This document shows, piece after piece, positions 1 through 52,274 of a DNA stretch of 52,274 nt. The DNA is taken from contig LFWW01000004.1 of assembly GCA_001273385.1 (NCBI GenBank), forward strand, positions 1-52,274. The letters run 5' to 3'. The translations under genes and the position numbers were made by a program. The first letter of the stretch is position 1. The number at the start of each line of letters is the position of its first letter. Below the pieces are notes generated by a model. The model was not told where the DNA came from and made no database searches. It was given only the letters and a program-made list of their open reading frames with translations. Source of the stretch: a miscellaneous Crenarchaeota group-6 archaeon AD8-1. Lineage in GTDB: Archaea; Thermoproteota; Bathyarchaeia; Bathyarchaeales; Bathycorpusculaceae.

Positions 1-1
1 G

Positions 2-76
2 TGGGCCGAGCCGGACTTGAACCGGCGACCTTTGGCTCGTAAAGCCAATGTCCTAACCAAGCTAGACGATCGGCCC
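2..76 (-). tRNA. tRNA-Val (anticodon UAC)
   Basis: Read on the minus strand, this folds as a complete cloverleaf. A 7-bp acceptor stem (GGGCCGA with TCGGCCC) is followed by a D arm. The anticodon stem TTGGC/GCCAA encloses the loop TTTACGA, giving anticodon UAC. The T arm has the GTTCAAG loop and the discriminator base is A. The next base at the window edge is C, so part of the CCA end may be encoded. No intron is present. It lies just upstream of and in line with the leftward DUF354 gene. Confidence 0.93.
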
Positions 77-142
77 AATTTCTTTTGATATCATCTGTTT
101 CATTGATTTTTATTTTTCTATTGTGATGCTTGCTGATTTAGA

Positions 143-1102
143 TTATTTTGATATTTTATTGACAATTTTTTCTATTATGTAGACTGGATTTTGAAGCTTG
201 GATAATTCTTTTTTTACATCTTTTCGTTTTCCAACATATCTTTTTGAGGTTTGCAATATTTTCTCCTTACTAATAAAAAATAATGGAAATCCTTTTTCTG
301 TAAGGTATTTATTCACATAGGTTTTACCTATTTCCGTTACCACTATACTAGGAACCCCTAGTAGGGCTGCTTCTCGGGCAAGGGTGCCTCCAGCACTTAT
401 AACTAAATCTGAGTGCGCAACCAGATTTACTGAATCAATAAACTCTTTCTTTTTATTATATCTTTTAAGGAAGACGATATTTCCAAGCGGTTTTAATTGT
501 TTAACAACTGAATCTGAATAATCTGTTTGGTTTTTTGCATAAACTGCTTTTGTTTCGAGTTGCCGAACAACTATTAGAGGCTTTCTTAGTTTAGGGCTAG
601 CAGGAGTTTTTAAATTCTTAATCCACGCAAGTTCATCTACTCCATCAAAAAAAACAATTTTTTTTGCACCATTTTCTTTTAAAGCTTTAGATGGTATTGC
701 TTTTGAAGCTACAACTACTGTCGCAAATGGTATTGTTAAACGGTTAACTGCTAAAGCATGAGGTGTGTCTGCTGTAAGAATAATTGGAATACCTAAACCA
801 AATGCGGTTCGACATAATTCAACAGATTGATGAGCTATAGCAATATCTGGTGGATCATCTTGGAACATTCTTGAAAATTCTATTACTCGTTTTGCACTTT
901 CTTCTAGCCTAGTTGATAAAGATGAAGGTTTATATTCTCCAACAATTCTCGGATTTTCACCAAGAATTCTAGCCAGGGGAATGGTATCTGGATGTTTACG
1001 GGCAGTAAATATTATCTGATGTCCCTTTTTTCGAAGCTGCTGAGTGATAGCTGAACCATATCGAATATGCTTACCCGTACAAGCATCATACCAGATTCTC
1101 AT
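143..1102 (-). CDS. DUF354 family glycosyltransferase-like protein
   Basis: A 319-residue protein matching the DUF354 family, which has the two-Rossmann-domain fold of UDP-GlcNAc 2-epimerase and MurG-type enzymes. It starts MRIWYDACTGKH, typical for the family. The second half has an SAGGTLAREAALLGVPSI segment (about residue 237 onward) like the nucleotide-sugar-binding loop of GT-B enzymes. The substrate is unknown. It follows the acyltransferase gene by 4 bases, so the two form a leftward operon next to the rightward glycan genes, which suggests a role in surface-sugar synthesis. ATG start at 1102. Family assignment is confident, function is inference. Confidence 0.8.
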   Translation of the reverse strand: MRIWYDACTGKHIRYGSAITQQLRKKGHQIIFTARKHPDTIPLARILGENPRIVGEYKPSSLSTRLEESAKRVIEFSRMFQDDPPDIAIAHQSVELCRTAFGLGIPIILTADTPHALAVNRLTIPFATVVVASKAIPSKALKENGAKKIVFFDGVDELAWIKNLKTPASPKLRKPLIVVRQLETKAVYAKNQTDYSDSVVKQLKPLGNIVFLKRYNKKKEFIDSVNLVAHSDLVISAGGTLAREAALLGVPSIVVTEIGKTYVNKYLTEKGFPLFFISKEKILQTSKRYVGKRKDVKKELSKLQNPVYIIEKIVNKISK

Positions 1103-1106
1103 TTTT

Positions 1107-1607
1107 TCACCTTGATTCTTGAATAAAACCTTCCCGTTTGATTTTATATTCTCTTATATCCATTACTTCTTTTGCGGGAGATCCTGCTACAACCTTTTTT
1201 GGAGCTACATCTTTTGTAACTATACTTCCTCCACCAATAACAGAATTTTCTCCCACAACCACATTTGGAAGAATAATAGATCCGCCACCAACTATGGCAT
1301 TGTCTTTTAGTTGGGATGGCGATATCAGATCACTTTTTGGATATTTATCGTTTAATATCGAACAATTTGGACCAATAAACACGTTATCTCCTATGGAGGA
1401 ACCGTTAGAGATAGTTACATGAGATTGAATATTACAATCATTACCTATACTAACATCTTTTCCTATATCACAAAAACTACCTATATGAGTTCTTTTACCA
1501 ATTGTCACATTATCACCTATAACAACATAATTCCATATAACAACTTGTTTTCCAAATTTTACATTAGATCCAACTACTACTCCTCTTCCCATTTTTGGTT
1601 GTGACAT
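1107..1607 (-). CDS. left-handed beta-helix (hexapeptide) acyltransferase
   Basis: The protein is built almost entirely of imperfect hexapeptide repeats of the [LIV]-G-x4 type (for example VVIGDNVTIGKRTHIGSFCDIG), which form a trimeric left-handed beta helix. The family includes WbpD/WlbB-type UDP-sugar N-acetyltransferases and O-acetyltransferases, acting on sugars with acetyl-CoA. A GGSIILPNVVVGENSVIGGGSIVTKDV-type end and the final AGSPAKEV motif are characteristic. I chose the ATG at 1607 because a GTGAAG precedes it. A UUG at 1628 would add seven residues. It is the first gene of a leftward pair with the DUF354 protein. The sugar substrate cannot be read from sequence. Confidence 0.82.
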   Translation of the reverse strand: MSQPKMGRGVVVGSNVKFGKQVVIWNYVVIGDNVTIGKRTHIGSFCDIGKDVSIGNDCNIQSHVTISNGSSIGDNVFIGPNCSILNDKYPKSDLISPSQLKDNAIVGGGSIILPNVVVGENSVIGGGSIVTKDVAPKKVVAGSPAKEVMDIREYKIKREGFIQESR

Positions 1608-1681
1608 AGTCTTCACTTTAGAATTCAATGTTTAAATAGTTTAAAAAATTACTTATTTTTTCGCCTAGAGGTAGTGATAGT

Positions 1682-2548
1682 TTGACCAAAGAAAATGTCC
1701 TAATAGTAGGTTTGGGCGAGATAGGAAGGAGTCTTTTTGAAATAATAGTAAAAAGCGATAGTTTTGCAGTTTATGGTCTAGATTCTGATAAAAAAAAGAT
1801 GTTATCAATTAATCAAGATCAAAAAGAAATTCCCTCCAAGATAGATATAATGCATGTTTGTATTCCTTGTCAAAATCAAAAAAAATTCATAGAAGCTGTA
1901 TATGATTATGCAAAGAATTTCAAACCCAAAATAGTTATTATAAACAGTACAGTTATACCTGGAACTACACAAAAATTTTACGAAAAATACAATCATCTAG
2001 TAGTGCATTCCCCAGTTAGGGGAGTACACGTAAATAAAGAACACATGAAATGGGAGATCAAACGTTGGAAAAAATATATAGGCGGAACTAATGCAAATTC
2101 AGCTGAAGCTGCATGTGAACATTTCAATAAAATAGGCTTAAAAGTAAAAAAATTGAAAAGTTGCACAGAATCCGAATTAGCAAAGCTTTTTGAAACAACA
2201 TATAGAGCTTGGATGATAACCTGCTTTCAAGAAATGCACAGAATTTCCCAGTCTTGTTCTGGGAACTTTGATGATATAGTAGACTTTTTAGAAGACACAC
2301 ATAGGGTAAGATTGGATAGACCAATAATGTTTCCAGATTATATCGGTGGTCATTGCTTAATACCTAACACAAAGTTGTTATTAGAATTCTATGACTCTAA
2401 TTTGTTAAGGTTAGTTCTAGAATCAAATAAAAGACGCCTATACGAGATTAAAGATTCTCAAACTAGACAAGAGATTGAAAAAATTAACAGACGGGCTATT
2501 AATTTGCAGAAAGAATTGATGAAACTAACAAAAACGGTGTATAAATGA
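1682..2548 (+). CDS. short UDP-glucose/GDP-mannose dehydrogenase-like protein
   Basis: A 288-residue NAD(P)-binding protein. The N-terminus has the Rossmann motif GLGEIG (residues 10-15), followed by STVIPGTT (about 89-96) and SPVRG (about 110-114), both typical of UDP-sugar dehydrogenases. A GGHCLIPN motif near residue 223 matches the catalytic Cys loop (GGxCxPxD) with Asn in place of Asp. Family enzymes are usually 400 residues or more with a C-terminal UDP-binding domain. That domain is missing here, so the enzyme is a natural short form or not a true dehydrogenase. UUG start at 1682 preceded by GAGGTAG. It overlaps the next gene by 4 bases (ATGA), implying translational coupling. Confidence 0.75.
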   Translation: MTKENVLIVGLGEIGRSLFEIIVKSDSFAVYGLDSDKKKMLSINQDQKEIPSKIDIMHVCIPCQNQKKFIEAVYDYAKNFKPKIVIINSTVIPGTTQKFYEKYNHLVVHSPVRGVHVNKEHMKWEIKRWKKYIGGTNANSAEAACEHFNKIGLKVKKLKSCTESELAKLFETTYRAWMITCFQEMHRISQSCSGNFDDIVDFLEDTHRVRLDRPIMFPDYIGGHCLIPNTKLLLEFYDSNLLRLVLESNKRRLYEIKDSQTRQEIEKINRRAINLQKELMKLTKTVYK

Positions 2549-3495
2549 AGTTAGTCATGATCAATGATTGTGCATTTGTGGGTGCTACTTTACTAAAATA
2601 CTTGCCTGAAGATCTGGAAAAACAGCATATAATTCGAAGTAGAAGTTTTTGGGATAAGACTTCTGGTATAGCTTTAAAGATCTTAAAATCTAAGGGAGAT
2701 ATTTTTCATGTAAATTATCTACTGCAGGATTGTTATCTTGCTTCTAAATTCGGTAAGAAACCTCTAATTGGTCATGCACATGGAAGTGATTTACGCGATC
2801 AATTAAAAAAGAAGAAATGGAGCTGGATGATAAAAAATAACCTAAAAAAATGCAATAAAATTATTGTTGCTCAGCCAACAATACTAGATCAAGCTCTAGA
2901 ATTTAATGATACGGCTGAATATTTTCCCATACCCTATGATCCTGAAATATTCTTCCCAAAACCTATTCCAGAAAATAATGAATCAAAAAATGTTTTCTTG
3001 GCATCATCTCATAATTTTAAAAATAAGGGCACAGATAAATTGCTTGAAGCTGTAGCTTGCATATCTGAACCAATTAAAATTAAAAGCTTCGCTTCAGGAA
3101 AAGACCTCAAAGATGCAAAGAATCTTGCTAGAAAACTAAACTTAAAAATTGACTTTATTCAAAACGTGCCTCATAACAGAATGAACAAGTTGTATTGGGA
3201 AAGCAATCTTGTTTTAGGAAGTAGCGGAATTGGACAACTAGACACCATAGCTATAGAAGCCATGGCATGCGGCAGACCAGTTATTCACTCCATACTAAAA
3301 AAATATTTTCCTGAATGCCCAATAGAGCAACTAGTATCGATTGATCAAACGTCACAATTAATATATAAACTGTTATTCGATAAAAAAGACCGAAAGCAAA
3401 GAATAAAAAACCAATTATCATACGTAGAATCTACACATCAAGCGACAATTCTATCAAAAAAATTATTCAAAATTTACAATGAATTAAAAAAATAA
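2545..3495 (+). CDS. GT4-like glycosyltransferase
   Basis: A 316-residue GT-B fold protein, somewhat short for the family (usually 350-400). The acceptor half contains GHAHGSDLR (about residues 73-81). The donor half has the GT4-type motif with DTIAIEAMACGRPVIH near residue 236, where the conserved Glu contacts the nucleotide sugar. It overlaps the upstream dehydrogenase-like gene by 4 bases, so the two are probably co-translated and act on the same glycan. Donor and acceptor are unknown. Confidence 0.8.
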   Translation: MKLVMINDCAFVGATLLKYLPEDLEKQHIIRSRSFWDKTSGIALKILKSKGDIFHVNYLLQDCYLASKFGKKPLIGHAHGSDLRDQLKKKKWSWMIKNNLKKCNKIIVAQPTILDQALEFNDTAEYFPIPYDPEIFFPKPIPENNESKNVFLASSHNFKNKGTDKLLEAVACISEPIKIKSFASGKDLKDAKNLARKLNLKIDFIQNVPHNRMNKLYWESNLVLGSSGIGQLDTIAIEAMACGRPVIHSILKKYFPECPIEQLVSIDQTSQLIYKLLFDKKDRKQRIKNQLSYVESTHQATILSKKLFKIYNELKK

Positions 3496-3563
3496 ACAAA
3501 CCAAATTAATAATCTGCGAGTCTTTTGAAAATAATAAAATTAAACTAGCAATTAGATTTAAAA

Positions 3564-5057
3564 ATGCTAAGTAAAACTTCAAATGGAGAAAAGTCCTTGA
3601 TTAAATTTCGAATCGATGTAGATTATCCATATCCTTCAAGAATCAAGAGTTTTCTCCATATAGCAACAAATCTAAAGACTTCAAAGGAGTATTTGAAAAA
3701 CTCAAAAATCCTCGCTAAGATGTTCAATGATTCAAGTGAAGAAATTAAAATTTTTTGGTTTTTTACAATAAAAACTCTTCCAGATAAAGAACTTTTATCG
3801 CTAATAAATAATTCGAAACATGAAATTGCTCTTCATATAATTAAATCTCCGCATTATGAATTTGAAATCATATCAAAAATCACAAAACAAAAGATACGAT
3901 ATTACACAATTCATGGTACATCAAATTTTTTGACTAGACTTCTTTGGAGACGTTGGAAAGCTAGATTTCCTGAAATACCAAAGAATTTTCCATTAAAATC
4001 TTTCCATCACTTTCCCACATTACCTTTTGATGCCCTATGTTACAGAGAATATGATTCTATCGCAGTTAAAATAGCGCAAAAAAACATAGCAAAGAATAGA
4101 GTCTTGGAAATTCATCCTCAATGGCTATTTCAAAAAGGAAAGATGAATCGAAGAGGAGCATACAATAAAACTCTAAAGCAACTTCTGAAAATCGATGATA
4201 AATTACAATATGTTGAAAAAAGAAAAAAGATGTCAGTAACCATTGGAAGAGATTATAGAGAATATCAAAAAGATATTTTTCCTAATGAATCCTACATCAG
4301 GAAATTAAGAGATTTAAACATCGATGTTTTTACTTTCATTGAAAGAGCTTGGTCAAAACCAATTCTCTCTCCTAATAAAAAATGGATTAGAACGACTGAT
4401 AATGTTGCAATGCTTAATCTTACAACCTATGATTCTTGGTGGAAAAAAATTGGAAAAAAAACTCGTAATATGGTTCGTAAATCACAGAAAAGCGGCATAA
4501 TAACCAAAATTTCTTCACCAAATCTTGCATTAGCTAAAGGAATTTGTAAAATTTACAATGAAACTCCAATAAGGCAAAATAGGATTTTTCCACATTATGG
4601 AACAGGATTAAAAAAAGTAGAAAGAAATCTTCTTTCATCAAATGACCATGTTTTTATTGGATCATATTATGAAAATGAGCTTGTTGGTTTTGTAGATCTA
4701 ATAATTGGTGAGAATATTACGATAATTTCTCAAATTCTTTCATTAAAGAAATATTGGAATAAAGCGATAAATAATTCTCTTATAGCAAAAACAGTAGAAG
4801 TTTGTTTAAAGCATAACAGGAATTGGCTTATGTATGGAAGAATGGGTAACCACCCATCCTTGGATAGGTTTAAATCAAATATAGGATTCGAGCGCCTTAA
4901 TCTTAATAGATATTATATTATTCTAACTCTAAAAGGGAAACTTGCAGTAAGAGTGGGTTTGCATCGCAATTTAAAGGATGTCATACCTCAAAGAATAATT
5001 TCCTTTTTATTACCAGTTTATAATTGGTTTAGTACTATCAAAATTAAAAAAAACTAA
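3564..5057 (+). CDS. polysaccharide-deacetylase-like / FemAB-GNAT-like fusion
   Basis: A 497-residue protein with two parts. Residues 1 to about 220 resemble a NodB-type polysaccharide deacetylase or its pseudo-enzyme relatives. FRIDVDYP (about 16-23) sits where the catalytic Asp pair would be, HEIALHI (about 76-82) resembles the metal-binding His motif, and EIHPQWL follows near residue 179. From about residue 240 the protein resembles FemAB/GNAT acyltransferases used for peptidyl or acyl transfer to cell-wall precursors, with a basic GKKTRNMVRKSQKSG stretch and a C-terminal GNAT-like half. ATG start. It lies between two glycosyltransferase genes, so a glycan-modifying role is likely. The assignment of both halves is by motif memory only. 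Confidence 0.6.
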   Translation: MLSKTSNGEKSLIKFRIDVDYPYPSRIKSFLHIATNLKTSKEYLKNSKILAKMFNDSSEEIKIFWFFTIKTLPDKELLSLINNSKHEIALHIIKSPHYEFEIISKITKQKIRYYTIHGTSNFLTRLLWRRWKARFPEIPKNFPLKSFHHFPTLPFDALCYREYDSIAVKIAQKNIAKNRVLEIHPQWLFQKGKMNRRGAYNKTLKQLLKIDDKLQYVEKRKKMSVTIGRDYREYQKDIFPNESYIRKLRDLNIDVFTFIERAWSKPILSPNKKWIRTTDNVAMLNLTTYDSWWKKIGKKTRNMVRKSQKSGIITKISSPNLALAKGICKIYNETPIRQNRIFPHYGTGLKKVERNLLSSNDHVFIGSYYENELVGFVDLIIGENITIISQILSLKKYWNKAINNSLIAKTVEVCLKHNRNWLMYGRMGNHPSLDRFKSNIGFERLNLNRYYIILTLKGKLAVRVGLHRNLKDVIPQRIISFLLPVYNWFSTIKIKKN

Positions 5058-5114
5058 ATGTATTTGATCAAGAACTGCAAACTCATAAATAAAAAATGAT
5101 TGAGTCTGTTAATA

Positions 5115-6356
5115 ATGAATAAAGCGTTGTTAATCGCATATCATTATCCTCCTTTAGGAGGTCCGGGGGTATTCAGAACTCTAAAATTTACTAAATATCT
5201 CCCAACTTATGATTTTCAGCCTTATGTTTTAACAGTTAAGAATCCTATGTATAAACTAAAGGACCCTTCTTTATTAAAGGAAATTCCTCCATTAACAAAA
5301 ACCAAACGAATATTTTCGTTTGAGCACAGAATATTTCGATCTCCAAGACTATTAAATTTAAATTTAAAATGGTTTTTTCTTCCTGACGAACATATTGGAT
5401 GGTTGCCATTTGCTGTCTTTTATGGGTCAAAAATTGTAATAAAAGAGAATATAGATGTATTATTTTCTACTTCACCTTCTTTTACAAGTTTGCTGATAGG
5501 TTCTTTATTAAAAAATAAAACTAAAAAACCATTAGTAGTAGATTTTAGAGATCCCTGGGTAACAAACTCTTTTATTGAATATCCTACAAAACTTCACAGA
5601 TATATTGAAAAAAAGATGGAAAAATATGTTTTAATGCAAGCAGATTACATAACAGTTGCAAGTGACTTGATAAAAGATGATTTGATTAAACGATATCCTT
5701 TTGTAAAATCAAAAATTGAAACGATTACAAATGGATTTGATCCTGATGATTTTAAAAATTCTTATATTTCAAAAAAACCTCGAAAATTCCGAATAACATA
5801 TACTGGCTCTCTTTATGGACACCTAACTGCAAAAACTTTTTTTCATACTTTAAAGGACTTAATTTCAAAAAATGAAGAATTGAAAAAAAATATTGAAGTC
5901 ATTTTTGCAGGCAATTATGGCAAAGAAACCGAGAAACTTGTGAGAGAATTAAAATTAGAGAAAAACGTTAAGCTCAAAGGTTACCTGGCTCATAGGAAAT
6001 GCATTAATCTTCTTAAAAATTCAGATGTACTTTTATTACTAATAACAATTCTCGGATCCAAAGGCAAAGAAATACTAACTGGAAAAATCTTTGAATATAT
6101 AGCTTCAAAAAAACCAATAATGGCTATTGTACCAGAAGACGGTTTGGCTTCAAAACTTATACAATCTCTAAATATTGGTGTAATTATACCTCCAAGAAAC
6201 TCAGACCTTATAAAAAGCTCTATATTGGATTTTTATCAGAAATGGAAAGCTAAAGAATTATTCGAATCTATTATTAATTCCAATAAATTATTGAAATATG
6301 ACAGCAAGTTCCTCACCCAAAGATTAGTACATATTTTCAAAAACATAAAAAAATAA
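5115..6356 (+). CDS. GT4 family glycosyltransferase
   Basis: Starts with AYHYPPLGGPGVFR, the N-terminal nucleotide-binding loop found in GT4 enzymes that act on surface polysaccharide. The middle holds VVDFRDPW, typical of this subgroup, and the C-terminal half carries GKIFEYIASKKPIMAI, the donor-binding Glu motif. Length 413 residues is normal. I start at the ATG at 5115. A UUG at 5100 is in frame but would add only five residues not expected in the family. Last gene of the rightward glycan block, ending 3 bases before the convergent Fe-S operon. Confidence 0.85.
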   Translation: MNKALLIAYHYPPLGGPGVFRTLKFTKYLPTYDFQPYVLTVKNPMYKLKDPSLLKEIPPLTKTKRIFSFEHRIFRSPRLLNLNLKWFFLPDEHIGWLPFAVFYGSKIVIKENIDVLFSTSPSFTSLLIGSLLKNKTKKPLVVDFRDPWVTNSFIEYPTKLHRYIEKKMEKYVLMQADYITVASDLIKDDLIKRYPFVKSKIETITNGFDPDDFKNSYISKKPRKFRITYTGSLYGHLTAKTFFHTLKDLISKNEELKKNIEVIFAGNYGKETEKLVRELKLEKNVKLKGYLAHRKCINLLKNSDVLLLLITILGSKGKEILTGKIFEYIASKKPIMAIVPEDGLASKLIQSLNIGVIIPPRNSDLIKSSILDFYQKWKAKELFESIINSNKLLKYDSKFLTQRLVHIFKNIKK

Positions 6357-6359
6357 TTT

Positions 6360-6629
6360 TTATAAAATTAAGTCTTTTAAAATCTTTTTTATAGTATCTT
6401 TTTCTTTTATTCCTTTGAAAATCGCTTTTCCACTTGAATATAACCTGAATGTTTTTCCTTGAAATGATAACTCATAGATTAACCCAGCTAGAGATTTATT
6501 TAATTTAGCATTCTCAAGTATTTTTTTTATAACCTCTGCTTTTTTGCCATACTTGAATGTTACAATTGTGCTTATTTCTTCTCCACATGTCTTCTCGATT
6601 CTTAAAATATAATCCTCAAGTATGGGCAT
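6360..6629 (-). CDS. single-repeat TBP-like small protein
   Basis: An 89-residue protein overlapping the end of the sufS-like gene by one base, so it is in the Fe-S operon. From about residue 19 to the end it looks like one repeat of the TATA-binding protein saddle. LAGLIYEL (47-54) aligns with the PGLVYRL strand of TBP, and FRLYSSGKAIFKGIK (61-75) aligns with the LIFSSGKMVVTGAK strand. A final helix (EKDTIKKILKDL) closes it. True archaeal TBP has two such repeats and about 180 residues. Whether this one dimerises, binds DNA or has become a protein-interaction module is unknown. The fold assignment is by eye, the gene call itself is firm. Confidence 0.7.
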   Translation of the reverse strand: MPILEDYILRIEKTCGEEISTIVTFKYGKKAEVIKKILENAKLNKSLAGLIYELSFQGKTFRLYSSGKAIFKGIKEKDTIKKILKDLIL

Positions 6630-7864
6630 TAAAATTGTTCGATCTCCTTTAATACCTCCACAAAACGATCAATTTCTTCGATAGTATTGTAGATATAAAA
6701 ACTTGCTCTGGCAGATGATTGTAGCTTAATTACCTGATGCAAGGGCTGTGCACAATGATATCCACTACGAATCATTATACCAAAAGTATCTGCAAATAAT
6801 GCAACATCGTGAGAAGATAAACCTTGAACATTAAATGATATTATTCCGCATTTAATCGATGTATCTAAAGGACCGTAAACGATGGTTTTCTTGCATTCTT
6901 TAATTCGATTAAGAGCATATTTGGTTAAATCTTTTTCATAACTAGATACTTTTTCTATTCCTATACTATCAAGATATTTTACAGCTTCCATAAACCCAAT
7001 GCTTCCTGCAATATTGGGTGTTCCTGCCTCAAATTTCCATGGAGGTGAATTCCATTGTATTTCTGGTTTTTGTATTTTGGAATTAAAATTAACGTTTTTA
7101 ATCATTTCCCCACCACCTTGGAATGGTCCCATAGTTTCAAAATTTTTCTTTTTGCAGTATAATGCTCCAATACCTGTTGGTCCAAGCATTTTATGAGCTG
7201 AAAAAGCAAGAAAATCGATATCCAATTCTTTAACATCAACTTTCATATGTGGAACTGATTGTGCTCCATCTATTAAAATAAGAGAATTGTTTTCATGAGT
7301 AATTTTACTAATATTTTTTATATCATTAATTACCCCGGTTACATTTGAAACATGACTAATGCTTACTATTTTTGTTTTAGTTGAAAGTTTATTTTCAAAA
7401 TCTTTGAGATTAATTGTACTATTCTCATTAATTTTTACATACTTGGTAATAGCTTCAGTTCTTTTTGAAATTATTTCCCAAGGAATTAAATTGCTGTGAT
7501 GTTCCATTTCTGTGAGAAGAATCTCGTCATTTTGTTTTAAATTATCTAAGCCCCAAGAATATGCTATTAGATTGATAGCTTCTGTGGTTCCTCGAGTAAA
7601 AATGATTTCAGAGGGTTCTGCGTTTATAAATTTTGCAATTTTTTCTCTTGAGTCTTCATATAATTCTGTTGCTTCTTGAGAAAGACTATAAACTGCTCTA
7701 TGTACATTTGCGTTATATTTTTCATAAAAATTCTTTATTGAGTCTATTACCTGTATCGGTTTTTGAGTAGTAGCAGCATTGTCAAAGTAGATTAATGGAT
7801 TGTTGTTTATTTTCCGTTGAAATATTGGGAAATCTCCACGAATTTTTGATGGATTAAGACTCAT
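6629..7864 (-). CDS. sufS: SufS-type cysteine desulfurase
   Basis: A 411-residue class V aminotransferase-fold enzyme that removes sulfur from cysteine for Fe-S cluster assembly. The PLP site is intact: EHHSN (121-125), the IDGAQ Asp (about 199), and SAHK with the Schiff-base Lys225. The C-terminal RSGYHCAQP carries the sulfur-accepting Cys371 in the short group II loop typical of SufS. Start ATG at 7864. It lies 16 bases after the scaffold gene and overlaps the TBP-like gene by one base. A second desulfurase-like gene is upstream in the same operon. Confidence 0.93.
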   Translation of the reverse strand: MSLNPSKIRGDFPIFQRKINNNPLIYFDNAATTQKPIQVIDSIKNFYEKYNANVHRAVYSLSQEATELYEDSREKIAKFINAEPSEIIFTRGTTEAINLIAYSWGLDNLKQNDEILLTEMEHHSNLIPWEIISKRTEAITKYVKINENSTINLKDFENKLSTKTKIVSISHVSNVTGVINDIKNISKITHENNSLILIDGAQSVPHMKVDVKELDIDFLAFSAHKMLGPTGIGALYCKKKNFETMGPFQGGGEMIKNVNFNSKIQKPEIQWNSPPWKFEAGTPNIAGSIGFMEAVKYLDSIGIEKVSSYEKDLTKYALNRIKECKKTIVYGPLDTSIKCGIISFNVQGLSSHDVALFADTFGIMIRSGYHCAQPLHQVIKLQSSARASFYIYNTIEEIDRFVEVLKEIEQF

Positions 7865-7880
7865 TTTTCTTCAGACACAT

Positions 7881-8390
7881 TTACTTTTTTGAAAGTTTTT
7901 CTGCGAGTTCTTCCTCTTCCAATGCTTGTTTTTCTTCGGAGGTTAATCCTCGCGGAATCCAATTTGGGACTAAACCTTTTTGTTGATAATATTTTCTTAT
8001 TCCACGCTTAACTGCTCCAACAGCAAGAATCCCACAATGAGATTTAACATTTGGTAAACCTCCAACTTCTTCTACAACTTTTTTCCAACTAAGTTCTTTC
8101 CAAGTATCTTTTAGGTTTAAACCGTTAACCATTTCGGTCACTATACTTGCTGTAGCGATATTTGCAGCACAACCATAACTTTCAAAAGTAATCTTTTCTA
8201 TTACTTCTTGATCATTTATTTTCATATAGAATGTTATCATATCTCCGCACGCTGGATTACCTGCAACAGCGATCACAGTAGGATTTTTCATTTTTCCTTG
8301 ATTCTTAGGATTTCTAAATAGGTCAATGACTTTTTGAGAGTAAGGCAGTGGGATCCTCGATATATTAATCAACTCCTGTAGATCCAACAA
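7881..8390 (-). CDS. iscU: IscU/SufU-like Fe-S scaffold protein
   Basis: A 169-residue scaffold on which Fe-S clusters are built. The three ligand cysteines are present: GNPACGD (Cys48, with the usual Asp50), SYGCAANIATAS (Cys74) and KSHCGILA (Cys119). PYSQKVIDLFRNPKNQG near the N-terminus is the standard opening. A charged C-terminal tail of about 30 residues ends the protein. The called start is UUG at 8390, inside the end of the upstream NifS-like gene (26-base overlap), so the two are coupled. Family members often begin close to PLPYSQ, so the first dozen residues may be over-called. Confidence 0.92.
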   Translation of the reverse strand: MLDLQELINISRIPLPYSQKVIDLFRNPKNQGKMKNPTVIAVAGNPACGDMITFYMKINDQEVIEKITFESYGCAANIATASIVTEMVNGLNLKDTWKELSWKKVVEEVGGLPNVKSHCGILAVGAVKRGIRKYYQQKGLVPNWIPRGLTSEEKQALEEEELAEKLSKK

Positions 8391-9588
8391 TTCCTCTTAT
8401 TCTATTTACTGCTTTAGGCACTTGTTCCAAAACATAATCGACATCTTCTTTTTTATGGGTTCTAGTAATCTTCATTAATATACTTCCATGTGCTTCACTG
8501 AATTTTCTGCCAATAGCAACTAGAACATGGCTAGGTTGTAGCAATCTTCTACTGCATGCACTTCCGCTAGAAACATAAACTCCTCTCAAGCTCAACTCTA
8601 TTGTCAATGCTTCTCCCTCGCATCTAAGAATACTTATATTGAGATTATCTGGAGATCTCTTTTCGTTACCAGGACCATTAAGCTTTACGTCTGAAACCCT
8701 CTCAAATATGCCCTCTTTAAGTTTATCCCTTAATCCTGTTATATTTTTAATTTTATTTTCAAAATTTTGAAACGTTAATTCTGACGCTTTTGTGAATCCA
8801 ACGATAAGTGGCGTATTCTCAATTCCAGGCCAAAGTTTTTGTGTTCCAATTTGCCCTTCTAAAATTCTCTCAATTTCCAGTCCTTCTTTAGTATATAGTG
8901 CTCCTATTCCTCGAGGTCCTAGAATTTTATAGCTGCTAATTGAAGCTAAATCAACATTTAAATTTTGTACATTTAACTCGATTCTTCCGAATGCATCAGA
9001 TGCGTCTGTATGAAAGATAGTATCAGCATTTATGTCTTTTACAATCTCGACTGCTTCTTTTATGGGCTGAATAGTTCCTATTTCATTATTTACAGTTGCC
9101 AAACTGACTAGACAAACATCTCTATTCACCGTTTCTTTGAGCTTTTCTAAATTAATAAACCCTTCATCATCAACTTGAATTTTGCTTACAAAAAATCCAA
9201 ACTTCTCCAACATTTTGGAAACATGTAAAACAGATAATGGTTCAATTTCTGATATCACAATTCTTTTTCTTGTATTTCTTTTTGAAAGAGCGAGTCCCAT
9301 TATTGCTAGATTGTTTGCTTCAGTTACTCCTGGAGTAAATGTAATCTCTTCTGGGATTCCTGCTCCCATAAATTTAGCAATTTTTTGTGCCGATTGCATT
9401 ATGATCTCAAAAGCTTCCCAACCAGGCTTATGAGTAAGTGTTGGATTACCATAGCCTTGTTTATTATAATATGGTAGCATTTCTTCAATAATTTCATAAG
9501 GAACTTTAGTGGAATTTTCATTATCTAAATAAACTTCATATTCTATTCCTTCATGGGCTTTAATTAATTCTTTAACATTTTCAACCAT
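8365..9588 (-). CDS. NifS/IscS-like class V aminotransferase with altered PLP pocket
   Basis: A 407-residue protein of the NifS/IscS group. The Schiff-base Lys221 (SSYK) and the sulfur-accepting Cys in the SSGSACSRR loop are present. Three residues usually conserved around PLP differ. The stacking His of the EHxSV motif is Pro here (IEPLSV, about 115-120). The Gln of HTDAxQ is Asp (HTDASDAFG). The His before the Lys is Tyr220. It is the first gene of the operon and overlaps the scaffold gene, as expected for a desulfurase feeding IscU. It could be a low-activity or specialised desulfurase, given that the operon also encodes an intact SufS. Confidence 0.85.
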   Translation of the reverse strand: MVENVKELIKAHEGIEYEVYLDNENSTKVPYEIIEEMLPYYNKQGYGNPTLTHKPGWEAFEIIMQSAQKIAKFMGAGIPEEITFTPGVTEANNLAIMGLALSKRNTRKRIVISEIEPLSVLHVSKMLEKFGFFVSKIQVDDEGFINLEKLKETVNRDVCLVSLATVNNEIGTIQPIKEAVEIVKDINADTIFHTDASDAFGRIELNVQNLNVDLASISSYKILGPRGIGALYTKEGLEIERILEGQIGTQKLWPGIENTPLIVGFTKASELTFQNFENKIKNITGLRDKLKEGIFERVSDVKLNGPGNEKRSPDNLNISILRCEGEALTIELSLRGVYVSSGSACSRRLLQPSHVLVAIGRKFSEAHGSILMKITRTHKKEDVDYVLEQVPKAVNRIRGIVGSTGVD

Positions 9589-9775
9589 TCAAATTTCCAC
9601 TCTTTTCTCGGATGACATAGGTTAATTGTTTTAGTAATCCAAATCCGCATAAAAAAACATACCCGTATAGCTTTAGAATTGACAATAAGATAATTCTGGT
9701 AGTGATAAATAATTAATAATTTAAATTATCTAATGCAATTATTCTCCAATAATAAAAATAATTGATGGAATATAT

Positions 9776-12007
9776 TTGAAAATTCTTGATTTGCCGATAC
9801 CAAAACCTGTAAAAGAATTTCTGTTAAACATAGACTTCTCTGATTTATATCCCCCGCAAGAAGATGCGATTGAATCTGGGATTTTGGATGGAAAAAATTT
9901 GGTCTTGGCTAGTCCTACTGCGTCAGGAAAGACATTAGTTGCTGAAATCTTAGGATTATCACATATTTTGACTTCCAAAGGCAAGGTAATTTATCTCTGC
10001 CCGCTAAGGGCACTGGCAAATGAAAAGTTTGAGGAATTCAAAAAATACTCTTCTATAAAAAAGCCAAACGGGAAACAAGTAAGTGTTGGACTAACTACTG
10101 GAGATTTTGATAGTGTAGATTCGTGGCTGGGCAAGTTTGATATAATTGTTACTACCAATGAGAAAGCTGACTCGTTATTGAGACATCGTTTTGATTGGAT
10201 ATCAGAGGTTTCATTAGTTGTAGTAGACGAAGTACACCTAATAAACGATGGGAATAGAGGTCCTACACTTGAAGTAGTTTTAGCTAGACTCATTCATATT
10301 AATCCTCAACTTCAAATTTTGGCTTTGAGTGCAACAATAAAAAATGTAAAGGAAATTGCTGATTGGCTTAAAGCCAACTATGTAACAACTGAATGGAGAC
10401 CTGTTGTTCTAAAAGAAGGTACTCTTTTGAGCCAAGAGATTTTTTATAAAGATGGTTCTACAAAAAAAATTAAAAGAACAACCTATAATTCCACAATTAA
10501 TCTTGCTCTTGCATGTGTTAAATCTGGAGGGCAAGCTCTTGTTTTTGCTTCTACGAGAAAAAGCTCGGTAAATCTTGCAATGAAGATTGCCAATTCACTA
10601 TATGATTTGCTTACACCACCAATTAAAAGAACTTTAATTCAAGAAGCAGAAAAAATCCTTAGAGCAACAGAAAAAACTAGGACCAGTGAATTCCTTGCAA
10701 AATTAGTAACAAAAGGTACTGCATTCCATCATGCAGGTTTAGTAAATGTTCATCGTCGTTTAATCGAAGATTTATTTCGCCAAGGAAAAATAAAAATTCT
10801 AACTGCTACTCCTACTTTAGCTTCAGGAGTAAATCTGCCGGCTAGGACAGTAATAATTCACGATTATAGACGTTGGATACCAGGCTATGGAAATTTCCCA
10901 ATATCAGTTCTAGATTACAAACAGATGGCTGGCAGAGCAGGTCGCCCTAAATATGATAAAATAGGTGAATCAATTCTTGTGTCCAAAACTCCGGATGAAG
11001 CCGATTTTTTAATGGATAACTATCTTCTTTCCTCACCAGAAAAAATATGGTCAAAACTTGCTGTTGAAAAAGTGATTCGCAGCCATGTTTTATCGACCAT
11101 CGCTTCTGGCTACGCTCAAACAGTTACTGGTGTTTTTGATTTTTTTAAGAGAACTTTTTATGCGCATCAATATTCAATTACAACTATTCAGAGAATTATC
11201 TCAAAAATTCTTCAATATCTCTATGATCACGAGATGTTGGAGATTTATGGAAACGATTTAGTTGCAACTAGGTTTGGAAAAAGAGTTAGTGAACTTTATA
11301 TTGATCCTCTTTCAGCCTTAATAATCAATGATTCGCTTAAACAGAAACCATTACAATTAACCAATCTTAGTTTTTTAAATTTAATAATGCAAACACCTGA
11401 TATGGGTCCCATGATAAGACCCTACTCGCATGAAATTGATAAACTTGCTATTCTGGCAGAAAAGCATAAAAAAGAATTATTCAAAGAAATTCCTACTCCT
11501 TGGGATGATAATATTGCTTTCCAGGAATTTTTAGGTGAATATAAAACAGCATTGATATTAGAAAATTGGATTGAAGAAGAAAGTGAAGATAATTTAACTG
11601 AACAATTTAGCATCCAATCAGGTGATCTATATAGAGTAATTGAAAACGCAAAGTGGCTGCTCCATGCAACCTCTGAATTATCCAAACTATCGAAATTAAA
11701 AAAAATTTCTTCCATGATTTCAATACTGAACGAGAGGGTTTCTAAAGGAATAAAAAGCGAACTATTACCTCTTGTAAGACTTGAAGGCATTGGCCGGATT
11801 AGAGGACGCATTCTGTATAACAAAGGCTATCAATCACCTAATGATATCAAAATTGCATCATTAGAGGAGTTAACAAATTTACCTTCTATTGGACTAAGAT
11901 TAGCAATAAAGCTTAAAAAACAAGTAGGAAGCACAATACCCAAAGATTATTTAGAAAAAATAACTGACCAAAAAGTATGGAAACAAGAATCTCTTTCAGA
12001 ATATTAA
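9776..12007 (+). CDS. Hel308/Ski2-like superfamily 2 DNA helicase
   Basis: A 743-residue SF2 helicase. Motifs in order: Q-motif-like LYPPQEDAI (24-32), Walker A ASPTASGKT (45-53), DEVH box (151-154), LSAT, HHAG, the TPTLASGVNLPAR motif IV/V region, and QMAGRAGRP (motif VI). The C-terminus has a helix-hairpin-helix pair (EGIGRIRGR and NLPSIGLRLA). This order fits archaeal Hel308, which unwinds stalled replication forks. Related Ski2-like helicases (for example ASH-Ski2) are an alternative. UUG start at 9776, since the nearby ATG at 9765 reads into a stop. It diverges from the Fe-S operon across a 187-base AT-rich gap. Confidence 0.88.
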   Translation: MKILDLPIPKPVKEFLLNIDFSDLYPPQEDAIESGILDGKNLVLASPTASGKTLVAEILGLSHILTSKGKVIYLCPLRALANEKFEEFKKYSSIKKPNGKQVSVGLTTGDFDSVDSWLGKFDIIVTTNEKADSLLRHRFDWISEVSLVVVDEVHLINDGNRGPTLEVVLARLIHINPQLQILALSATIKNVKEIADWLKANYVTTEWRPVVLKEGTLLSQEIFYKDGSTKKIKRTTYNSTINLALACVKSGGQALVFASTRKSSVNLAMKIANSLYDLLTPPIKRTLIQEAEKILRATEKTRTSEFLAKLVTKGTAFHHAGLVNVHRRLIEDLFRQGKIKILTATPTLASGVNLPARTVIIHDYRRWIPGYGNFPISVLDYKQMAGRAGRPKYDKIGESILVSKTPDEADFLMDNYLLSSPEKIWSKLAVEKVIRSHVLSTIASGYAQTVTGVFDFFKRTFYAHQYSITTIQRIISKILQYLYDHEMLEIYGNDLVATRFGKRVSELYIDPLSALIINDSLKQKPLQLTNLSFLNLIMQTPDMGPMIRPYSHEIDKLAILAEKHKKELFKEIPTPWDDNIAFQEFLGEYKTALILENWIEEESEDNLTEQFSIQSGDLYRVIENAKWLLHATSELSKLSKLKKISSMISILNERVSKGIKSELLPLVRLEGIGRIRGRILYNKGYQSPNDIKIASLEELTNLPSIGLRLAIKLKKQVGSTIPKDYLEKITDQKVWKQESLSEY

Positions 12008-12008
12008 C

Positions 12009-13343
12009 TTAAATTTTTAAAAATTTTTCTATTTGCTCAAAGGTTGTTCCCAGATAATTATTTGGATCCAATGCCTCATCGATTTCATTTTCATTCAATA
12101 AACTTGATACAAATTCATCTTCTAGCAAAATCTCTTTGAAAGATTTTTTTTCAATTTCACTTTGTATTGCTAACTTTCTTAGTGATTCATGAGCTTTTTG
12201 CCTGTCTACTCCCTTTTTTGTCAGTTTAATCATAATAGCCTCAGACATATTCCTTCCCTGAGTGTAATCCATATTCTTTAACATTCTCTTTGGATCAACT
12301 TTCAAATTATTGATTACTTTTATCATCAGATAAAGCAAATAGTCAACAAGAATACATGCTTCAGGAAAAATAAATCGTTCAGTAGATGACTGTGTTAAAT
12401 CTCTTTCATGCCATGTTACAATATTTTCAATTGAAGGAATACTTAAGCTCCTAATAATTCGAGACAAACCACATATTCTTTCACATGTCTCTGGATTTCT
12501 TTTGTGAGGCATTGTTGAACTGCCTACCTGTTTTTTTTCTTCGAATGCTTCAAAGAGTTCCCCTATTTCTGGCCTTTGTAATTCACGAATTTCAGTAGCA
12601 AAATTCTCTAATGATGCAGCAATAATTCCTAAAATGAAAATTAATTCAGAATAACGATCTCTTTGAACTATTTGGGTTGAGATTCTAGCAGCAAAAATAC
12701 CTAATTTTTTCATTACAAGCTCTTGTAAGCGCTCTGCATGTTTACCTAAACCAGCTTGGGTGCCAACAGCACCACTCATCTTGCCGGCGAGAACCCGTAT
12801 ACGACAATTATTTAATCTATCAATATGCCTATCGATCTCATAACCCCAGACTGCAAATTTGAATCCAAGAGTAATTGGCAATGCATGTTGACCATGCGTA
12901 CGCCCCATCATTAAAGTTTTTTTATATTTCAACGATTTTTTCTGTAATAGTATCTTTAGATTTGCAAGTTTTTTCTCAATAATATTCACAGCCTCTTTTA
13001 ACTGAAGAGCATTAGCAGTATCCACAATATCATAGCTAGTTGCTCCAAGATGTACATATGCTCCGCTTGATCCGCTTACGTCAGCTAAAACTCGAACTAA
13101 AGATGCTATGTCATGCTTGATTTCTTTTTCAATCTCTTTGACTCTGCTTGTTTTCACATAATCTGTGGATGCCATCCTGGCTATTTTTTTCGCATCAACC
13201 ATTGGAATATTTCCAACTTCAGCATGGGCTAAAGCTAAAGAAGCTTCTACATCAAGCAATCTTTGCAAACGTGATTTTTCATTAAAAACCATTAGCATCT
13301 CAGATGTTCCATACCGACCTGTGTCTATTGGTAAAATAGGCAA
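12009..13343 (-). CDS. purB: adenylosuccinate lyase
   Basis: A 444-residue fumarase/aspartase superfamily enzyme catalysing two fumarate-releasing steps in purine synthesis (SAICAR to AICAR and adenylosuccinate to AMP). The superfamily signature GSSTMPHKRNP lies around residue 277. The TSYD (about 103) and GRTHGQHALP (about 147) regions carry the catalytic His residues. UUG start at 13343. It converges on the helicase gene, their stops separated by one base, and diverges from the asparagine-synthase homologue. Confidence 0.93.
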   Translation of the reverse strand: MPILPIDTGRYGTSEMLMVFNEKSRLQRLLDVEASLALAHAEVGNIPMVDAKKIARMASTDYVKTSRVKEIEKEIKHDIASLVRVLADVSGSSGAYVHLGATSYDIVDTANALQLKEAVNIIEKKLANLKILLQKKSLKYKKTLMMGRTHGQHALPITLGFKFAVWGYEIDRHIDRLNNCRIRVLAGKMSGAVGTQAGLGKHAERLQELVMKKLGIFAARISTQIVQRDRYSELIFILGIIAASLENFATEIRELQRPEIGELFEAFEEKKQVGSSTMPHKRNPETCERICGLSRIIRSLSIPSIENIVTWHERDLTQSSTERFIFPEACILVDYLLYLMIKVINNLKVDPKRMLKNMDYTQGRNMSEAIMIKLTKKGVDRQKAHESLRKLAIQSEIEKKSFKEILLEDEFVSSLLNENEIDEALDPNNYLGTTFEQIEKFLKI

Positions 13344-13469
13344 ACTATTATTTCACCTGTTGAAAGGTTATGTTGATTAGAACATTAATGTTTTCCTTAA
13401 GTTTAAACAGAGTTTAAGTAGAGTTTAAGAAAAAATGGAGGTAAAATTAGAATAAAAACAACAATAGTT

Positions 13470-14891
13470 ATGATAAAAAAAATTGGCTATAATGATATTA
13501 AAGATGTAATTTCAATTCTTAAAACCTTAGAGTACGTGAAATCAACTACATTTGGATTAATCACCCCTGTCAAAAATGTATTAGAAAAAAATTTAACCTC
13601 CCTTTCTAGATTCAATATAAGATCTCCAATAACAATATGTTATGCGTATTCAGAAAACAGTTGGCACAATTCACAGAAATACCACATTATGGATAATACC
13701 CAATTTTTCTATGATACAGAACTTGCTGATTTAGAGGAAAAAAGCAAAATCATAACCAATGAATTAAAGAAAAATACTAAACAAGATTACTGTAAATTAG
13801 CAAAAAAATTAATAATTAATGGAACAGGAGCTTTCACATTTATTATTATTGGAAAAGATTATTTGGTGCTTGGAAAAGATCCTCTTGGGATTCAGCCTTT
13901 TTATTATGGCCAAAATGAATCCCATTTCATATTTGCTTCTAATCGTCGAATTTTTTGGAAATTAAAAATAAATAATCCTAAATTTTTTCCGCCAGGAAAT
14001 ATCTGCATTGCAAATAATTCAGAAATAAAATTTATTTCTGTTAAAAAATTTAAAATTGGCTATACCAAATCAATCAACTTAAATGCATCAAATATTCTAT
14101 TAAGACTCCTTAATAATTCAATACGAAAACACCTTAAAGGCATAAATAGTTGTGCGGTAGCCTTTTCAGGAGGATTAGATAGCAGTTTAATTGCCTTTTT
14201 AACAAAGAAATACGTTAAGGATATTCAATTAATACATGTAAGTTTAGCAGAAAATCCTGAGATTGAAGAGGCAAAAAAGGCAGCCAAAATTCTAGATTTA
14301 CCAATAGAAATCTTTTCATATCTTGAAACTGATGTTCAGGAAACTTTATCAAAAGTTCTAAAGATTATTGAAGAACCTACACCCCTAAAAGCTAGCATTG
14401 GTATACCGTTTTATTGGGTGGCTCAAAAAACCAAAAAAATAGGATTTGATGTTCTACTCGCAGGGCAAGGAGCAGATGAACTTTTTGGAGGATACAAAAA
14501 ATATTTAGATCTTTATTTATCCAATGGGAATGAAAAAGCTACTAAAAAAATGTTTAATGATATATTGCAAATGCATGAAAATAATCTTGCAAGAGACATG
14601 AAAATATGTAATTATCACGGCATAGCTCTTTGTTGTCCATTTTTATCAACTAAACTTATAGACTTTGCCTTAAAATTGCCAATTGAATTAAAAATGGAAA
14701 AAAACCCCAACTCTTTAAGAAAACTAATTTTAAGAAAAGTTTGTTACAATATTGGACTACCATCAATAATAGTAGAAAAACCAAAAAAAGCCATACAATA
14801 CTCTACAGGAGTAAATCGAACACTCATAAAATTGGCAAAAAATAATAAAATAAAATTATCAAAATATATTGAAAATAAATTTTCGAATTAA
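13470..14891 (+). CDS. asparagine synthase-like protein lacking the glutaminase Cys
   Basis: A 473-residue protein of the asparagine synthase B group. The C-terminal ATP-pyrophosphatase domain is intact, with FSGGLDSS (232-239) and GQGADELFGGY near residue 333. The N-terminal Ntn-hydrolase-like half retains the LGKDPLGIQPFYYG segment (about 134-147) but does not start with Met-Cys. The first Cys is internal (residue 57), so glutamine hydrolysis is unlikely and ammonia may be used. Other members of this fold make amides or beta-lactams, so asparagine is not certain. ATG start at 13470. A single-gene unit facing right. Confidence 0.8.
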   Translation: MIKKIGYNDIKDVISILKTLEYVKSTTFGLITPVKNVLEKNLTSLSRFNIRSPITICYAYSENSWHNSQKYHIMDNTQFFYDTELADLEEKSKIITNELKKNTKQDYCKLAKKLIINGTGAFTFIIIGKDYLVLGKDPLGIQPFYYGQNESHFIFASNRRIFWKLKINNPKFFPPGNICIANNSEIKFISVKKFKIGYTKSINLNASNILLRLLNNSIRKHLKGINSCAVAFSGGLDSSLIAFLTKKYVKDIQLIHVSLAENPEIEEAKKAAKILDLPIEIFSYLETDVQETLSKVLKIIEEPTPLKASIGIPFYWVAQKTKKIGFDVLLAGQGADELFGGYKKYLDLYLSNGNEKATKKMFNDILQMHENNLARDMKICNYHGIALCCPFLSTKLIDFALKLPIELKMEKNPNSLRKLILRKVCYNIGLPSIIVEKPKKAIQYSTGVNRTLIKLAKNNKIKLSKYIENKFSN

Positions 14892-14963
14892 ATTACAAGA
14901 AAAATACTGTAGAGTATTTTATCTCAATCGATTATTAATCAAGAATTGAAGATATGAAAAAGC

Positions 14964-15146
14964 TTATTCGATTACCTGAATTGCACCTTCAGGACATTGT
15001 GCTTCGCAAGCCCTACATACTAGACATTCATCCATTCTCTCAGGAACGGCTTTTCCGTCTACTATTTCATATAGAGCTACTGGACATGTGTTTGCGCATG
15101 TTTCGCATCCAGTGCATTTATCATTATCGACGATTATTTTTACCAT
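14964..15146 (-). CDS. 2[4Fe-4S] ferredoxin
   Basis: A 60-residue bacterial-type ferredoxin. Two Cys motifs are clear: CTGCETCANTCP and CLVCRACEAQCP, each CxxCxxCxxxCP, binding two [4Fe-4S] clusters. It carries low-potential electrons in the cytoplasm. Standalone gene, ATG start at 15146 preceded by a strong AGAGGT site. The partner enzyme is not in the window, though several redox enzymes are encoded downstream. Confidence 0.95.
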   Translation of the reverse strand: MVKIIVDNDKCTGCETCANTCPVALYEIVDGKAVPERMDECLVCRACEAQCPEGAIQVIE

Positions 15147-15322
15147 GTTTTTTACCTCTATAAGTTTGATTCAAACTATTTATGTAAGATAAAAGTGTTT
15201 AGGTGCTCAGATTATTTTTTTATGTTTATTTTTTATTAATATTGATCTTTTATAATGATTAAAATGAATAGTGTTTATGTCCATTTTCTTAAAATATTTT
15301 GTAAATTATTTCTTAATTATGT

Positions 15323-15673
15323 TTATTTTATTGGAATATCTTTAAAATAATAATTATCTTGCTTTCTAGATCCAAAACTTCTGATTCCCTTTTTTTTCAT
15401 CTGTTTTCTAATCTTTTTAGCATATTCTTCTGATATTTCGCCTCTTTTTTCTAAATAATTAATTATTTCTTCCGCCTCCTCAATATTGTTACATCTTCTA
15501 ATAAAATCAATTACTGAAGGCACATAATCTTGAAATCCTCTATTTTTTTTCTTTGAGTTATTTAATTCTTCATCGATTTTTTCAGAACCAATTTTTATTT
15601 TTTTGTTACCGTTTTCTAGTTCATCAGCAATATTAGGATATTTTTTCTTAAAGTTTTCTTTATCAAATTCCAT
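15323..15673 (-). CDS. DUF2095-like conserved archaeal protein
   Basis: A 116-residue lysine- and glutamate-rich protein without membrane segments. The C-terminal half (YVPSVIDFIRRCNNIEEAEE, then a YLEKRGEISEEYA helix and KKGIRSFGSRK) resembles the archaeal DUF2095 family as I remember it. Function is unknown. It is helical and soluble and probably monocistronic: a TATA-like element lies upstream on the same strand and neighbouring genes are unrelated. Confidence 0.7.
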   Translation of the reverse strand: MEFDKENFKKKYPNIADELENGNKKIKIGSEKIDEELNNSKKKNRGFQDYVPSVIDFIRRCNNIEEAEEIINYLEKRGEISEEYAKKIRKQMKKKGIRSFGSRKQDNYYFKDIPIK

Positions 15674-15746
15674 TACTGAGATAGAAAATGAAGAATCTAA
15701 AATATTTTCTTATGATTAGGTCTATTATTTTTTGTTTTATGTAATG

Positions 15747-15756
15747 GTTATATACA
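15747..15756 (-). promoter_or_regulatory. TATA-like element for the DUF2095 gene
   Basis: The minus strand reads TGTATATAAC here, about 75 bases upstream of the DUF2095 start codon. Archaeal transcription would begin about 25 bases downstream, leaving a leader of about 50 bases. No BRE could be judged with confidence. Confidence 0.35.
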
Positions 15757-15775
15757 TTGCTGACTTTGAAACTTG

Positions 15776-16393
15776 TTAATTTGGAATAAATTTTTTGGTT
15801 GGATTCTCTTCTAATATCTTCTCCAAATCTTTTATTTTTAATCCTGATATCTTATCTCCAAAAATTTCGCATTTATTCATAATATTGTTTTGTTGATCTA
15901 AATTTTTAATTGTAATTTCAATTATTCTCATATTTAGATTTTTTATATAAATATGGAAGGATGAGCTATTTTTTCCTTTTTTAGTAAAACAAAATCTTTT
16001 CTTTTTAAGAATATGGTACCCATTTTTTTTCAGAATATCTGAAATTTCTGAAGTATTATTGCTATAAATCAAAATATCGATATCACTATTATGATTAATA
16101 GTTCCTCTCCAAACACTACCCACTAAAATAGGATTATATTCATTAAGAAATTTCATTAATCTTAAAGCAGTTTTTCTCATTTTGATTAGATGATTTTTTC
16201 TCTTTTCTCCCTCTCTTTCTTGTGATATTTTATCCAATTCTAATGCAATTTCAAGGTTAGATGGGAGTCTTCTAGCTCCAAAAATTTTTGCGGCTTTTAT
16301 TTTCGCTTGTTTGTATTCTTTTTCGATTCCATAATAGAGAAGTATTGCTGCCTCTATGGAAACTTTCTTTTTTAGCCTAGGTTCACCAATCAA
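15776..16393 (-). CDS. nucleotidyltransferase-fold protein
   Basis: A 205-residue protein whose middle contains GSVWRG (about 96-101) followed by NSDIDILIY, the GS-x10-DxD pattern of the polymerase-beta-like nucleotidyltransferase superfamily. The two Asp residues would bind Mg. The helical N-terminal part (residues 1-85) includes an ARRLPSNLEIALELDKI stretch seen in archaeal members. Substrate unknown: tRNA-, antibiotic- or toxin-antitoxin-type (MNT) transferases share the fold. No HEPN partner gene is adjacent, so a toxin-antitoxin role is not supported. UUG start. Confidence 0.75.
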   Translation of the reverse strand: MIGEPRLKKKVSIEAAILLYYGIEKEYKQAKIKAAKIFGARRLPSNLEIALELDKISQEREGEKRKNHLIKMRKTALRLMKFLNEYNPILVGSVWRGTINHNSDIDILIYSNNTSEISDILKKNGYHILKKKRFCFTKKGKNSSSFHIYIKNLNMRIIEITIKNLDQQNNIMNKCEIFGDKISGLKIKDLEKILEENPTKKFIPN

Positions 16394-16416
16394 TTTTTCA
16401 CCAAATTAATATAGGA

Positions 16417-17667
16417 TTATTTTTTTATGGTTTTTTCATATAATTCCATTGTTTTTTCAGCGATTTTTGACCACGTAAATTCTTTTAAAACTCTCTTTCT
16501 TCCATTTTTTCCAAGCCATTTTCTCCTTTCGGGATTTTCCAAAACACTAATTACTCCCCAGGCAATATCTGACGGGTTATTTGGATCTACATGATATCCA
16601 CATTGTTCTTCACTGCAACATACGACTATTTCTCGCATTCCACTCACACCCGCTGCTCCTACAACTAAAGGTTTTTCCATACTCATAGCTTCAAGTGCAA
16701 CTATTCCAAATGGCTCATAATGACTTGGAAAAACGGCTACATCACAAGCTGCATAATGATTAATTCTTTCTTCTTCGGGAATAAAATTGAAACAAAATTT
16801 TACATACTTATCCAATCTCATGGTTCTTGTTAAATTCATCAGATATTCCTGCAAATCGCCAACTCCAACTATTACCAGTTTAGCTTGAGGGATTTTTGAT
16901 AAAATATGTGGCATTGCCATTATCAGTTTATCCACTCCTTTTACTCCTACCAATCTTCCTAAAAAGAGGATCATCAAATCGTCATCCTTAATCCCATAAT
17001 TCTCTCTTACTATCTTGATTTGATCCGGCGAGACATTTTCAGGATTATATTTTTCAGGATCAACCCCATTATACCTGACATGTATTTTCTCGCGTGGAAA
17101 TCCTAATTGGATTAATTCGTCTTTCATAGCATAAGACACAGTCACAATAATGTCAGCCATCTTTGCACCACGCATTTCAATATTGCTTACTACTGCAGAA
17201 CCATTTCCCAAGGTACGACCTTTTTCAGTTGAATGGATATGAAAAGCTAAAGGTAATTTACTCTCTTTCTTTACTGTTATTCCTCCCATAATTGAGAGCC
17301 AATCATGTGCAACTACGATATCATATTGTATATTTTCTTTTTTAATTAGGTCATTGATAAGTTTTGAAGCTGTTAAATAATTATATACAAGCAGTTTACC
17401 AAATAAGTTGATGCCTCTTCCCCATTTTCTGATATCTTCAGCAATCACATCAGGGAGCGAATCTGAAACATCAATGTGTAAAGGTCGATGAATTTCAATA
17501 CCCCTCCAAATCTCTCTGGTGGGCAAAGATCCCTCGTCATCATTCATTGTAAAAACTGTAACGTCATCATCCATCAAAACAAATTTTCGAGTTATTTCAG
17601 CTGCGTAGGTTCCTAAACCTCCTACGATTTTGGGTGGGTATTCATAAACGAGAACAGCTACCTTCAT
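16417..17667 (-). CDS. glycogen synthase-like GT4 glycosyltransferase
   Basis: A GT-B glycosyltransferase beginning MKVAVLVYEYPPKIVGGLGT, the loop common to archaeal glycogen/starch synthase-like GT4 enzymes. FLGRLVGVKGVDKLI (about 233-247) starts the donor domain. HYEPFGIVALEAMSMEKPLVV holds the E-x7-E motif that binds the nucleotide sugar. I start at the ATG at 17667, preceded by GGTG at 7 bases. An ATG at 17679 is in frame but adds only MVYY. It diverges from a wHTH-DUF5752 gene across 130 bases, a pairing that suggests a storage-sugar or compatible-solute function. Confidence 0.85.
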   Translation of the reverse strand: MKVAVLVYEYPPKIVGGLGTYAAEITRKFVLMDDDVTVFTMNDDEGSLPTREIWRGIEIHRPLHIDVSDSLPDVIAEDIRKWGRGINLFGKLLVYNYLTASKLINDLIKKENIQYDIVVAHDWLSIMGGITVKKESKLPLAFHIHSTEKGRTLGNGSAVVSNIEMRGAKMADIIVTVSYAMKDELIQLGFPREKIHVRYNGVDPEKYNPENVSPDQIKIVRENYGIKDDDLMILFLGRLVGVKGVDKLIMAMPHILSKIPQAKLVIVGVGDLQEYLMNLTRTMRLDKYVKFCFNFIPEEERINHYAACDVAVFPSHYEPFGIVALEAMSMEKPLVVGAAGVSGMREIVVCCSEEQCGYHVDPNNPSDIAWGVISVLENPERRKWLGKNGRKRVLKEFTWSKIAEKTMELYEKTIKK

Positions 17668-17765
17668 ATAGTACACCATTTCTGGATTAGCAATATTAAT
17701 ATTCTATACTAAAACTTTGCTAATTCCAATTCAATAATAATTTGAGAAACTTTGATTAGCTTGTA

Positions 17766-17777
17766 CATATATATAAC
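17766..17777 (+). promoter_or_regulatory. TATA box of the wHTH-DUF5752 gene
   Basis: CATATATATAAC is centred about 26 bases before the ATG at 17798. That is the archaeal TATA-to-start-site distance, so the transcript is predicted to be leaderless or nearly so. This supports the ATG over the UUG at 17792. Confidence 0.5.
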
Positions 17778-17797
17778 CATCTGGTGTAATTTTGCAA

Positions 17798-18361
17798 ATG
17801 AGTTTATCACCTAACAAACTTGAAATTTTAGAAGCCCTACTGCTTCATGACAAACCAGTTAAACCAATGCAAGTTTCAAAAGAGATGGGAAAAGAGTTTC
17901 CATCAGTGATGATGCATATACTTGGTCTTACAAAAATGGGATATGCTACACCGGCAGAAAAAGGATATTACATAATAACAAAAGAAGGCAAAAAATTTCT
18001 TGGAATACCTGAAGTAAGTAGAGATGTTGCTCGAACTCTCCTTGTTGGAAAACTTCATGAACAAGCCTTCCACTTCTATTTAGATATTGGTAAACCTCTT
18101 GATATCAAAGCATACAATCTCCAAACATTTAACTCTCAACTCAAAAGGGTGCAGCTAGAATCTGTTGATTTCCATATGAAAAGAGGGGATTTTGAAGCTT
18201 GGTTTAGAGGCATTGGTGATATAGAACTAGCAAAAAAAACAGCAGTTCTTAAGAGATTGACTCTTGACGGGGAAAATTTAAGAAAAAAACTCCAAATAAT
18301 CACTGTCAATAGATGTATAGCATTAGCAAAAATTGCTGGCTATACTGTAGTAACTAAATGA
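17798..18361 (+). CDS. winged-helix protein with DUF5752-like domain
   Basis: A 187-residue protein. Residues 1 to about 75 form a winged helix (LEILEALLLHDKPVKPMQVS, then a MGYATPAEKGYYIITKEGKK wing), likely DNA-binding. The remainder, including FHFYLDIGKPL and SVDFHMKRGDFEAWFRGIGD, resembles the DUF5752 domain found with sugar enzymes in archaea and bacteria (from memory). It diverges from a glycogen-synthase-like gene, so it may regulate it. ATG at 17798 fits the TATA spacing. Confidence 0.65.
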   Translation: MSLSPNKLEILEALLLHDKPVKPMQVSKEMGKEFPSVMMHILGLTKMGYATPAEKGYYIITKEGKKFLGIPEVSRDVARTLLVGKLHEQAFHFYLDIGKPLDIKAYNLQTFNSQLKRVQLESVDFHMKRGDFEAWFRGIGDIELAKKTAVLKRLTLDGENLRKKLQIITVNRCIALAKIAGYTVVTK

Positions 18362-18433
18362 TACCCTACTAAAAAATTCTGCTATTTAAAATAATACACC
18401 CGAATTAATTCTTGTTTTTAAGATGAAAAATCA

Positions 18434-18934
18434 ATGGATAAAACCAAAGTAATTTCTGCAATAATTCCTGAGAATGTCTACAACGAGATGGTTTTACGGA
18501 TTCCTGAAGGTAACAGAAGCAATTTCATTAGAGAGGCTATAATTGATAAACTTCAAAAAACTCCTAAACCAGATAAACTTATTGAATTGGAAAAAAAAAT
18601 TAAAGAATTAGAAAACAATTTTGCTGAAATCAGAAAAAGTCTTGCGGACTTAGAGTTATTAACTTATCATAATGGAAAGATTAATCCTCATGTCTTTTGT
18701 ATAGATCAAATCGATCATAAAATAGTGGAATATTTGCTGCATTACCAAGGTGCCACAACTCCTGAACTTGCAGAATACCTCAAAACAAACAGATGGTTGA
18801 TCTTAAATCGATTGAGAAAAATCCAGAGATACTCAAAAAAGCAAATTGGTAAAGAGATACTCTATTATTGTGCTAGAGAAAAATCGGGAAAGAAAAAAGC
18901 TTGGTGGATTAATCAAAATTTAATAGATTTATGA
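18434..18934 (+). CDS. RHH-coiled coil-winged helix regulator
   Basis: A 166-residue protein in three parts. Residues 1-45 look like a ribbon-helix-helix domain (KVISAIIPENVYNEM, then GNRSNFIREAIIDKL). Residues 50-75 form a coiled coil with leucine and glutamate heptads. Residues 90-166 read as a winged helix (DHKIVEYLLHYQGATTPELA, then an LKTNRWLILNRLRKIQ recognition helix). It is probably a DNA-binding dimer or tetramer. Target unknown. ATG start. It precedes the tRNA-Arg gene by 44 bases. Confidence 0.7.
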   Translation: MDKTKVISAIIPENVYNEMVLRIPEGNRSNFIREAIIDKLQKTPKPDKLIELEKKIKELENNFAEIRKSLADLELLTYHNGKINPHVFCIDQIDHKIVEYLLHYQGATTPELAEYLKTNRWLILNRLRKIQRYSKKQIGKEILYYCAREKSGKKKAWWINQNLIDL

Positions 18935-19010
18935 AAACGGTTAGTTTTTATTATTACCTGTTTTATTCTTTATTTAAAGGGCTCGTAGTCTAGTACGGAT
19001 TAAGGCACTG

Positions 19011-19039
19011 AACCAATTTGATATATTCTTGGTGTGTAT
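19011..19039 (+). other. tRNA-Arg intron 1 (non-canonical, in anticodon stem)
   Basis: A 29-base intron after tRNA position 29. The BHB motif is exact. Central 4-bp helix GCAC/GTGT is flanked by 3-base bulges TGA (cut TG^A) and ATG (cut AT^G), with inner helix ACCAA/TTGGT. Cutting after the second bulge base on each side gives exons that complete the CTGGC anticodon-stem strand. Confidence 0.82.
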
Positions 19040-19047
19040 GCCTCCGG

Positions 19048-19064
19048 TCAATATTTTGGAAGAA
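19048..19064 (+). other. tRNA-Arg intron 2 (canonical 37/38)
   Basis: A 17-base intron at the usual position 37/38. Central helix CTCC/GAAG has one C-A mismatch. Bulges are GGT (cut GG^T) and AAA (cut AA^A), with a short inner helix CAA/TTG. The outer helix is the anticodon stem CTGGC/GCCAG, which exists only once intron 1 is removed, implying an order of splicing. Confidence 0.78.
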
Positions 19065-19200
19065 AGCCAGAATCCAGGGGTTCAAATCCCCTCGGGCCCG
19101 CTTTTTATTGAATAAATTTTATTAACTTTTTTCAGATTGTTTAAGATCTTGTTATTTAATTTACAAAAAATTATTATTTGTTTATTGTGTTTTTTCAAAT

Positions 19201-19647
19201 GTGATTTATTTGTTTAAAATTCTCGTTCTATATTATAGTAGAAGTGGAAATACGGAGAAAATGGCTAATGCTGTTGCTGAAGGAGCCAGAAATACTGGTA
19301 CTTCTTATGTGGAACTAAGTTTCCATGTTCGAGCTGAAGATTTAACACAATTTGATGCCATAATTCTTGGGGCTCCCACTTATCATCATGATATGCCTAT
19401 AGACATGAAGAAACTTTTTGAAGAATCCGCAGTTAAAGGCATAAATTTAAAAGGAAAATTAGGGGCTTCTTTCGGATCTTATGGCTGGAGTGGCGAAGCT
19501 CCTAAACTACTATTAGAAATTATGAAAAATAAATTTGAGATGAATATTCCTATTCCTCCATTATTAGCTAAATACGAGCCAGACGGAAATATGCTCGATA
19601 AGTGCAGAATCTTAGGAAAAACTATTTCCGAAACCCTTATTCGCTAA
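19201..19647 (+). CDS. flavodoxin-domain protein
   Basis: A 148-residue flavodoxin. The FMN phosphate loop is YYSRSGNTEKMA (about 11-22). GAPTYHHDMP (about 60-69) and FGSYGWSGEAP (about 93-103) are the isoalloxazine-binding loops and closely resemble the flavodoxin domain of FprA proteins. No diiron domain is attached. GTG start at 19201. It is followed after 30 bases by a ferritin-like gene. The pair may deliver electrons in oxygen or iron handling. Confidence 0.88.
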   Translation: MIYLFKILVLYYSRSGNTEKMANAVAEGARNTGTSYVELSFHVRAEDLTQFDAIILGAPTYHHDMPIDMKKLFEESAVKGINLKGKLGASFGSYGWSGEAPKLLLEIMKNKFEMNIPIPPLLAKYEPDGNMLDKCRILGKTISETLIR

Positions 19648-19677
19648 GCTTGATCTTTTTAAAAATAGGTAATAAGA

Positions 19678-20157
19678 ATGGCTTCGAATGATGAGTTGAA
19701 TGTGTTTATCAAACGTCAGATTCTAATCGAGAAAGAAATTGTCAAATCATTAAACGAAGGACTTTTAAATATTGAAAATCCTCCAGTAAAAGCTGTTTTA
19801 AAAGGAATCTCTTTGGATTCAATGAAACATGCTCAATTATATGCAGCAGCTTCAGCCCTATTAATGAAAACTTCACGAGCTTTGCAACAAGAGAATCTTG
19901 ATGCTCAAATTGAACTTGTTGAAAAACACATACAATTAGAAATGGATATTATTAATAAATTAGAAAAGATTATGCCTACTATAAAAGACAATAAAGTTAA
20001 ATTTCTATTGGACTCGATTCTTACTGATGAAAGAAAACATCATGAATTGCTGAAACAAGTTTTAGATATTATTGTTCATGGGGAAACTATTACTGAAGAT
20101 GATTGGTGGAAATTGCTGTGGGAGAATTCCCCTTTCCATGGAGCGCCAGGCGGTTAA
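19678..20157 (+). CDS. ferritin-like diiron protein
   Basis: A 159-residue four-helix protein with carboxylate/His motifs placed as in the ferritin-like superfamily: IEKEI (about 17-21), SMKHAQLY (about 48-55), VEKHIQLE (about 81-88), and DERKHHELL (about 120-128). These form two ExxH-type pairs for a diiron site. The C-terminal tail (WWKLLWENSPFHGAPGG) is unusual and rich in Trp and Gly. No rubredoxin domain. Likely iron storage, peroxide reduction or oxygen defence, downstream of a flavodoxin gene and part of a redox island. Confidence 0.8.
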   Translation: MASNDELNVFIKRQILIEKEIVKSLNEGLLNIENPPVKAVLKGISLDSMKHAQLYAAASALLMKTSRALQQENLDAQIELVEKHIQLEMDIINKLEKIMPTIKDNKVKFLLDSILTDERKHHELLKQVLDIIVHGETITEDDWWKLLWENSPFHGAPGG

Positions 20158-20225
20158 AAATTCTAAGAATGTATTAATTTTTTCAACTGCATTTTCTTAT
20201 TGTTTATTTTATTAAAATAAAAAAA

Positions 20226-21170
20226 TTAAGAATTCATATTATTGCTTATCAATATGGAAGAATCCCATGTTTTTTCTACCAGATTAACTAAATTTTTTAA
20301 AATTAATGCTAATTTTATGCCTTTTTCAGTTAATTCGTAGGTTTTTGGTGATTTTCGTGTGAATACCAATTTTTTTCCTTTTAATCCTCTTAGATATTTA
20401 TACACTCTTCTAATCGAAAGATGTGTTTCTAAAGCAATTTTTTTAACAGGCAAACCTTCACTTGGAATGCTATTATAAACATTGAACTCAGTTAAACTCA
20501 GTGTCTCTTTTGTCGGATCCCTTTTAGTTCTAAAAAAGAAAACATATTCTCTCTCTTTACGTGTAGTTATGAGATTTTCCTTTTTTAATCTATTGAGAAT
20601 TCTTGAAGCAATTACTGGAGTCAGTAATTCTTCAATCTCTTGAAAAGTTTTAGGGCCTTCTAACAGATAGCGGAGAAGTTTTTCTTCGTAACATTCAGAA
20701 TGGGCAGGCAAAACATTTACAAAATCTGGAAAATCATTTAAAATATTCGTTATTTTGTTCCCAAATATTGTTGCGTAATATTCATCCTGACCTTCAGCCA
20801 AAACTCCAACTTCTAATAATGGTTCTAAATATTCATGATTTATTGTATCTCGACTATGAGAATACCCCCCTCTCCTTAATTCTTGTTGAATCTCATTCAA
20901 TGAATATCTTTTTCTTGCACTTTTTTGGAGAATATGCAGTCTTGTTTCATTTTTTAAAACATTAAATAGATTTTTCATATATTTAGGATCATTCATCTTT
21001 GTTGATAATTTTCTTAATTCGTTTTTCAGTTTCCATGTTTTACAGCGAGTAATGCATGTTAATGGACTTAAAGGAGCACAATTTTGACATCCTTTATTTA
21101 ATTCCTTTAATATTTGAACTAAATCCCTTTTTCTCTCTTTTAAATTAGATTTTATTGGTGTAATAATCAC
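20226..21170 (-). CDS. Cys-cluster winged-helix transcriptional regulator
   Basis: A 314-residue protein. An N-terminal cluster Cys28-x2-Cys31-x7-Cys39-x3-Cys43 could hold an Fe-S cluster or zinc. Residues about 65-115 form a first winged helix (NVLKNETRLHILQKSA). Two further HTH-like segments follow, one near residue 160-200 (LLEGPKTFQEIEELLT) and one near 235-295 (LPVKKIALETHLSIRRVYKY). It is probably a redox- or metal-sensing regulator. GTG start at 21170. It diverges from the Cys-rich HTH gene at 21311, and the shared 140-base gap holds tandem operator-like repeats. Confidence 0.75.
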   Translation of the reverse strand: MIITPIKSNLKERKRDLVQILKELNKGCQNCAPLSPLTCITRCKTWKLKNELRKLSTKMNDPKYMKNLFNVLKNETRLHILQKSARKRYSLNEIQQELRRGGYSHSRDTINHEYLEPLLEVGVLAEGQDEYYATIFGNKITNILNDFPDFVNVLPAHSECYEEKLLRYLLEGPKTFQEIEELLTPVIASRILNRLKKENLITTRKEREYVFFFRTKRDPTKETLSLTEFNVYNSIPSEGLPVKKIALETHLSIRRVYKYLRGLKGKKLVFTRKSPKTYELTEKGIKLALILKNLVNLVEKTWDSSILISNNMNS

Positions 21171-21236
21171 TTTTTCTTCTCCTCAGAAATTATTTGGGTT
21201 CCTCTTAGATTTCATTTTTTGAGTCATCAAATTAAA

Positions 21237-21270
21237 ATGACACATGTCATAATAATTATGACACAGTCAT
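21237..21270. promoter_or_regulatory. tandem operator-like repeats
   Basis: Two near-identical units, ATGACACATGTCAT (21237-21250) and ATGACACAGTCAT (21258-21270), lie 21 bases apart, about two helical turns. The first is an inverted repeat with arms ATGACA/TGTCAT and a 2-base spacer. They sit directly upstream of a TATA-like element for the rightward Cys-rich HTH gene, between two regulator genes. Likely binding sites for one of the two regulators. Confidence 0.6.
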
Positions 21271-21280
21271 ATTTATAAAT
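21271..21280 (+). promoter_or_regulatory. TATA box of the Cys-rich HTH gene
   Basis: ATTTATAAAT immediately follows the second operator-like repeat and is about 35 bases before the ATG at 21311. A start site near 21300 is predicted, with a leader of about 10 bases. Placement of operators just upstream of TATA fits activation or repression at the BRE. Confidence 0.55.
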
Positions 21281-21310
21281 GTGGTATCTCGAATAAAGAA
21301 TTGAAAAAAA

Positions 21311-21703
21311 ATGCAACTACCTTGTGAAGCAGGAGTTAAAATAGTAGTTCCCGCCGTCAGAGCTTTATTATCCGCAAAACTAATAACTCAACATGGAATG
21401 AATGAAAGCCAAACTGCGAGGATTTTAGGACTATCCCAATCAGCAATAAGCAGATACAAATCAAAAAATCGTGGAAACTTGTTAAAAATCGATTCTGATC
21501 CAGAAGTGCAATTTTTGCTTGATCAACTAATACAATTATTAATAAATGGAAAGTCAATAGAGACATTCAAGATTCTTGATATTTTTTGCAAAACTTGCAC
21601 TTTAGTTAGAGAAAAAGGATTATTATGTTCCTTTTGTCAAAAAAAAATATCAATACATACCACTGAAATTTGCACATTTTGCTTCTCAAAAAAAGTTTGT
21701 TAA
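21311..21703 (+). CDS. HTH regulator with Cys-rich C-terminus
   Basis: A 130-residue protein. MQLPCEAGVKIVVPAVRALL followed by an HTH (SQTARILGLSQSAISRYKS, about 33-51) matches the archaeal COG2522-type DNA-binding domain from memory. The C-terminal third holds Cys93-x2-Cys96, Cys106-x2-Cys109, and Cys121-x2-Cys124 with Cys130, enough for an Fe-S cluster or zinc site. It is likely a redox or metal sensor. It is divergent from another Cys-containing regulator and preceded by tandem operator-like repeats, suggesting auto- or cross-regulation. Confidence 0.78.
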   Translation: MQLPCEAGVKIVVPAVRALLSAKLITQHGMNESQTARILGLSQSAISRYKSKNRGNLLKIDSDPEVQFLLDQLIQLLINGKSIETFKILDIFCKTCTLVREKGLLCSFCQKKISIHTTEICTFCFSKKVC

Positions 21704-21841
21704 TTATATTTTGCCCAATAATTCGAATAAAAATAAGCTATCTACCTAAATCCTTAATATGTAGTGTAGTTCAAGATGATAATGTAAAATTTTGATCTAA
21801 AAAATTTTTTAAATGAAAAATTAAGATAATACTGGCAAAAA

Positions 21842-22282
21842 ATGACTGATGAGCATTTAATTCAAGATATTCTAAACACTTACAGAATTGTGGCTATCAT
21901 AGGATTATCCAAAAATTCAAATAAAGATAGTCATAAGGTAGGGAAATATTTACAGGATAATGGATTTAAAATAATTCCAATAAATCCCTTTGCAGAGGAG
22001 ATTTTGGGAGAAAAAAGCTATAAAAATCTTCTTGAGATTCCTTTGGATCTACAAAAAACTATAGAAATAATAGATATTTTTAGGCCATCAAATGCTATTC
22101 CAAAAATTGTTGAAGACGCTATAAAATTAAAAGAAATTTATGGTTTGCCTTGTGTAATTTGGATGCAATTAACTATAATTAATGATAAAGCTGCAGAAAT
22201 TGCAAAAAAAGCAGGATTTAAGGTAGTTATAGATAGATGTATCAAGATTGAACATTCAAAAATCCTTAAAAAAAGATTATAA
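21842..22282 (+). CDS. CoA-binding domain protein (YccU-like)
   Basis: A 146-residue Rossmann-fold protein like bacterial YccU and the CoA-binding domain of succinyl-CoA synthetase alpha chains. Visible marks are VAIIGLSKNSNKDSHKVGKYL (about 18-38, the nucleotide-binding loop), IIPINPFAEEILGEKSYKNL and FRPSNAIPKIVEDAI. It binds CoA and possibly stores or protects CoA thiols. Its cellular role is not established. ATG start with TATA-like AT-rich DNA upstream. Converges on the HTH-VIT gene. Confidence 0.85.
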   Translation: MTDEHLIQDILNTYRIVAIIGLSKNSNKDSHKVGKYLQDNGFKIIPINPFAEEILGEKSYKNLLEIPLDLQKTIEIIDIFRPSNAIPKIVEDAIKLKEIYGLPCVIWMQLTIINDKAAEIAKKAGFKVVIDRCIKIEHSKILKKRL

Positions 22283-22290
22283 TTAATTAT

Positions 22291-23139
22291 CTAAGCTATT
22301 ACACCAAGTATCAAGGACGCAACAGTTGCAATAATAATAATTGTTAACGTTTCGATCAAAGTTATCTTCCAATTTACTCTTGATTTTTTAGATCGGTATC
22401 TTACAAGAAAGATGCCAACAACAATAGCAACAATACCCAAGGACAAAATGATGTTAAAAGGGTAGAATTCATCTAGTGTCAGATAAGCTACTATTGGGAT
22501 ACTCCCTGCTGCAAAAGTAGTAATTCCTACTATAATCGATGCGTATATGTTGGATCTATGAATCTCTCTATCTAATATTACAAACAATTTTTTAATTAAT
22601 ATCAATGATTTATTGCGTTCCTTTTTATCTGGATTATCGCTCAAACTATAGCTTATCAAGGTTTGAAGTGTCATAATATCCGCCATATCTTCTGTGATTC
22701 CCCCTAAAAGAAAGCTTGAAAAGTTAGTAATAGCAACTGCGCTTAAAGTTAGAAGCGCAGCAAAAATAGTGACACTAGCACTCAAATTTGCAATTACTGC
22801 TGAAAGGATAACTACTAATCCAGTAATTGATCCATCAACAAGTCCTGCAACTATCTCCATTATGGGTTCTTTTTTAAGAAGAAGACTTTGCCATTCCTTG
22901 CCTAATCTTAATCCTTTTGGTGTCAATTTTATTCTGTCTTTATTTTCAGTAATAAGCCCTTCTGACGCCATTTCATTTATAGCTTCATTTAGTTCGTTCA
23001 TTTCAACGCAAGTATATCCGACACATACTTTGTCTATTCTTTTTTTCAGAACCGTTTTTTTAATATAAGTACCTTTTCTTAGATTCAATAAAATAATAAC
23101 TCTAATAACGTCAGGTAAATCTTGGATTTCAAAAGACAC
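22291..23139 (-). CDS. winged helix-VIT/CCC1-like membrane fusion
   Basis: A 282-residue protein. Residues 1 to about 85 are soluble and read as a winged helix (EAINEMASEGLITENKDRIK, then LTPKGLRLG). From about residue 93 (MEIVAGLVDGSITGLVVILS) the sequence matches the VIT1/CCC1 iron-manganese transporter family, which opens with a GLxDG motif, and contains five hydrophobic segments. The loop between the second and third segments is acidic/polar and would bind metal in the family. An attached DNA-binding-like domain is unusual for a transporter. GTG start. Confidence 0.7.
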   Translation of the reverse strand: MSFEIQDLPDVIRVIILLNLRKGTYIKKTVLKKRIDKVCVGYTCVEMNELNEAINEMASEGLITENKDRIKLTPKGLRLGKEWQSLLLKKEPIMEIVAGLVDGSITGLVVILSAVIANLSASVTIFAALLTLSAVAITNFSSFLLGGITEDMADIMTLQTLISYSLSDNPDKKERNKSLILIKKLFVILDREIHRSNIYASIIVGITTFAAGSIPIVAYLTLDEFYPFNIILSLGIVAIVVGIFLVRYRSKKSRVNWKITLIETLTIIIIATVASLILGVIA

Positions 23140-23299
23140 TAAATAAATTCTCCATCGATCAAAGTTAAAGACTTGTCGAAATTAATAACTTTTTTGTGTT
23201 GCTTATTCCAAGTTACCATAATTCAATACATCTTTAATTAGATAATAATAAATAGGCTAAAATTGTTGAAACACGAAATAAATTTAAAGGATTAATTTT

Positions 23300-23888
23300 A
23301 TGACTTCTAAATATGCTTCTTGGGATAAGATCTATCGAGATAATCCTTTGCATACCTTGGGATGGGAATTAGGTAGACTTAGACTAGTTTTAGTTGAATT
23401 ATTAAAGAAAAATATTATCCAAAAAGGAAAAATTTTGGATATTTGTTGTGGTGCTGGTAAAAACAGCATTTATTTGGCAAAAAAGGTTTTTTCAGTAATA
23501 GCAATAAATATTTCATTAACTGCTATCGGTTATGCAAAAAAAAATAAAAAATGAAAAACTTGCAATTGATATCATATTAGAGAATTTTATATCTCTGTCT
23601 TTTATAAACGAAATATTTGATTTTGTTTTTGATATGGGCTGTTTTCATCATATAGCTATTATTGAGATTTGTCTTCATTGAAGAAATTAGTCGAGTTCTT
23701 AAAAGAAATGGTCTTTATTTATCAACATGTGTTAGTAAAAGAAATGGTCCTGCTTGGAACCATTTCACAAAAACACAATTAATTTACATCTTTTCAAAAT
23801 ATTTTAAAATAAAAAAATAAAGCATTACTCTTCTATAGAAGGTGATGGAGTAGAAAGGTTTTTTTACACTATTTTAATGGAAAAATGA
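23300..23888 (+). pseudogene. decayed SAM-dependent methyltransferase
   Basis: A class I methyltransferase with its SAM motif LDICCGAGKNS in the first frame (to the stop ending 23554). Homologous sequence continues in other frames: NEKLAIDIILENF with FDFVFDMGCFHH, then EEISRVLKRNGLYLSTC, then HYSSIEGDGVERFFYT, ending at the TGA at 23886-23888. Three frame changes are needed, at about 23545, 23665 and 23815. Two are in poly-A runs. No bulge-helix-bulge was seen. It is either a true pseudogene or affected by homopolymer errors. Confidence 0.8.
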
Positions 23889-23890
23889 TT

Positions 23891-24547
23891 TTATATTAAA
23901 AGTGCGGATGGACAAATTTTATTCAAAACACATTTAGTACATTTAGGGAATCTGGCATCACATATTTCTCTTCCATGAAGAATCAATAAATTAGAAATTT
24001 CCATCCATTTCTTATTTGGAACAATCTTCATCAAATCTGTTTCTATTTTATTTGGATCTTGATTTTCTGTGAGGCCTAACTTTTTTGCGAGTCTTTTCAC
24101 ATGAGTATCTACTGCAATCCCAACAATTATGCCGAAAGCATTTTGCAAAATAATATTAGCCGTTTTTCTACCTACCCCTGGCAATTCAACTAATTCTTCT
24201 ATTGTTTTGGGCACATTTTTTTGATACCTTGTTTTTATCATTTGTGCACTTTTTTTTATGTATTTGGCTTTACTCTTATAGAAACCTGTTGATCTAATAT
24301 CCTCCTGGAGCTCTAATAGATCAGCGTTCGCATAATCTTCAACAGATAAATATTTTCTAAATAATTTTTTCGTAACTTTATTTACTTGTTTGTCAGTACA
24401 TTGAGCAGATAGTATTGTAGCCACTAATAACTCCAAAGGCTTTGAATACTTTAGTGCAGTTTTTGGATCATCATGTTCTTTTTGAAGAAGCTCTATTATT
24501 CTTAGGACTCTTTTTTTAGGCTCAAGAAAAATTAATGGTTGGTTCAA
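23891..24547 (-). CDS. nth: endonuclease III
   Basis: A 218-residue base-excision-repair DNA glycosylase/AP lyase acting on oxidised pyrimidines. The helix-hairpin-helix ELPGVGRKTANIIL holds the catalytic Lys side of the site, and VDTHVKRLAKKLG carries the catalytic Asp. The C-terminal CDARFPKCTKCVLNKICP is the Cx6Cx2Cx5C [4Fe-4S] loop. UUG start at 24547. Placed amid redox genes, consistent with oxidative DNA repair. Confidence 0.95.
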   Translation of the reverse strand: MNQPLIFLEPKKRVLRIIELLQKEHDDPKTALKYSKPLELLVATILSAQCTDKQVNKVTKKLFRKYLSVEDYANADLLELQEDIRSTGFYKSKAKYIKKSAQMIKTRYQKNVPKTIEELVELPGVGRKTANIILQNAFGIIVGIAVDTHVKRLAKKLGLTENQDPNKIETDLMKIVPNKKWMEISNLLILHGREICDARFPKCTKCVLNKICPSALLI

Positions 24548-24638
24548 AGATATATCCTCATATATTAGTTAGTGTTAACTTATTCTCCAAAAAGTTTTAC
24601 TATTTATCATGCTAAACTAATCTTTGGGTGAATAATGA

Positions 24639-24788
24639 ATGGGACTTAAACTTGAAGTAGATTCTAAGGAAATTCCCCTTAATGAATTTGTGGAAAAAAT
24701 ATTAAATGGAACTATTGAAGGTGCAGTTACCTCTTTAAAAGGTATTAAAGAAGATTGGAAAACAATATCAATTCAAATCTCAAGATAG
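24639..24788 (+). CDS. small conserved archaeal-type protein (49 aa)
   Basis: ATG at 24639 opens a 49-residue frame ending TAG at 24788. It begins MGLKLEVDSKEIPLNEFVEK and continues with a GTIEGAVTSLKGI segment. This resembles tiny proteins of about 45-55 residues that I recall from methanogens and related archaea, with unknown function. It ends 5 bases before the convergent FTR-like gene. The balanced, charged composition argues for a real gene. Confidence 0.6.
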   Translation: MGLKLEVDSKEIPLNEFVEKILNGTIEGAVTSLKGIKEDWKTISIQISR

Positions 24789-24793
24789 AAAAA

Positions 24794-25345
24794 CTATTTT
24801 GCATAACTGACAGTAGTTTTTATTTTCGCAAACATTTCTTTTTTTGCCTTGCATATTGGGCAAATTAATGGGGCTTCTTCTCTGAATGCGACATAACCAC
24901 ATTGTTTACAATACCATAATTCTAATTCTGTTTCCGTTCTTGGCACCGATTGATCATTGATTTCTGTTTTAATTTTCTGATCTTTATCAGATTTTGCAGT
25001 AAAGGCTTTAGCCTGTTTTTCTAAAGGTCTGCGTTCAGGAACCTGCCCAAGTTTAACGTCGCCTCTTCTAACTTTTTCATCAACGTACAATGCGCAATAA
25101 CAAGATCCAAATTCCATCACATCAGCATCCCGATAATCACATGGACAAATTATATCTCTATCAAATTCTATTAATCCAGAGGCTAATCTACATGGACATG
25201 AAGGATAATTGTATCTGTCCTCATTCTGTTTCAGACCCTCTAATAAACTGGAAAGAAATTCTGGGTCTGGATTTAGATAATACCCATTTCTTTTTGCATC
25301 AATTTCTGCTCTCTCTCTAACTTCATCTATTGATATTTTTGTCAA
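24794..25345 (-). CDS. ferredoxin:thioredoxin reductase-like beta subunit with rubredoxin-like tail
   Basis: A 183-residue protein. The first 110 residues match the catalytic FTR subunit, which uses a [4Fe-4S] cluster to reduce thioredoxin-type disulfides. The signature motifs are CPC (residues 50-52), CPC (68-70) and CYC (82-84). The third is normally CHC, so the His near the cluster is replaced by Tyr. After a linker, a zinc-ribbon/rubredoxin-like module (CKQCGYVAF and CPICKAKK) is added. The start overlaps the glutaredoxin-like gene by 4 bases, so the two are coupled and the glutaredoxin is a plausible substrate. Confidence 0.85.
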   Translation of the reverse strand: MTKISIDEVRERAEIDAKRNGYYLNPDPEFLSSLLEGLKQNEDRYNYPSCPCRLASGLIEFDRDIICPCDYRDADVMEFGSCYCALYVDEKVRRGDVKLGQVPERRPLEKQAKAFTAKSDKDQKIKTEINDQSVPRTETELELWYCKQCGYVAFREEAPLICPICKAKKEMFAKIKTTVSYAK

Positions 25346-25626
25346 AAGTTGAGTGCCTCCCTTATTTGATCTTTTCTAAATCCGGTAATTAATATGCTAT
25401 CATCTATTATAGTTGTAGGAAAACTTAATGGGGCTCCTTTATCTCTAATAATTTTCCGAATGGTTTCTTTTTCATTTTCTGGGACTAGATCAATATCGAT
25501 ATAACTGTATTGAACATAATTATCTTTCAAATATTTTTTTAACAGTTTGCACCATGCACAAGTACTTAGCGTAAATAGAACTACCTTATGCTGATTTCTA
25601 CTACCAACAACTTTGAAAAATTCCAT
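25342..25626 (-). CDS. glutaredoxin-like thiol protein
   Basis: A 94-residue thioredoxin-fold protein with the redox pair CAWC (Cys18 and Cys21) in LSTCAWCKLLKKYL. A cis-Pro segment FPTTII (about residues 68-73) and a terminal GFRKDQIREAL helix fit the NrdH/glutaredoxin type. It reduces disulfides in partner proteins and is likely regenerated by the FTR-like enzyme encoded next, with which it overlaps by 4 bases. ATG start at 25626. It diverges from rubrerythrin across a 179-base gap. Confidence 0.88.
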   Translation of the reverse strand: MEFFKVVGSRNQHKVVLFTLSTCAWCKLLKKYLKDNYVQYSYIDIDLVPENEKETIRKIIRDKGAPLSFPTTIIDDSILITGFRKDQIREALNF

Positions 25627-25704
25627 TATTTTTCTGTAAATCTTTTATTATTCCCGTGAATATAACTATTTAGTTGATGAGAAATAGATCTATTCAAAAG
25701 TTAA

Positions 25705-25718
25705 TTCTTGATCAAGAA
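25705..25718. promoter_or_regulatory. 14-bp palindrome between glutaredoxin and rubrerythrin genes
   Basis: TTCTTGATCAAGAA is a perfect palindrome roughly in the middle of the divergent gap. A second imperfect inverted repeat, AAGATATAAC (25763-25772) with GTTATCTT (25780-25787), lies closer to the rubrerythrin start and overlaps a TATA-like sequence. Either could be an operator for oxidative-stress control. No regulator is assigned. Confidence 0.4.
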
Positions 25719-25805
25719 ATAGTCAATTTTATTTTTCGGATAATTAATTAGTATTTTTGCGCAAGATATAACCAAGAGCGTTATCTTAGTATTCTATGAT
25801 ATAAA

Positions 25806-26309
25806 ATGAGCGAAACTATTAAGAATCTAAAAGAAGCCTTTGCAGGAGAATCTCAGGCAAATAGGCGATACTTGGCATTTGCTAGAAAGGCTGAAGATGA
25901 AGGTTATTTGCAAATTGCTAAATTCTTCAAAGCAGCGGCAGAAGCCGAAACAGTGCATGCTTTAAATCATCTTAGAATAATTGGAGAAGTTAATTCAACC
26001 ACTGATAATGTAAAAGCAGCTATATCAGGAGAAACACATGAATTTAAAACTATGTACCCAGAATTTATAGATTTAGCAAATAAAGAAGGCAATAAACAAG
26101 CGGTTTGGAGTTTTAGTGTAGCTAATAAAGTTGAAAAAATTCATGCTAACTTGTTAGCTAAAATAAATGCTGTATTAGAGGAAGGAAAGAAACTAGATAA
26201 TTTTGATTATTATGTTTGCAAAGTTTGTGGAAATACTGTAGAATATTCAGCACCAGAAAAATGTCCTATTTGTGGAGCATCTAAAGAACAATTCTTTAAG
26301 CCTTATTAA
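25806..26309 (+). CDS. rbr: rubrerythrin
   Basis: A 167-residue peroxide-reducing enzyme of anaerobes. The ferritin-like diiron domain shows AGESQANRRYLAFARKAEDE (about 14-33), EAETVHALNH (about 47-56) and the later VEKIHANLL Glu/His pair. The C-terminal rubredoxin domain has CKVCG and CPICGASKEQF. It receives electrons from rubredoxin and detoxifies hydrogen peroxide. ATG start. Followed 117 bases later by a rubredoxin gene. Confidence 0.96.
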   Translation: MSETIKNLKEAFAGESQANRRYLAFARKAEDEGYLQIAKFFKAAAEAETVHALNHLRIIGEVNSTTDNVKAAISGETHEFKTMYPEFIDLANKEGNKQAVWSFSVANKVEKIHANLLAKINAVLEEGKKLDNFDYYVCKVCGNTVEYSAPEKCPICGASKEQFFKPY

Positions 26310-26426
26310 TTTTCTAAATTTCTCTTTTTTTTATTAAAATCTTATCTATCATTTGGATATCCAAAATTAATCCATCAAATTTTTATAATTAAATTATTAA
26401 ATCTAAATACTTAGTGAAGAAAGAAT

Positions 26427-26585
26427 ATGGATAAATGGGAATGTAGTATTTGCGGCTATATTTATGATCCTGAAATAGGGGATACCGATCATGATGTCAA
26501 ACCAGGAACACCCTTCGAAAAATTACCTGAAGATTGGGTATGTCCTATTTGTGGTGCACCTAAAGATCAATTTGTAAAACAATAG
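26427..26585 (+). CDS. rubredoxin
   Basis: A 52-residue rubredoxin beginning [19 protein letters not shown]. The CSICG and CPICG pairs bind one iron. The middle [15 protein letters not shown] is the standard aromatic core. It carries electrons to rubrerythrin and FprA, both encoded next to it. ATG at 26427 with AAGAA upstream and a TATA-like TTTTATAATT around 26379-26388. TAG at 26583-26585. Confidence 0.96.
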
Positions 26586-26683
26586 TAAAATCTATATGTT
26601 TTTGCTTGCATCAAGGATTTAAATAAAAATTAATAGATTTGACTGATTCTATTAAATTAATTTTTATATTAATAATTTAGAAC

Positions 26684-27868
26684 TTAAGATTTGATTTTCT
26701 TTGCAATTTCTTTACCGAAATCAAAGCACATCTTTAAATCATCTTTAGTTGGAACATACTTAACTTCTAATCCAGAATTGATTATCTCAAAACCCGCTCT
26801 CTTTGCTATTTCAGTCATTGATTTTACTGCCCCCCTACTCCAACCATAGGAACCGAAGAAACTCCATAGTTTGCCTATTGGTTTTAAACCTGTAATGTAT
26901 GTTAGAAAAGAACCTAAACTAGGAAACATTTGTTGGTTTAGTGTAGGAGATCCTACGATAACTGCTTTTGCAGTTAATATTTCAGTTATAATGTCTGTAT
27001 TTTCAGCAGATCTAAGTTTTAACAATTTAGTTTCAACACCCTCACTTATTAATCCCTTAGTAATCGCTCTAGCCATATCATTAGTACTGTTCCACATTGT
27101 ATCAAATACTACGACCGCTTTCATTTTAGATTTGCATATGCTCCAATCCAAGTATGCTTGAATTATCTTAGAAGGATTTGATCTCCAAATTATTCCGTGA
27201 CTTGGAGCAATTATTTTTGGTGAAATTCCCATTTTTACAATCTCTTGAATTTTCCGTGACACAAGTGATCCAAGAGGCATAAGAATATTAGCATAATATG
27301 TGATTGCTTCTTCCATTAACACATTTTCTTCTATTTCATCATCAAATCTGAACGCTGAAGCCAGATGTTGACCGAATGCATCATTTGATAGCAATATTTT
27401 TTCTTCAACAATGTACGTGAACATACTATCTGGCCAATGAAGCATTGGAGCTTCAATAAACCTTAATCTTCGATTTCCCAGATCTATTTCATCACCAGTT
27501 TTCACTGTCTTTATAGGGAAATTTTCTCCATAATGCTCTATAATGGCTTCCTTTCCTCTTTGAGAGGCAATTATTGTAGCATTTTTTGCCAGTTCAGCAA
27601 TAATAGGTAAAGAGCTCGAATGGTCCATTTCCACATGATTAATTATAATATAATCAATTTTTTCTAGATCAGTAATTTCTTGAATTTTATCTAAAAATTC
27701 TTTTGAAAAAGATGATTTTACAGTATCTACTAAAGCTATTTTTTTGTCTAATATCAAATATGAGTTATATGTAGTTCCTCTTCGAGTTATATAACCATGA
27801 AAGTCTCGTATATTCCAATCAATTACACCCACCCAGTTGATCCCTTTTGATAAGCAATTTTCATTCAA
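26684..27868 (-). CDS. fprA: FprA-type flavodiiron protein
   Basis: A 394-residue oxygen- or nitric-oxide-reducing enzyme. The metallo-beta-lactamase-like diiron domain shows all ligand motifs: HVEMDHS (about 78-84), LHWPDSM (about 143), SNDAFGQH (about 161-168) and SHGIIWR (about 224). The flavodoxin domain starts near residue 249 (KAVVVFDTMWNSTNDMA), with GSPTLN and FGSYGWSRGA loops. It forms head-to-tail dimers and uses rubredoxin as donor. UUG start at 27868. It converges on the rubrerythrin-rubredoxin pair. Confidence 0.95.
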   Translation of the reverse strand: MNENCLSKGINWVGVIDWNIRDFHGYITRRGTTYNSYLILDKKIALVDTVKSSFSKEFLDKIQEITDLEKIDYIIINHVEMDHSSSLPIIAELAKNATIIASQRGKEAIIEHYGENFPIKTVKTGDEIDLGNRRLRFIEAPMLHWPDSMFTYIVEEKILLSNDAFGQHLASAFRFDDEIEENVLMEEAITYYANILMPLGSLVSRKIQEIVKMGISPKIIAPSHGIIWRSNPSKIIQAYLDWSICKSKMKAVVVFDTMWNSTNDMARAITKGLISEGVETKLLKLRSAENTDIITEILTAKAVIVGSPTLNQQMFPSLGSFLTYITGLKPIGKLWSFFGSYGWSRGAVKSMTEIAKRAGFEIINSGLEVKYVPTKDDLKMCFDFGKEIAKKIKS

Positions 27869-28118
27869 TTTATCTCACAATTTAAGTTCTTTAAGAGATA
27901 TATCTCTATTAGAATCCAATAAAATCGGGTTTTTAAAATTATCCTTGATTTTTTGATAAAATATTGATTTTTTTTATTATAGATTTTTATAATGTTTTTA
28001 TTGCAAGTTGATAAATAATAATATAAAACTATTTGGAAGGAGAAAAATATATTTTCTATAGTAGAATTTATCTCAGGAGTGGGAAAAAACGAATTCTATA
28101 TCAGAAGATAAAAAAAGG

Positions 28119-28733
28119 TTGCTAATTGATGATTTTAATAAACGAATTAAAAATCCTGTAAAAATTTTTATGTTTACTCAAGAACTAGAATGTAATTTCT
28201 GTTCAGATACAAGAAAACTAGTTGAAGAAATTGGTGTTCTATCCGAAAAAATTTCAGTTCAAGTTTATGATTTTGTCGCTGATAGTGAAAAAGCAAAAGA
28301 ATACAAAATTGACAAGATACCTGCTATAGCGATTATAGGTGCAAAAGATTATGGAGTTAGAATTTATGGAATACCTTATGGCTATGAACTTTCAACGCTC
28401 ATAGAAGCTATTATAAATGTATCGAGAGGCAATACTGATCTATCATCTAAAACAAAAACTATTCTGTCTGATGTTAAAAATTCTGTGCACATACAAGTCT
28501 TTGTGAGTTTAACCTGTCCCCATTGTCCGGTTGCTGCAACAGTTGCTCATAAATTAGCTATTGAAAATGATTTAGTAAGGGCTGACGTTATAGATAGTGG
28601 CGAATTTTCAGAATTGGCTCAGAAATATGCTGTTATGGGGGTACCAAAAATAATTATTAACGAGAAAATCGAATTTGTTGGAGCTTTTAGTGAGGATCTA
28701 TTTGCAGAACATGTTCTTCTGGGAGACTTTTAA
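28119..28733 (+). CDS. glutaredoxin-like protein disulfide oxidoreductase (PDO)
   Basis: A tandem thioredoxin-fold protein of about 210 residues, typical of archaeal and bacterial PDO. The first module has CNFC and the second CPHC, each with its cis-Pro segment (DKIPAIA and MGVPKII). It makes or reshuffles protein disulfides. The called UUG at 28119 cuts the family N-terminus: the frame stays open upstream to 28065, and residues ISEDKKR preceding the UUG look like the natural start. No AUG, GUG or UUG is in frame there. An ACG at 28089 lies 9 bases after GGAG. Either a non-standard start or a one-base error next to the GTG at 28079 would explain this. Confidence 0.85.
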   Translation: MLIDDFNKRIKNPVKIFMFTQELECNFCSDTRKLVEEIGVLSEKISVQVYDFVADSEKAKEYKIDKIPAIAIIGAKDYGVRIYGIPYGYELSTLIEAIINVSRGNTDLSSKTKTILSDVKNSVHIQVFVSLTCPHCPVAATVAHKLAIENDLVRADVIDSGEFSELAQKYAVMGVPKIIINEKIEFVGAFSEDLFAEHVLLGDF

Positions 28734-28767
28734 AAAATTCAGTAATGTTTACAATAAGTCTATATTT

Positions 28768-28929
28768 TCAGATTTTTTTGGAAGAATTACTGACATATTT
28801 CTGGGGTTTTTCTTCGAAAAGGAATTTGCAACCTGGCGCGCAGAAATAATAGACCTTTCCTTGATACGTTGTCTTAAATTTAGCTTTTTTTTCATCTACT
28901 TCCATTCCGCATACAGGATCTATTACCAT
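28768..28929 (-). CDS. YHS-domain small protein
   Basis: A 53-residue protein opening MVIDPVCGMEVDEKKAK with YYFCAPGCKFLFEEKP following. This is the YHS/TRASH-like metal-binding motif often found next to or inside copper ATPases. Cys7, Cys30 and Cys34 are candidate copper ligands. The ATG overlaps the CopA stop codon in the sequence TAATG, so translation is coupled. It is likely a copper carrier or sensor for the pump. Confidence 0.88.
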   Translation of the reverse strand: MVIDPVCGMEVDEKKAKFKTTYQGKVYYFCAPGCKFLFEEKPQKYVSNSSKKI

Positions 28930-31376
28930 TAATTCACCTCCTTTGAAAAGGCTGGTCTTATATCAGATCTTCTTAAAAGATTTGCGTTTGTAATAACTGT
29001 TATTGAGCTTGTGGCCATTGCAATTTCTGCAATTACTGGATGTGCCAATCCTAAAATTGCAAAAGGAATCATTATGCTATTATAAAAGAAAGCCCAGAAT
29101 AAGTTTTGTTTGATTTTTCGGAAAGTTGCACGAGATAATTTAATAGCCTTAACCACCTCTGAGAGTTTACCATTTACTAACACAACGTCTCCAGCTTCAA
29201 TTGCCACATCTGTTCCTGTTCCAATTGCTATCCCAATATCTGCTTGGGTAAGGGCAGGAGCATCATTTATGCCATCCCCAACCATTGCCACAATTCCAAA
29301 TTCTTTCTGAAGTTTCTGTATCTCAGAAACTTTTTTTCTAGGTAGAACCTCTGCTATAACTTGAGAAATCCCAACTTTTTTTGCAATAGCTTCTGCAGTT
29401 TGCCTGTTATCACCTGTTAACATTATCGTTCTAAGTCCCATCTTTTCAATTTCAGCTATAGCTTTCTTAGAATCGTCTTTTATTGTATCTGCTTCTGCAA
29501 TGATGCCTATGAATTCACCATTCTTCGCAATTAAAGTGGGAGTTTTTGCATCTTTTTCCAACTCTGTAAGTTTTGATTTTAATTTATCATAATCAATTTT
29601 TGATTCATCTAAAAGTTTGTAATTGCCTACGATGATATTGTCTCCTGATCCAATATTAGCTTTTACACCTTTACCTGTTATTGATTCAAAATCATTTATT
29701 TCCACCAATGAAATTTTTTCTTCTTCAGCTTTAGAAATAACAGCTTCAGCAATAGGATGTTCAGAACCTTTTTCAACACTGGCAGCAATTTTCAATAGAT
29801 CATTTTTGCTAAGTCCATCAACTGGAATTACATCTGTTACATCCGGCTTTCCTTTTGTAATTGTTCCAGTTTTATCAAAAACAATTACTTTCGCATCTTT
29901 TAAAGTTTGAATAGCTTCCCCTTGTCTTATTAATACTCCATTTTCAGCTCCCATACCTGTTCCAACCATTAATACAGTTGGTGTAGCTAATCCTAAAGCA
30001 CAGGGACATGCAATTACTAAAGTTGCAACAGTCGCAAATATTGCCAATGATAGTGTGCTAAGATCAGGATTGACCCAAGGGAGAAACTGTACTGCCCAAA
30101 TAGTTACATTTCTCATTTCATTAGGAAAAGCTGTCCACAAAATAAATGCAAAAATTGCTAATAATAATACTATAGGAACAAAATAGCTAGTAACTCTATC
30201 TGCAAATTCCTGAACAGGAACCTTTGATCCTTGTGCTTCTTCAACCAATTTTATTATTTGAGATAAAAATGTTTCTTTTCCAATTTTTGTTGCTTGTACT
30301 TTTAGAAATCCTCGTTGATTAATTGTTGCTCCGATAACAGTGTCACCCGGTTTTTTCGATATTGGCATAGATTCCCCAGTTGCCATCGATTCATCAATGC
30401 TACTGATCCCTTCGATAATTATACCATCAGTTGGAATTTTATCTCCAGGACGTATTACCATTAGATCTCCTTTTTCAACTTCATCAATAGGGACTTCTTG
30501 CTCTATTCCATCCTTGAGTATAGTGGCTTTTTTAGCTTCAAGTTCCAACAGTCTCTTGATAGCTTGTGATGCTCTTCCCTTGGCTTTAGCCTCTATGTAT
30601 CTCCCAGAAAGGTGAAAAGCCATTATCATTGCCCCAACTCCAGCATAATTTGCTAGATCAGTAAATAGCGAAGCAGGTCCAGTTAAAAAAGAAGCCAAAG
30701 TTCCAAGCATTATAAGTACATCCATATTTGCTGTTCCATGCCTGATTGCTTTAGTAGCCGATTTGTAAGTTGTCCATCCTGGAATAAACAAAACTAAAGC
30801 TGAAAAAAATATTAGACCAAGATTAAATACTAGAGGATTTGGAAAACTTATTGAAAACAACATTTCCGGGATCATCCACACGATGATCGGAATTGTTAAT
30901 ATCCATGCAAGGATAACTTTTTTTCTCTTATCCGCTAGTTTAGATAATTCTATACTTTTTCCGTTCTCAAAACTTAACTCAACATCTTTTTCAAGAACAT
31001 TGTAACCAACATTCTCTATTGCATTCTTAATTTCTTTGTATTTTATTTTTTCAGGATCATAACTTATAGTAGCTTTTTCTGTTGCTAGGTTAACATTTGC
31101 TTTTTTCACGCCAGTAGTTTTCAACAAAGTTTTTTCAATTGCTTGTGAACAAGAAGCACATGTCATTCCTCCAATTTGTAAAGTTATTTTCTTGGATTCT
31201 TCTGCTACCTCATATCCTGTTTTTCTAATAATTTCTTTTATTTTCTCTTCGTTTATTATTTCCTGATTATATACTACATATGCTGTTTCTGTTGATAGAT
31301 TCACATTTACTTTTCTTATTCCTTCAACTTTAAGCAATGCTTTTTCTATTGCTTGTGAACAAGCAGCACAATTCAT
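28929..31376 (-). CDS. copA: copper-translocating P1B-type ATPase
   Basis: An 815-residue or slightly longer copper exporter. Two N-terminal HMA domains carry CAAC (Cys3, Cys6) and CASC (Cys73, Cys76). The transmembrane CPC motif is in IACPCALGLATPTV, the phosphorylation site is DKTGTITKGKP, and TGESMPIS and MVGDGINDAPAL follow the family. ATG at 31376 would delete the first strand of HMA1. The frame continues upstream as PDQKKELKIIG, with an ATA codon at 31412 placed 7 bases after GGGAG, which may be the true start. Downstream YHS gene overlaps by one base. Confidence 0.94.
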   Translation of the reverse strand: MNCAACSQAIEKALLKVEGIRKVNVNLSTETAYVVYNQEIINEEKIKEIIRKTGYEVAEESKKITLQIGGMTCASCSQAIEKTLLKTTGVKKANVNLATEKATISYDPEKIKYKEIKNAIENVGYNVLEKDVELSFENGKSIELSKLADKRKKVILAWILTIPIIVWMIPEMLFSISFPNPLVFNLGLIFFSALVLFIPGWTTYKSATKAIRHGTANMDVLIMLGTLASFLTGPASLFTDLANYAGVGAMIMAFHLSGRYIEAKAKGRASQAIKRLLELEAKKATILKDGIEQEVPIDEVEKGDLMVIRPGDKIPTDGIIIEGISSIDESMATGESMPISKKPGDTVIGATINQRGFLKVQATKIGKETFLSQIIKLVEEAQGSKVPVQEFADRVTSYFVPIVLLLAIFAFILWTAFPNEMRNVTIWAVQFLPWVNPDLSTLSLAIFATVATLVIACPCALGLATPTVLMVGTGMGAENGVLIRQGEAIQTLKDAKVIVFDKTGTITKGKPDVTDVIPVDGLSKNDLLKIAASVEKGSEHPIAEAVISKAEEEKISLVEINDFESITGKGVKANIGSGDNIIVGNYKLLDESKIDYDKLKSKLTELEKDAKTPTLIAKNGEFIGIIAEADTIKDDSKKAIAEIEKMGLRTIMLTGDNRQTAEAIAKKVGISQVIAEVLPRKKVSEIQKLQKEFGIVAMVGDGINDAPALTQADIGIAIGTGTDVAIEAGDVVLVNGKLSEVVKAIKLSRATFRKIKQNLFWAFFYNSIMIPFAILGLAHPVIAEIAMATSSITVITNANLLRRSDIRPAFSKEVN

Positions 31377-31575
31377 TCCAATTATTTTTAATTCTTTTTT
31401 TTGATCAGGTATTTTTCTTCTCCCTTTTATATTTCAATTATCTTAGACTTTAAAATAAATTTATTATATTTAAAAACGGCTAAATTTTCTAAGTTATTTT
31501 AAAAATAAACTAATTATAAAATTATTTGTCAGTAATAGATCTTTTAATTCAAGAGATGATGTGGATTGAAATATT

Positions 31576-31851
31576 TCATTCTAAACGCTTGATAATATGA
31601 TAACCAAATTGAGTTTTAATAATATGAGAGGTTTCGCCTTTATTGAGAGCAAAAGCAGCATTCTCAAATTCTTTTACCATTTTTCCTCTTGTAAAAAAAC
31701 CTAAATCGCCACCTTTTTTTCTAGAAGAACAGCATGAAACTGATTTAGCAATAACTGAGAATTTCTTTCCACTCTTTAATTTTTCTAGCACTTCTTTAGC
31801 TTCTTTTTCTGATTTAATAAGAATATGAGCACAATGAACTTTGTTAACCAT
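31576..31851 (-). CDS. parvulin-type peptidyl-prolyl isomerase
   Basis: A 91-residue single-domain parvulin that speeds cis-trans isomerisation of prolyl bonds. CAHILIKSEKEAKEVL (about 7-22), GGDLGFFTRGKMVKEFENAAF (about 47-67) and a GYHIIKRLE end are diagnostic. No signal peptide or chaperone domain, so it is cytoplasmic. ATG start at 31851. Divergent from the hypA gene. Confidence 0.95.
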   Translation of the reverse strand: MVNKVHCAHILIKSEKEAKEVLEKLKSGKKFSVIAKSVSCCSSRKKGGDLGFFTRGKMVKEFENAAFALNKGETSHIIKTQFGYHIIKRLE

Positions 31852-31944
31852 ACTTTTTTACTGTTTTATTTAGTTTATAACTCTTCTCGAAAAACGAAAA
31901 TTTTTGCAATATGTTTTAATCATCCAAGATTCATAACCTGCTAC

Positions 31945-32343
31945 ATGCATGAATGGGCTTTGGCAGAATCTATTATTACTGCTGTAACAAAAATAGCTAC
32001 AAAAAGAAAACTAAAAGAAATCAAAGAAATAACAGTAAGAATTGGAGAACTTCAGCAAATTGAAGAAGATATTCTTTCTTTTGCTTTCGAACAATTAAAA
32101 AAGGATATCTTCAGAAATACATTATTCCTCATATTGAGAGCAAAGACTGAACTTGAATGTCAAATATGTGGAGTAAAATGGATTTTTAGGAGACAAAACC
32201 TCGATGAAGATACTATAGAAAAAATACATTTTGTTCCAGAAGTAGCACATGCTTATATCAAATGTCCAAATTGTAAAAGTCCTGATTTTAAAATAATTCA
32301 GGGTAGGGGAATTTGGCTTGAAAAAATAAAAGGAGCCAAATAA
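31945..32343 (+). CDS. hypA: HypA nickel-insertion protein for hydrogenase maturation
   Basis: Starts MHEWALAESI, the family hallmark where His2 binds nickel. Longer in-frame codons upstream are not coding-like, so I start at 31945. The zinc site is CQICG (about residues 70-74) and CPNCKS (about 109-114). The loop between the two Cys pairs is longer than in bacterial HypA, as in archaeal forms. It delivers nickel to [NiFe]-hydrogenase. The next gene, one base later, is an Mrp/MinD ATPase that likely works with it. No hydrogenase is in the window. Confidence 0.93.
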   Translation: MHEWALAESIITAVTKIATKRKLKEIKEITVRIGELQQIEEDILSFAFEQLKKDIFRNTLFLILRAKTELECQICGVKWIFRRQNLDEDTIEKIHFVPEVAHAYIKCPNCKSPDFKIIQGRGIWLEKIKGAK

Positions 32344-32344
32344 T

Positions 32345-33070
32345 TTGATTGATCCCCGATCAAGTGTAATACATAATAGACTAAAAAATGTTAAACGGGT
32401 AATTGCCGTTTCAAGTGGCAAAGGCGGTGTAGGAAAAAGCATGATTGCTACTACCCTGGCTTTAACATTGGCTCGTCGAGGCCTGAAAATAGGTCTTTTT
32501 GATTTAGATTTCACTAGTCCTTCAACTCATCTGATAATGGGTGTCAAAAATATTTCACCTAAAGAAGAAAGGGGGATAATTCCTCCCAGAATTAATAGCC
32601 TATCTTATATGTCACTTTTTTTTTATTCAGGTGAATTTCCAATACCGTTGAGGGGTGAGGATATATCCAATGCTTTAATTGAATTGCTCTCTATAACTCA
32701 ATGGGGTGCATTAGATATGCTTATTATTGATATGCCACCAGGAATTGGAGATGCTGTACTTGATATTATTAAATTAGTAAGAAAAATCGAGTTTTTAATC
32801 GTAACTACGTCCTCAAAGCTAGCTTTTCATACAGTAAAAAAACAGATACAATTATTTAAGGAACTAAAAATCAGAGTTATTGGTATAATTGAAAACATGA
32901 AAATAAGTGAAACAGAAAGTATTAAAAAAGAAACTAAAAAGCTTAATCTTAATTTTCTTGGAGAAATTCCTTTTGATAAAACATTAGAAGAATCATTAGG
33001 CGATTGTAATAAATTATTAGCTACAAATTTTTCAAAAATAGTTAATGAGCTTTTTCAAGAAATTGATTAG
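32345..33070 (+). CDS. Mrp/MinD-family ATPase, probable HypB substitute
   Basis: A 241-residue deviant Walker A ATPase: SSGKGGVGKSM (about 19-29), then LFDLDFTSPSTH with the Mrp-type Asp, and IIDMPPGIGDAV (Walker B/switch II region). No zinc or [4Fe-4S] CxxC pair of the Nbp35 type is evident. The gene starts with UUG at 32345, one base after hypA. Thermococcus uses an Mrp/MinD-type ATPase as its HypB partner of HypA, so the adjacency suggests the same here. A general Fe-S carrier (Mrp/ApbC) is the alternative. Confidence 0.82.
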   Translation: MIDPRSSVIHNRLKNVKRVIAVSSGKGGVGKSMIATTLALTLARRGLKIGLFDLDFTSPSTHLIMGVKNISPKEERGIIPPRINSLSYMSLFFYSGEFPIPLRGEDISNALIELLSITQWGALDMLIIDMPPGIGDAVLDIIKLVRKIEFLIVTTSSKLAFHTVKKQIQLFKELKIRVIGIIENMKISETESIKKETKKLNLNFLGEIPFDKTLEESLGDCNKLLATNFSKIVNELFQEID

Positions 33071-33192
33071 TATTCTTTTTTTGGAATTATAATTCAATTT
33101 TTAATCTATTTCTGCAAACATTTGGAAAAAGGAAATACCACAGTATTAGTTAAATCTATGATTGATTAATTTAATTCTGAGTTTGATCGATA

Positions 33193-33495
33193 GTGTTCAG
33201 AGTTAGAGTCAAAAAAATTGAATCAAATCGTGATCTGGATGGTAATTTGGGTAAAAGGATTGAACTAGTTGAAGAGAGAAATGTATCTTCCTCTTTTATA
33301 GTTAGACCAAAAACAGAAGAAGCGAAAATGGCTCAGGATATCATGCAAGCATTACAACAACAAATGCCTTTTATTCCTCAGAGATCACAAATTGCTATTC
33401 CTAAGATTGTGCTTTTTTTAACTGAACAAGAATATGATAGATTAAACATCACTTTTGATGTAAATCAAGTATATATTTTAGGGAAAAATGTTTAG
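33193..33495 (+). CDS. arcadin-1-like small protein
   Basis: A 100-residue protein beginning MFRVRVKKIESNRDLDGNLG, ending with LTEQEYDRLNITFDVNQVY. I recall similar small proteins annotated as arcadin-1-like (crenactin-associated) in Bathyarchaeia and related lineages, but cannot confirm it. No actin homologue is in the window. GTG start at 33193. The 3' end overlaps the oppositely oriented gene at 33449 by 47 bases. Confidence 0.55.
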   Translation: MFRVRVKKIESNRDLDGNLGKRIELVEERNVSSSFIVRPKTEEAKMAQDIMQALQQQMPFIPQRSQIAIPKIVLFLTEQEYDRLNITFDVNQVYILGKNV

Positions 33496-33784
33496 GGTGA
33501 AAAGATAAAACAAACATCATCTTTCGCAAAATCGTACAAATATCCTGTATCCTCTCTTTTTTTCCTTTATCACAATAAATAGGTATAGGCTCATCAGTTC
33601 CATTATCGTAATACACGAAAACTTTAGAAAAATTCTCATTAATTTGTCTTGATTCAAAACTCATGTTTAACAACCTAGCAGTTTTTCTTGTTGCCAAATT
33701 AATAGCTTTTAATTTCTTATTCTGTGATTCTTTATTAGAAGAGTAAACCATTAGTTTTCCAAAATTAGTTTTGAGCAAACTCAT
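33449..33784 (-). CDS. conserved-looking protein of unknown function
   Basis: A 111-residue protein with a basic N-terminal half and a conserved-looking C-terminal half (KVFVYYDNGTDEPIPIYCDK followed by MMFVLSFHPKH). The pattern of hydrophobic strands suggests a small alpha/beta fold. No membrane segment and no family I can name. ATG start at 33784. The coding ends overlap head-on with the arcadin-like gene by 47 bases, so either the last 15 residues of one are spare or the overlap is real. Confidence 0.55.
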   Translation of the reverse strand: MSLLKTNFGKLMVYSSNKESQNKKLKAINLATRKTARLLNMSFESRQINENFSKVFVYYDNGTDEPIPIYCDKGKKERIQDICTILRKMMFVLSFHPKHFSLKYILDLHQK

Positions 33785-33926
33785 AACCTAATTCTTATTC
33801 TGGAAAAAATTATTTTTAAAAACGCTGTTGCTACGAATTCTTCATACTGTAGAGAGCTATGTGAAAGTAAAAGTTGTGAAATAAAAAATTATGAAAAAAT
33901 AATTAATGATTTTTTATTTTTTTTAG

Positions 33927-34313
33927 TTATTTTTTAGATACTCTGAAATGTGAATCTCTTCCGGCGCTTATGTATTCCCCTCCAAGTTCTCTTGTAATAG
34001 AGGCAATCTTTGCAAAGTTCTCGGATCCAAGAAATTGCTTTGGTTTAATAATAACATATTGCGCTTCCTCTTTAAAATCAAGGAGTTTCTCTAAATCTTT
34101 AGGAAAATTCTTTTTGATATTACTTATCGACTTATTGCTATCAACTGGTGCAATTTTAGATGTCAATGGTGAAGTTCGACTAACATTTACCCCTAAAACT
34201 ATTTTAATTGATTTTGATAATCCTTGAACTTCTTCTGAGATGCTATTTAAAACTGTGAGAATTTCATCCACTCTCATGGCTAATTTCTCTAACTTCTCCT
34301 TTTCACTAGTCAC
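33927..34313 (-). CDS. coiled-coil archaeal protein of unknown function
   Basis: A 128-residue protein. Residues 4-38 are a coiled coil (heptads with EKLEKLAMRVDEILTVLNSI), then a Ser/Pro-rich linker, then a compact C-terminal domain (QYVIIKPKQFLGSENFAKIA and LGGEYISAGRDSHFRV). The C-terminal domain looks conserved and may bind nucleic acid, since the GGEYISAGRDSHFRV end is basic and glycine-rich. Function unknown. ATG start at 34313. Confidence 0.6.
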   Translation of the reverse strand: MTSEKEKLEKLAMRVDEILTVLNSISEEVQGLSKSIKIVLGVNVSRTSPLTSKIAPVDSNKSISNIKKNFPKDLEKLLDFKEEAQYVIIKPKQFLGSENFAKIASITRELGGEYISAGRDSHFRVSKK

Positions 34314-34399
34314 AATATTCTCCTCAAGATCTAAAATTAATTATAGACGCTTATTAATTATTTGTAACTTGTATTTTAATTAATAACTAAGGTGTCTCT

Positions 34400-35452
34400 T
34401 TGGAAGAATATCAATTTTTTGAGGTGGATGGTAGCCAAAAGAGTGGAAGTGGAACAATTCTTAGATTGTCTGTCGCGCTATCTGCTATTACAAAAAAACC
34501 ACTTCACATTTATAATATTAGAAATAACAGACCAAAACCAGGTTTAAAGCCGCAACATTTAGAGGCTGTAAAAACTGCTGGAAAATTATGCAGAGCAAAA
34601 ATTCATGGTGCCAAAATGAATTCAAAAGAACTTTGGTTCATACCTTATAAGAATATAGGCGGCAATTTCACTTCTAGTATAGGAACGGCTGGCAGTATTT
34701 CAGCTCTTATTCTAACGGTATTACCAATATGTGTGTTTGCAGATAATCCAGTGAGATTATGTATTACAAAAGGTGGAACTGATGTATCAAATTCTCCAAC
34801 AATAAATTATATGAAGTTTATTCTTCTAAATATTTTAAAAAAGATGGGAATTCAAGCTTCAATAAAAATTAACCGCTATGGTTATTACCCAAAAGGAATG
34901 GGAGAAGTTATCCTTAAAGTCAATCCTTCAGTTTATTTAAAGCCAATTATTCTTGATCAATTTGGTAAGGTATGTTCTGTTAATGGAATTTCAGTTTCTA
35001 CTTTTTTGTCAAATAGAAAGGTTGCTGAAAGGCAAGCTATTGCCGCTAGAGATTACCTTAGCCAAAACGGATATTCTGCAAATATTAAATCAGTATATGA
35101 TACATCAAATCCAATCCAAAAAGGAAGTTCAATTGTTATTTGGGCGAAGACATCCACTGGTGTTATTGTAGGCGCGGATGCAATTGGTGCTATTGGAAAA
35201 TCCAGTGAAGAAATAGGAAAGGAAGCTGCAAAAAAACTAAATGTTAATATCAAATCTAGAGCAACAGTTGATTTGAATCTCTCAGACATGCTTGTTACTT
35301 TCATGGCTTTAACTAAGGAGAAATCAACTTTTTTCACAAGAATACTATCGGAACATTTGGAAACTAATATTTGGCTAGTGGAAAAATTACTAGATATTCG
35401 CTTTAAAGTAAAAAAAATCGATAATCTTTATCAAATAACCAAGAATGCTTAA
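34400..35452 (+). CDS. rtcA: RNA 3'-terminal phosphate cyclase
   Basis: A 350-residue enzyme that converts RNA 3'-phosphates to 2',3'-cyclic phosphates with ATP. Family marks are IRNNRPKPGLKPQHLEAV (about 39-56), SIGTAGSISALIL (about 94-106), GGTDVSNSPT (about 131-140) and YYPKGMGEVIL. The SEHLETNIWLVEKLL segment near the C-terminus holds the His that is adenylylated in the E. coli enzyme. UUG start. Ends 3 bases before trm5, and the two may form an RNA-modification/repair operon. Confidence 0.93.
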   Translation: MEEYQFFEVDGSQKSGSGTILRLSVALSAITKKPLHIYNIRNNRPKPGLKPQHLEAVKTAGKLCRAKIHGAKMNSKELWFIPYKNIGGNFTSSIGTAGSISALILTVLPICVFADNPVRLCITKGGTDVSNSPTINYMKFILLNILKKMGIQASIKINRYGYYPKGMGEVILKVNPSVYLKPIILDQFGKVCSVNGISVSTFLSNRKVAERQAIAARDYLSQNGYSANIKSVYDTSNPIQKGSSIVIWAKTSTGVIVGADAIGAIGKSSEEIGKEAAKKLNVNIKSRATVDLNLSDMLVTFMALTKEKSTFFTRILSEHLETNIWLVEKLLDIRFKVKKIDNLYQITKNA

Positions 35453-35455
35453 AAA

Positions 35456-36526
35456 ATGTTTGAAAAATCGATTAGTATTCAAGTTGATGCTAGCCAAGGA
35501 GAATTGATGATTAAAAAGCTTAGAAAACTTAGATTACTAAATAATAGGTTAAAGATTAAAAAAAATAATAATCAACTTTTAATCCCTTTGATTCATAAAC
35601 CTTCATGGGAAGAGCTTGCGACTCTCAAGGTGCCCAATTGTGATTTTCAGATATTGAATGAAACTTTTATTCCCAAAAAAAATCAGGCAAAAACTTTGGA
35701 TGAACTTTTGGAAAAAAAAATACCTGAATTCTTATTTGAAAAACTTCCCCATTCTTTAGACATTATCGGTGATATAGCAATTATTGAAATTCCTGAGGAG
35801 CTAAAAACCTATAGCAAACCCTTAGGCGAAGCTATTTTGGAATTACATAAAAATGTGAAAACAGTTCTTTCAAAATCAAGTCCGATCCAAGGCGCTTACA
35901 GATTGCGAAGTTTGAATTTTCTTTCAGGAGAAAATCGCACATACACTACACATCTGGAATATGGCTGCAAATATTTTTTGGATATTGCAAAAGTCTATTT
36001 TTCTCCAAGACTCTCTCAAGAGCATAATAGAGTCGCTTCTCTCACAATCCCTGATGAAGTGATTGTGGATCTTTTTGCTGGAGTCGGCCCTTTTTCAATT
36101 CTCATTGCCAAGAAAAATCCTACAGCAAAAATTTACTCAATTGATATAAATCCTTCAGCAATAGAATTCTTGGAAAAAAATATTAAATTAAATAGGGTGG
36201 ATGCTAATATAAAACCTTTTTTAGGAGATGCTAAATCTATAGTTAATCAACATCTTTTGTGCAAAGCAGATAGAGTAATAATGAATTTACCTGAAAAAGC
36301 TAAAGATTTTATCAAAGTTGCTTGTAAGGCAATTCGCCACAAAGGAGGCATAATTCATTATTATGAATTTATTAAACCTCCTGACACTATAAATGAAGCT
36401 AAATTTCGACTCTCAGAAAAATTTAAAGAATGTGAAAGGATTATAGATCAATTTCTTTTTGCTAAAAAAATTAAAGAAACAGCGCCTTACCAGAATCAGG
36501 TTGCCTTTGACATAAAAATTCACTAG
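35456..36526 (+). CDS. trm5: Trm5-type tRNA (guanine37-N1)-methyltransferase
   Basis: A 356-residue enzyme with the Trm5/TYW2 Rossmann core: VIVDLFAGVGPFSILIA (SAM motif, about 201-217), IYSIDINPSAIEFLEKN, and the RVIMNLPEKAKDFI catalytic region (NLPxxA). The preceding domain contains LGEAILELHKNVKTVLSKSSPIQG and YRLRSL, typical for Trm5. It makes m1G37 in tRNA, important for reading frame. ATG start 3 bases after rtcA. The tRNA-Arg in this window has G37, a candidate substrate. Confidence 0.93.
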   Translation: MFEKSISIQVDASQGELMIKKLRKLRLLNNRLKIKKNNNQLLIPLIHKPSWEELATLKVPNCDFQILNETFIPKKNQAKTLDELLEKKIPEFLFEKLPHSLDIIGDIAIIEIPEELKTYSKPLGEAILELHKNVKTVLSKSSPIQGAYRLRSLNFLSGENRTYTTHLEYGCKYFLDIAKVYFSPRLSQEHNRVASLTIPDEVIVDLFAGVGPFSILIAKKNPTAKIYSIDINPSAIEFLEKNIKLNRVDANIKPFLGDAKSIVNQHLLCKADRVIMNLPEKAKDFIKVACKAIRHKGGIIHYYEFIKPPDTINEAKFRLSEKFKECERIIDQFLFAKKIKETAPYQNQVAFDIKIH

Positions 36527-36954
36527 TTAATCCATAAAGTAATTTTTACTATCTTTTTTGGATCTTTAAGTTTTTTACGAAGATTTGCTGATAAATCGCA
36601 GGCTGCTTTATCGGCTTTTATCGCTAATGTTCTATCGTCAATGTAATCACTTTTTCTAATTACTATTTCTCTAGTATTTGAGAGGAGTAATTTGGGTGTT
36701 CCATTGGCAATTATTTTTTCAGTTAAGCCTTCAATTTCAATTATAATAGCTAATTTTGAATTATTTTTTTTTAATCTCTTTTTAAATTCATCATTTAACT
36801 CAATTAGTGATTTGCTAGAAGCCACTGCTACTATGCAATCACCCTTTTTTGATAATTCTAAATCCTTTGTAAATTCTATGGTAGTTTTATGTGATGCTAG
36901 AATATTTTTGTGGCCATGAGCGAATATTACTTCATAAAGGCTATTATTTTTCAT
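36523..36954 (-). CDS. DUF371 family protein
   Basis: A 143-residue protein matching the archaeal DUF371 family: FAHGHKNILASHKTTIEFTKD (about 10-30), KKGDCIVAVAS, GTPKLLLS and REIVIRKSDYIDDRTLAIKADKAACDL. Function unknown. Family members are often encoded near translation and RNA-modification genes, and this one overlaps the trm5 stop codon by 4 bases from the other strand. ATG start at 36954, one base after the HTH-S-layer gene. Confidence 0.85.
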   Translation of the reverse strand: MKNNSLYEVIFAHGHKNILASHKTTIEFTKDLELSKKGDCIVAVASSKSLIELNDEFKKRLKKNNSKLAIIIEIEGLTEKIIANGTPKLLLSNTREIVIRKSDYIDDRTLAIKADKAACDLSANLRKKLKDPKKIVKITLWIN

Positions 36955-36955
36955 T

Positions 36956-37918
36956 TCACTCTTTCAACTCTATAGAATCTACTTTCCCATCGCCGTCTAA
37001 ATCATATCCTTGAATTACAGTAGCGAATGTATCTTTTTTCTCCAAATTTAAAAGCGTTTTATCGTGATATTTTGTTAATGCCAAAACACATGATTTGGTA
37101 CCAACTGATTTGTTTCCTGCTATAACAATTATACGTTTGGATTTATCCCAAGGATTTATAATTTTTGCGATTACTCCAATTGCATCCGAAGTGTAAATCT
37201 GAGAAGTTATTTCAGATATTAGTCCTCCAAATAAAAATCCTTGTTTACTAGATTGCATATTAAATTTTATAGGTAAATACCTGTTGACTTCTTGAGCTAG
37301 TAGATTGGTTCCTGGACCCCCAACCAAGATTAAATTATTTTTCTTCTCTTTTTCAGCTTTTACATCCACATCAAGTTTTATAGAAAAATCTTGGGATATT
37401 TTCATAAATTGACCCAAAAAAAATGTCAGATGAGCTGCATAATGCCCATCTCTGGCACATGTTTTAAATGCACCATGAGGTATTGGACTGCCTACAACAA
37501 TTATTCCATTGAAAACATTTTTGTTATCAACAAATTCTTTGAAAAAACTTTGAACTTTATCGGTTATATTTGGATAGATAATTTCATGAGTCATTTCGTC
37601 TTTAGCAGGAAATTCTATTCCAAATGCGGATGCCTTAGCCTTGAAATATTTAGCATTTCCCCCCTTCATTTTTTCCTCTTTTTTTATAAAAATTGCTCCT
37701 GCTTTTTCCAGCTTCTTGATGTGATAGTAAACTAATTGTTCATGGATTCCAAGTTTCCGCGCGATTTGTAGTGGATATTGTTCTTTTTCTGAAATTATTG
37801 ATAAAATTTTCCAGGTTAGATTCCCTAGCATCATTCTTAGTTTTTTGGGATCTTGAACCATCTTAATGTTTCTTGTTTTGTATCCTTTTTCGTTTTTTAC
37901 TAGTAGTATTTTCTTCAT
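36956..37918 (-). CDS. winged helix fused to S-layer-like C-terminal domain
   Basis: A 320-residue protein. Residues 27-95 are an ArsR-type winged helix (LTWKILSIISEKEQYPLQIA, then HEQLVYYHIKKLEKAGAI). Residues about 170-300 resemble the C-terminal domain of archaeal S-layer proteins (ILVGGPGTNLLAQEVNRYLP, INPWDKSKRIIVIAGNKSVGTKS), and the end has a DLDGDGKVDSIE calcium-binding loop. There is no signal peptide or membrane segment, so it acts in the cytoplasm. It is likely a regulator whose sensor domain shares ancestry with surface proteins. ATG start at 37918. Confidence 0.75.
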   Translation of the reverse strand: MKKILLVKNEKGYKTRNIKMVQDPKKLRMMLGNLTWKILSIISEKEQYPLQIARKLGIHEQLVYYHIKKLEKAGAIFIKKEEKMKGGNAKYFKAKASAFGIEFPAKDEMTHEIIYPNITDKVQSFFKEFVDNKNVFNGIIVVGSPIPHGAFKTCARDGHYAAHLTFFLGQFMKISQDFSIKLDVDVKAEKEKKNNLILVGGPGTNLLAQEVNRYLPIKFNMQSSKQGFLFGGLISEITSQIYTSDAIGVIAKIINPWDKSKRIIVIAGNKSVGTKSCVLALTKYHDKTLLNLEKKDTFATVIQGYDLDGDGKVDSIELKE

Positions 37919-38140
37919 CTATTTCTCAATTAAATAACATTCTTGAACCATTAAAAATTTTATTATAGCGGATAAATATAATATTTATTGTAAATGATTA
38001 AAAACCGCAATATTTTTTTAAACGCTGGTTTGAGCACTAAAAAAAAGTTTTCACAACTATTGTTTTTCTCTTAATAATGCTTATTAGATAGAATCAATTC
38101 AATAAAAACTTAAATCTTACGATGCAAGAATGTGAATAAA

Positions 38141-39970
38141 ATGTGCGGTATTTTCGGTTGTATTTTAAAAAAAGGTTCTGCCTCTTCATTGATTCACGCT
38201 TCACTAAAAAGGCTTGAATATCGAGGATATGACTCTGTCGGAATTGCAACACTTTATAACAATCAGCTTCAAATTAAGAAAGGTCAAGGAAAAATTGATG
38301 AAGTACACCAAAGACTAAATCTTGATGATTTAAAAGGAACTATCGGGATTGGTCACACAAGATGGGCCACACATGGAGCTCCCCTAGAAATTAATTCCCA
38401 TCCACACATAGATTGCACAAACAAAATTGCAGTTGTTCATAATGGTATAATCGAAAATTTTTCTGAATTAAAATCTGAACTTGAAAATAATGGTCATAAT
38501 TTTATTTCTAAAACTGACACAGAAATAATCGCCCATCTGATAGAGGATAACATATCAAAAAATCCAAAAAAAGGTTTAGCAGATGCAGTTCTTGAAGCAG
38601 TGAAAAGATTGGAGGGTTCTTATGCCATTGCGGTTATTTCGACAATAGAACCAGATAAAATAATATGTGCAAGAAATGAAAGCCCTTTAGTCTTAGGTTA
38701 TAACGAAAAAGGTTACTATATTGCATCCGATATACCAGCATTTTTGCCAATAACAAATAAAGCTTTAGTAATAAAAAACGGAGAATTAATTAATATATCT
38801 GCTAGTGGCTATGAAATTAAAAAAATTGTTGATTCTACTCTCGTTTCAAGAGAACCAAAGATTATTGATTGGACCCCTGAAATGGCTTTAAAAAAGGGAT
38901 ATCCTCATTTCATGATTAAGGAAATTAATGAACAACCATTAACATTACGTAACACACTAAGACTACAAGATCATTATCTAGATTTAATCTCCACATTTCT
39001 TGATAGAGCTAAAGATGTTTTTTTGGTAGCCTGTGGCACATCTTATCATGCTTGTTTAGCAGCATCTTATATGTTTTCTAAACTTGCATTCTTGCCAACT
39101 TATCCAGTTTATGCTTCAGAATTTATAGAACAACATGGCAAATCTGTTAATATTGATAGTACTATTTTAGCTGTTAGTCAATCAGGTGAAACAGCTGATA
39201 CCTTATCTTCAGTAACTTGCGCACAACAAAGAGCAGCAACAATATTAGGATTAACAAACGTGATAGGTTCCACATTAACTCGTGTTTCTCGAGTATATGT
39301 TGGTCAACAGTCTGGGCCTGAGATTGGTGTAGCGGCGACTAAAACTTTTACTTCTGAACTCTCTGTTTTAGCTCAATTAGCTCTTAGATTATCTAAAAAA
39401 AGAGGAAAAGTCTCTCAAGATGAGATGGATCATTTATCTGAAAAACTAGAAACAATACCTAAAAATGTAGAAACAATAATTTCAACACAGGCCAATAAAA
39501 TAAAGAAAATAGCAAAGAAATACAAAAAAGCAAAAATTTTCTTCTTCTTAGGAAGAGGAATTAGTGCAGCAACAGCTTATGAGGGACGGCTTAAACTCAT
39601 GGAAATAGCTTATGTTCCATCCATGGCTTTTCCAGCCGGAGAAAGTAAACATGGTCCAATTAGTTTGATTGAATCCGGAATTCCAGTAGTTTTTATTTGT
39701 CCAAAAGACGGTTCACATAAGACGCTAATTAGCAATATCATGGAAATGAAAGCAAGAGGTGCTTCAATAATTTCTGTAATAGAAACAGGAGATGAAATCA
39801 TAAAAAAGTTATCTGATGATTATATCGAAGTTCCTGCCGGAATACCCGAGATACTTTCTCCAATACCTTTTGTTGTACCATTACAGCTTTTAGCATATTA
39901 TGTAGCTTTAGAAAAGGGACTAAATCCGGATACTCCCAGAAACCTCGCAAAATGTGTTACTGTGAAATGA
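38141..39970 (+). CDS. glmS: glucosamine-6-phosphate synthase (glutamine-hydrolysing)
   Basis: A 609-residue enzyme that makes glucosamine 6-phosphate from fructose 6-phosphate and glutamine, feeding UDP-GlcNAc for surface glycans. I start at the ATG at 38141 so that Cys2 (MCGIFG) is the catalytic nucleophile. A GTG at 38132 would bury it. RLEYRGYDSVG, HTRWATHGAP and NGIIENF mark the glutaminase domain. Two SIS domains follow (ACGTSYHA, SQSGETADT, and SKHGPISLIE). The C-terminal end LAKCVTVK is standard. Confidence 0.96.
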   Translation: MCGIFGCILKKGSASSLIHASLKRLEYRGYDSVGIATLYNNQLQIKKGQGKIDEVHQRLNLDDLKGTIGIGHTRWATHGAPLEINSHPHIDCTNKIAVVHNGIIENFSELKSELENNGHNFISKTDTEIIAHLIEDNISKNPKKGLADAVLEAVKRLEGSYAIAVISTIEPDKIICARNESPLVLGYNEKGYYIASDIPAFLPITNKALVIKNGELINISASGYEIKKIVDSTLVSREPKIIDWTPEMALKKGYPHFMIKEINEQPLTLRNTLRLQDHYLDLISTFLDRAKDVFLVACGTSYHACLAASYMFSKLAFLPTYPVYASEFIEQHGKSVNIDSTILAVSQSGETADTLSSVTCAQQRAATILGLTNVIGSTLTRVSRVYVGQQSGPEIGVAATKTFTSELSVLAQLALRLSKKRGKVSQDEMDHLSEKLETIPKNVETIISTQANKIKKIAKKYKKAKIFFFLGRGISAATAYEGRLKLMEIAYVPSMAFPAGESKHGPISLIESGIPVVFICPKDGSHKTLISNIMEMKARGASIISVIETGDEIIKKLSDDYIEVPAGIPEILSPIPFVVPLQLLAYYVALEKGLNPDTPRNLAKCVTVK

Positions 39971-40044
39971 TTGATGACGATCCCTTGAATTTTTTTCACA
40001 ATACGTTAAAAAGTTAGCATGGTATTAATCTTTTTGGTGTTTAA

Positions 40045-40747
40045 TTGGAACAAGATAAATGGACTGAACTGATTAATCAATTAATTAGACAAGGTGTACT
40101 GCATTCAAAAAAAGTAAAGACAGCAATGCTAGCTGTACCTCGTACAAATTTCTTGCCAGAAGATATGAAATCCTATTATGCATCAGATACTCCTCTTCCT
40201 ATTGGACATGGTCAAACATGTTCTGCGCCACATAGTTTCAGTTTATTTCTGGGCTAGGCGATACATGGTTTCAATTATGAATGAAGCCTTAGAATTAGAA
40301 ATTGGCCATAAAGTATTGGAAGTTGGATCTGGATCAGGTTGGCATTCAGCTACAATAGCCGAAATAGTTGCTCCTAGTTCCACACCTAGAAGTGAATGGG
40401 GGTGTATCTTTACTTTGGAGATAATAAAGCCTCTTGCAGAAAATTCTAGGAAAAATATAATTAATTCTGGTTATGCAGATCGTGTAAAAATCATAAATGC
40501 AGATGGTTCTCTGGGATATTCTGAGGAGTCTCCATATGACCGGATTATTGTTACAGCGGCAGCCAGAGAGGTACCTCCACCTCTTATAGATCAATTAAAA
40601 ACTAATGGAATCATGTTAATTCCCATCGGCAGTGCATCTCTTTTTCAAAATTTAATAAAAATAAAAAAAAGCCTTGATGGAAAGATAAAAAAAGAAAATT
40701 TGGGTGGAGTAGCTTTTGTTCCCTTAACTGGAAAATTAGGACAATGA
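40045..40747 (+). CDS. pcm: protein-L-isoaspartate O-methyltransferase, interrupted by a 31-base BHB intron
   Basis: Repairs isoaspartyl residues using SAM. Exon 1 (40045-40231, UUG start) encodes MEQDKWTELINQLIRQG through IGHGQTCSAP. Exon 2 (40263-40747) encodes the MVSIMNEAL helix and the SAM motif VLEVGSGSGWHSA. Unspliced, a TAG at 40255-40257 ends translation. Removing 40232-40262 joins codons into SAPHMVSIM, matching the family's SAPHM motif, and yields 223 residues, a normal length. Without splicing the gene would be a pseudogene. A one-base error cannot explain a 31-base insert. Confidence 0.9.
40232..40262 (+). other. pre-mRNA bulge-helix-bulge intron in pcm
   Basis: The RNA can fold into a 3-4-3 BHB. 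Central helix CGCC (40226-40229) pairs with GGCG (40257-40260). The 5' bulge is ACA (40230-40232), cut AC^A. The 3' bulge is ATA (40261-40263), cut AT^A. The inner helix TAG/CTA extends by TTCAG/CTGGG (with G-U pairs and one bulged base) around a 7-base loop. The outer helix is weak (TG/CA). Cuts at the usual bulge positions restore the reading frame and the SAPHM motif exactly. Confidence 0.85.
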
Positions 40748-40784
40748 TTTAAATAATTAAATAAACACATTTGACTACAAAGTA

Positions 40785-41819
40785 TTATTTGAACCATTTT
40801 TCAAGAGTCATTTTCTCTCTGGATTCCTTTGTTCCTTTTTGTAGCTTATTTAGAGCTTTTCGAACTCTGGATTCTGAAAAATCTTTTTCCAAGCAGAGAA
40901 AATCAACAATATCTTCAAAGTCAACATCTTTCCATTCTAATAGGTAGTCATCAGTTATTTCTGGATTTAAAAAAAGCTCTTGGATTTTTTTATATTCAAA
41001 TTGAATTTGGTTATTTTTTAGATGAGGCAAAACTCTTTCAAAACTACCATATTCCTTAATGAGTTTTAGGGCAGTTTTAGCTCCTAAACCTTTTACTCCA
41101 TTGGGATTATAATCCGTCCCAATTAAGATACTCAAATCAATTAATTGTTCAAAAGTTATTTTATTTTCTTCGAGTGTCTTTTTTAATTCTACCAATTCAG
41201 GATTTATGTTAATATAAATATTTTTTCGGGCGACCTTTCTTTTTCCTGAAATTGTCATATTTCTAACTAATTTAGATGCTCCAAATAGCAAGCTGTCATA
41301 ATCTTGACTAGAACAATACTCTGCATCTCCTTTTTTTACTAGATAAGCCGCTTGAGCTTCACCTTCACTTGGCGCTTGAATCCAAGGAAGCCCCATTAGA
41401 GATAATAGTTTCTTGCTATCAGAAATCATGTAATCCTTGAGGCGTGATGTTGCTTGAGCATATTTGCGCGCCTCCTCCATTTTCCCCTCTTCTAGAGCTT
41501 TTTCATATTTTGCTAAGGCTTCATCTTTTATTTTTGTTCGTCTTTCAATTTCTGTTTTTTTTAGTATTGGAGGATTTCCATCAAAAATAAAAATAGGTTT
41601 GATACCCAATTCTATCAGATTACTTGTTCTGTATAATAAGCCAGCCAAGTGGCTTGTCACTTTTCCAGAGTTATTCTTTAGTGGTGTACCATTAGGTTGA
41701 CGAATAATAGAAAGAAATTGATATAGAGCATTATATGCGTCAACAGCGATAATTTTTCCGCTTAAATTTTCTAGTTTAATTGAGGTTTTAGGAACTATTT
41801 GTTGAAGCTTTACTCCCAA
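40785..41819 (-). CDS. fen: flap endonuclease FEN1
   Basis: A 344-residue nuclease that removes 5' flaps in replication and repair. MGVKLQQIVP, IAVDAYNALYQFL (about 24-36, catalytic Asp), IFIFDGNPP (about 76-84), APSEGEAQAAYL (about 149-160), SSQDYDSLLFG and GTDYNPNGVKGLGAKTALKLI (H3TH region) hold the metal-binding carboxylates. The C-terminus MTLEKWFK is a PCNA-binding (PIP) end. ATG start. Convergent with pcm across 37 bases. Confidence 0.96.
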   Translation of the reverse strand: MGVKLQQIVPKTSIKLENLSGKIIAVDAYNALYQFLSIIRQPNGTPLKNNSGKVTSHLAGLLYRTSNLIELGIKPIFIFDGNPPILKKTEIERRTKIKDEALAKYEKALEEGKMEEARKYAQATSRLKDYMISDSKKLLSLMGLPWIQAPSEGEAQAAYLVKKGDAEYCSSQDYDSLLFGASKLVRNMTISGKRKVARKNIYININPELVELKKTLEENKITFEQLIDLSILIGTDYNPNGVKGLGAKTALKLIKEYGSFERVLPHLKNNQIQFEYKKIQELFLNPEITDDYLLEWKDVDFEDIVDFLCLEKDFSESRVRKALNKLQKGTKESREKMTLEKWFK

Positions 41820-41924
41820 AACGAGACCCTGATAAAGTATAGTTAGTTATCATTAATAATAAACTTGCGAAAAGATAAACATAGAAGATATAAGGAAGCT
41901 TTACATTAACAAACCGTCTCAGAG

Positions 41925-42119
41925 ATGAACTTGATGTCAGAAAGATCAATACTGTCATTAGTAACGTGCACAAGTTGTGGAAAACCAATTCAACCCAAAA
42001 CAGAAGCCACAAAATTCTTCTGCCCTGAATGTGGTGAAATCCAAATCAAAAGATGTGGAAGATGCAGAAAGTTTAGTCGTATTTATATCTGTCCGAAATG
42101 TGGTTTTTCAGGGCCATAA
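41925..42119 (+). CDS. archaeal Zn-ribbon (DUF1610-like) RNA-binding protein
   Basis: A 64-residue protein with four CxxC pairs: CTSCG, CPECG, CGRCRK and CPKCGFSGP. They make two zinc ribbons. Homologues are encoded next to EF-1beta in many archaea and are annotated as RNA-binding, possibly translation factors. The ATG at 41934 (MSERSI) is an equal alternative start. The stop overlaps the EF-1beta ATG in TAATG, so the pair is coupled. Confidence 0.88.
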
Positions 42120-42409
42120 TGGTGAAAATTAAAATGGGTCATATTATAGTCACATATAAAGTCTTTCCAGAAGATATAATGGATAATTTTGATGAATTGA
42201 AGAAAAAAATTGAAAAATGTTTACCAGAATCTTCTTCATTAGAAGGTTATGGTGAAGAACCAATAGCTTTTGGATTAAAGGCCCTATTGGTGCAAATAAA
42301 ATTTCCAGAAGATATAACAGGTTTAGTCGATATTTTCGAGAATCAAATTCAGAGAATCGATACTGTTAGTCAAGTTCAAACTTTAATGGTGAGAAGAACT
42401 AGTAGATAG
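42119..42409 (+). CDS. ef1b: translation elongation factor EF-1beta
   Basis: The guanine-nucleotide exchange factor for aEF-1A. A compact ferredoxin-like protein of about 96 residues: IIVTYKVFPEDI, EEPIAFGLKALLVQIKFPED and a final VSQVQTLMVRR. EPIAFGLKAL is the family signature. ATG at 42119 overlaps the zinc-ribbon stop. A second ATG at 42134 (MGHIIVTYK) fits homologue lengths equally well. Codes with the zinc ribbon for a translation-related pair. Confidence 0.92.
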   Translation: MVKIKMGHIIVTYKVFPEDIMDNFDELKKKIEKCLPESSSLEGYGEEPIAFGLKALLVQIKFPEDITGLVDIFENQIQRIDTVSQVQTLMVRRTSR

Positions 42410-42430
42410 TATTTCAATAATGGATCTAAA

Positions 42431-42440
42431 GTTTATATAG
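42431..42440 (+). promoter_or_regulatory. TATA-like element of cdc48
   Basis: GTTTATATAG lies in the 84-base gap before the Cdc48 gene. Predicted start site is about 25 bases downstream, leaving a short leader containing CGGAG at 42481-42485, a Shine-Dalgarno site for the ATG at 42494. Confidence 0.5.
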
Positions 42441-42493
42441 GAATATATCTCTGTTTCATCACGCTAAACGTGCATTAACACGGAGTGTTTTAA

Positions 42494-44665
42494 ATGAATG
42501 AAATTCAATTGCGGGTTGGAGATGCAAGACAAAGAGATGTAGGAAGGGGTATAGCTCGTATAGATCAGAGAACAATGCAAAAACTAGGTATCAGTGCAGG
42601 TGATGTGATAGAAATTGTTAATAAAAGATCGACTTCAGCGATAGCTTGGCCAGCATATAGTGAGGATCAAAATAAAGAAATTATCCGAATAGATGGCTTT
42701 ACCCGAAAGAATGCAGGAACGGCAATAAATGAATATGTAGTTATCAAAGCAGCAAAAGTTAAACCTGCATTGACAATAACTCTTGGTCCTGTAGATATGC
42801 GACTAAATGTGGATGATGATTTTACAAATTTTGTCAAAAATCGTTTAATGGAACGTACATTGGTTGAGGGTGATACTACTCTTGTTATGATGTTAGGTCA
42901 CGCAATTCCTTTTACAGTAACAAAAACTCGTCCTCATGGAATTACAAAAGTGACAAGTGAAACTAGGCTTGTAATTTTAAATGAACCTGCACCAGAGGCA
43001 AAAGGATTACCAAGAACTACCTATGAAGATATTGGAGGATTACATGAAGAAATACAAAGAGTAAGGGAGATGGTAGAACTCCCAATGCGACATCCAGAAA
43101 TTTTCCAGAGATTAGGGATAGAACCTCCAAAGGGTGTATTGCTCCATGGACCACCTGGTTGTGGTAAGACTCTTTTAGCTCGTGCAGTAGCAAATGAGTC
43201 AGAAGCGAATTTTCATTCAATAAATGGTCCGGAAATTATGAGTAAATTTTATGGAGAGTCAGAAGCTCGATTAAGAGAAATATTCCAACAAGCTCAACAA
43301 AATTCACCTAGCATAATATTTGTTGATGAGTTGGATGCTATTGCTCCAAAGCGTGAAGAAGTAACCGGCGAAGTAGAGAGAAGAGTAGTAGCTCAACTTC
43401 TTGCATTAATGGACGGTCTTTCAGGAAGGGGAAATGTAATAGTGATTGGAGCGACCAACAGACCCGGAGCTTTGGATCCGGCATTAAGAAGACCAGGACG
43501 GTTTGATAGAGAAATAGAAATTGGAGTTCCGGATAAAGAAGGAAGACATGAAGTTCTTCAGATTCACACACGTGGAATGCCCTTGGCTGAAGATGTTGAT
43601 CTTAAAAAACTTTCAGAGATGTGTCACGGGTATACTGGGGCTGATTTAGCAGCATTAGGGAGGGAAACAGCTATGAAAGCACTACGTCGATACTTGCCTG
43701 AAATAAACCTTGAAGAAGAGCGTATACCTCCAGATGTACTAGAGAAAATGGATGTGAGAATGGAAGATTTTATCAATGCTTATAAAGAAGTTACACCAAC
43801 AGCTATGCGCGAAGTATATATAGAAGTATCAAATGTTCATTGGGATGATGCAGGCGGACTAGAAGAAGTAAAGCAGCATCTAAAAGAAGCTGTTGAATGG
43901 CCTCTTAAAAATCCAGAAATGTTTAAAAAACTTGGAATAAAACCACCAAAAGGTATATTATTATACGGGCCACCTGGTTGTGGCAAGACTCTTTTAGCTC
44001 GTGCAGTAGCAACAGAAAGCGAAGCTAATTTTATAACAATTAAAGGTCCAGAGGTATTCTCCAAATGGGTTGGTGAATCTGAAAAAGCAATTAGGGAGGT
44101 ATTTAGAAAAGCTCGTATGGCTTCTCCAACAGTGGTTTTTCTTGATGAAATGGATTCCTTAGCTCCTCGACGTGGACTTGGATTATCAGATAGTGGTGTG
44201 TCTCAACGGGTTATAAGCCAGCTTTTGACAGAAATGGATGGTATTGTAACTCTCAATGATATAGTTGTTATTGCAGCGACAAATAGACCTGATATGGTAG
44301 ATTCTGCAGTTTTAAGACCAGGAAGGTTTGATAGAATAATTTATGTTCCCGAACCAGATGAAAAAAGTCGACTTGAAATATTCAATATTTATACAAAAAA
44401 TATGCCGTTAACCAGCGATGTGGATTTGAATTATTTAGCTAATATGACAAAATATTATTCAGGAGCAGATATAGAATCAATTTGCAGAGAAGCTGCTATG
44501 CACACACTAAGAAGAGATAAGTCAGCAGAAAAAGTAACAATGGAAGATTTCAAGGCTGCCCTTAAAGAAGTGGGTTCTTCAGTTACACCTGATATGGAGA
44601 AATGGTACAAAGATTTTAGTAAACATTTTAGACAGATAAAGAAAACTTCAACCCCCGTTGCATAG
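42494..44665 (+). CDS. cdc48: Cdc48/VAT-type AAA+ ATPase (p97 homologue)
   Basis: A 723-residue double-AAA unfoldase. The N-domain (residues 1 to about 175) has the VAT double-psi barrel. D1 has Walker A GPPGCGKT (about 219-226), Walker B IIFVDELD and [22 protein letters not shown]2 has a second Walker A, Walker B VVFLDEMD and the arginine-finger region RPGRFDRII. Hexameric, it feeds unfolded proteins to the proteasome encoded in this window. A translationally coupled small gene follows (TAGTG overlap). Confidence 0.97.
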
Positions 44666-44913
44666 TGAGAGTGAGAAAAATACAAATCAAAACTTGGAAA
44701 ACACGTCCTGCTTATTATGTGATATTAGAAATTCTTAATAAGAAAGGTGATCTTACAGACGCTGAACTGTTTGATCAATTAAAAAGAGAATTTGACGATT
44801 TGGGTTATAAAGATTTTAACGAACTTTTACTTAGGCTAGAAGTTGGAGGAAAAATAAATACCGTTTCTCTGACTAGAGGAAAGAGGCGTATAGAACTTAT
44901 CCAGAATCCCTAG
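44665..44913 (+). CDS. small winged helix-like protein coupled to cdc48
   Basis: An 82-residue protein starting at a GTG that overlaps the cdc48 stop codon (TAGTG). The first half is basic (MRVRKIQIKTWKTRPAYYV). LTDAELFDQLKREFDDLGYKDFNELLLRLEV reads as helices of a winged helix, and a two-strand wing (INTVSLTRGKRRIELIQ) follows. Small proteins like it follow Cdc48 in other archaea in my memory. Role unknown, perhaps a regulator or Cdc48 partner. Confidence 0.7.
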   Translation: MRVRKIQIKTWKTRPAYYVILEILNKKGDLTDAELFDQLKREFDDLGYKDFNELLLRLEVGGKINTVSLTRGKRRIELIQNP

Positions 44914-44934
44914 ATTACTTCTAGCGTGCTGATC

Positions 44935-46176
44935 ATGACAGAGATGCATGATGCGATAGTTATAGGAGGAGGACCTGTCGGTTCTTTTGCAGCATTAATA
45001 TTGTCAAAATTAGGGAAAAAAGTTACAGTTTTTGAAGAACATCATGAAATTGGTATTCCAAATCATTGTGCTGGGCATTTAAGCATTAATAGTCTTAGAC
45101 ATTTGGGTCTATATCCGTTGCCTAGGAAAATTGTTGAGAATGAATTTTCCGTAGCTAATTTTTATTCACAAGATGGTTTTTCTTTTCCAGTAAAATTATC
45201 CAAACCGGTTACATGTGCTGTTAATCGTGAGCTTTTTGATAAATACATTTTTAATAAGGCTCAAGATGCTGGTGCAATCTTTAATTTAAATTCAAGAGTT
45301 CAATCGCTGATAATACAAAATGGTTTTGTTAAAGGTGTAAAAGTTAACTATAATGGATCCAAAAAAATCTTTAAATCAAAAATAGTATTTGATGCGGAGG
45401 GGATCTCATCTAGACTCCTAAAACAAACAAAGTTAGTACCTTTGAATCCTAAAAAACTTGTTTTTTCTGTTAACGCTAAAGTCGAAAATATCAAAAATCT
45501 GCAATCTAATTCGGTAGATGTGTATTTCGGAAAGGATTATGCTCCTGGCTTTTATGCTTGGCTTATTCCAACAAAAGATGAAACTGCGAAAATTGGACTT
45601 GCTACTAATATTGGAAATCCGAATGATTTCTTAAAAAAGCTCATGATTAAACATCCAATAGCTTCAAAATATTTATCTCAAGCCAAAATCATTAGTAAAG
45701 AATTCCATTCAATACCATTAGGAGGTCCAATTCCAAAATTATATTTAAATGGTTTTATGGTGTTAGGTGATGCCGCTTCTCTTGTTAAACCAACCACTGG
45801 TGGAGGAATACTTTTCGGATTAAGAAGCTCAATCATCGCAGCTAACATAGCCAATATGGCCATTGATAATAACAACTTTTCAAGTGACATTCTTAGACTT
45901 TATCAGATTAATTATATGAACGCTTTTAATTTCGATTTTCTTGTCATGCTAAAAATCCGAGCCTTCTTAAACTCTCTCTCTGATAATAAATTCAGCAAAA
46001 TCTTAAGGTTTTGCAAAAGGATTGGATTAAACAATTCAATAAGGAACGTTAATGAAATTGATTTACAAGGACGCACGTTATTAAAAGCTATACTAAAACC
46101 TGAAGTTTCTATTACTCTTTTTTATTTATTAGCAATATATTTGCAAACATTTTATATCCGCCATAACATCCACTAA
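44935..46176 (+). CDS. geranylgeranyl reductase-family FAD oxidoreductase
   Basis: A 413-residue FAD enzyme. MHDAIVIGGGPVGSFAALIL is the dinucleotide-binding GxGxxG motif. NHCAGHLS follows at the flavin-contact region, and GDAASLVKPTTGGGILFGLRSS (about 277-298) is the second FAD site typical of the family. Members reduce the double bonds of archaeal geranylgeranyl lipids. Some act on other isoprenoids. The C-terminal end has a hydrophobic tail (LFYLLAIYLQTFYI) consistent with membrane contact. I chose the ATG at 44935. A GTG at 44926 is possible. Confidence 0.82.
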   Translation: MTEMHDAIVIGGGPVGSFAALILSKLGKKVTVFEEHHEIGIPNHCAGHLSINSLRHLGLYPLPRKIVENEFSVANFYSQDGFSFPVKLSKPVTCAVNRELFDKYIFNKAQDAGAIFNLNSRVQSLIIQNGFVKGVKVNYNGSKKIFKSKIVFDAEGISSRLLKQTKLVPLNPKKLVFSVNAKVENIKNLQSNSVDVYFGKDYAPGFYAWLIPTKDETAKIGLATNIGNPNDFLKKLMIKHPIASKYLSQAKIISKEFHSIPLGGPIPKLYLNGFMVLGDAASLVKPTTGGGILFGLRSSIIAANIANMAIDNNNFSSDILRLYQINYMNAFNFDFLVMLKIRAFLNSLSDNKFSKILRFCKRIGLNNSIRNVNEIDLQGRTLLKAILKPEVSITLFYLLAIYLQTFYIRHNIH

Positions 46177-46196
46177 AGATAGTTGGAACAATAATC

Positions 46197-46559
46197 ATGC
46201 CTGAATTCGATTATAAACAAGTAATAATCTTCCGTAGAGATTTGAATTTAAGCAAAGGAAAGATTGCTTCTCAAGCTGGACATGCAGCTGTTTCAGCTGC
46301 TATTAAAGCTCGTACACATTATAGAAATTGGTTCAAAGCATGGATACTAGAGGGTCAGCGTAAAATAGCAGTTAAAGTAAAAGATGAAAAAGAGCTTTTA
46401 AAATTTGAGAAGGATGCAGCTAATTTGGGACTACCTCATGCATTAATTATTGACAAAGGTTTAACTCAGATTCCTGAAGGTACAATCACCTGCTTAGGTA
46501 TAGGTCCAGCGCCTGCTGACAAAATCGATAGATTAACTGGAGAACTTAAATTACTTTGA
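46197..46559 (+). CDS. pth2: peptidyl-tRNA hydrolase, Pth2 type
   Basis: A 120-residue archaeal/eukaryotic-type enzyme that recycles peptidyl-tRNA. VIIFRRDLNLSKGKIASQAGHAAVSA (about 9-34) contains the catalytic Lys/His region. ALIIDKGLTQIPEGTITCLGIGP is the second signature. ATG start. Ends 18 bases before truD, so the two translation-quality genes form a unit. Confidence 0.96.
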   Translation: MPEFDYKQVIIFRRDLNLSKGKIASQAGHAAVSAAIKARTHYRNWFKAWILEGQRKIAVKVKDEKELLKFEKDAANLGLPHALIIDKGLTQIPEGTITCLGIGPAPADKIDRLTGELKLL

Positions 46560-46577
46560 CCAAAAGGTGTTCCTAAA

Positions 46578-47940
46578 ATGCAGGTTCCGAGAATTGATAA
46601 AGTTCTCGGCATTTGTAATTATGCAACAAAAAATAAAGGTCTAAGTGGATCTATAAAGAACTCAATTGATGATTTTATTGTCGAAGAGGTTCTTGTTGAT
46701 GGTTCAATTGCAAAAATAGATAAAAGACCTAACTTTTCAGTTCTTTCTTCTTCATTAAAAATTAATAAGTATTTACTTTGCGTTTTAATAAAACGAAATT
46801 GGGATACTTTGCTAGGTATTAGATATATTTCCAGTGAATTAAAAATTGATGAAAATAAAATTTGTTTTGCAGGAATAAAAGATGCTAAAGCCATCACTGC
46901 TCAATACATAACAATAGAAGACAGCTTGATAGAAAACATAACATCTCATAAACTCAGCGACCTTACTCTCTATCCGATAGGATATGTTCGTGAACATTTG
47001 TCTTCATATTACCTCTTGGGTAACAATTTTAAAATTAATATTAATAACCTTGATTCATCTGAACTTGAAATTAAAACGACAATAAAAAAAACTATTGAAC
47101 AACTAAATGAAATAGGTGGAATTCCTAATTTTTTTGGTTATCAAAGGTTTGGTACAATTCGTCCTATTACACATTTGGTGGGAAAAGCCATTATTAAAGA
47201 TGATTTTAAAAAAGCTATCTTGACTTATTTAGTAAATTGTAGTAAATTGGAAAATCCTTATTCAAGAGAAGCTAGAAAAGATTTAGCTCGAACACAAGAT
47301 TTTAAAAAATCTTTGCATAAATTTCCTAAACAACTGCGTTTTGAAAGGTTAATCCTTAATCATCTATCTAAAAAACCAAATGATTTTACTGGAGCTTTTA
47401 AGAGGCTTCCTTTTAAACTTCAAATGCTATTTATTCAAGCTTATCAATCTTATTTGTATAATTTATTTCTAAGTAAAAGAATTGAGCAAGGATTTTCATT
47501 TAAAAAGGCAACAATTGGAGATTTTGCTGTAAATATAGACAGGTCAGGATTGCCCATGCCACAAACAGGCAAACTTGTAAACATTGAAAATATTGAAAAA
47601 ATAAATAAATCAATCAAACTTGAAAAAATGTGTATTGCATTGCCTCTTGTCGGATTTAAACAAGGGTTTTCTTCTGGGAAAATTGGTGAAATGCAAAAAA
47701 ATATTTTCGAAATTGAATGAAAATTTTAGAGTTAAAAAAATGCCCCGAATTAGTGGAAGGGGTAATTTACGTGCAATCAATATACCATTAAAAAAATTTA
47801 AATTGAAAAAAGTTTTTTCAGAATCAAATAGATCCGAAAATCGTATAAATATTAATTTTATGCTAAATAAAGGCTCTTATGCAACAATATTGCTTAGAGA
47901 AATCTTAAAACCTTTAGATCCAGTGAAAGCAGGGTTTTAA
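46578..47940 (+). CDS. truD: TruD-type tRNA pseudouridine synthase, frameshifted near the C-terminus
   Basis: Makes pseudouridine (position 13 family) in tRNA. GIKDAKAITAQ (catalytic Asp in GxKD) and FFGYQRFGTIRPITHLVGKAI are diagnostic. The first frame stops at 47720 after KNIFEIE. The family's C-terminal end (FRVKKMPRISGRGNLRAINI and MLNKGSYATILLREIL) continues in another frame to the stop at 47938-47940. The join lies at about 47700-47716 and is a few residues shorter than homologues from memory, so a small deletion is likely. It could be a real frameshift, a programmed shift or an error. Confidence 0.85.
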
Positions 47941-48132
47941 TCTAATTATGATGCTTAAAAATTATCTTCTAATATCAACATTTTTTGTATTAACGATTAT
48001 AGCTACAAAAAAGAAATGAATAATGCAAGGATATTAGATTTTATAAAAGTTGAAATATGAAAAAAATGAATAAACCATCATGAACTCAAACAAAATAATA
48101 ATTAACCTTTTAATAAAATATTATTTTTATAT

Positions 48133-48657
48133 TTAGAGATAATCAGTTCGAGCCAAATCTCGAAGTCTATTGATTCCATCAATTTTTATAATATAATCAA
48201 CCACACTTTTTGGAATAAAGCTTTTCCAACTTTCATCTTTAAGCATTTTTTGTCTAATAAAAGTTGAATTATACTGTTTTCGTTCGAAAAATTGTATTTT
48301 TTTAACTTCATACTTCTTTTCAGTAAAAAGTCTTCTTGTTAGTGGTTCATTAGAATAAACTACTTGGAAATTTGGTGTATACCCTTCTAAAGCAGAAACC
48401 CAAAGCATGTGCAAGTGAACATCTGGAACCGGAATTATCCATATTCTAGAATATTCTATATCCGCTTCTTTTAAAGCTAAACGAATCATGGTTATTCTCT
48501 CACCCGCTGTAAAAGGATTATGAGCATTATGACTGTATTGTGCGCTACCAATTGCAATAACTAATTCTTCCACCTCTTTCAGAATCTCTTTTATAGCTTT
48601 AAGATGACCTCTATGAAAAGGTTGAAATCTTCCAACATATAATCCACGATTATTCAT
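48133..48657 (-). CDS. nadM: archaeal nicotinamide mononucleotide adenylyltransferase
   Basis: A 174-residue NAD-synthesis enzyme that joins NMN and ATP. GLYVGRFQPFHRGHLKAI (about 5-22) has the HxGH nucleotidyltransferase motif. GSAQYSHNAHNPFTAGERI and the terminal YNSTFIRQKM (usual ISGTxIR) are family marks. Ser and Thr are kept but the Gly is Ser-like. ATG start. It diverges from the proteasome gene. NadC, another NAD gene, is 2.8 kb away. Confidence 0.94.
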   Translation of the reverse strand: MNNRGLYVGRFQPFHRGHLKAIKEILKEVEELVIAIGSAQYSHNAHNPFTAGERITMIRLALKEADIEYSRIWIIPVPDVHLHMLWVSALEGYTPNFQVVYSNEPLTRRLFTEKKYEVKKIQFFERKQYNSTFIRQKMLKDESWKSFIPKSVVDYIIKIDGINRLRDLARTDYL

Positions 48658-48868
48658 ATTTTTAACACCATAGTGAGCTTGATTGGAAGTGACTTTTATG
48701 ATTTTTGATTCTTTTATTCAATCAATAATTGGATTTCTTCTATTTCATTGGAATGAATTAGATTTAATTTACAAAATTTTTTTATTATTAAATCCTCGAT
48801 TCTTATTAACACATATAGTAAACTTAATAGGCAATCTTGTATACATACCAACGGAAAGGTTCAAAATC

Positions 48869-49498
48869 ATGGAAGGATATAACGAGCAAGTCCAACAAGG
48901 AGGAATTCCTTGGATTCCTGGAGCGACTACAATTGGTGTTGTTTGCACTGATGGTGTAATTTTAGCTTCAGAAAAACGTGTGACCTATGGTCATTTTGTC
49001 ATGAGCAAGGGGGGTCGGAAAGTCTTCAAAATAACAGATCAAATAGGTGTAGCATGTGCAGGTCTTGTTGGAGATATGCAAATCTTAACTAGAGAAGTTG
49101 AGGCTCAAGCTAATCTGTTTAGCATGGATGTTGGACGTCCAATTTCTGTAAGAGCTGCAGCAAAATTGATGGCTAATATTCTATTTAATCGGAGATATGC
49201 ACCTTTGATCACGCAAACTATTGTTGGAGGAATTGATGAAGAGGGTCCCTCCCTATTTGTTTTAGATGTTTTGGGTTCATTGTTGCCTGATAAATATGCT
49301 GCAGTGGGTTCTGGAACCGAAATAGCGATGGGAGTTCTAGAGGAGAGTTACAAAGATAATCTTAATCTTACAGAAGCAAAAGTAATTGTATCTAAAGCAA
49401 TTAAATCAGCAATAAGCAGAGACGCGATGAGCGGCGATGGAATTGACTTCTTATTAATTTCAAAAGATGGTATTAAAAAGGAATCAATAAAAATCTAA
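48869..49498 (+). CDS. psmB: proteasome beta subunit
   Basis: A 209-residue precursor. The propeptide MEGYNEQVQQGGIPWIPGA is cut before TTIGVVCTDGVILASEKRV, leaving an N-terminal Thr as nucleophile. Lys33 equivalent lies in ASEKRV. GSGTEIAMGVLEE and AISRDAMSGDGIDFLLI complete the site (Asp and Ser residues). I start at the ATG at 48869. An in-frame extension to 48683 is hydrophobic and AT-rich and looks like promoter DNA, not protein. Works with Cdc48 in protein degradation. Confidence 0.94.
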   Translation: MEGYNEQVQQGGIPWIPGATTIGVVCTDGVILASEKRVTYGHFVMSKGGRKVFKITDQIGVACAGLVGDMQILTREVEAQANLFSMDVGRPISVRAAAKLMANILFNRRYAPLITQTIVGGIDEEGPSLFVLDVLGSLLPDKYAAVGSGTEIAMGVLEESYKDNLNLTEAKVIVSKAIKSAISRDAMSGDGIDFLLISKDGIKKESIKI

Positions 49499-49568
49499 CT
49501 CTTAATTTTTGACTGTAATTTTTTATTATTAATGCATAATAGTAACAAATAGGCGGAGGCTTGTCAGT

Positions 49569-50189
49569 ATTTCTTTTCAATTAACTGATGAGGAAGGTTT
49601 TTTTCTATTAAATCTTGCTAAAGACGCCGTTTTAAAAAAAATAACTTCAGGAGAAACAATTAGAGCTCCTAAAAATACTCCAGAAAAACTTCTAAATAAT
49701 GCTGCTGGTGTTTTTGTTACAATAAGTACCATTAAAAATGATAAAAAACAATTGCGGGGATGTATCGGTTATCCTTATCCAACTCATATTCTAATTAAAG
49801 CACTAATTGATTCTGCAATAAATGCAGCGATAAATGATCCAAGATTTTTCCCGATAGATCAAAAAGAACTAACTAATTTAGTATTTGAAATTAGCATATT
49901 AACTCCACCTGTAATTATAGAAGTGGATAATCCATTAGATTATTCTAGGCATATAATAATAGGTCAAGATGGATTAATAGTGGAAAAGGGGCCATCTAAA
50001 GGACTGCTTTTACCACAAGTTCCTATCGAATGGGGCTGGGATGAAGAAGAGTTTATTTCTCAATGTTGCTTAAAAGCAGGATTACATCCTGATAGTTGGC
50101 ACGATCAAGATACTAAAATCTATAAATTTAATGCTATAATTTTTGAAGAAATTAAACCACAAGGCAAAATAAGGCGGAAAACTTTTTAA
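49569..50189 (+). CDS. AMMECR1 family protein, apparent AUU start
   Basis: A conserved archaeal/eukaryotic family of unknown biochemical role. LRGCIGYPYP (the LRGCIG signature, about residues 62-71), DSAINAAINDPRFFPI and FEISILTPP are diagnostic. The frame is open upstream with family-like sequence (ISFQLTDEEGFFLLNLAKDAV), but no AUG, GUG or UUG is present in frame. ATT at 49569 is 9 bases after GGAGG (49555-49559), so an AUU start giving 206 residues is the best reading. A UUG inside LRGCIG at 49752 would delete a third of the protein. Confidence 0.85.
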   Translation: MSFQLTDEEGFFLLNLAKDAVLKKITSGETIRAPKNTPEKLLNNAAGVFVTISTIKNDKKQLRGCIGYPYPTHILIKALIDSAINAAINDPRFFPIDQKELTNLVFEISILTPPVIIEVDNPLDYSRHIIIGQDGLIVEKGPSKGLLLPQVPIEWGWDEEEFISQCCLKAGLHPDSWHDQDTKIYKFNAIIFEEIKPQGKIRRKTF

Positions 50190-50208
50190 TATAAGAGAAA
50201 TTCTTGTT

Positions 50209-51321
50209 TTATAATGACTCAATGATTTTTACTGTTTGAGCTAAGCCATTGAATTTCCTTGAAAAATTATTTAATTCTCTCACCTTACTGTTATACTCTT
50301 TACTTTCTGATTCAATTGTATCAAATGCTTTTCTCAATTCATTTTGATTTCTTACTAAAATAGAGCAATTTAATTTTTCCAACTTAACTGCATTTCCTGT
50401 TTGTTCAGGTTGCGTAGGAATACAAATACTCGGTTTTTGATATCCATGACCACCACTAAAAACTATAATTTTAGCATTTTTCATGAAAACAGCTCGTTTT
50501 TCTAATGATAACCAAGGATGAATTTCAACATCTTTTTTTCTAGCTATTTCTTTTCTATCCCTTACTCCCAAACTCACTATGCTTCTTATTTTTAAATCTC
50601 TAAGAACTGGTAGTATTAGTTTTGATAATTTTGCTCTTGTTCCGTAAGGTCCGCTTATCGGAGCAAAAACATGTCTTCGGTGTCCTTGTACTGGTGTAGT
50701 ATCTACGAAACTTCCAGCAAACTCTACTTTTTCTCTGATCCCTATATCTTCTATATTCCCAAGGTTAAATTCACAAATTGTATATGGTGGTGGATTATCA
50801 GGAATTATAACTTTTAAACAATGTTTTAAGTATCGTTCTATAACTCTCTCACCAGGATAAAAAATGGGTGAAAAATCATGGCTGGGTCTAATAACATTTG
50901 TAATATACACTGAGGGAATTTTCCATCGGGAAGCTAAACGAAGTGCGTGTATATCTCCGTCTACAATGATTAATTCAGGTCTTTTTTTTCGGATTTGCTG
51001 TCTTAAATCATAATATCGATGCACTGTTTCCATCGCATTTGAGGTTTTAATTTCGAGCTTATTTTTTTCAATATTGAAAATGGGTAATGGGAGTAAGATA
51101 TTCATTAATGATGCATAAGTTAGTATTCCTCGAGAATTTTCATACCATAATACAGGTGTGCAGTAATTTACATCTTTAAATTCTCTTTGGAGAAGCTGGA
51201 AAGCTTTTCCGCCCGAAAAAAATGAGACTTCATGACCATTTTTTATTAGTTTTTTACCTAATGACATTATTCGGTACACATGGCCTAAACCAATCTCGGA
51301 ACAACACATCATCAGTCTCAT
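50209..51321 (-). CDS. MurG-like GT-B glycosyltransferase with apparent internal deletion
   Basis: A 370-residue protein. MRLMMCCSEIGLGHVYRIMS is the N-terminal loop of MurG/UGT-type glycosyltransferases. Two-domain fold, with FAGSFVD starting the second half. Near residue 318, FSGGHGYQKPSICIPTQPEQ lacks the usual 6-9 residues between the glycine loop and KPSI (family forms read GHGTxxEAxxxxKPSI), suggesting an in-frame deletion that would damage donor binding. I start at ATG 51321. A UUG at 51384 adds a non-family leader. Diverges from nadC. Confidence 0.75.
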   Translation of the reverse strand: MRLMMCCSEIGLGHVYRIMSLGKKLIKNGHEVSFFSGGKAFQLLQREFKDVNYCTPVLWYENSRGILTYASLMNILLPLPIFNIEKNKLEIKTSNAMETVHRYYDLRQQIRKKRPELIIVDGDIHALRLASRWKIPSVYITNVIRPSHDFSPIFYPGERVIERYLKHCLKVIIPDNPPPYTICEFNLGNIEDIGIREKVEFAGSFVDTTPVQGHRRHVFAPISGPYGTRAKLSKLILPVLRDLKIRSIVSLGVRDRKEIARKKDVEIHPWLSLEKRAVFMKNAKIIVFSGGHGYQKPSICIPTQPEQTGNAVKLEKLNCSILVRNQNELRKAFDTIESESKEYNSKVRELNNFSRKFNGLAQTVKIIESL

Positions 51322-51415
51322 ATTATTTTTATTTAAGAGGTTTGGATCTATTTTAGTTATTTCCAAAATCCTAGAATTGGACAAATATTTTAAGAAGAAA
51401 GAAGGATTACAAGTT

Positions 51416-52274
51416 ATGTTTATTCCGCGAAAAATTTTAGAAAAGAAACTATTAAACTTGCTTATTGATGATATAGGGCAAGGAGATTTAACATCGAGTA
51501 TACTTCTTCCTGAATCCTTAAATGCAAAAGCAGAAATTCAAGTCAAGCAAGATGGTGTAGTTGCTGGGATTGAAGAAGCAATTATATTAGTCGAATCTCT
51601 AAGTCTGAAGTTACTGACTTATATATTAGATGGAAGTGAAGTATCCAAAAATCAAATAATTATGAGTTTTTCTGGTGATGCTAAAACAATTCTTTCAATT
51701 GAACGAACGATATTAAATATATTATCTAGGATGAGTGGAATCACAACGATAACTAATCAAATAATTAAGAAATTGCGCGCATCAAAATTAGATACCAAAC
51801 TTGCAGCTACAAGAAAAACGGTTCCTGGATTAAATTATTTCGATAAAAAAGCTGTTTTTATTGGTGGCGGAGATACTCATAGAATGAATCTAGCTGATAT
51901 GATATTAATAAAAAATAATCACATAGCTTTAGCAGGAGATATTCAGAAGGCGATAAGAATAGCAAAAAAACGAACATCATTTTGTAAAAAAATTGAGGTT
52001 GAAGTCAAAGAAATTAATGAAGTAATGATTGCTGCTGAAGCTGGTGCGGAAATTATAATGTTTGATAATTTTTCAATAAAAGAAATCAAAGAGGCAGTGC
52101 ATTTGTTAAAAAAAGAAGGATATTATGGAAAATTACTCTTAGAGGCAAGCGGAGGCATCAATTTTACAAACTTCATGGATTATGCTTCTGCAGAAGTTGA
52201 CATCATAAGTCTAGGTGAGTTGACTCATAGTGTTAAATCATTAGATATGTCACTAAAAATAATAAAAATAAATT
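51416..52274 (+). CDS. nadC: nicotinate-nucleotide pyrophosphorylase (quinolinate phosphoribosyltransferase), partial
   Basis: Converts quinolinate and PRPP to nicotinate mononucleotide in NAD synthesis. It begins MFIPRKILEKKLLNLLIDD, with DIGQGDLTS (about 18-26). ATRKTVPGLNYFDKKAVFIGGG and THRMNLADMILIKNNH carry the phosphate- and substrate-binding basic residues. LEASGGI holds the phosphate-binding loop near the C-terminus. ATG start at 51416. No stop before the window end, and about 286 residues are present, so only the last few are missing. Confidence 0.95.
   Translation, partial: MFIPRKILEKKLLNLLIDDIGQGDLTSSILLPESLNAKAEIQVKQDGVVAGIEEAIILVESLSLKLLTYILDGSEVSKNQIIMSFSGDAKTILSIERTILNILSRMSGITTITNQIIKKLRASKLDTKLAATRKTVPGLNYFDKKAVFIGGGDTHRMNLADMILIKNNHIALAGDIQKAIRIAKKRTSFCKKIEVEVKEINEVMIAAEAGAEIIMFDNFSIKEIKEAVHLLKKEGYYGKLLLEASGGINFTNFMDYASAEVDIISLGELTHSVKSLDMSLKIIKIN

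Follow-up and report, generated by a model that had tools for sequence, protein, structure and literature searches.

The pcm gene of AD8-1, which encodes protein-L-isoaspartate O-methyltransferase, is broken by 31 bases that include a stop codon, as noted in a preliminary description of this locus and evident from both the list of open reading frames and the sequence itself. The locus raises the question of whether the 31 bases disable the gene or are removed from its message as an intron. The window (the whole stretch of 52,274 nucleotides that was analysed) belongs to an assembly of 1.58 Mb in 83 contigs that is 93% complete, and the G+C content of the genome, determined over the stretches retrieved, is 32.5%. 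The closest named relatives of AD8-1 pcm are those of Candidatus Bathyarchaeota.

The interrupted gene and its predicted RNA structure

Without splicing, pcm yields two fragments only, with the first frame stopping at 40257 and the rest lying in another frame (Table 1). Deletion of the 31 bases in silico, with each bulge cut behind its second base as initially proposed, gave an unbroken Pcm of 223 residues that reads SAPHMVSIM, with the peptide TCSAPHMVSIMNEALELEIGHK across the exon junction. The spliced protein matched the NCBIfam model TIGR00080 over its whole length with 201 bits (cut-off 159), and the two unspliced pieces reached 52 and 135 bits, each under the cut-off. It also cleared the cut-off of NF001453 and could be aligned over its entire length with solved PIMTs, among them 1jg1, in which SAPHMVAIM stands opposite SAPHMVSIM at the junction.

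The bulge-helix-bulge (BHB) anatomy was retrieved as described with respect to the central helix CGCC/GGCG, the bulges ACA and ATA and the inner pairs TAG/CTA; the inner helix had been drawn too short and extends over three more U.G pairs. These three pairs place it among the weaker inner helices of the family. A 91-nt pcm RNA around the insert folded with -27 kcal/mol (z = -3.0), and both the central and the inner helix were present in the minimum-free-energy structure. The weak outer helix, which had been named as the main caveat, was found as well: it comprises only two contiguous pairs in AD8-1, and its weakness is common to the whole family of pcm introns. Outer AAAC/GTTT pairings farther from the site were seen by eye only. 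Rfam contained no relevant match at the pcm site.

We are highly confident that the 31 bases are an archaeal pre-mRNA intron that is cut by a two-subunit endonuclease and joined by RtcB; the cutting, the joining and the role of the enzymes are inferred. According to this model, pairing between CGCC of exon 1 and the intronic GGCG would leave both strands with a bulge of 3 nt. The two-subunit tRNA-splicing endonuclease would then cut past the second base of each bulge, and RtcB would join the exons, thereby completing the CAC codon of SAPH and giving rise to the full-length protein-repair methyltransferase.

Table 1. Features of the pcm locus in the window, and the cbf5 intron of the same genome.
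Feature	Position	Strand	Remarks
glmS-like aminotransferase	38132-39970		One side of pcm; named by inspection
pcm	40045-40747	(+)	Neighbours: glmS-like aminotransferase, FEN1-like nuclease
pcm exon 1	40045..40231	(+)	TTG start; encodes residues 1-62 and ends with C, the first base of the His codon; from ORF list, PF01135 match 4-65, TIGR00080 match to 65
Central 4-bp helix, 5' strand CGCC	40226..40229	(+)	Within Ala-Pro codons of exon 1
5' bulge ACA	40230..40232	(+)	Predicted cut between 40231 and 40232
Putative 31-nt BHB intron ATAGTTTCAGTTTATTTCTGGGCTAGGCGAT	40232..40262	(+)	In-frame TAG at 40255-40257; ends predicted from the cut rule (after base 2 of each bulge)
Inner helix, 5' strand TAGTTT	40233..40238	(+)	Last three pairs U.G
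Inner helix, 3' strand GGGCTA	40251..40256	(+)	From folding and covariation
Central helix, 3' strand GGCG	40257..40260	(+)	Within the intron
3' bulge ATA	40261..40263	(+)	Predicted cut between 40262 and 40263
pcm exon 2	40263..40747	(+)	Begins with AC of the His codon; MVSIM... follows up to the stop
FEN1-like nuclease	40785-41819	Opposite pcm	Named by inspection
cbf5 intron of AD8-1	2805-2826 of reverse complement (L238, G000:C30)	(-)	BHB

Inserts at the same site in related genomes

Among 60 relatives, pcm was broken at the same place in most; when the site was extracted, the majority had an insert of 28-46 nt and the others had none at all. An independent scan of named genomes returned the same pattern with inserts of 21 to 48 nt, and later additions ranged down to 20 nt; inserts of 20-48 nt are thus located at the identical His codon in dozens of independent assemblies. 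With a covariance model, intron-length matches were obtained in 112 of the 257 genomes of the class, distributed over 11 families (counted from the match table), and 38-nt intron-free matches in 29 further genomes of the class. Six genomes in the phylum but outside the class (L281-L286, other classes) also carry a pcm intron, at the same codon; all six were read and splice correctly. The comparison of related genes suggested in the preliminary description was favourable: in some, the insert occupies the identical site and its helices covary, while others lack it exactly, agree precisely with the spliced sequence and read straight through SAPHM. The insert in AD8-1 is confirmed as real, as are the same-site inserts in relatives; assembly error was considered as an explanation and rejected. 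While the intron reading is supported, its original framing around a single genome understated the finding, which concerns an ancient intron family and no one-genome oddity.

Several side observations were made in this survey. The shortest pcm introns (20-26 nt; L121, L125, L290-L293 and L295) occur in and near family f10, and several of them form a compact inner hairpin with some five pairs. A bathyarchaeal-type pcm with the intron is also present in two contigs that bear the labels Wukongarchaeum (L076) and Njordarchaeum (L126); in the tree, these copies are nested among Bathyarchaeia. They are probably mis-binned or transferred and were excluded as evidence for Asgard archaea. One assembly (G013) contains two differing intron-bearing pcm copies (L048, L053), possibly reflecting a strain mixture.

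A disabling insert that has left pcm dead in AD8-1 would account for the stop and the frameshift that break the frame. However, the same-site inserts in the 112 genomes, the covariation of their structure (see below) and the purifying selection on pcm (dN/dS 0.09-0.16) all speak against a pseudogene. Additional disabling mutations in relatives, put forward at the outset as a refuting observation, were absent from every spliced copy, and we consider this explanation practically ruled out.

Although the inserts differ in sequence, their structure was conserved through compensatory changes throughout 66 distinct sequences, with the central helix forming 4/4 pairs in 65 of them and 3/4 in one. A compensatory CACC/GGTG helix was found in three of the 66 and also in four out-of-class sequences. 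The bulges follow the patterns NCN and NNA, with 3 nt on each strand at a constant distance, and each of the six inner pairs is standard in 60 to 66 of the 66 sequences, beyond all 2000 shuffles. When 50 sequences were aligned, 98.2% of the pair cells were formed (84.7% after shuffling) and 82 cells had both sides changed, compared to a shuffled mean of 23; such both-side changes were seen at all six inner pairs. In a slid control, in which the partners were moved by 1-3 columns, pairing fell to 19-39%. RNAalifold returned the same two helices without any structure supplied. The strict hBHBh' form requires more than 2 bp in the outer exon-exon helix, but only 1-2 contiguous bp were present in 64/66 sequences; in the family, this helix amounts to one G-C pair plus little more. 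Because of this short outer helix, the predicted pcm intron is of the relaxed HBh' form (definition quoted in PMC3978253), not of the strict form.

The cut rule was further assessed by its effect on the codons. In silico, cutting after base 2 of each bulge gave SAPH followed by M, without a stop, in every copy examined, with the His codon being CAC in 66/66. Removal of the insert as a simple gap produced Leu (CTC, CTT), Arg (CGC) or Gln (CAG) in many copies, yet the His of SAPH is invariant among intron-free relatives, which makes the rule a strong test. The motif Ala codon is GCG in 63 of the 66 intron-bearing genes but in only 9 of 19 intron-free ones (Fisher p = 6e-6), and the remaining three intron-bearing genes have GCA, compensated. 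Given this difference, the exon base of the Ala codon seems to be held by pairing rather than by coding.

These data also bear on a split protein, in which two separately translated Pcm chains would associate, the second starting from the ATG just past the insert. This ATG follows the His codon in all copies, and exon 2 by itself is a long open frame. On the other hand, the Met shows the same conservation in relatives without the intron and in the nearest solved PIMTs, the break lies inside the conserved SAPHM motif, and two chains would leave unexplained the 3-nt bulges, the 4-bp helix over the exon border and the constraint on the GCG codon. We therefore see only a very slim chance for this arrangement.

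Intron lengths span all three frame classes. Among 81 distinct introns, 21 are divisible by three, and every one of these contains an in-frame stop; therefore, none of those unspliced messages would yield a full-length Pcm with the insert. The probability of 21/21 stops with random codons is about 2e-9, a naive estimate, as the sequences are related and not independent. In addition to being spliced, the intron might thus act as an on/off switch for Pcm, with the unspliced form being regulatory, a proposal that would extend the intron reading rather than replace it. Apart from the stops, the persistence of the intron in many lineages despite frequent exact loss is in line with such a role. Conversely, the shared helix sequence (TAG, GGCTGA) accounts for part of the stop excess, the frequent loss argues for dispensability, and there are no expression data, so that regulation by the intron is regarded as unlikely.

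Splicing machinery, cbf5 and the genome-wide scan

Two EndA genes were detected in AD8-1 and in 12 of the 13 genomes searched (presence only). One of the AD8-1 proteins is closest to the crenarchaeal-type catalytic chains 2cv8, 3p1z and 2zyz and retains Tyr-His-Lys, which we take to be the catalytic residues of EndA; the other aligns with 1a79 and lacks the catalytic His. AD8-1 is thus predicted to encode a two-subunit splicing endonuclease composed of a catalytic alpha and a structural beta subunit, its activity being inferred from sequence. The weak outer helix of the pcm intron fits the relaxed HBh' form tolerated by endonucleases of this kind. A gene for the RtcB ligase is present (presence only), and seven of the 32 tRNAs found in AD8-1 contain introns.

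The cbf5 gene of AD8-1 carries a 22-nt strict BHB intron (GGGA-CTCT-AGA-GGC...GCC-AGAG-AAA-TCCC) that splits the catalytic Asp codon of GTLDP, the known crenarchaeal site. Because of this intron, AD8-1 is predicted to hold at least one pre-mRNA intron of an already known type at a known site. Many Bathyarchaeia relatives (including L166 and L168) likewise have a BHB intron of 21-22 nt in cbf5, which interrupts the codon of the catalytic Asp and has a strong outer helix. In a 2009 survey, the cbf5 intron was reported for Desulfurococcales and Sulfolobales only (PMC2738675).

The stable hairpin downstream of the break could also be skipped by the ribosome through translational bypassing or frameshifting, and archaeal cbf5 was once read as a case of frameshifting by some authors (PMC2738675). 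Next to no weight is given to this mechanism for pcm: the inserts fall into all three frame classes, no matching take-off and landing codons giving His-Met were recognized by inspection, and the hallmarks are those of EndA substrates, with cbf5 of the same genome having the same anatomy.

To search for further introns, about 1.45 Mb of AD8-1, small overlaps included, were scanned, which gave 42 BHB-like joins of two coding frames, with pcm ranking 10th by helix strength. The motif evidence for pcm from a single genome is therefore not decisive. By contrast, the combination of same site, covariation and restored His codon in 81 distinct sequences is, with near certainty, far above chance. Inspection of the short candidates among the 42 left cbf5 and pcm as the only convincing ones, and several others proved to be ordinary gene boundaries. 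A candidate in a histidine kinase gene (L241, minus strand, near 17667-17710) shows a frame shift just before the HDVSNK box and is likely an assembly error or a true frameshift, not an intron. An earlier scan filtered by codon score returned 67 hits that appeared to be AT-rich chance matches and missed both pcm and cbf5. Taken together, all predictions of the preliminary description that can be tested on sequences were met, and the intron is supported at this level; the RNA-level step is unproved.

History of the inferred pcm intron and relation to known systems

In a tree of 116 proteins, 12 state changes were required, at least eight of which were forced by well-supported branches; in a tree of 131 proteins, a single gain would require 12 losses. 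Most simply, there would have been one early gain followed by about 12 exact losses. Support for the deep branches of the pcm tree is poor, so that the numbers of gains and losses are uncertain; a second gain remains possible, L286 being placed with 38% support. Replacement of an intron by a copy of spliced RNA was proposed for cbf5 (PMC2738675), and the exact, frame-keeping losses in pcm would, by inference, match the expectation of such a process.

A literature search, which did not cover subscription papers and preprints, revealed no report of a pcm intron, in agreement with the first reading of the locus, whose author knew of none. A 2020 paper on Haloferax names crenarchaeal cbf5 as the sole archaeal coding gene with a reported BHB intron (PMC7714728); for other genes, predicted introns are mentioned in the 2009 survey (PMC2738675). 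pcm is thus apparently the second archaeal coding gene with a conserved BHB intron. It contributes a second, widely distributed case with a clear record of numerous exact losses, together with a covariance model that can be used in searches. In more than 100 genomes of Bathyarchaeia, a large and mostly uncultured archaeal group, gene callers probably annotate pcm as a broken or split gene, and often cbf5 too. Transcript reads have been mapped to Bathyarchaeia genomes in work on the processing of rRNA (PMC12918454). The origin of short archaeal introns, their preference for conserved-motif codons, their loss via spliced RNA and their role in regulation become accessible to tests. Only tentatively, pre-mRNA splicing by the tRNA endonuclease may be a long-standing component of gene expression in Thermoproteota that involves multiple genes. 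Introns would lie in codons of the conserved active-site motifs of cbf5 and pcm, would in every case block the unspliced message, might gate enzyme production and would at times be erased via spliced-RNA copies.

The cbf5 pre-mRNA intron was reportedly described by Watanabe in 2002. In Sulfolobales and Desulfurococcales, it is a BHB intron of 16-44 nt (Yokobori 2009, PMC2738675). The pcm intron resembles it in being a short BHB intron (20-48 nt) in a coding gene that interrupts the codon for a highly conserved residue, and in its early gain and several losses alongside a two-subunit EndA. It differs in the gene, the lineage (Bathyarchaeia and a few other Thermoproteota), the codon (His of SAPH) and the relaxed motif without a real outer helix; moreover, RNA splicing has been demonstrated for some crenarchaeal cbf5 genes, whereas it is inferred for pcm. 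Descent from the cbf5 intron family is not indicated, as the gene and site differ and AD8-1 cbf5 has its own intron. The BHB site in the Haloferax HVO_1309 mRNA (PMC7714728) is likewise an EndA substrate in an mRNA, but it is located in the 5' UTR and interrupts no reading frame. Relaxed HBh' introns of archaeal tRNAs share with the pcm intron the 4-bp central helix, the 3-nt bulge, the inner helix and the weak outer helix, as well as the cut after the second bulge base and the alpha2beta2 EndA (PMC3978253); unlike these, the pcm intron resides in an mRNA, with no tRNA fold to help place the cuts.
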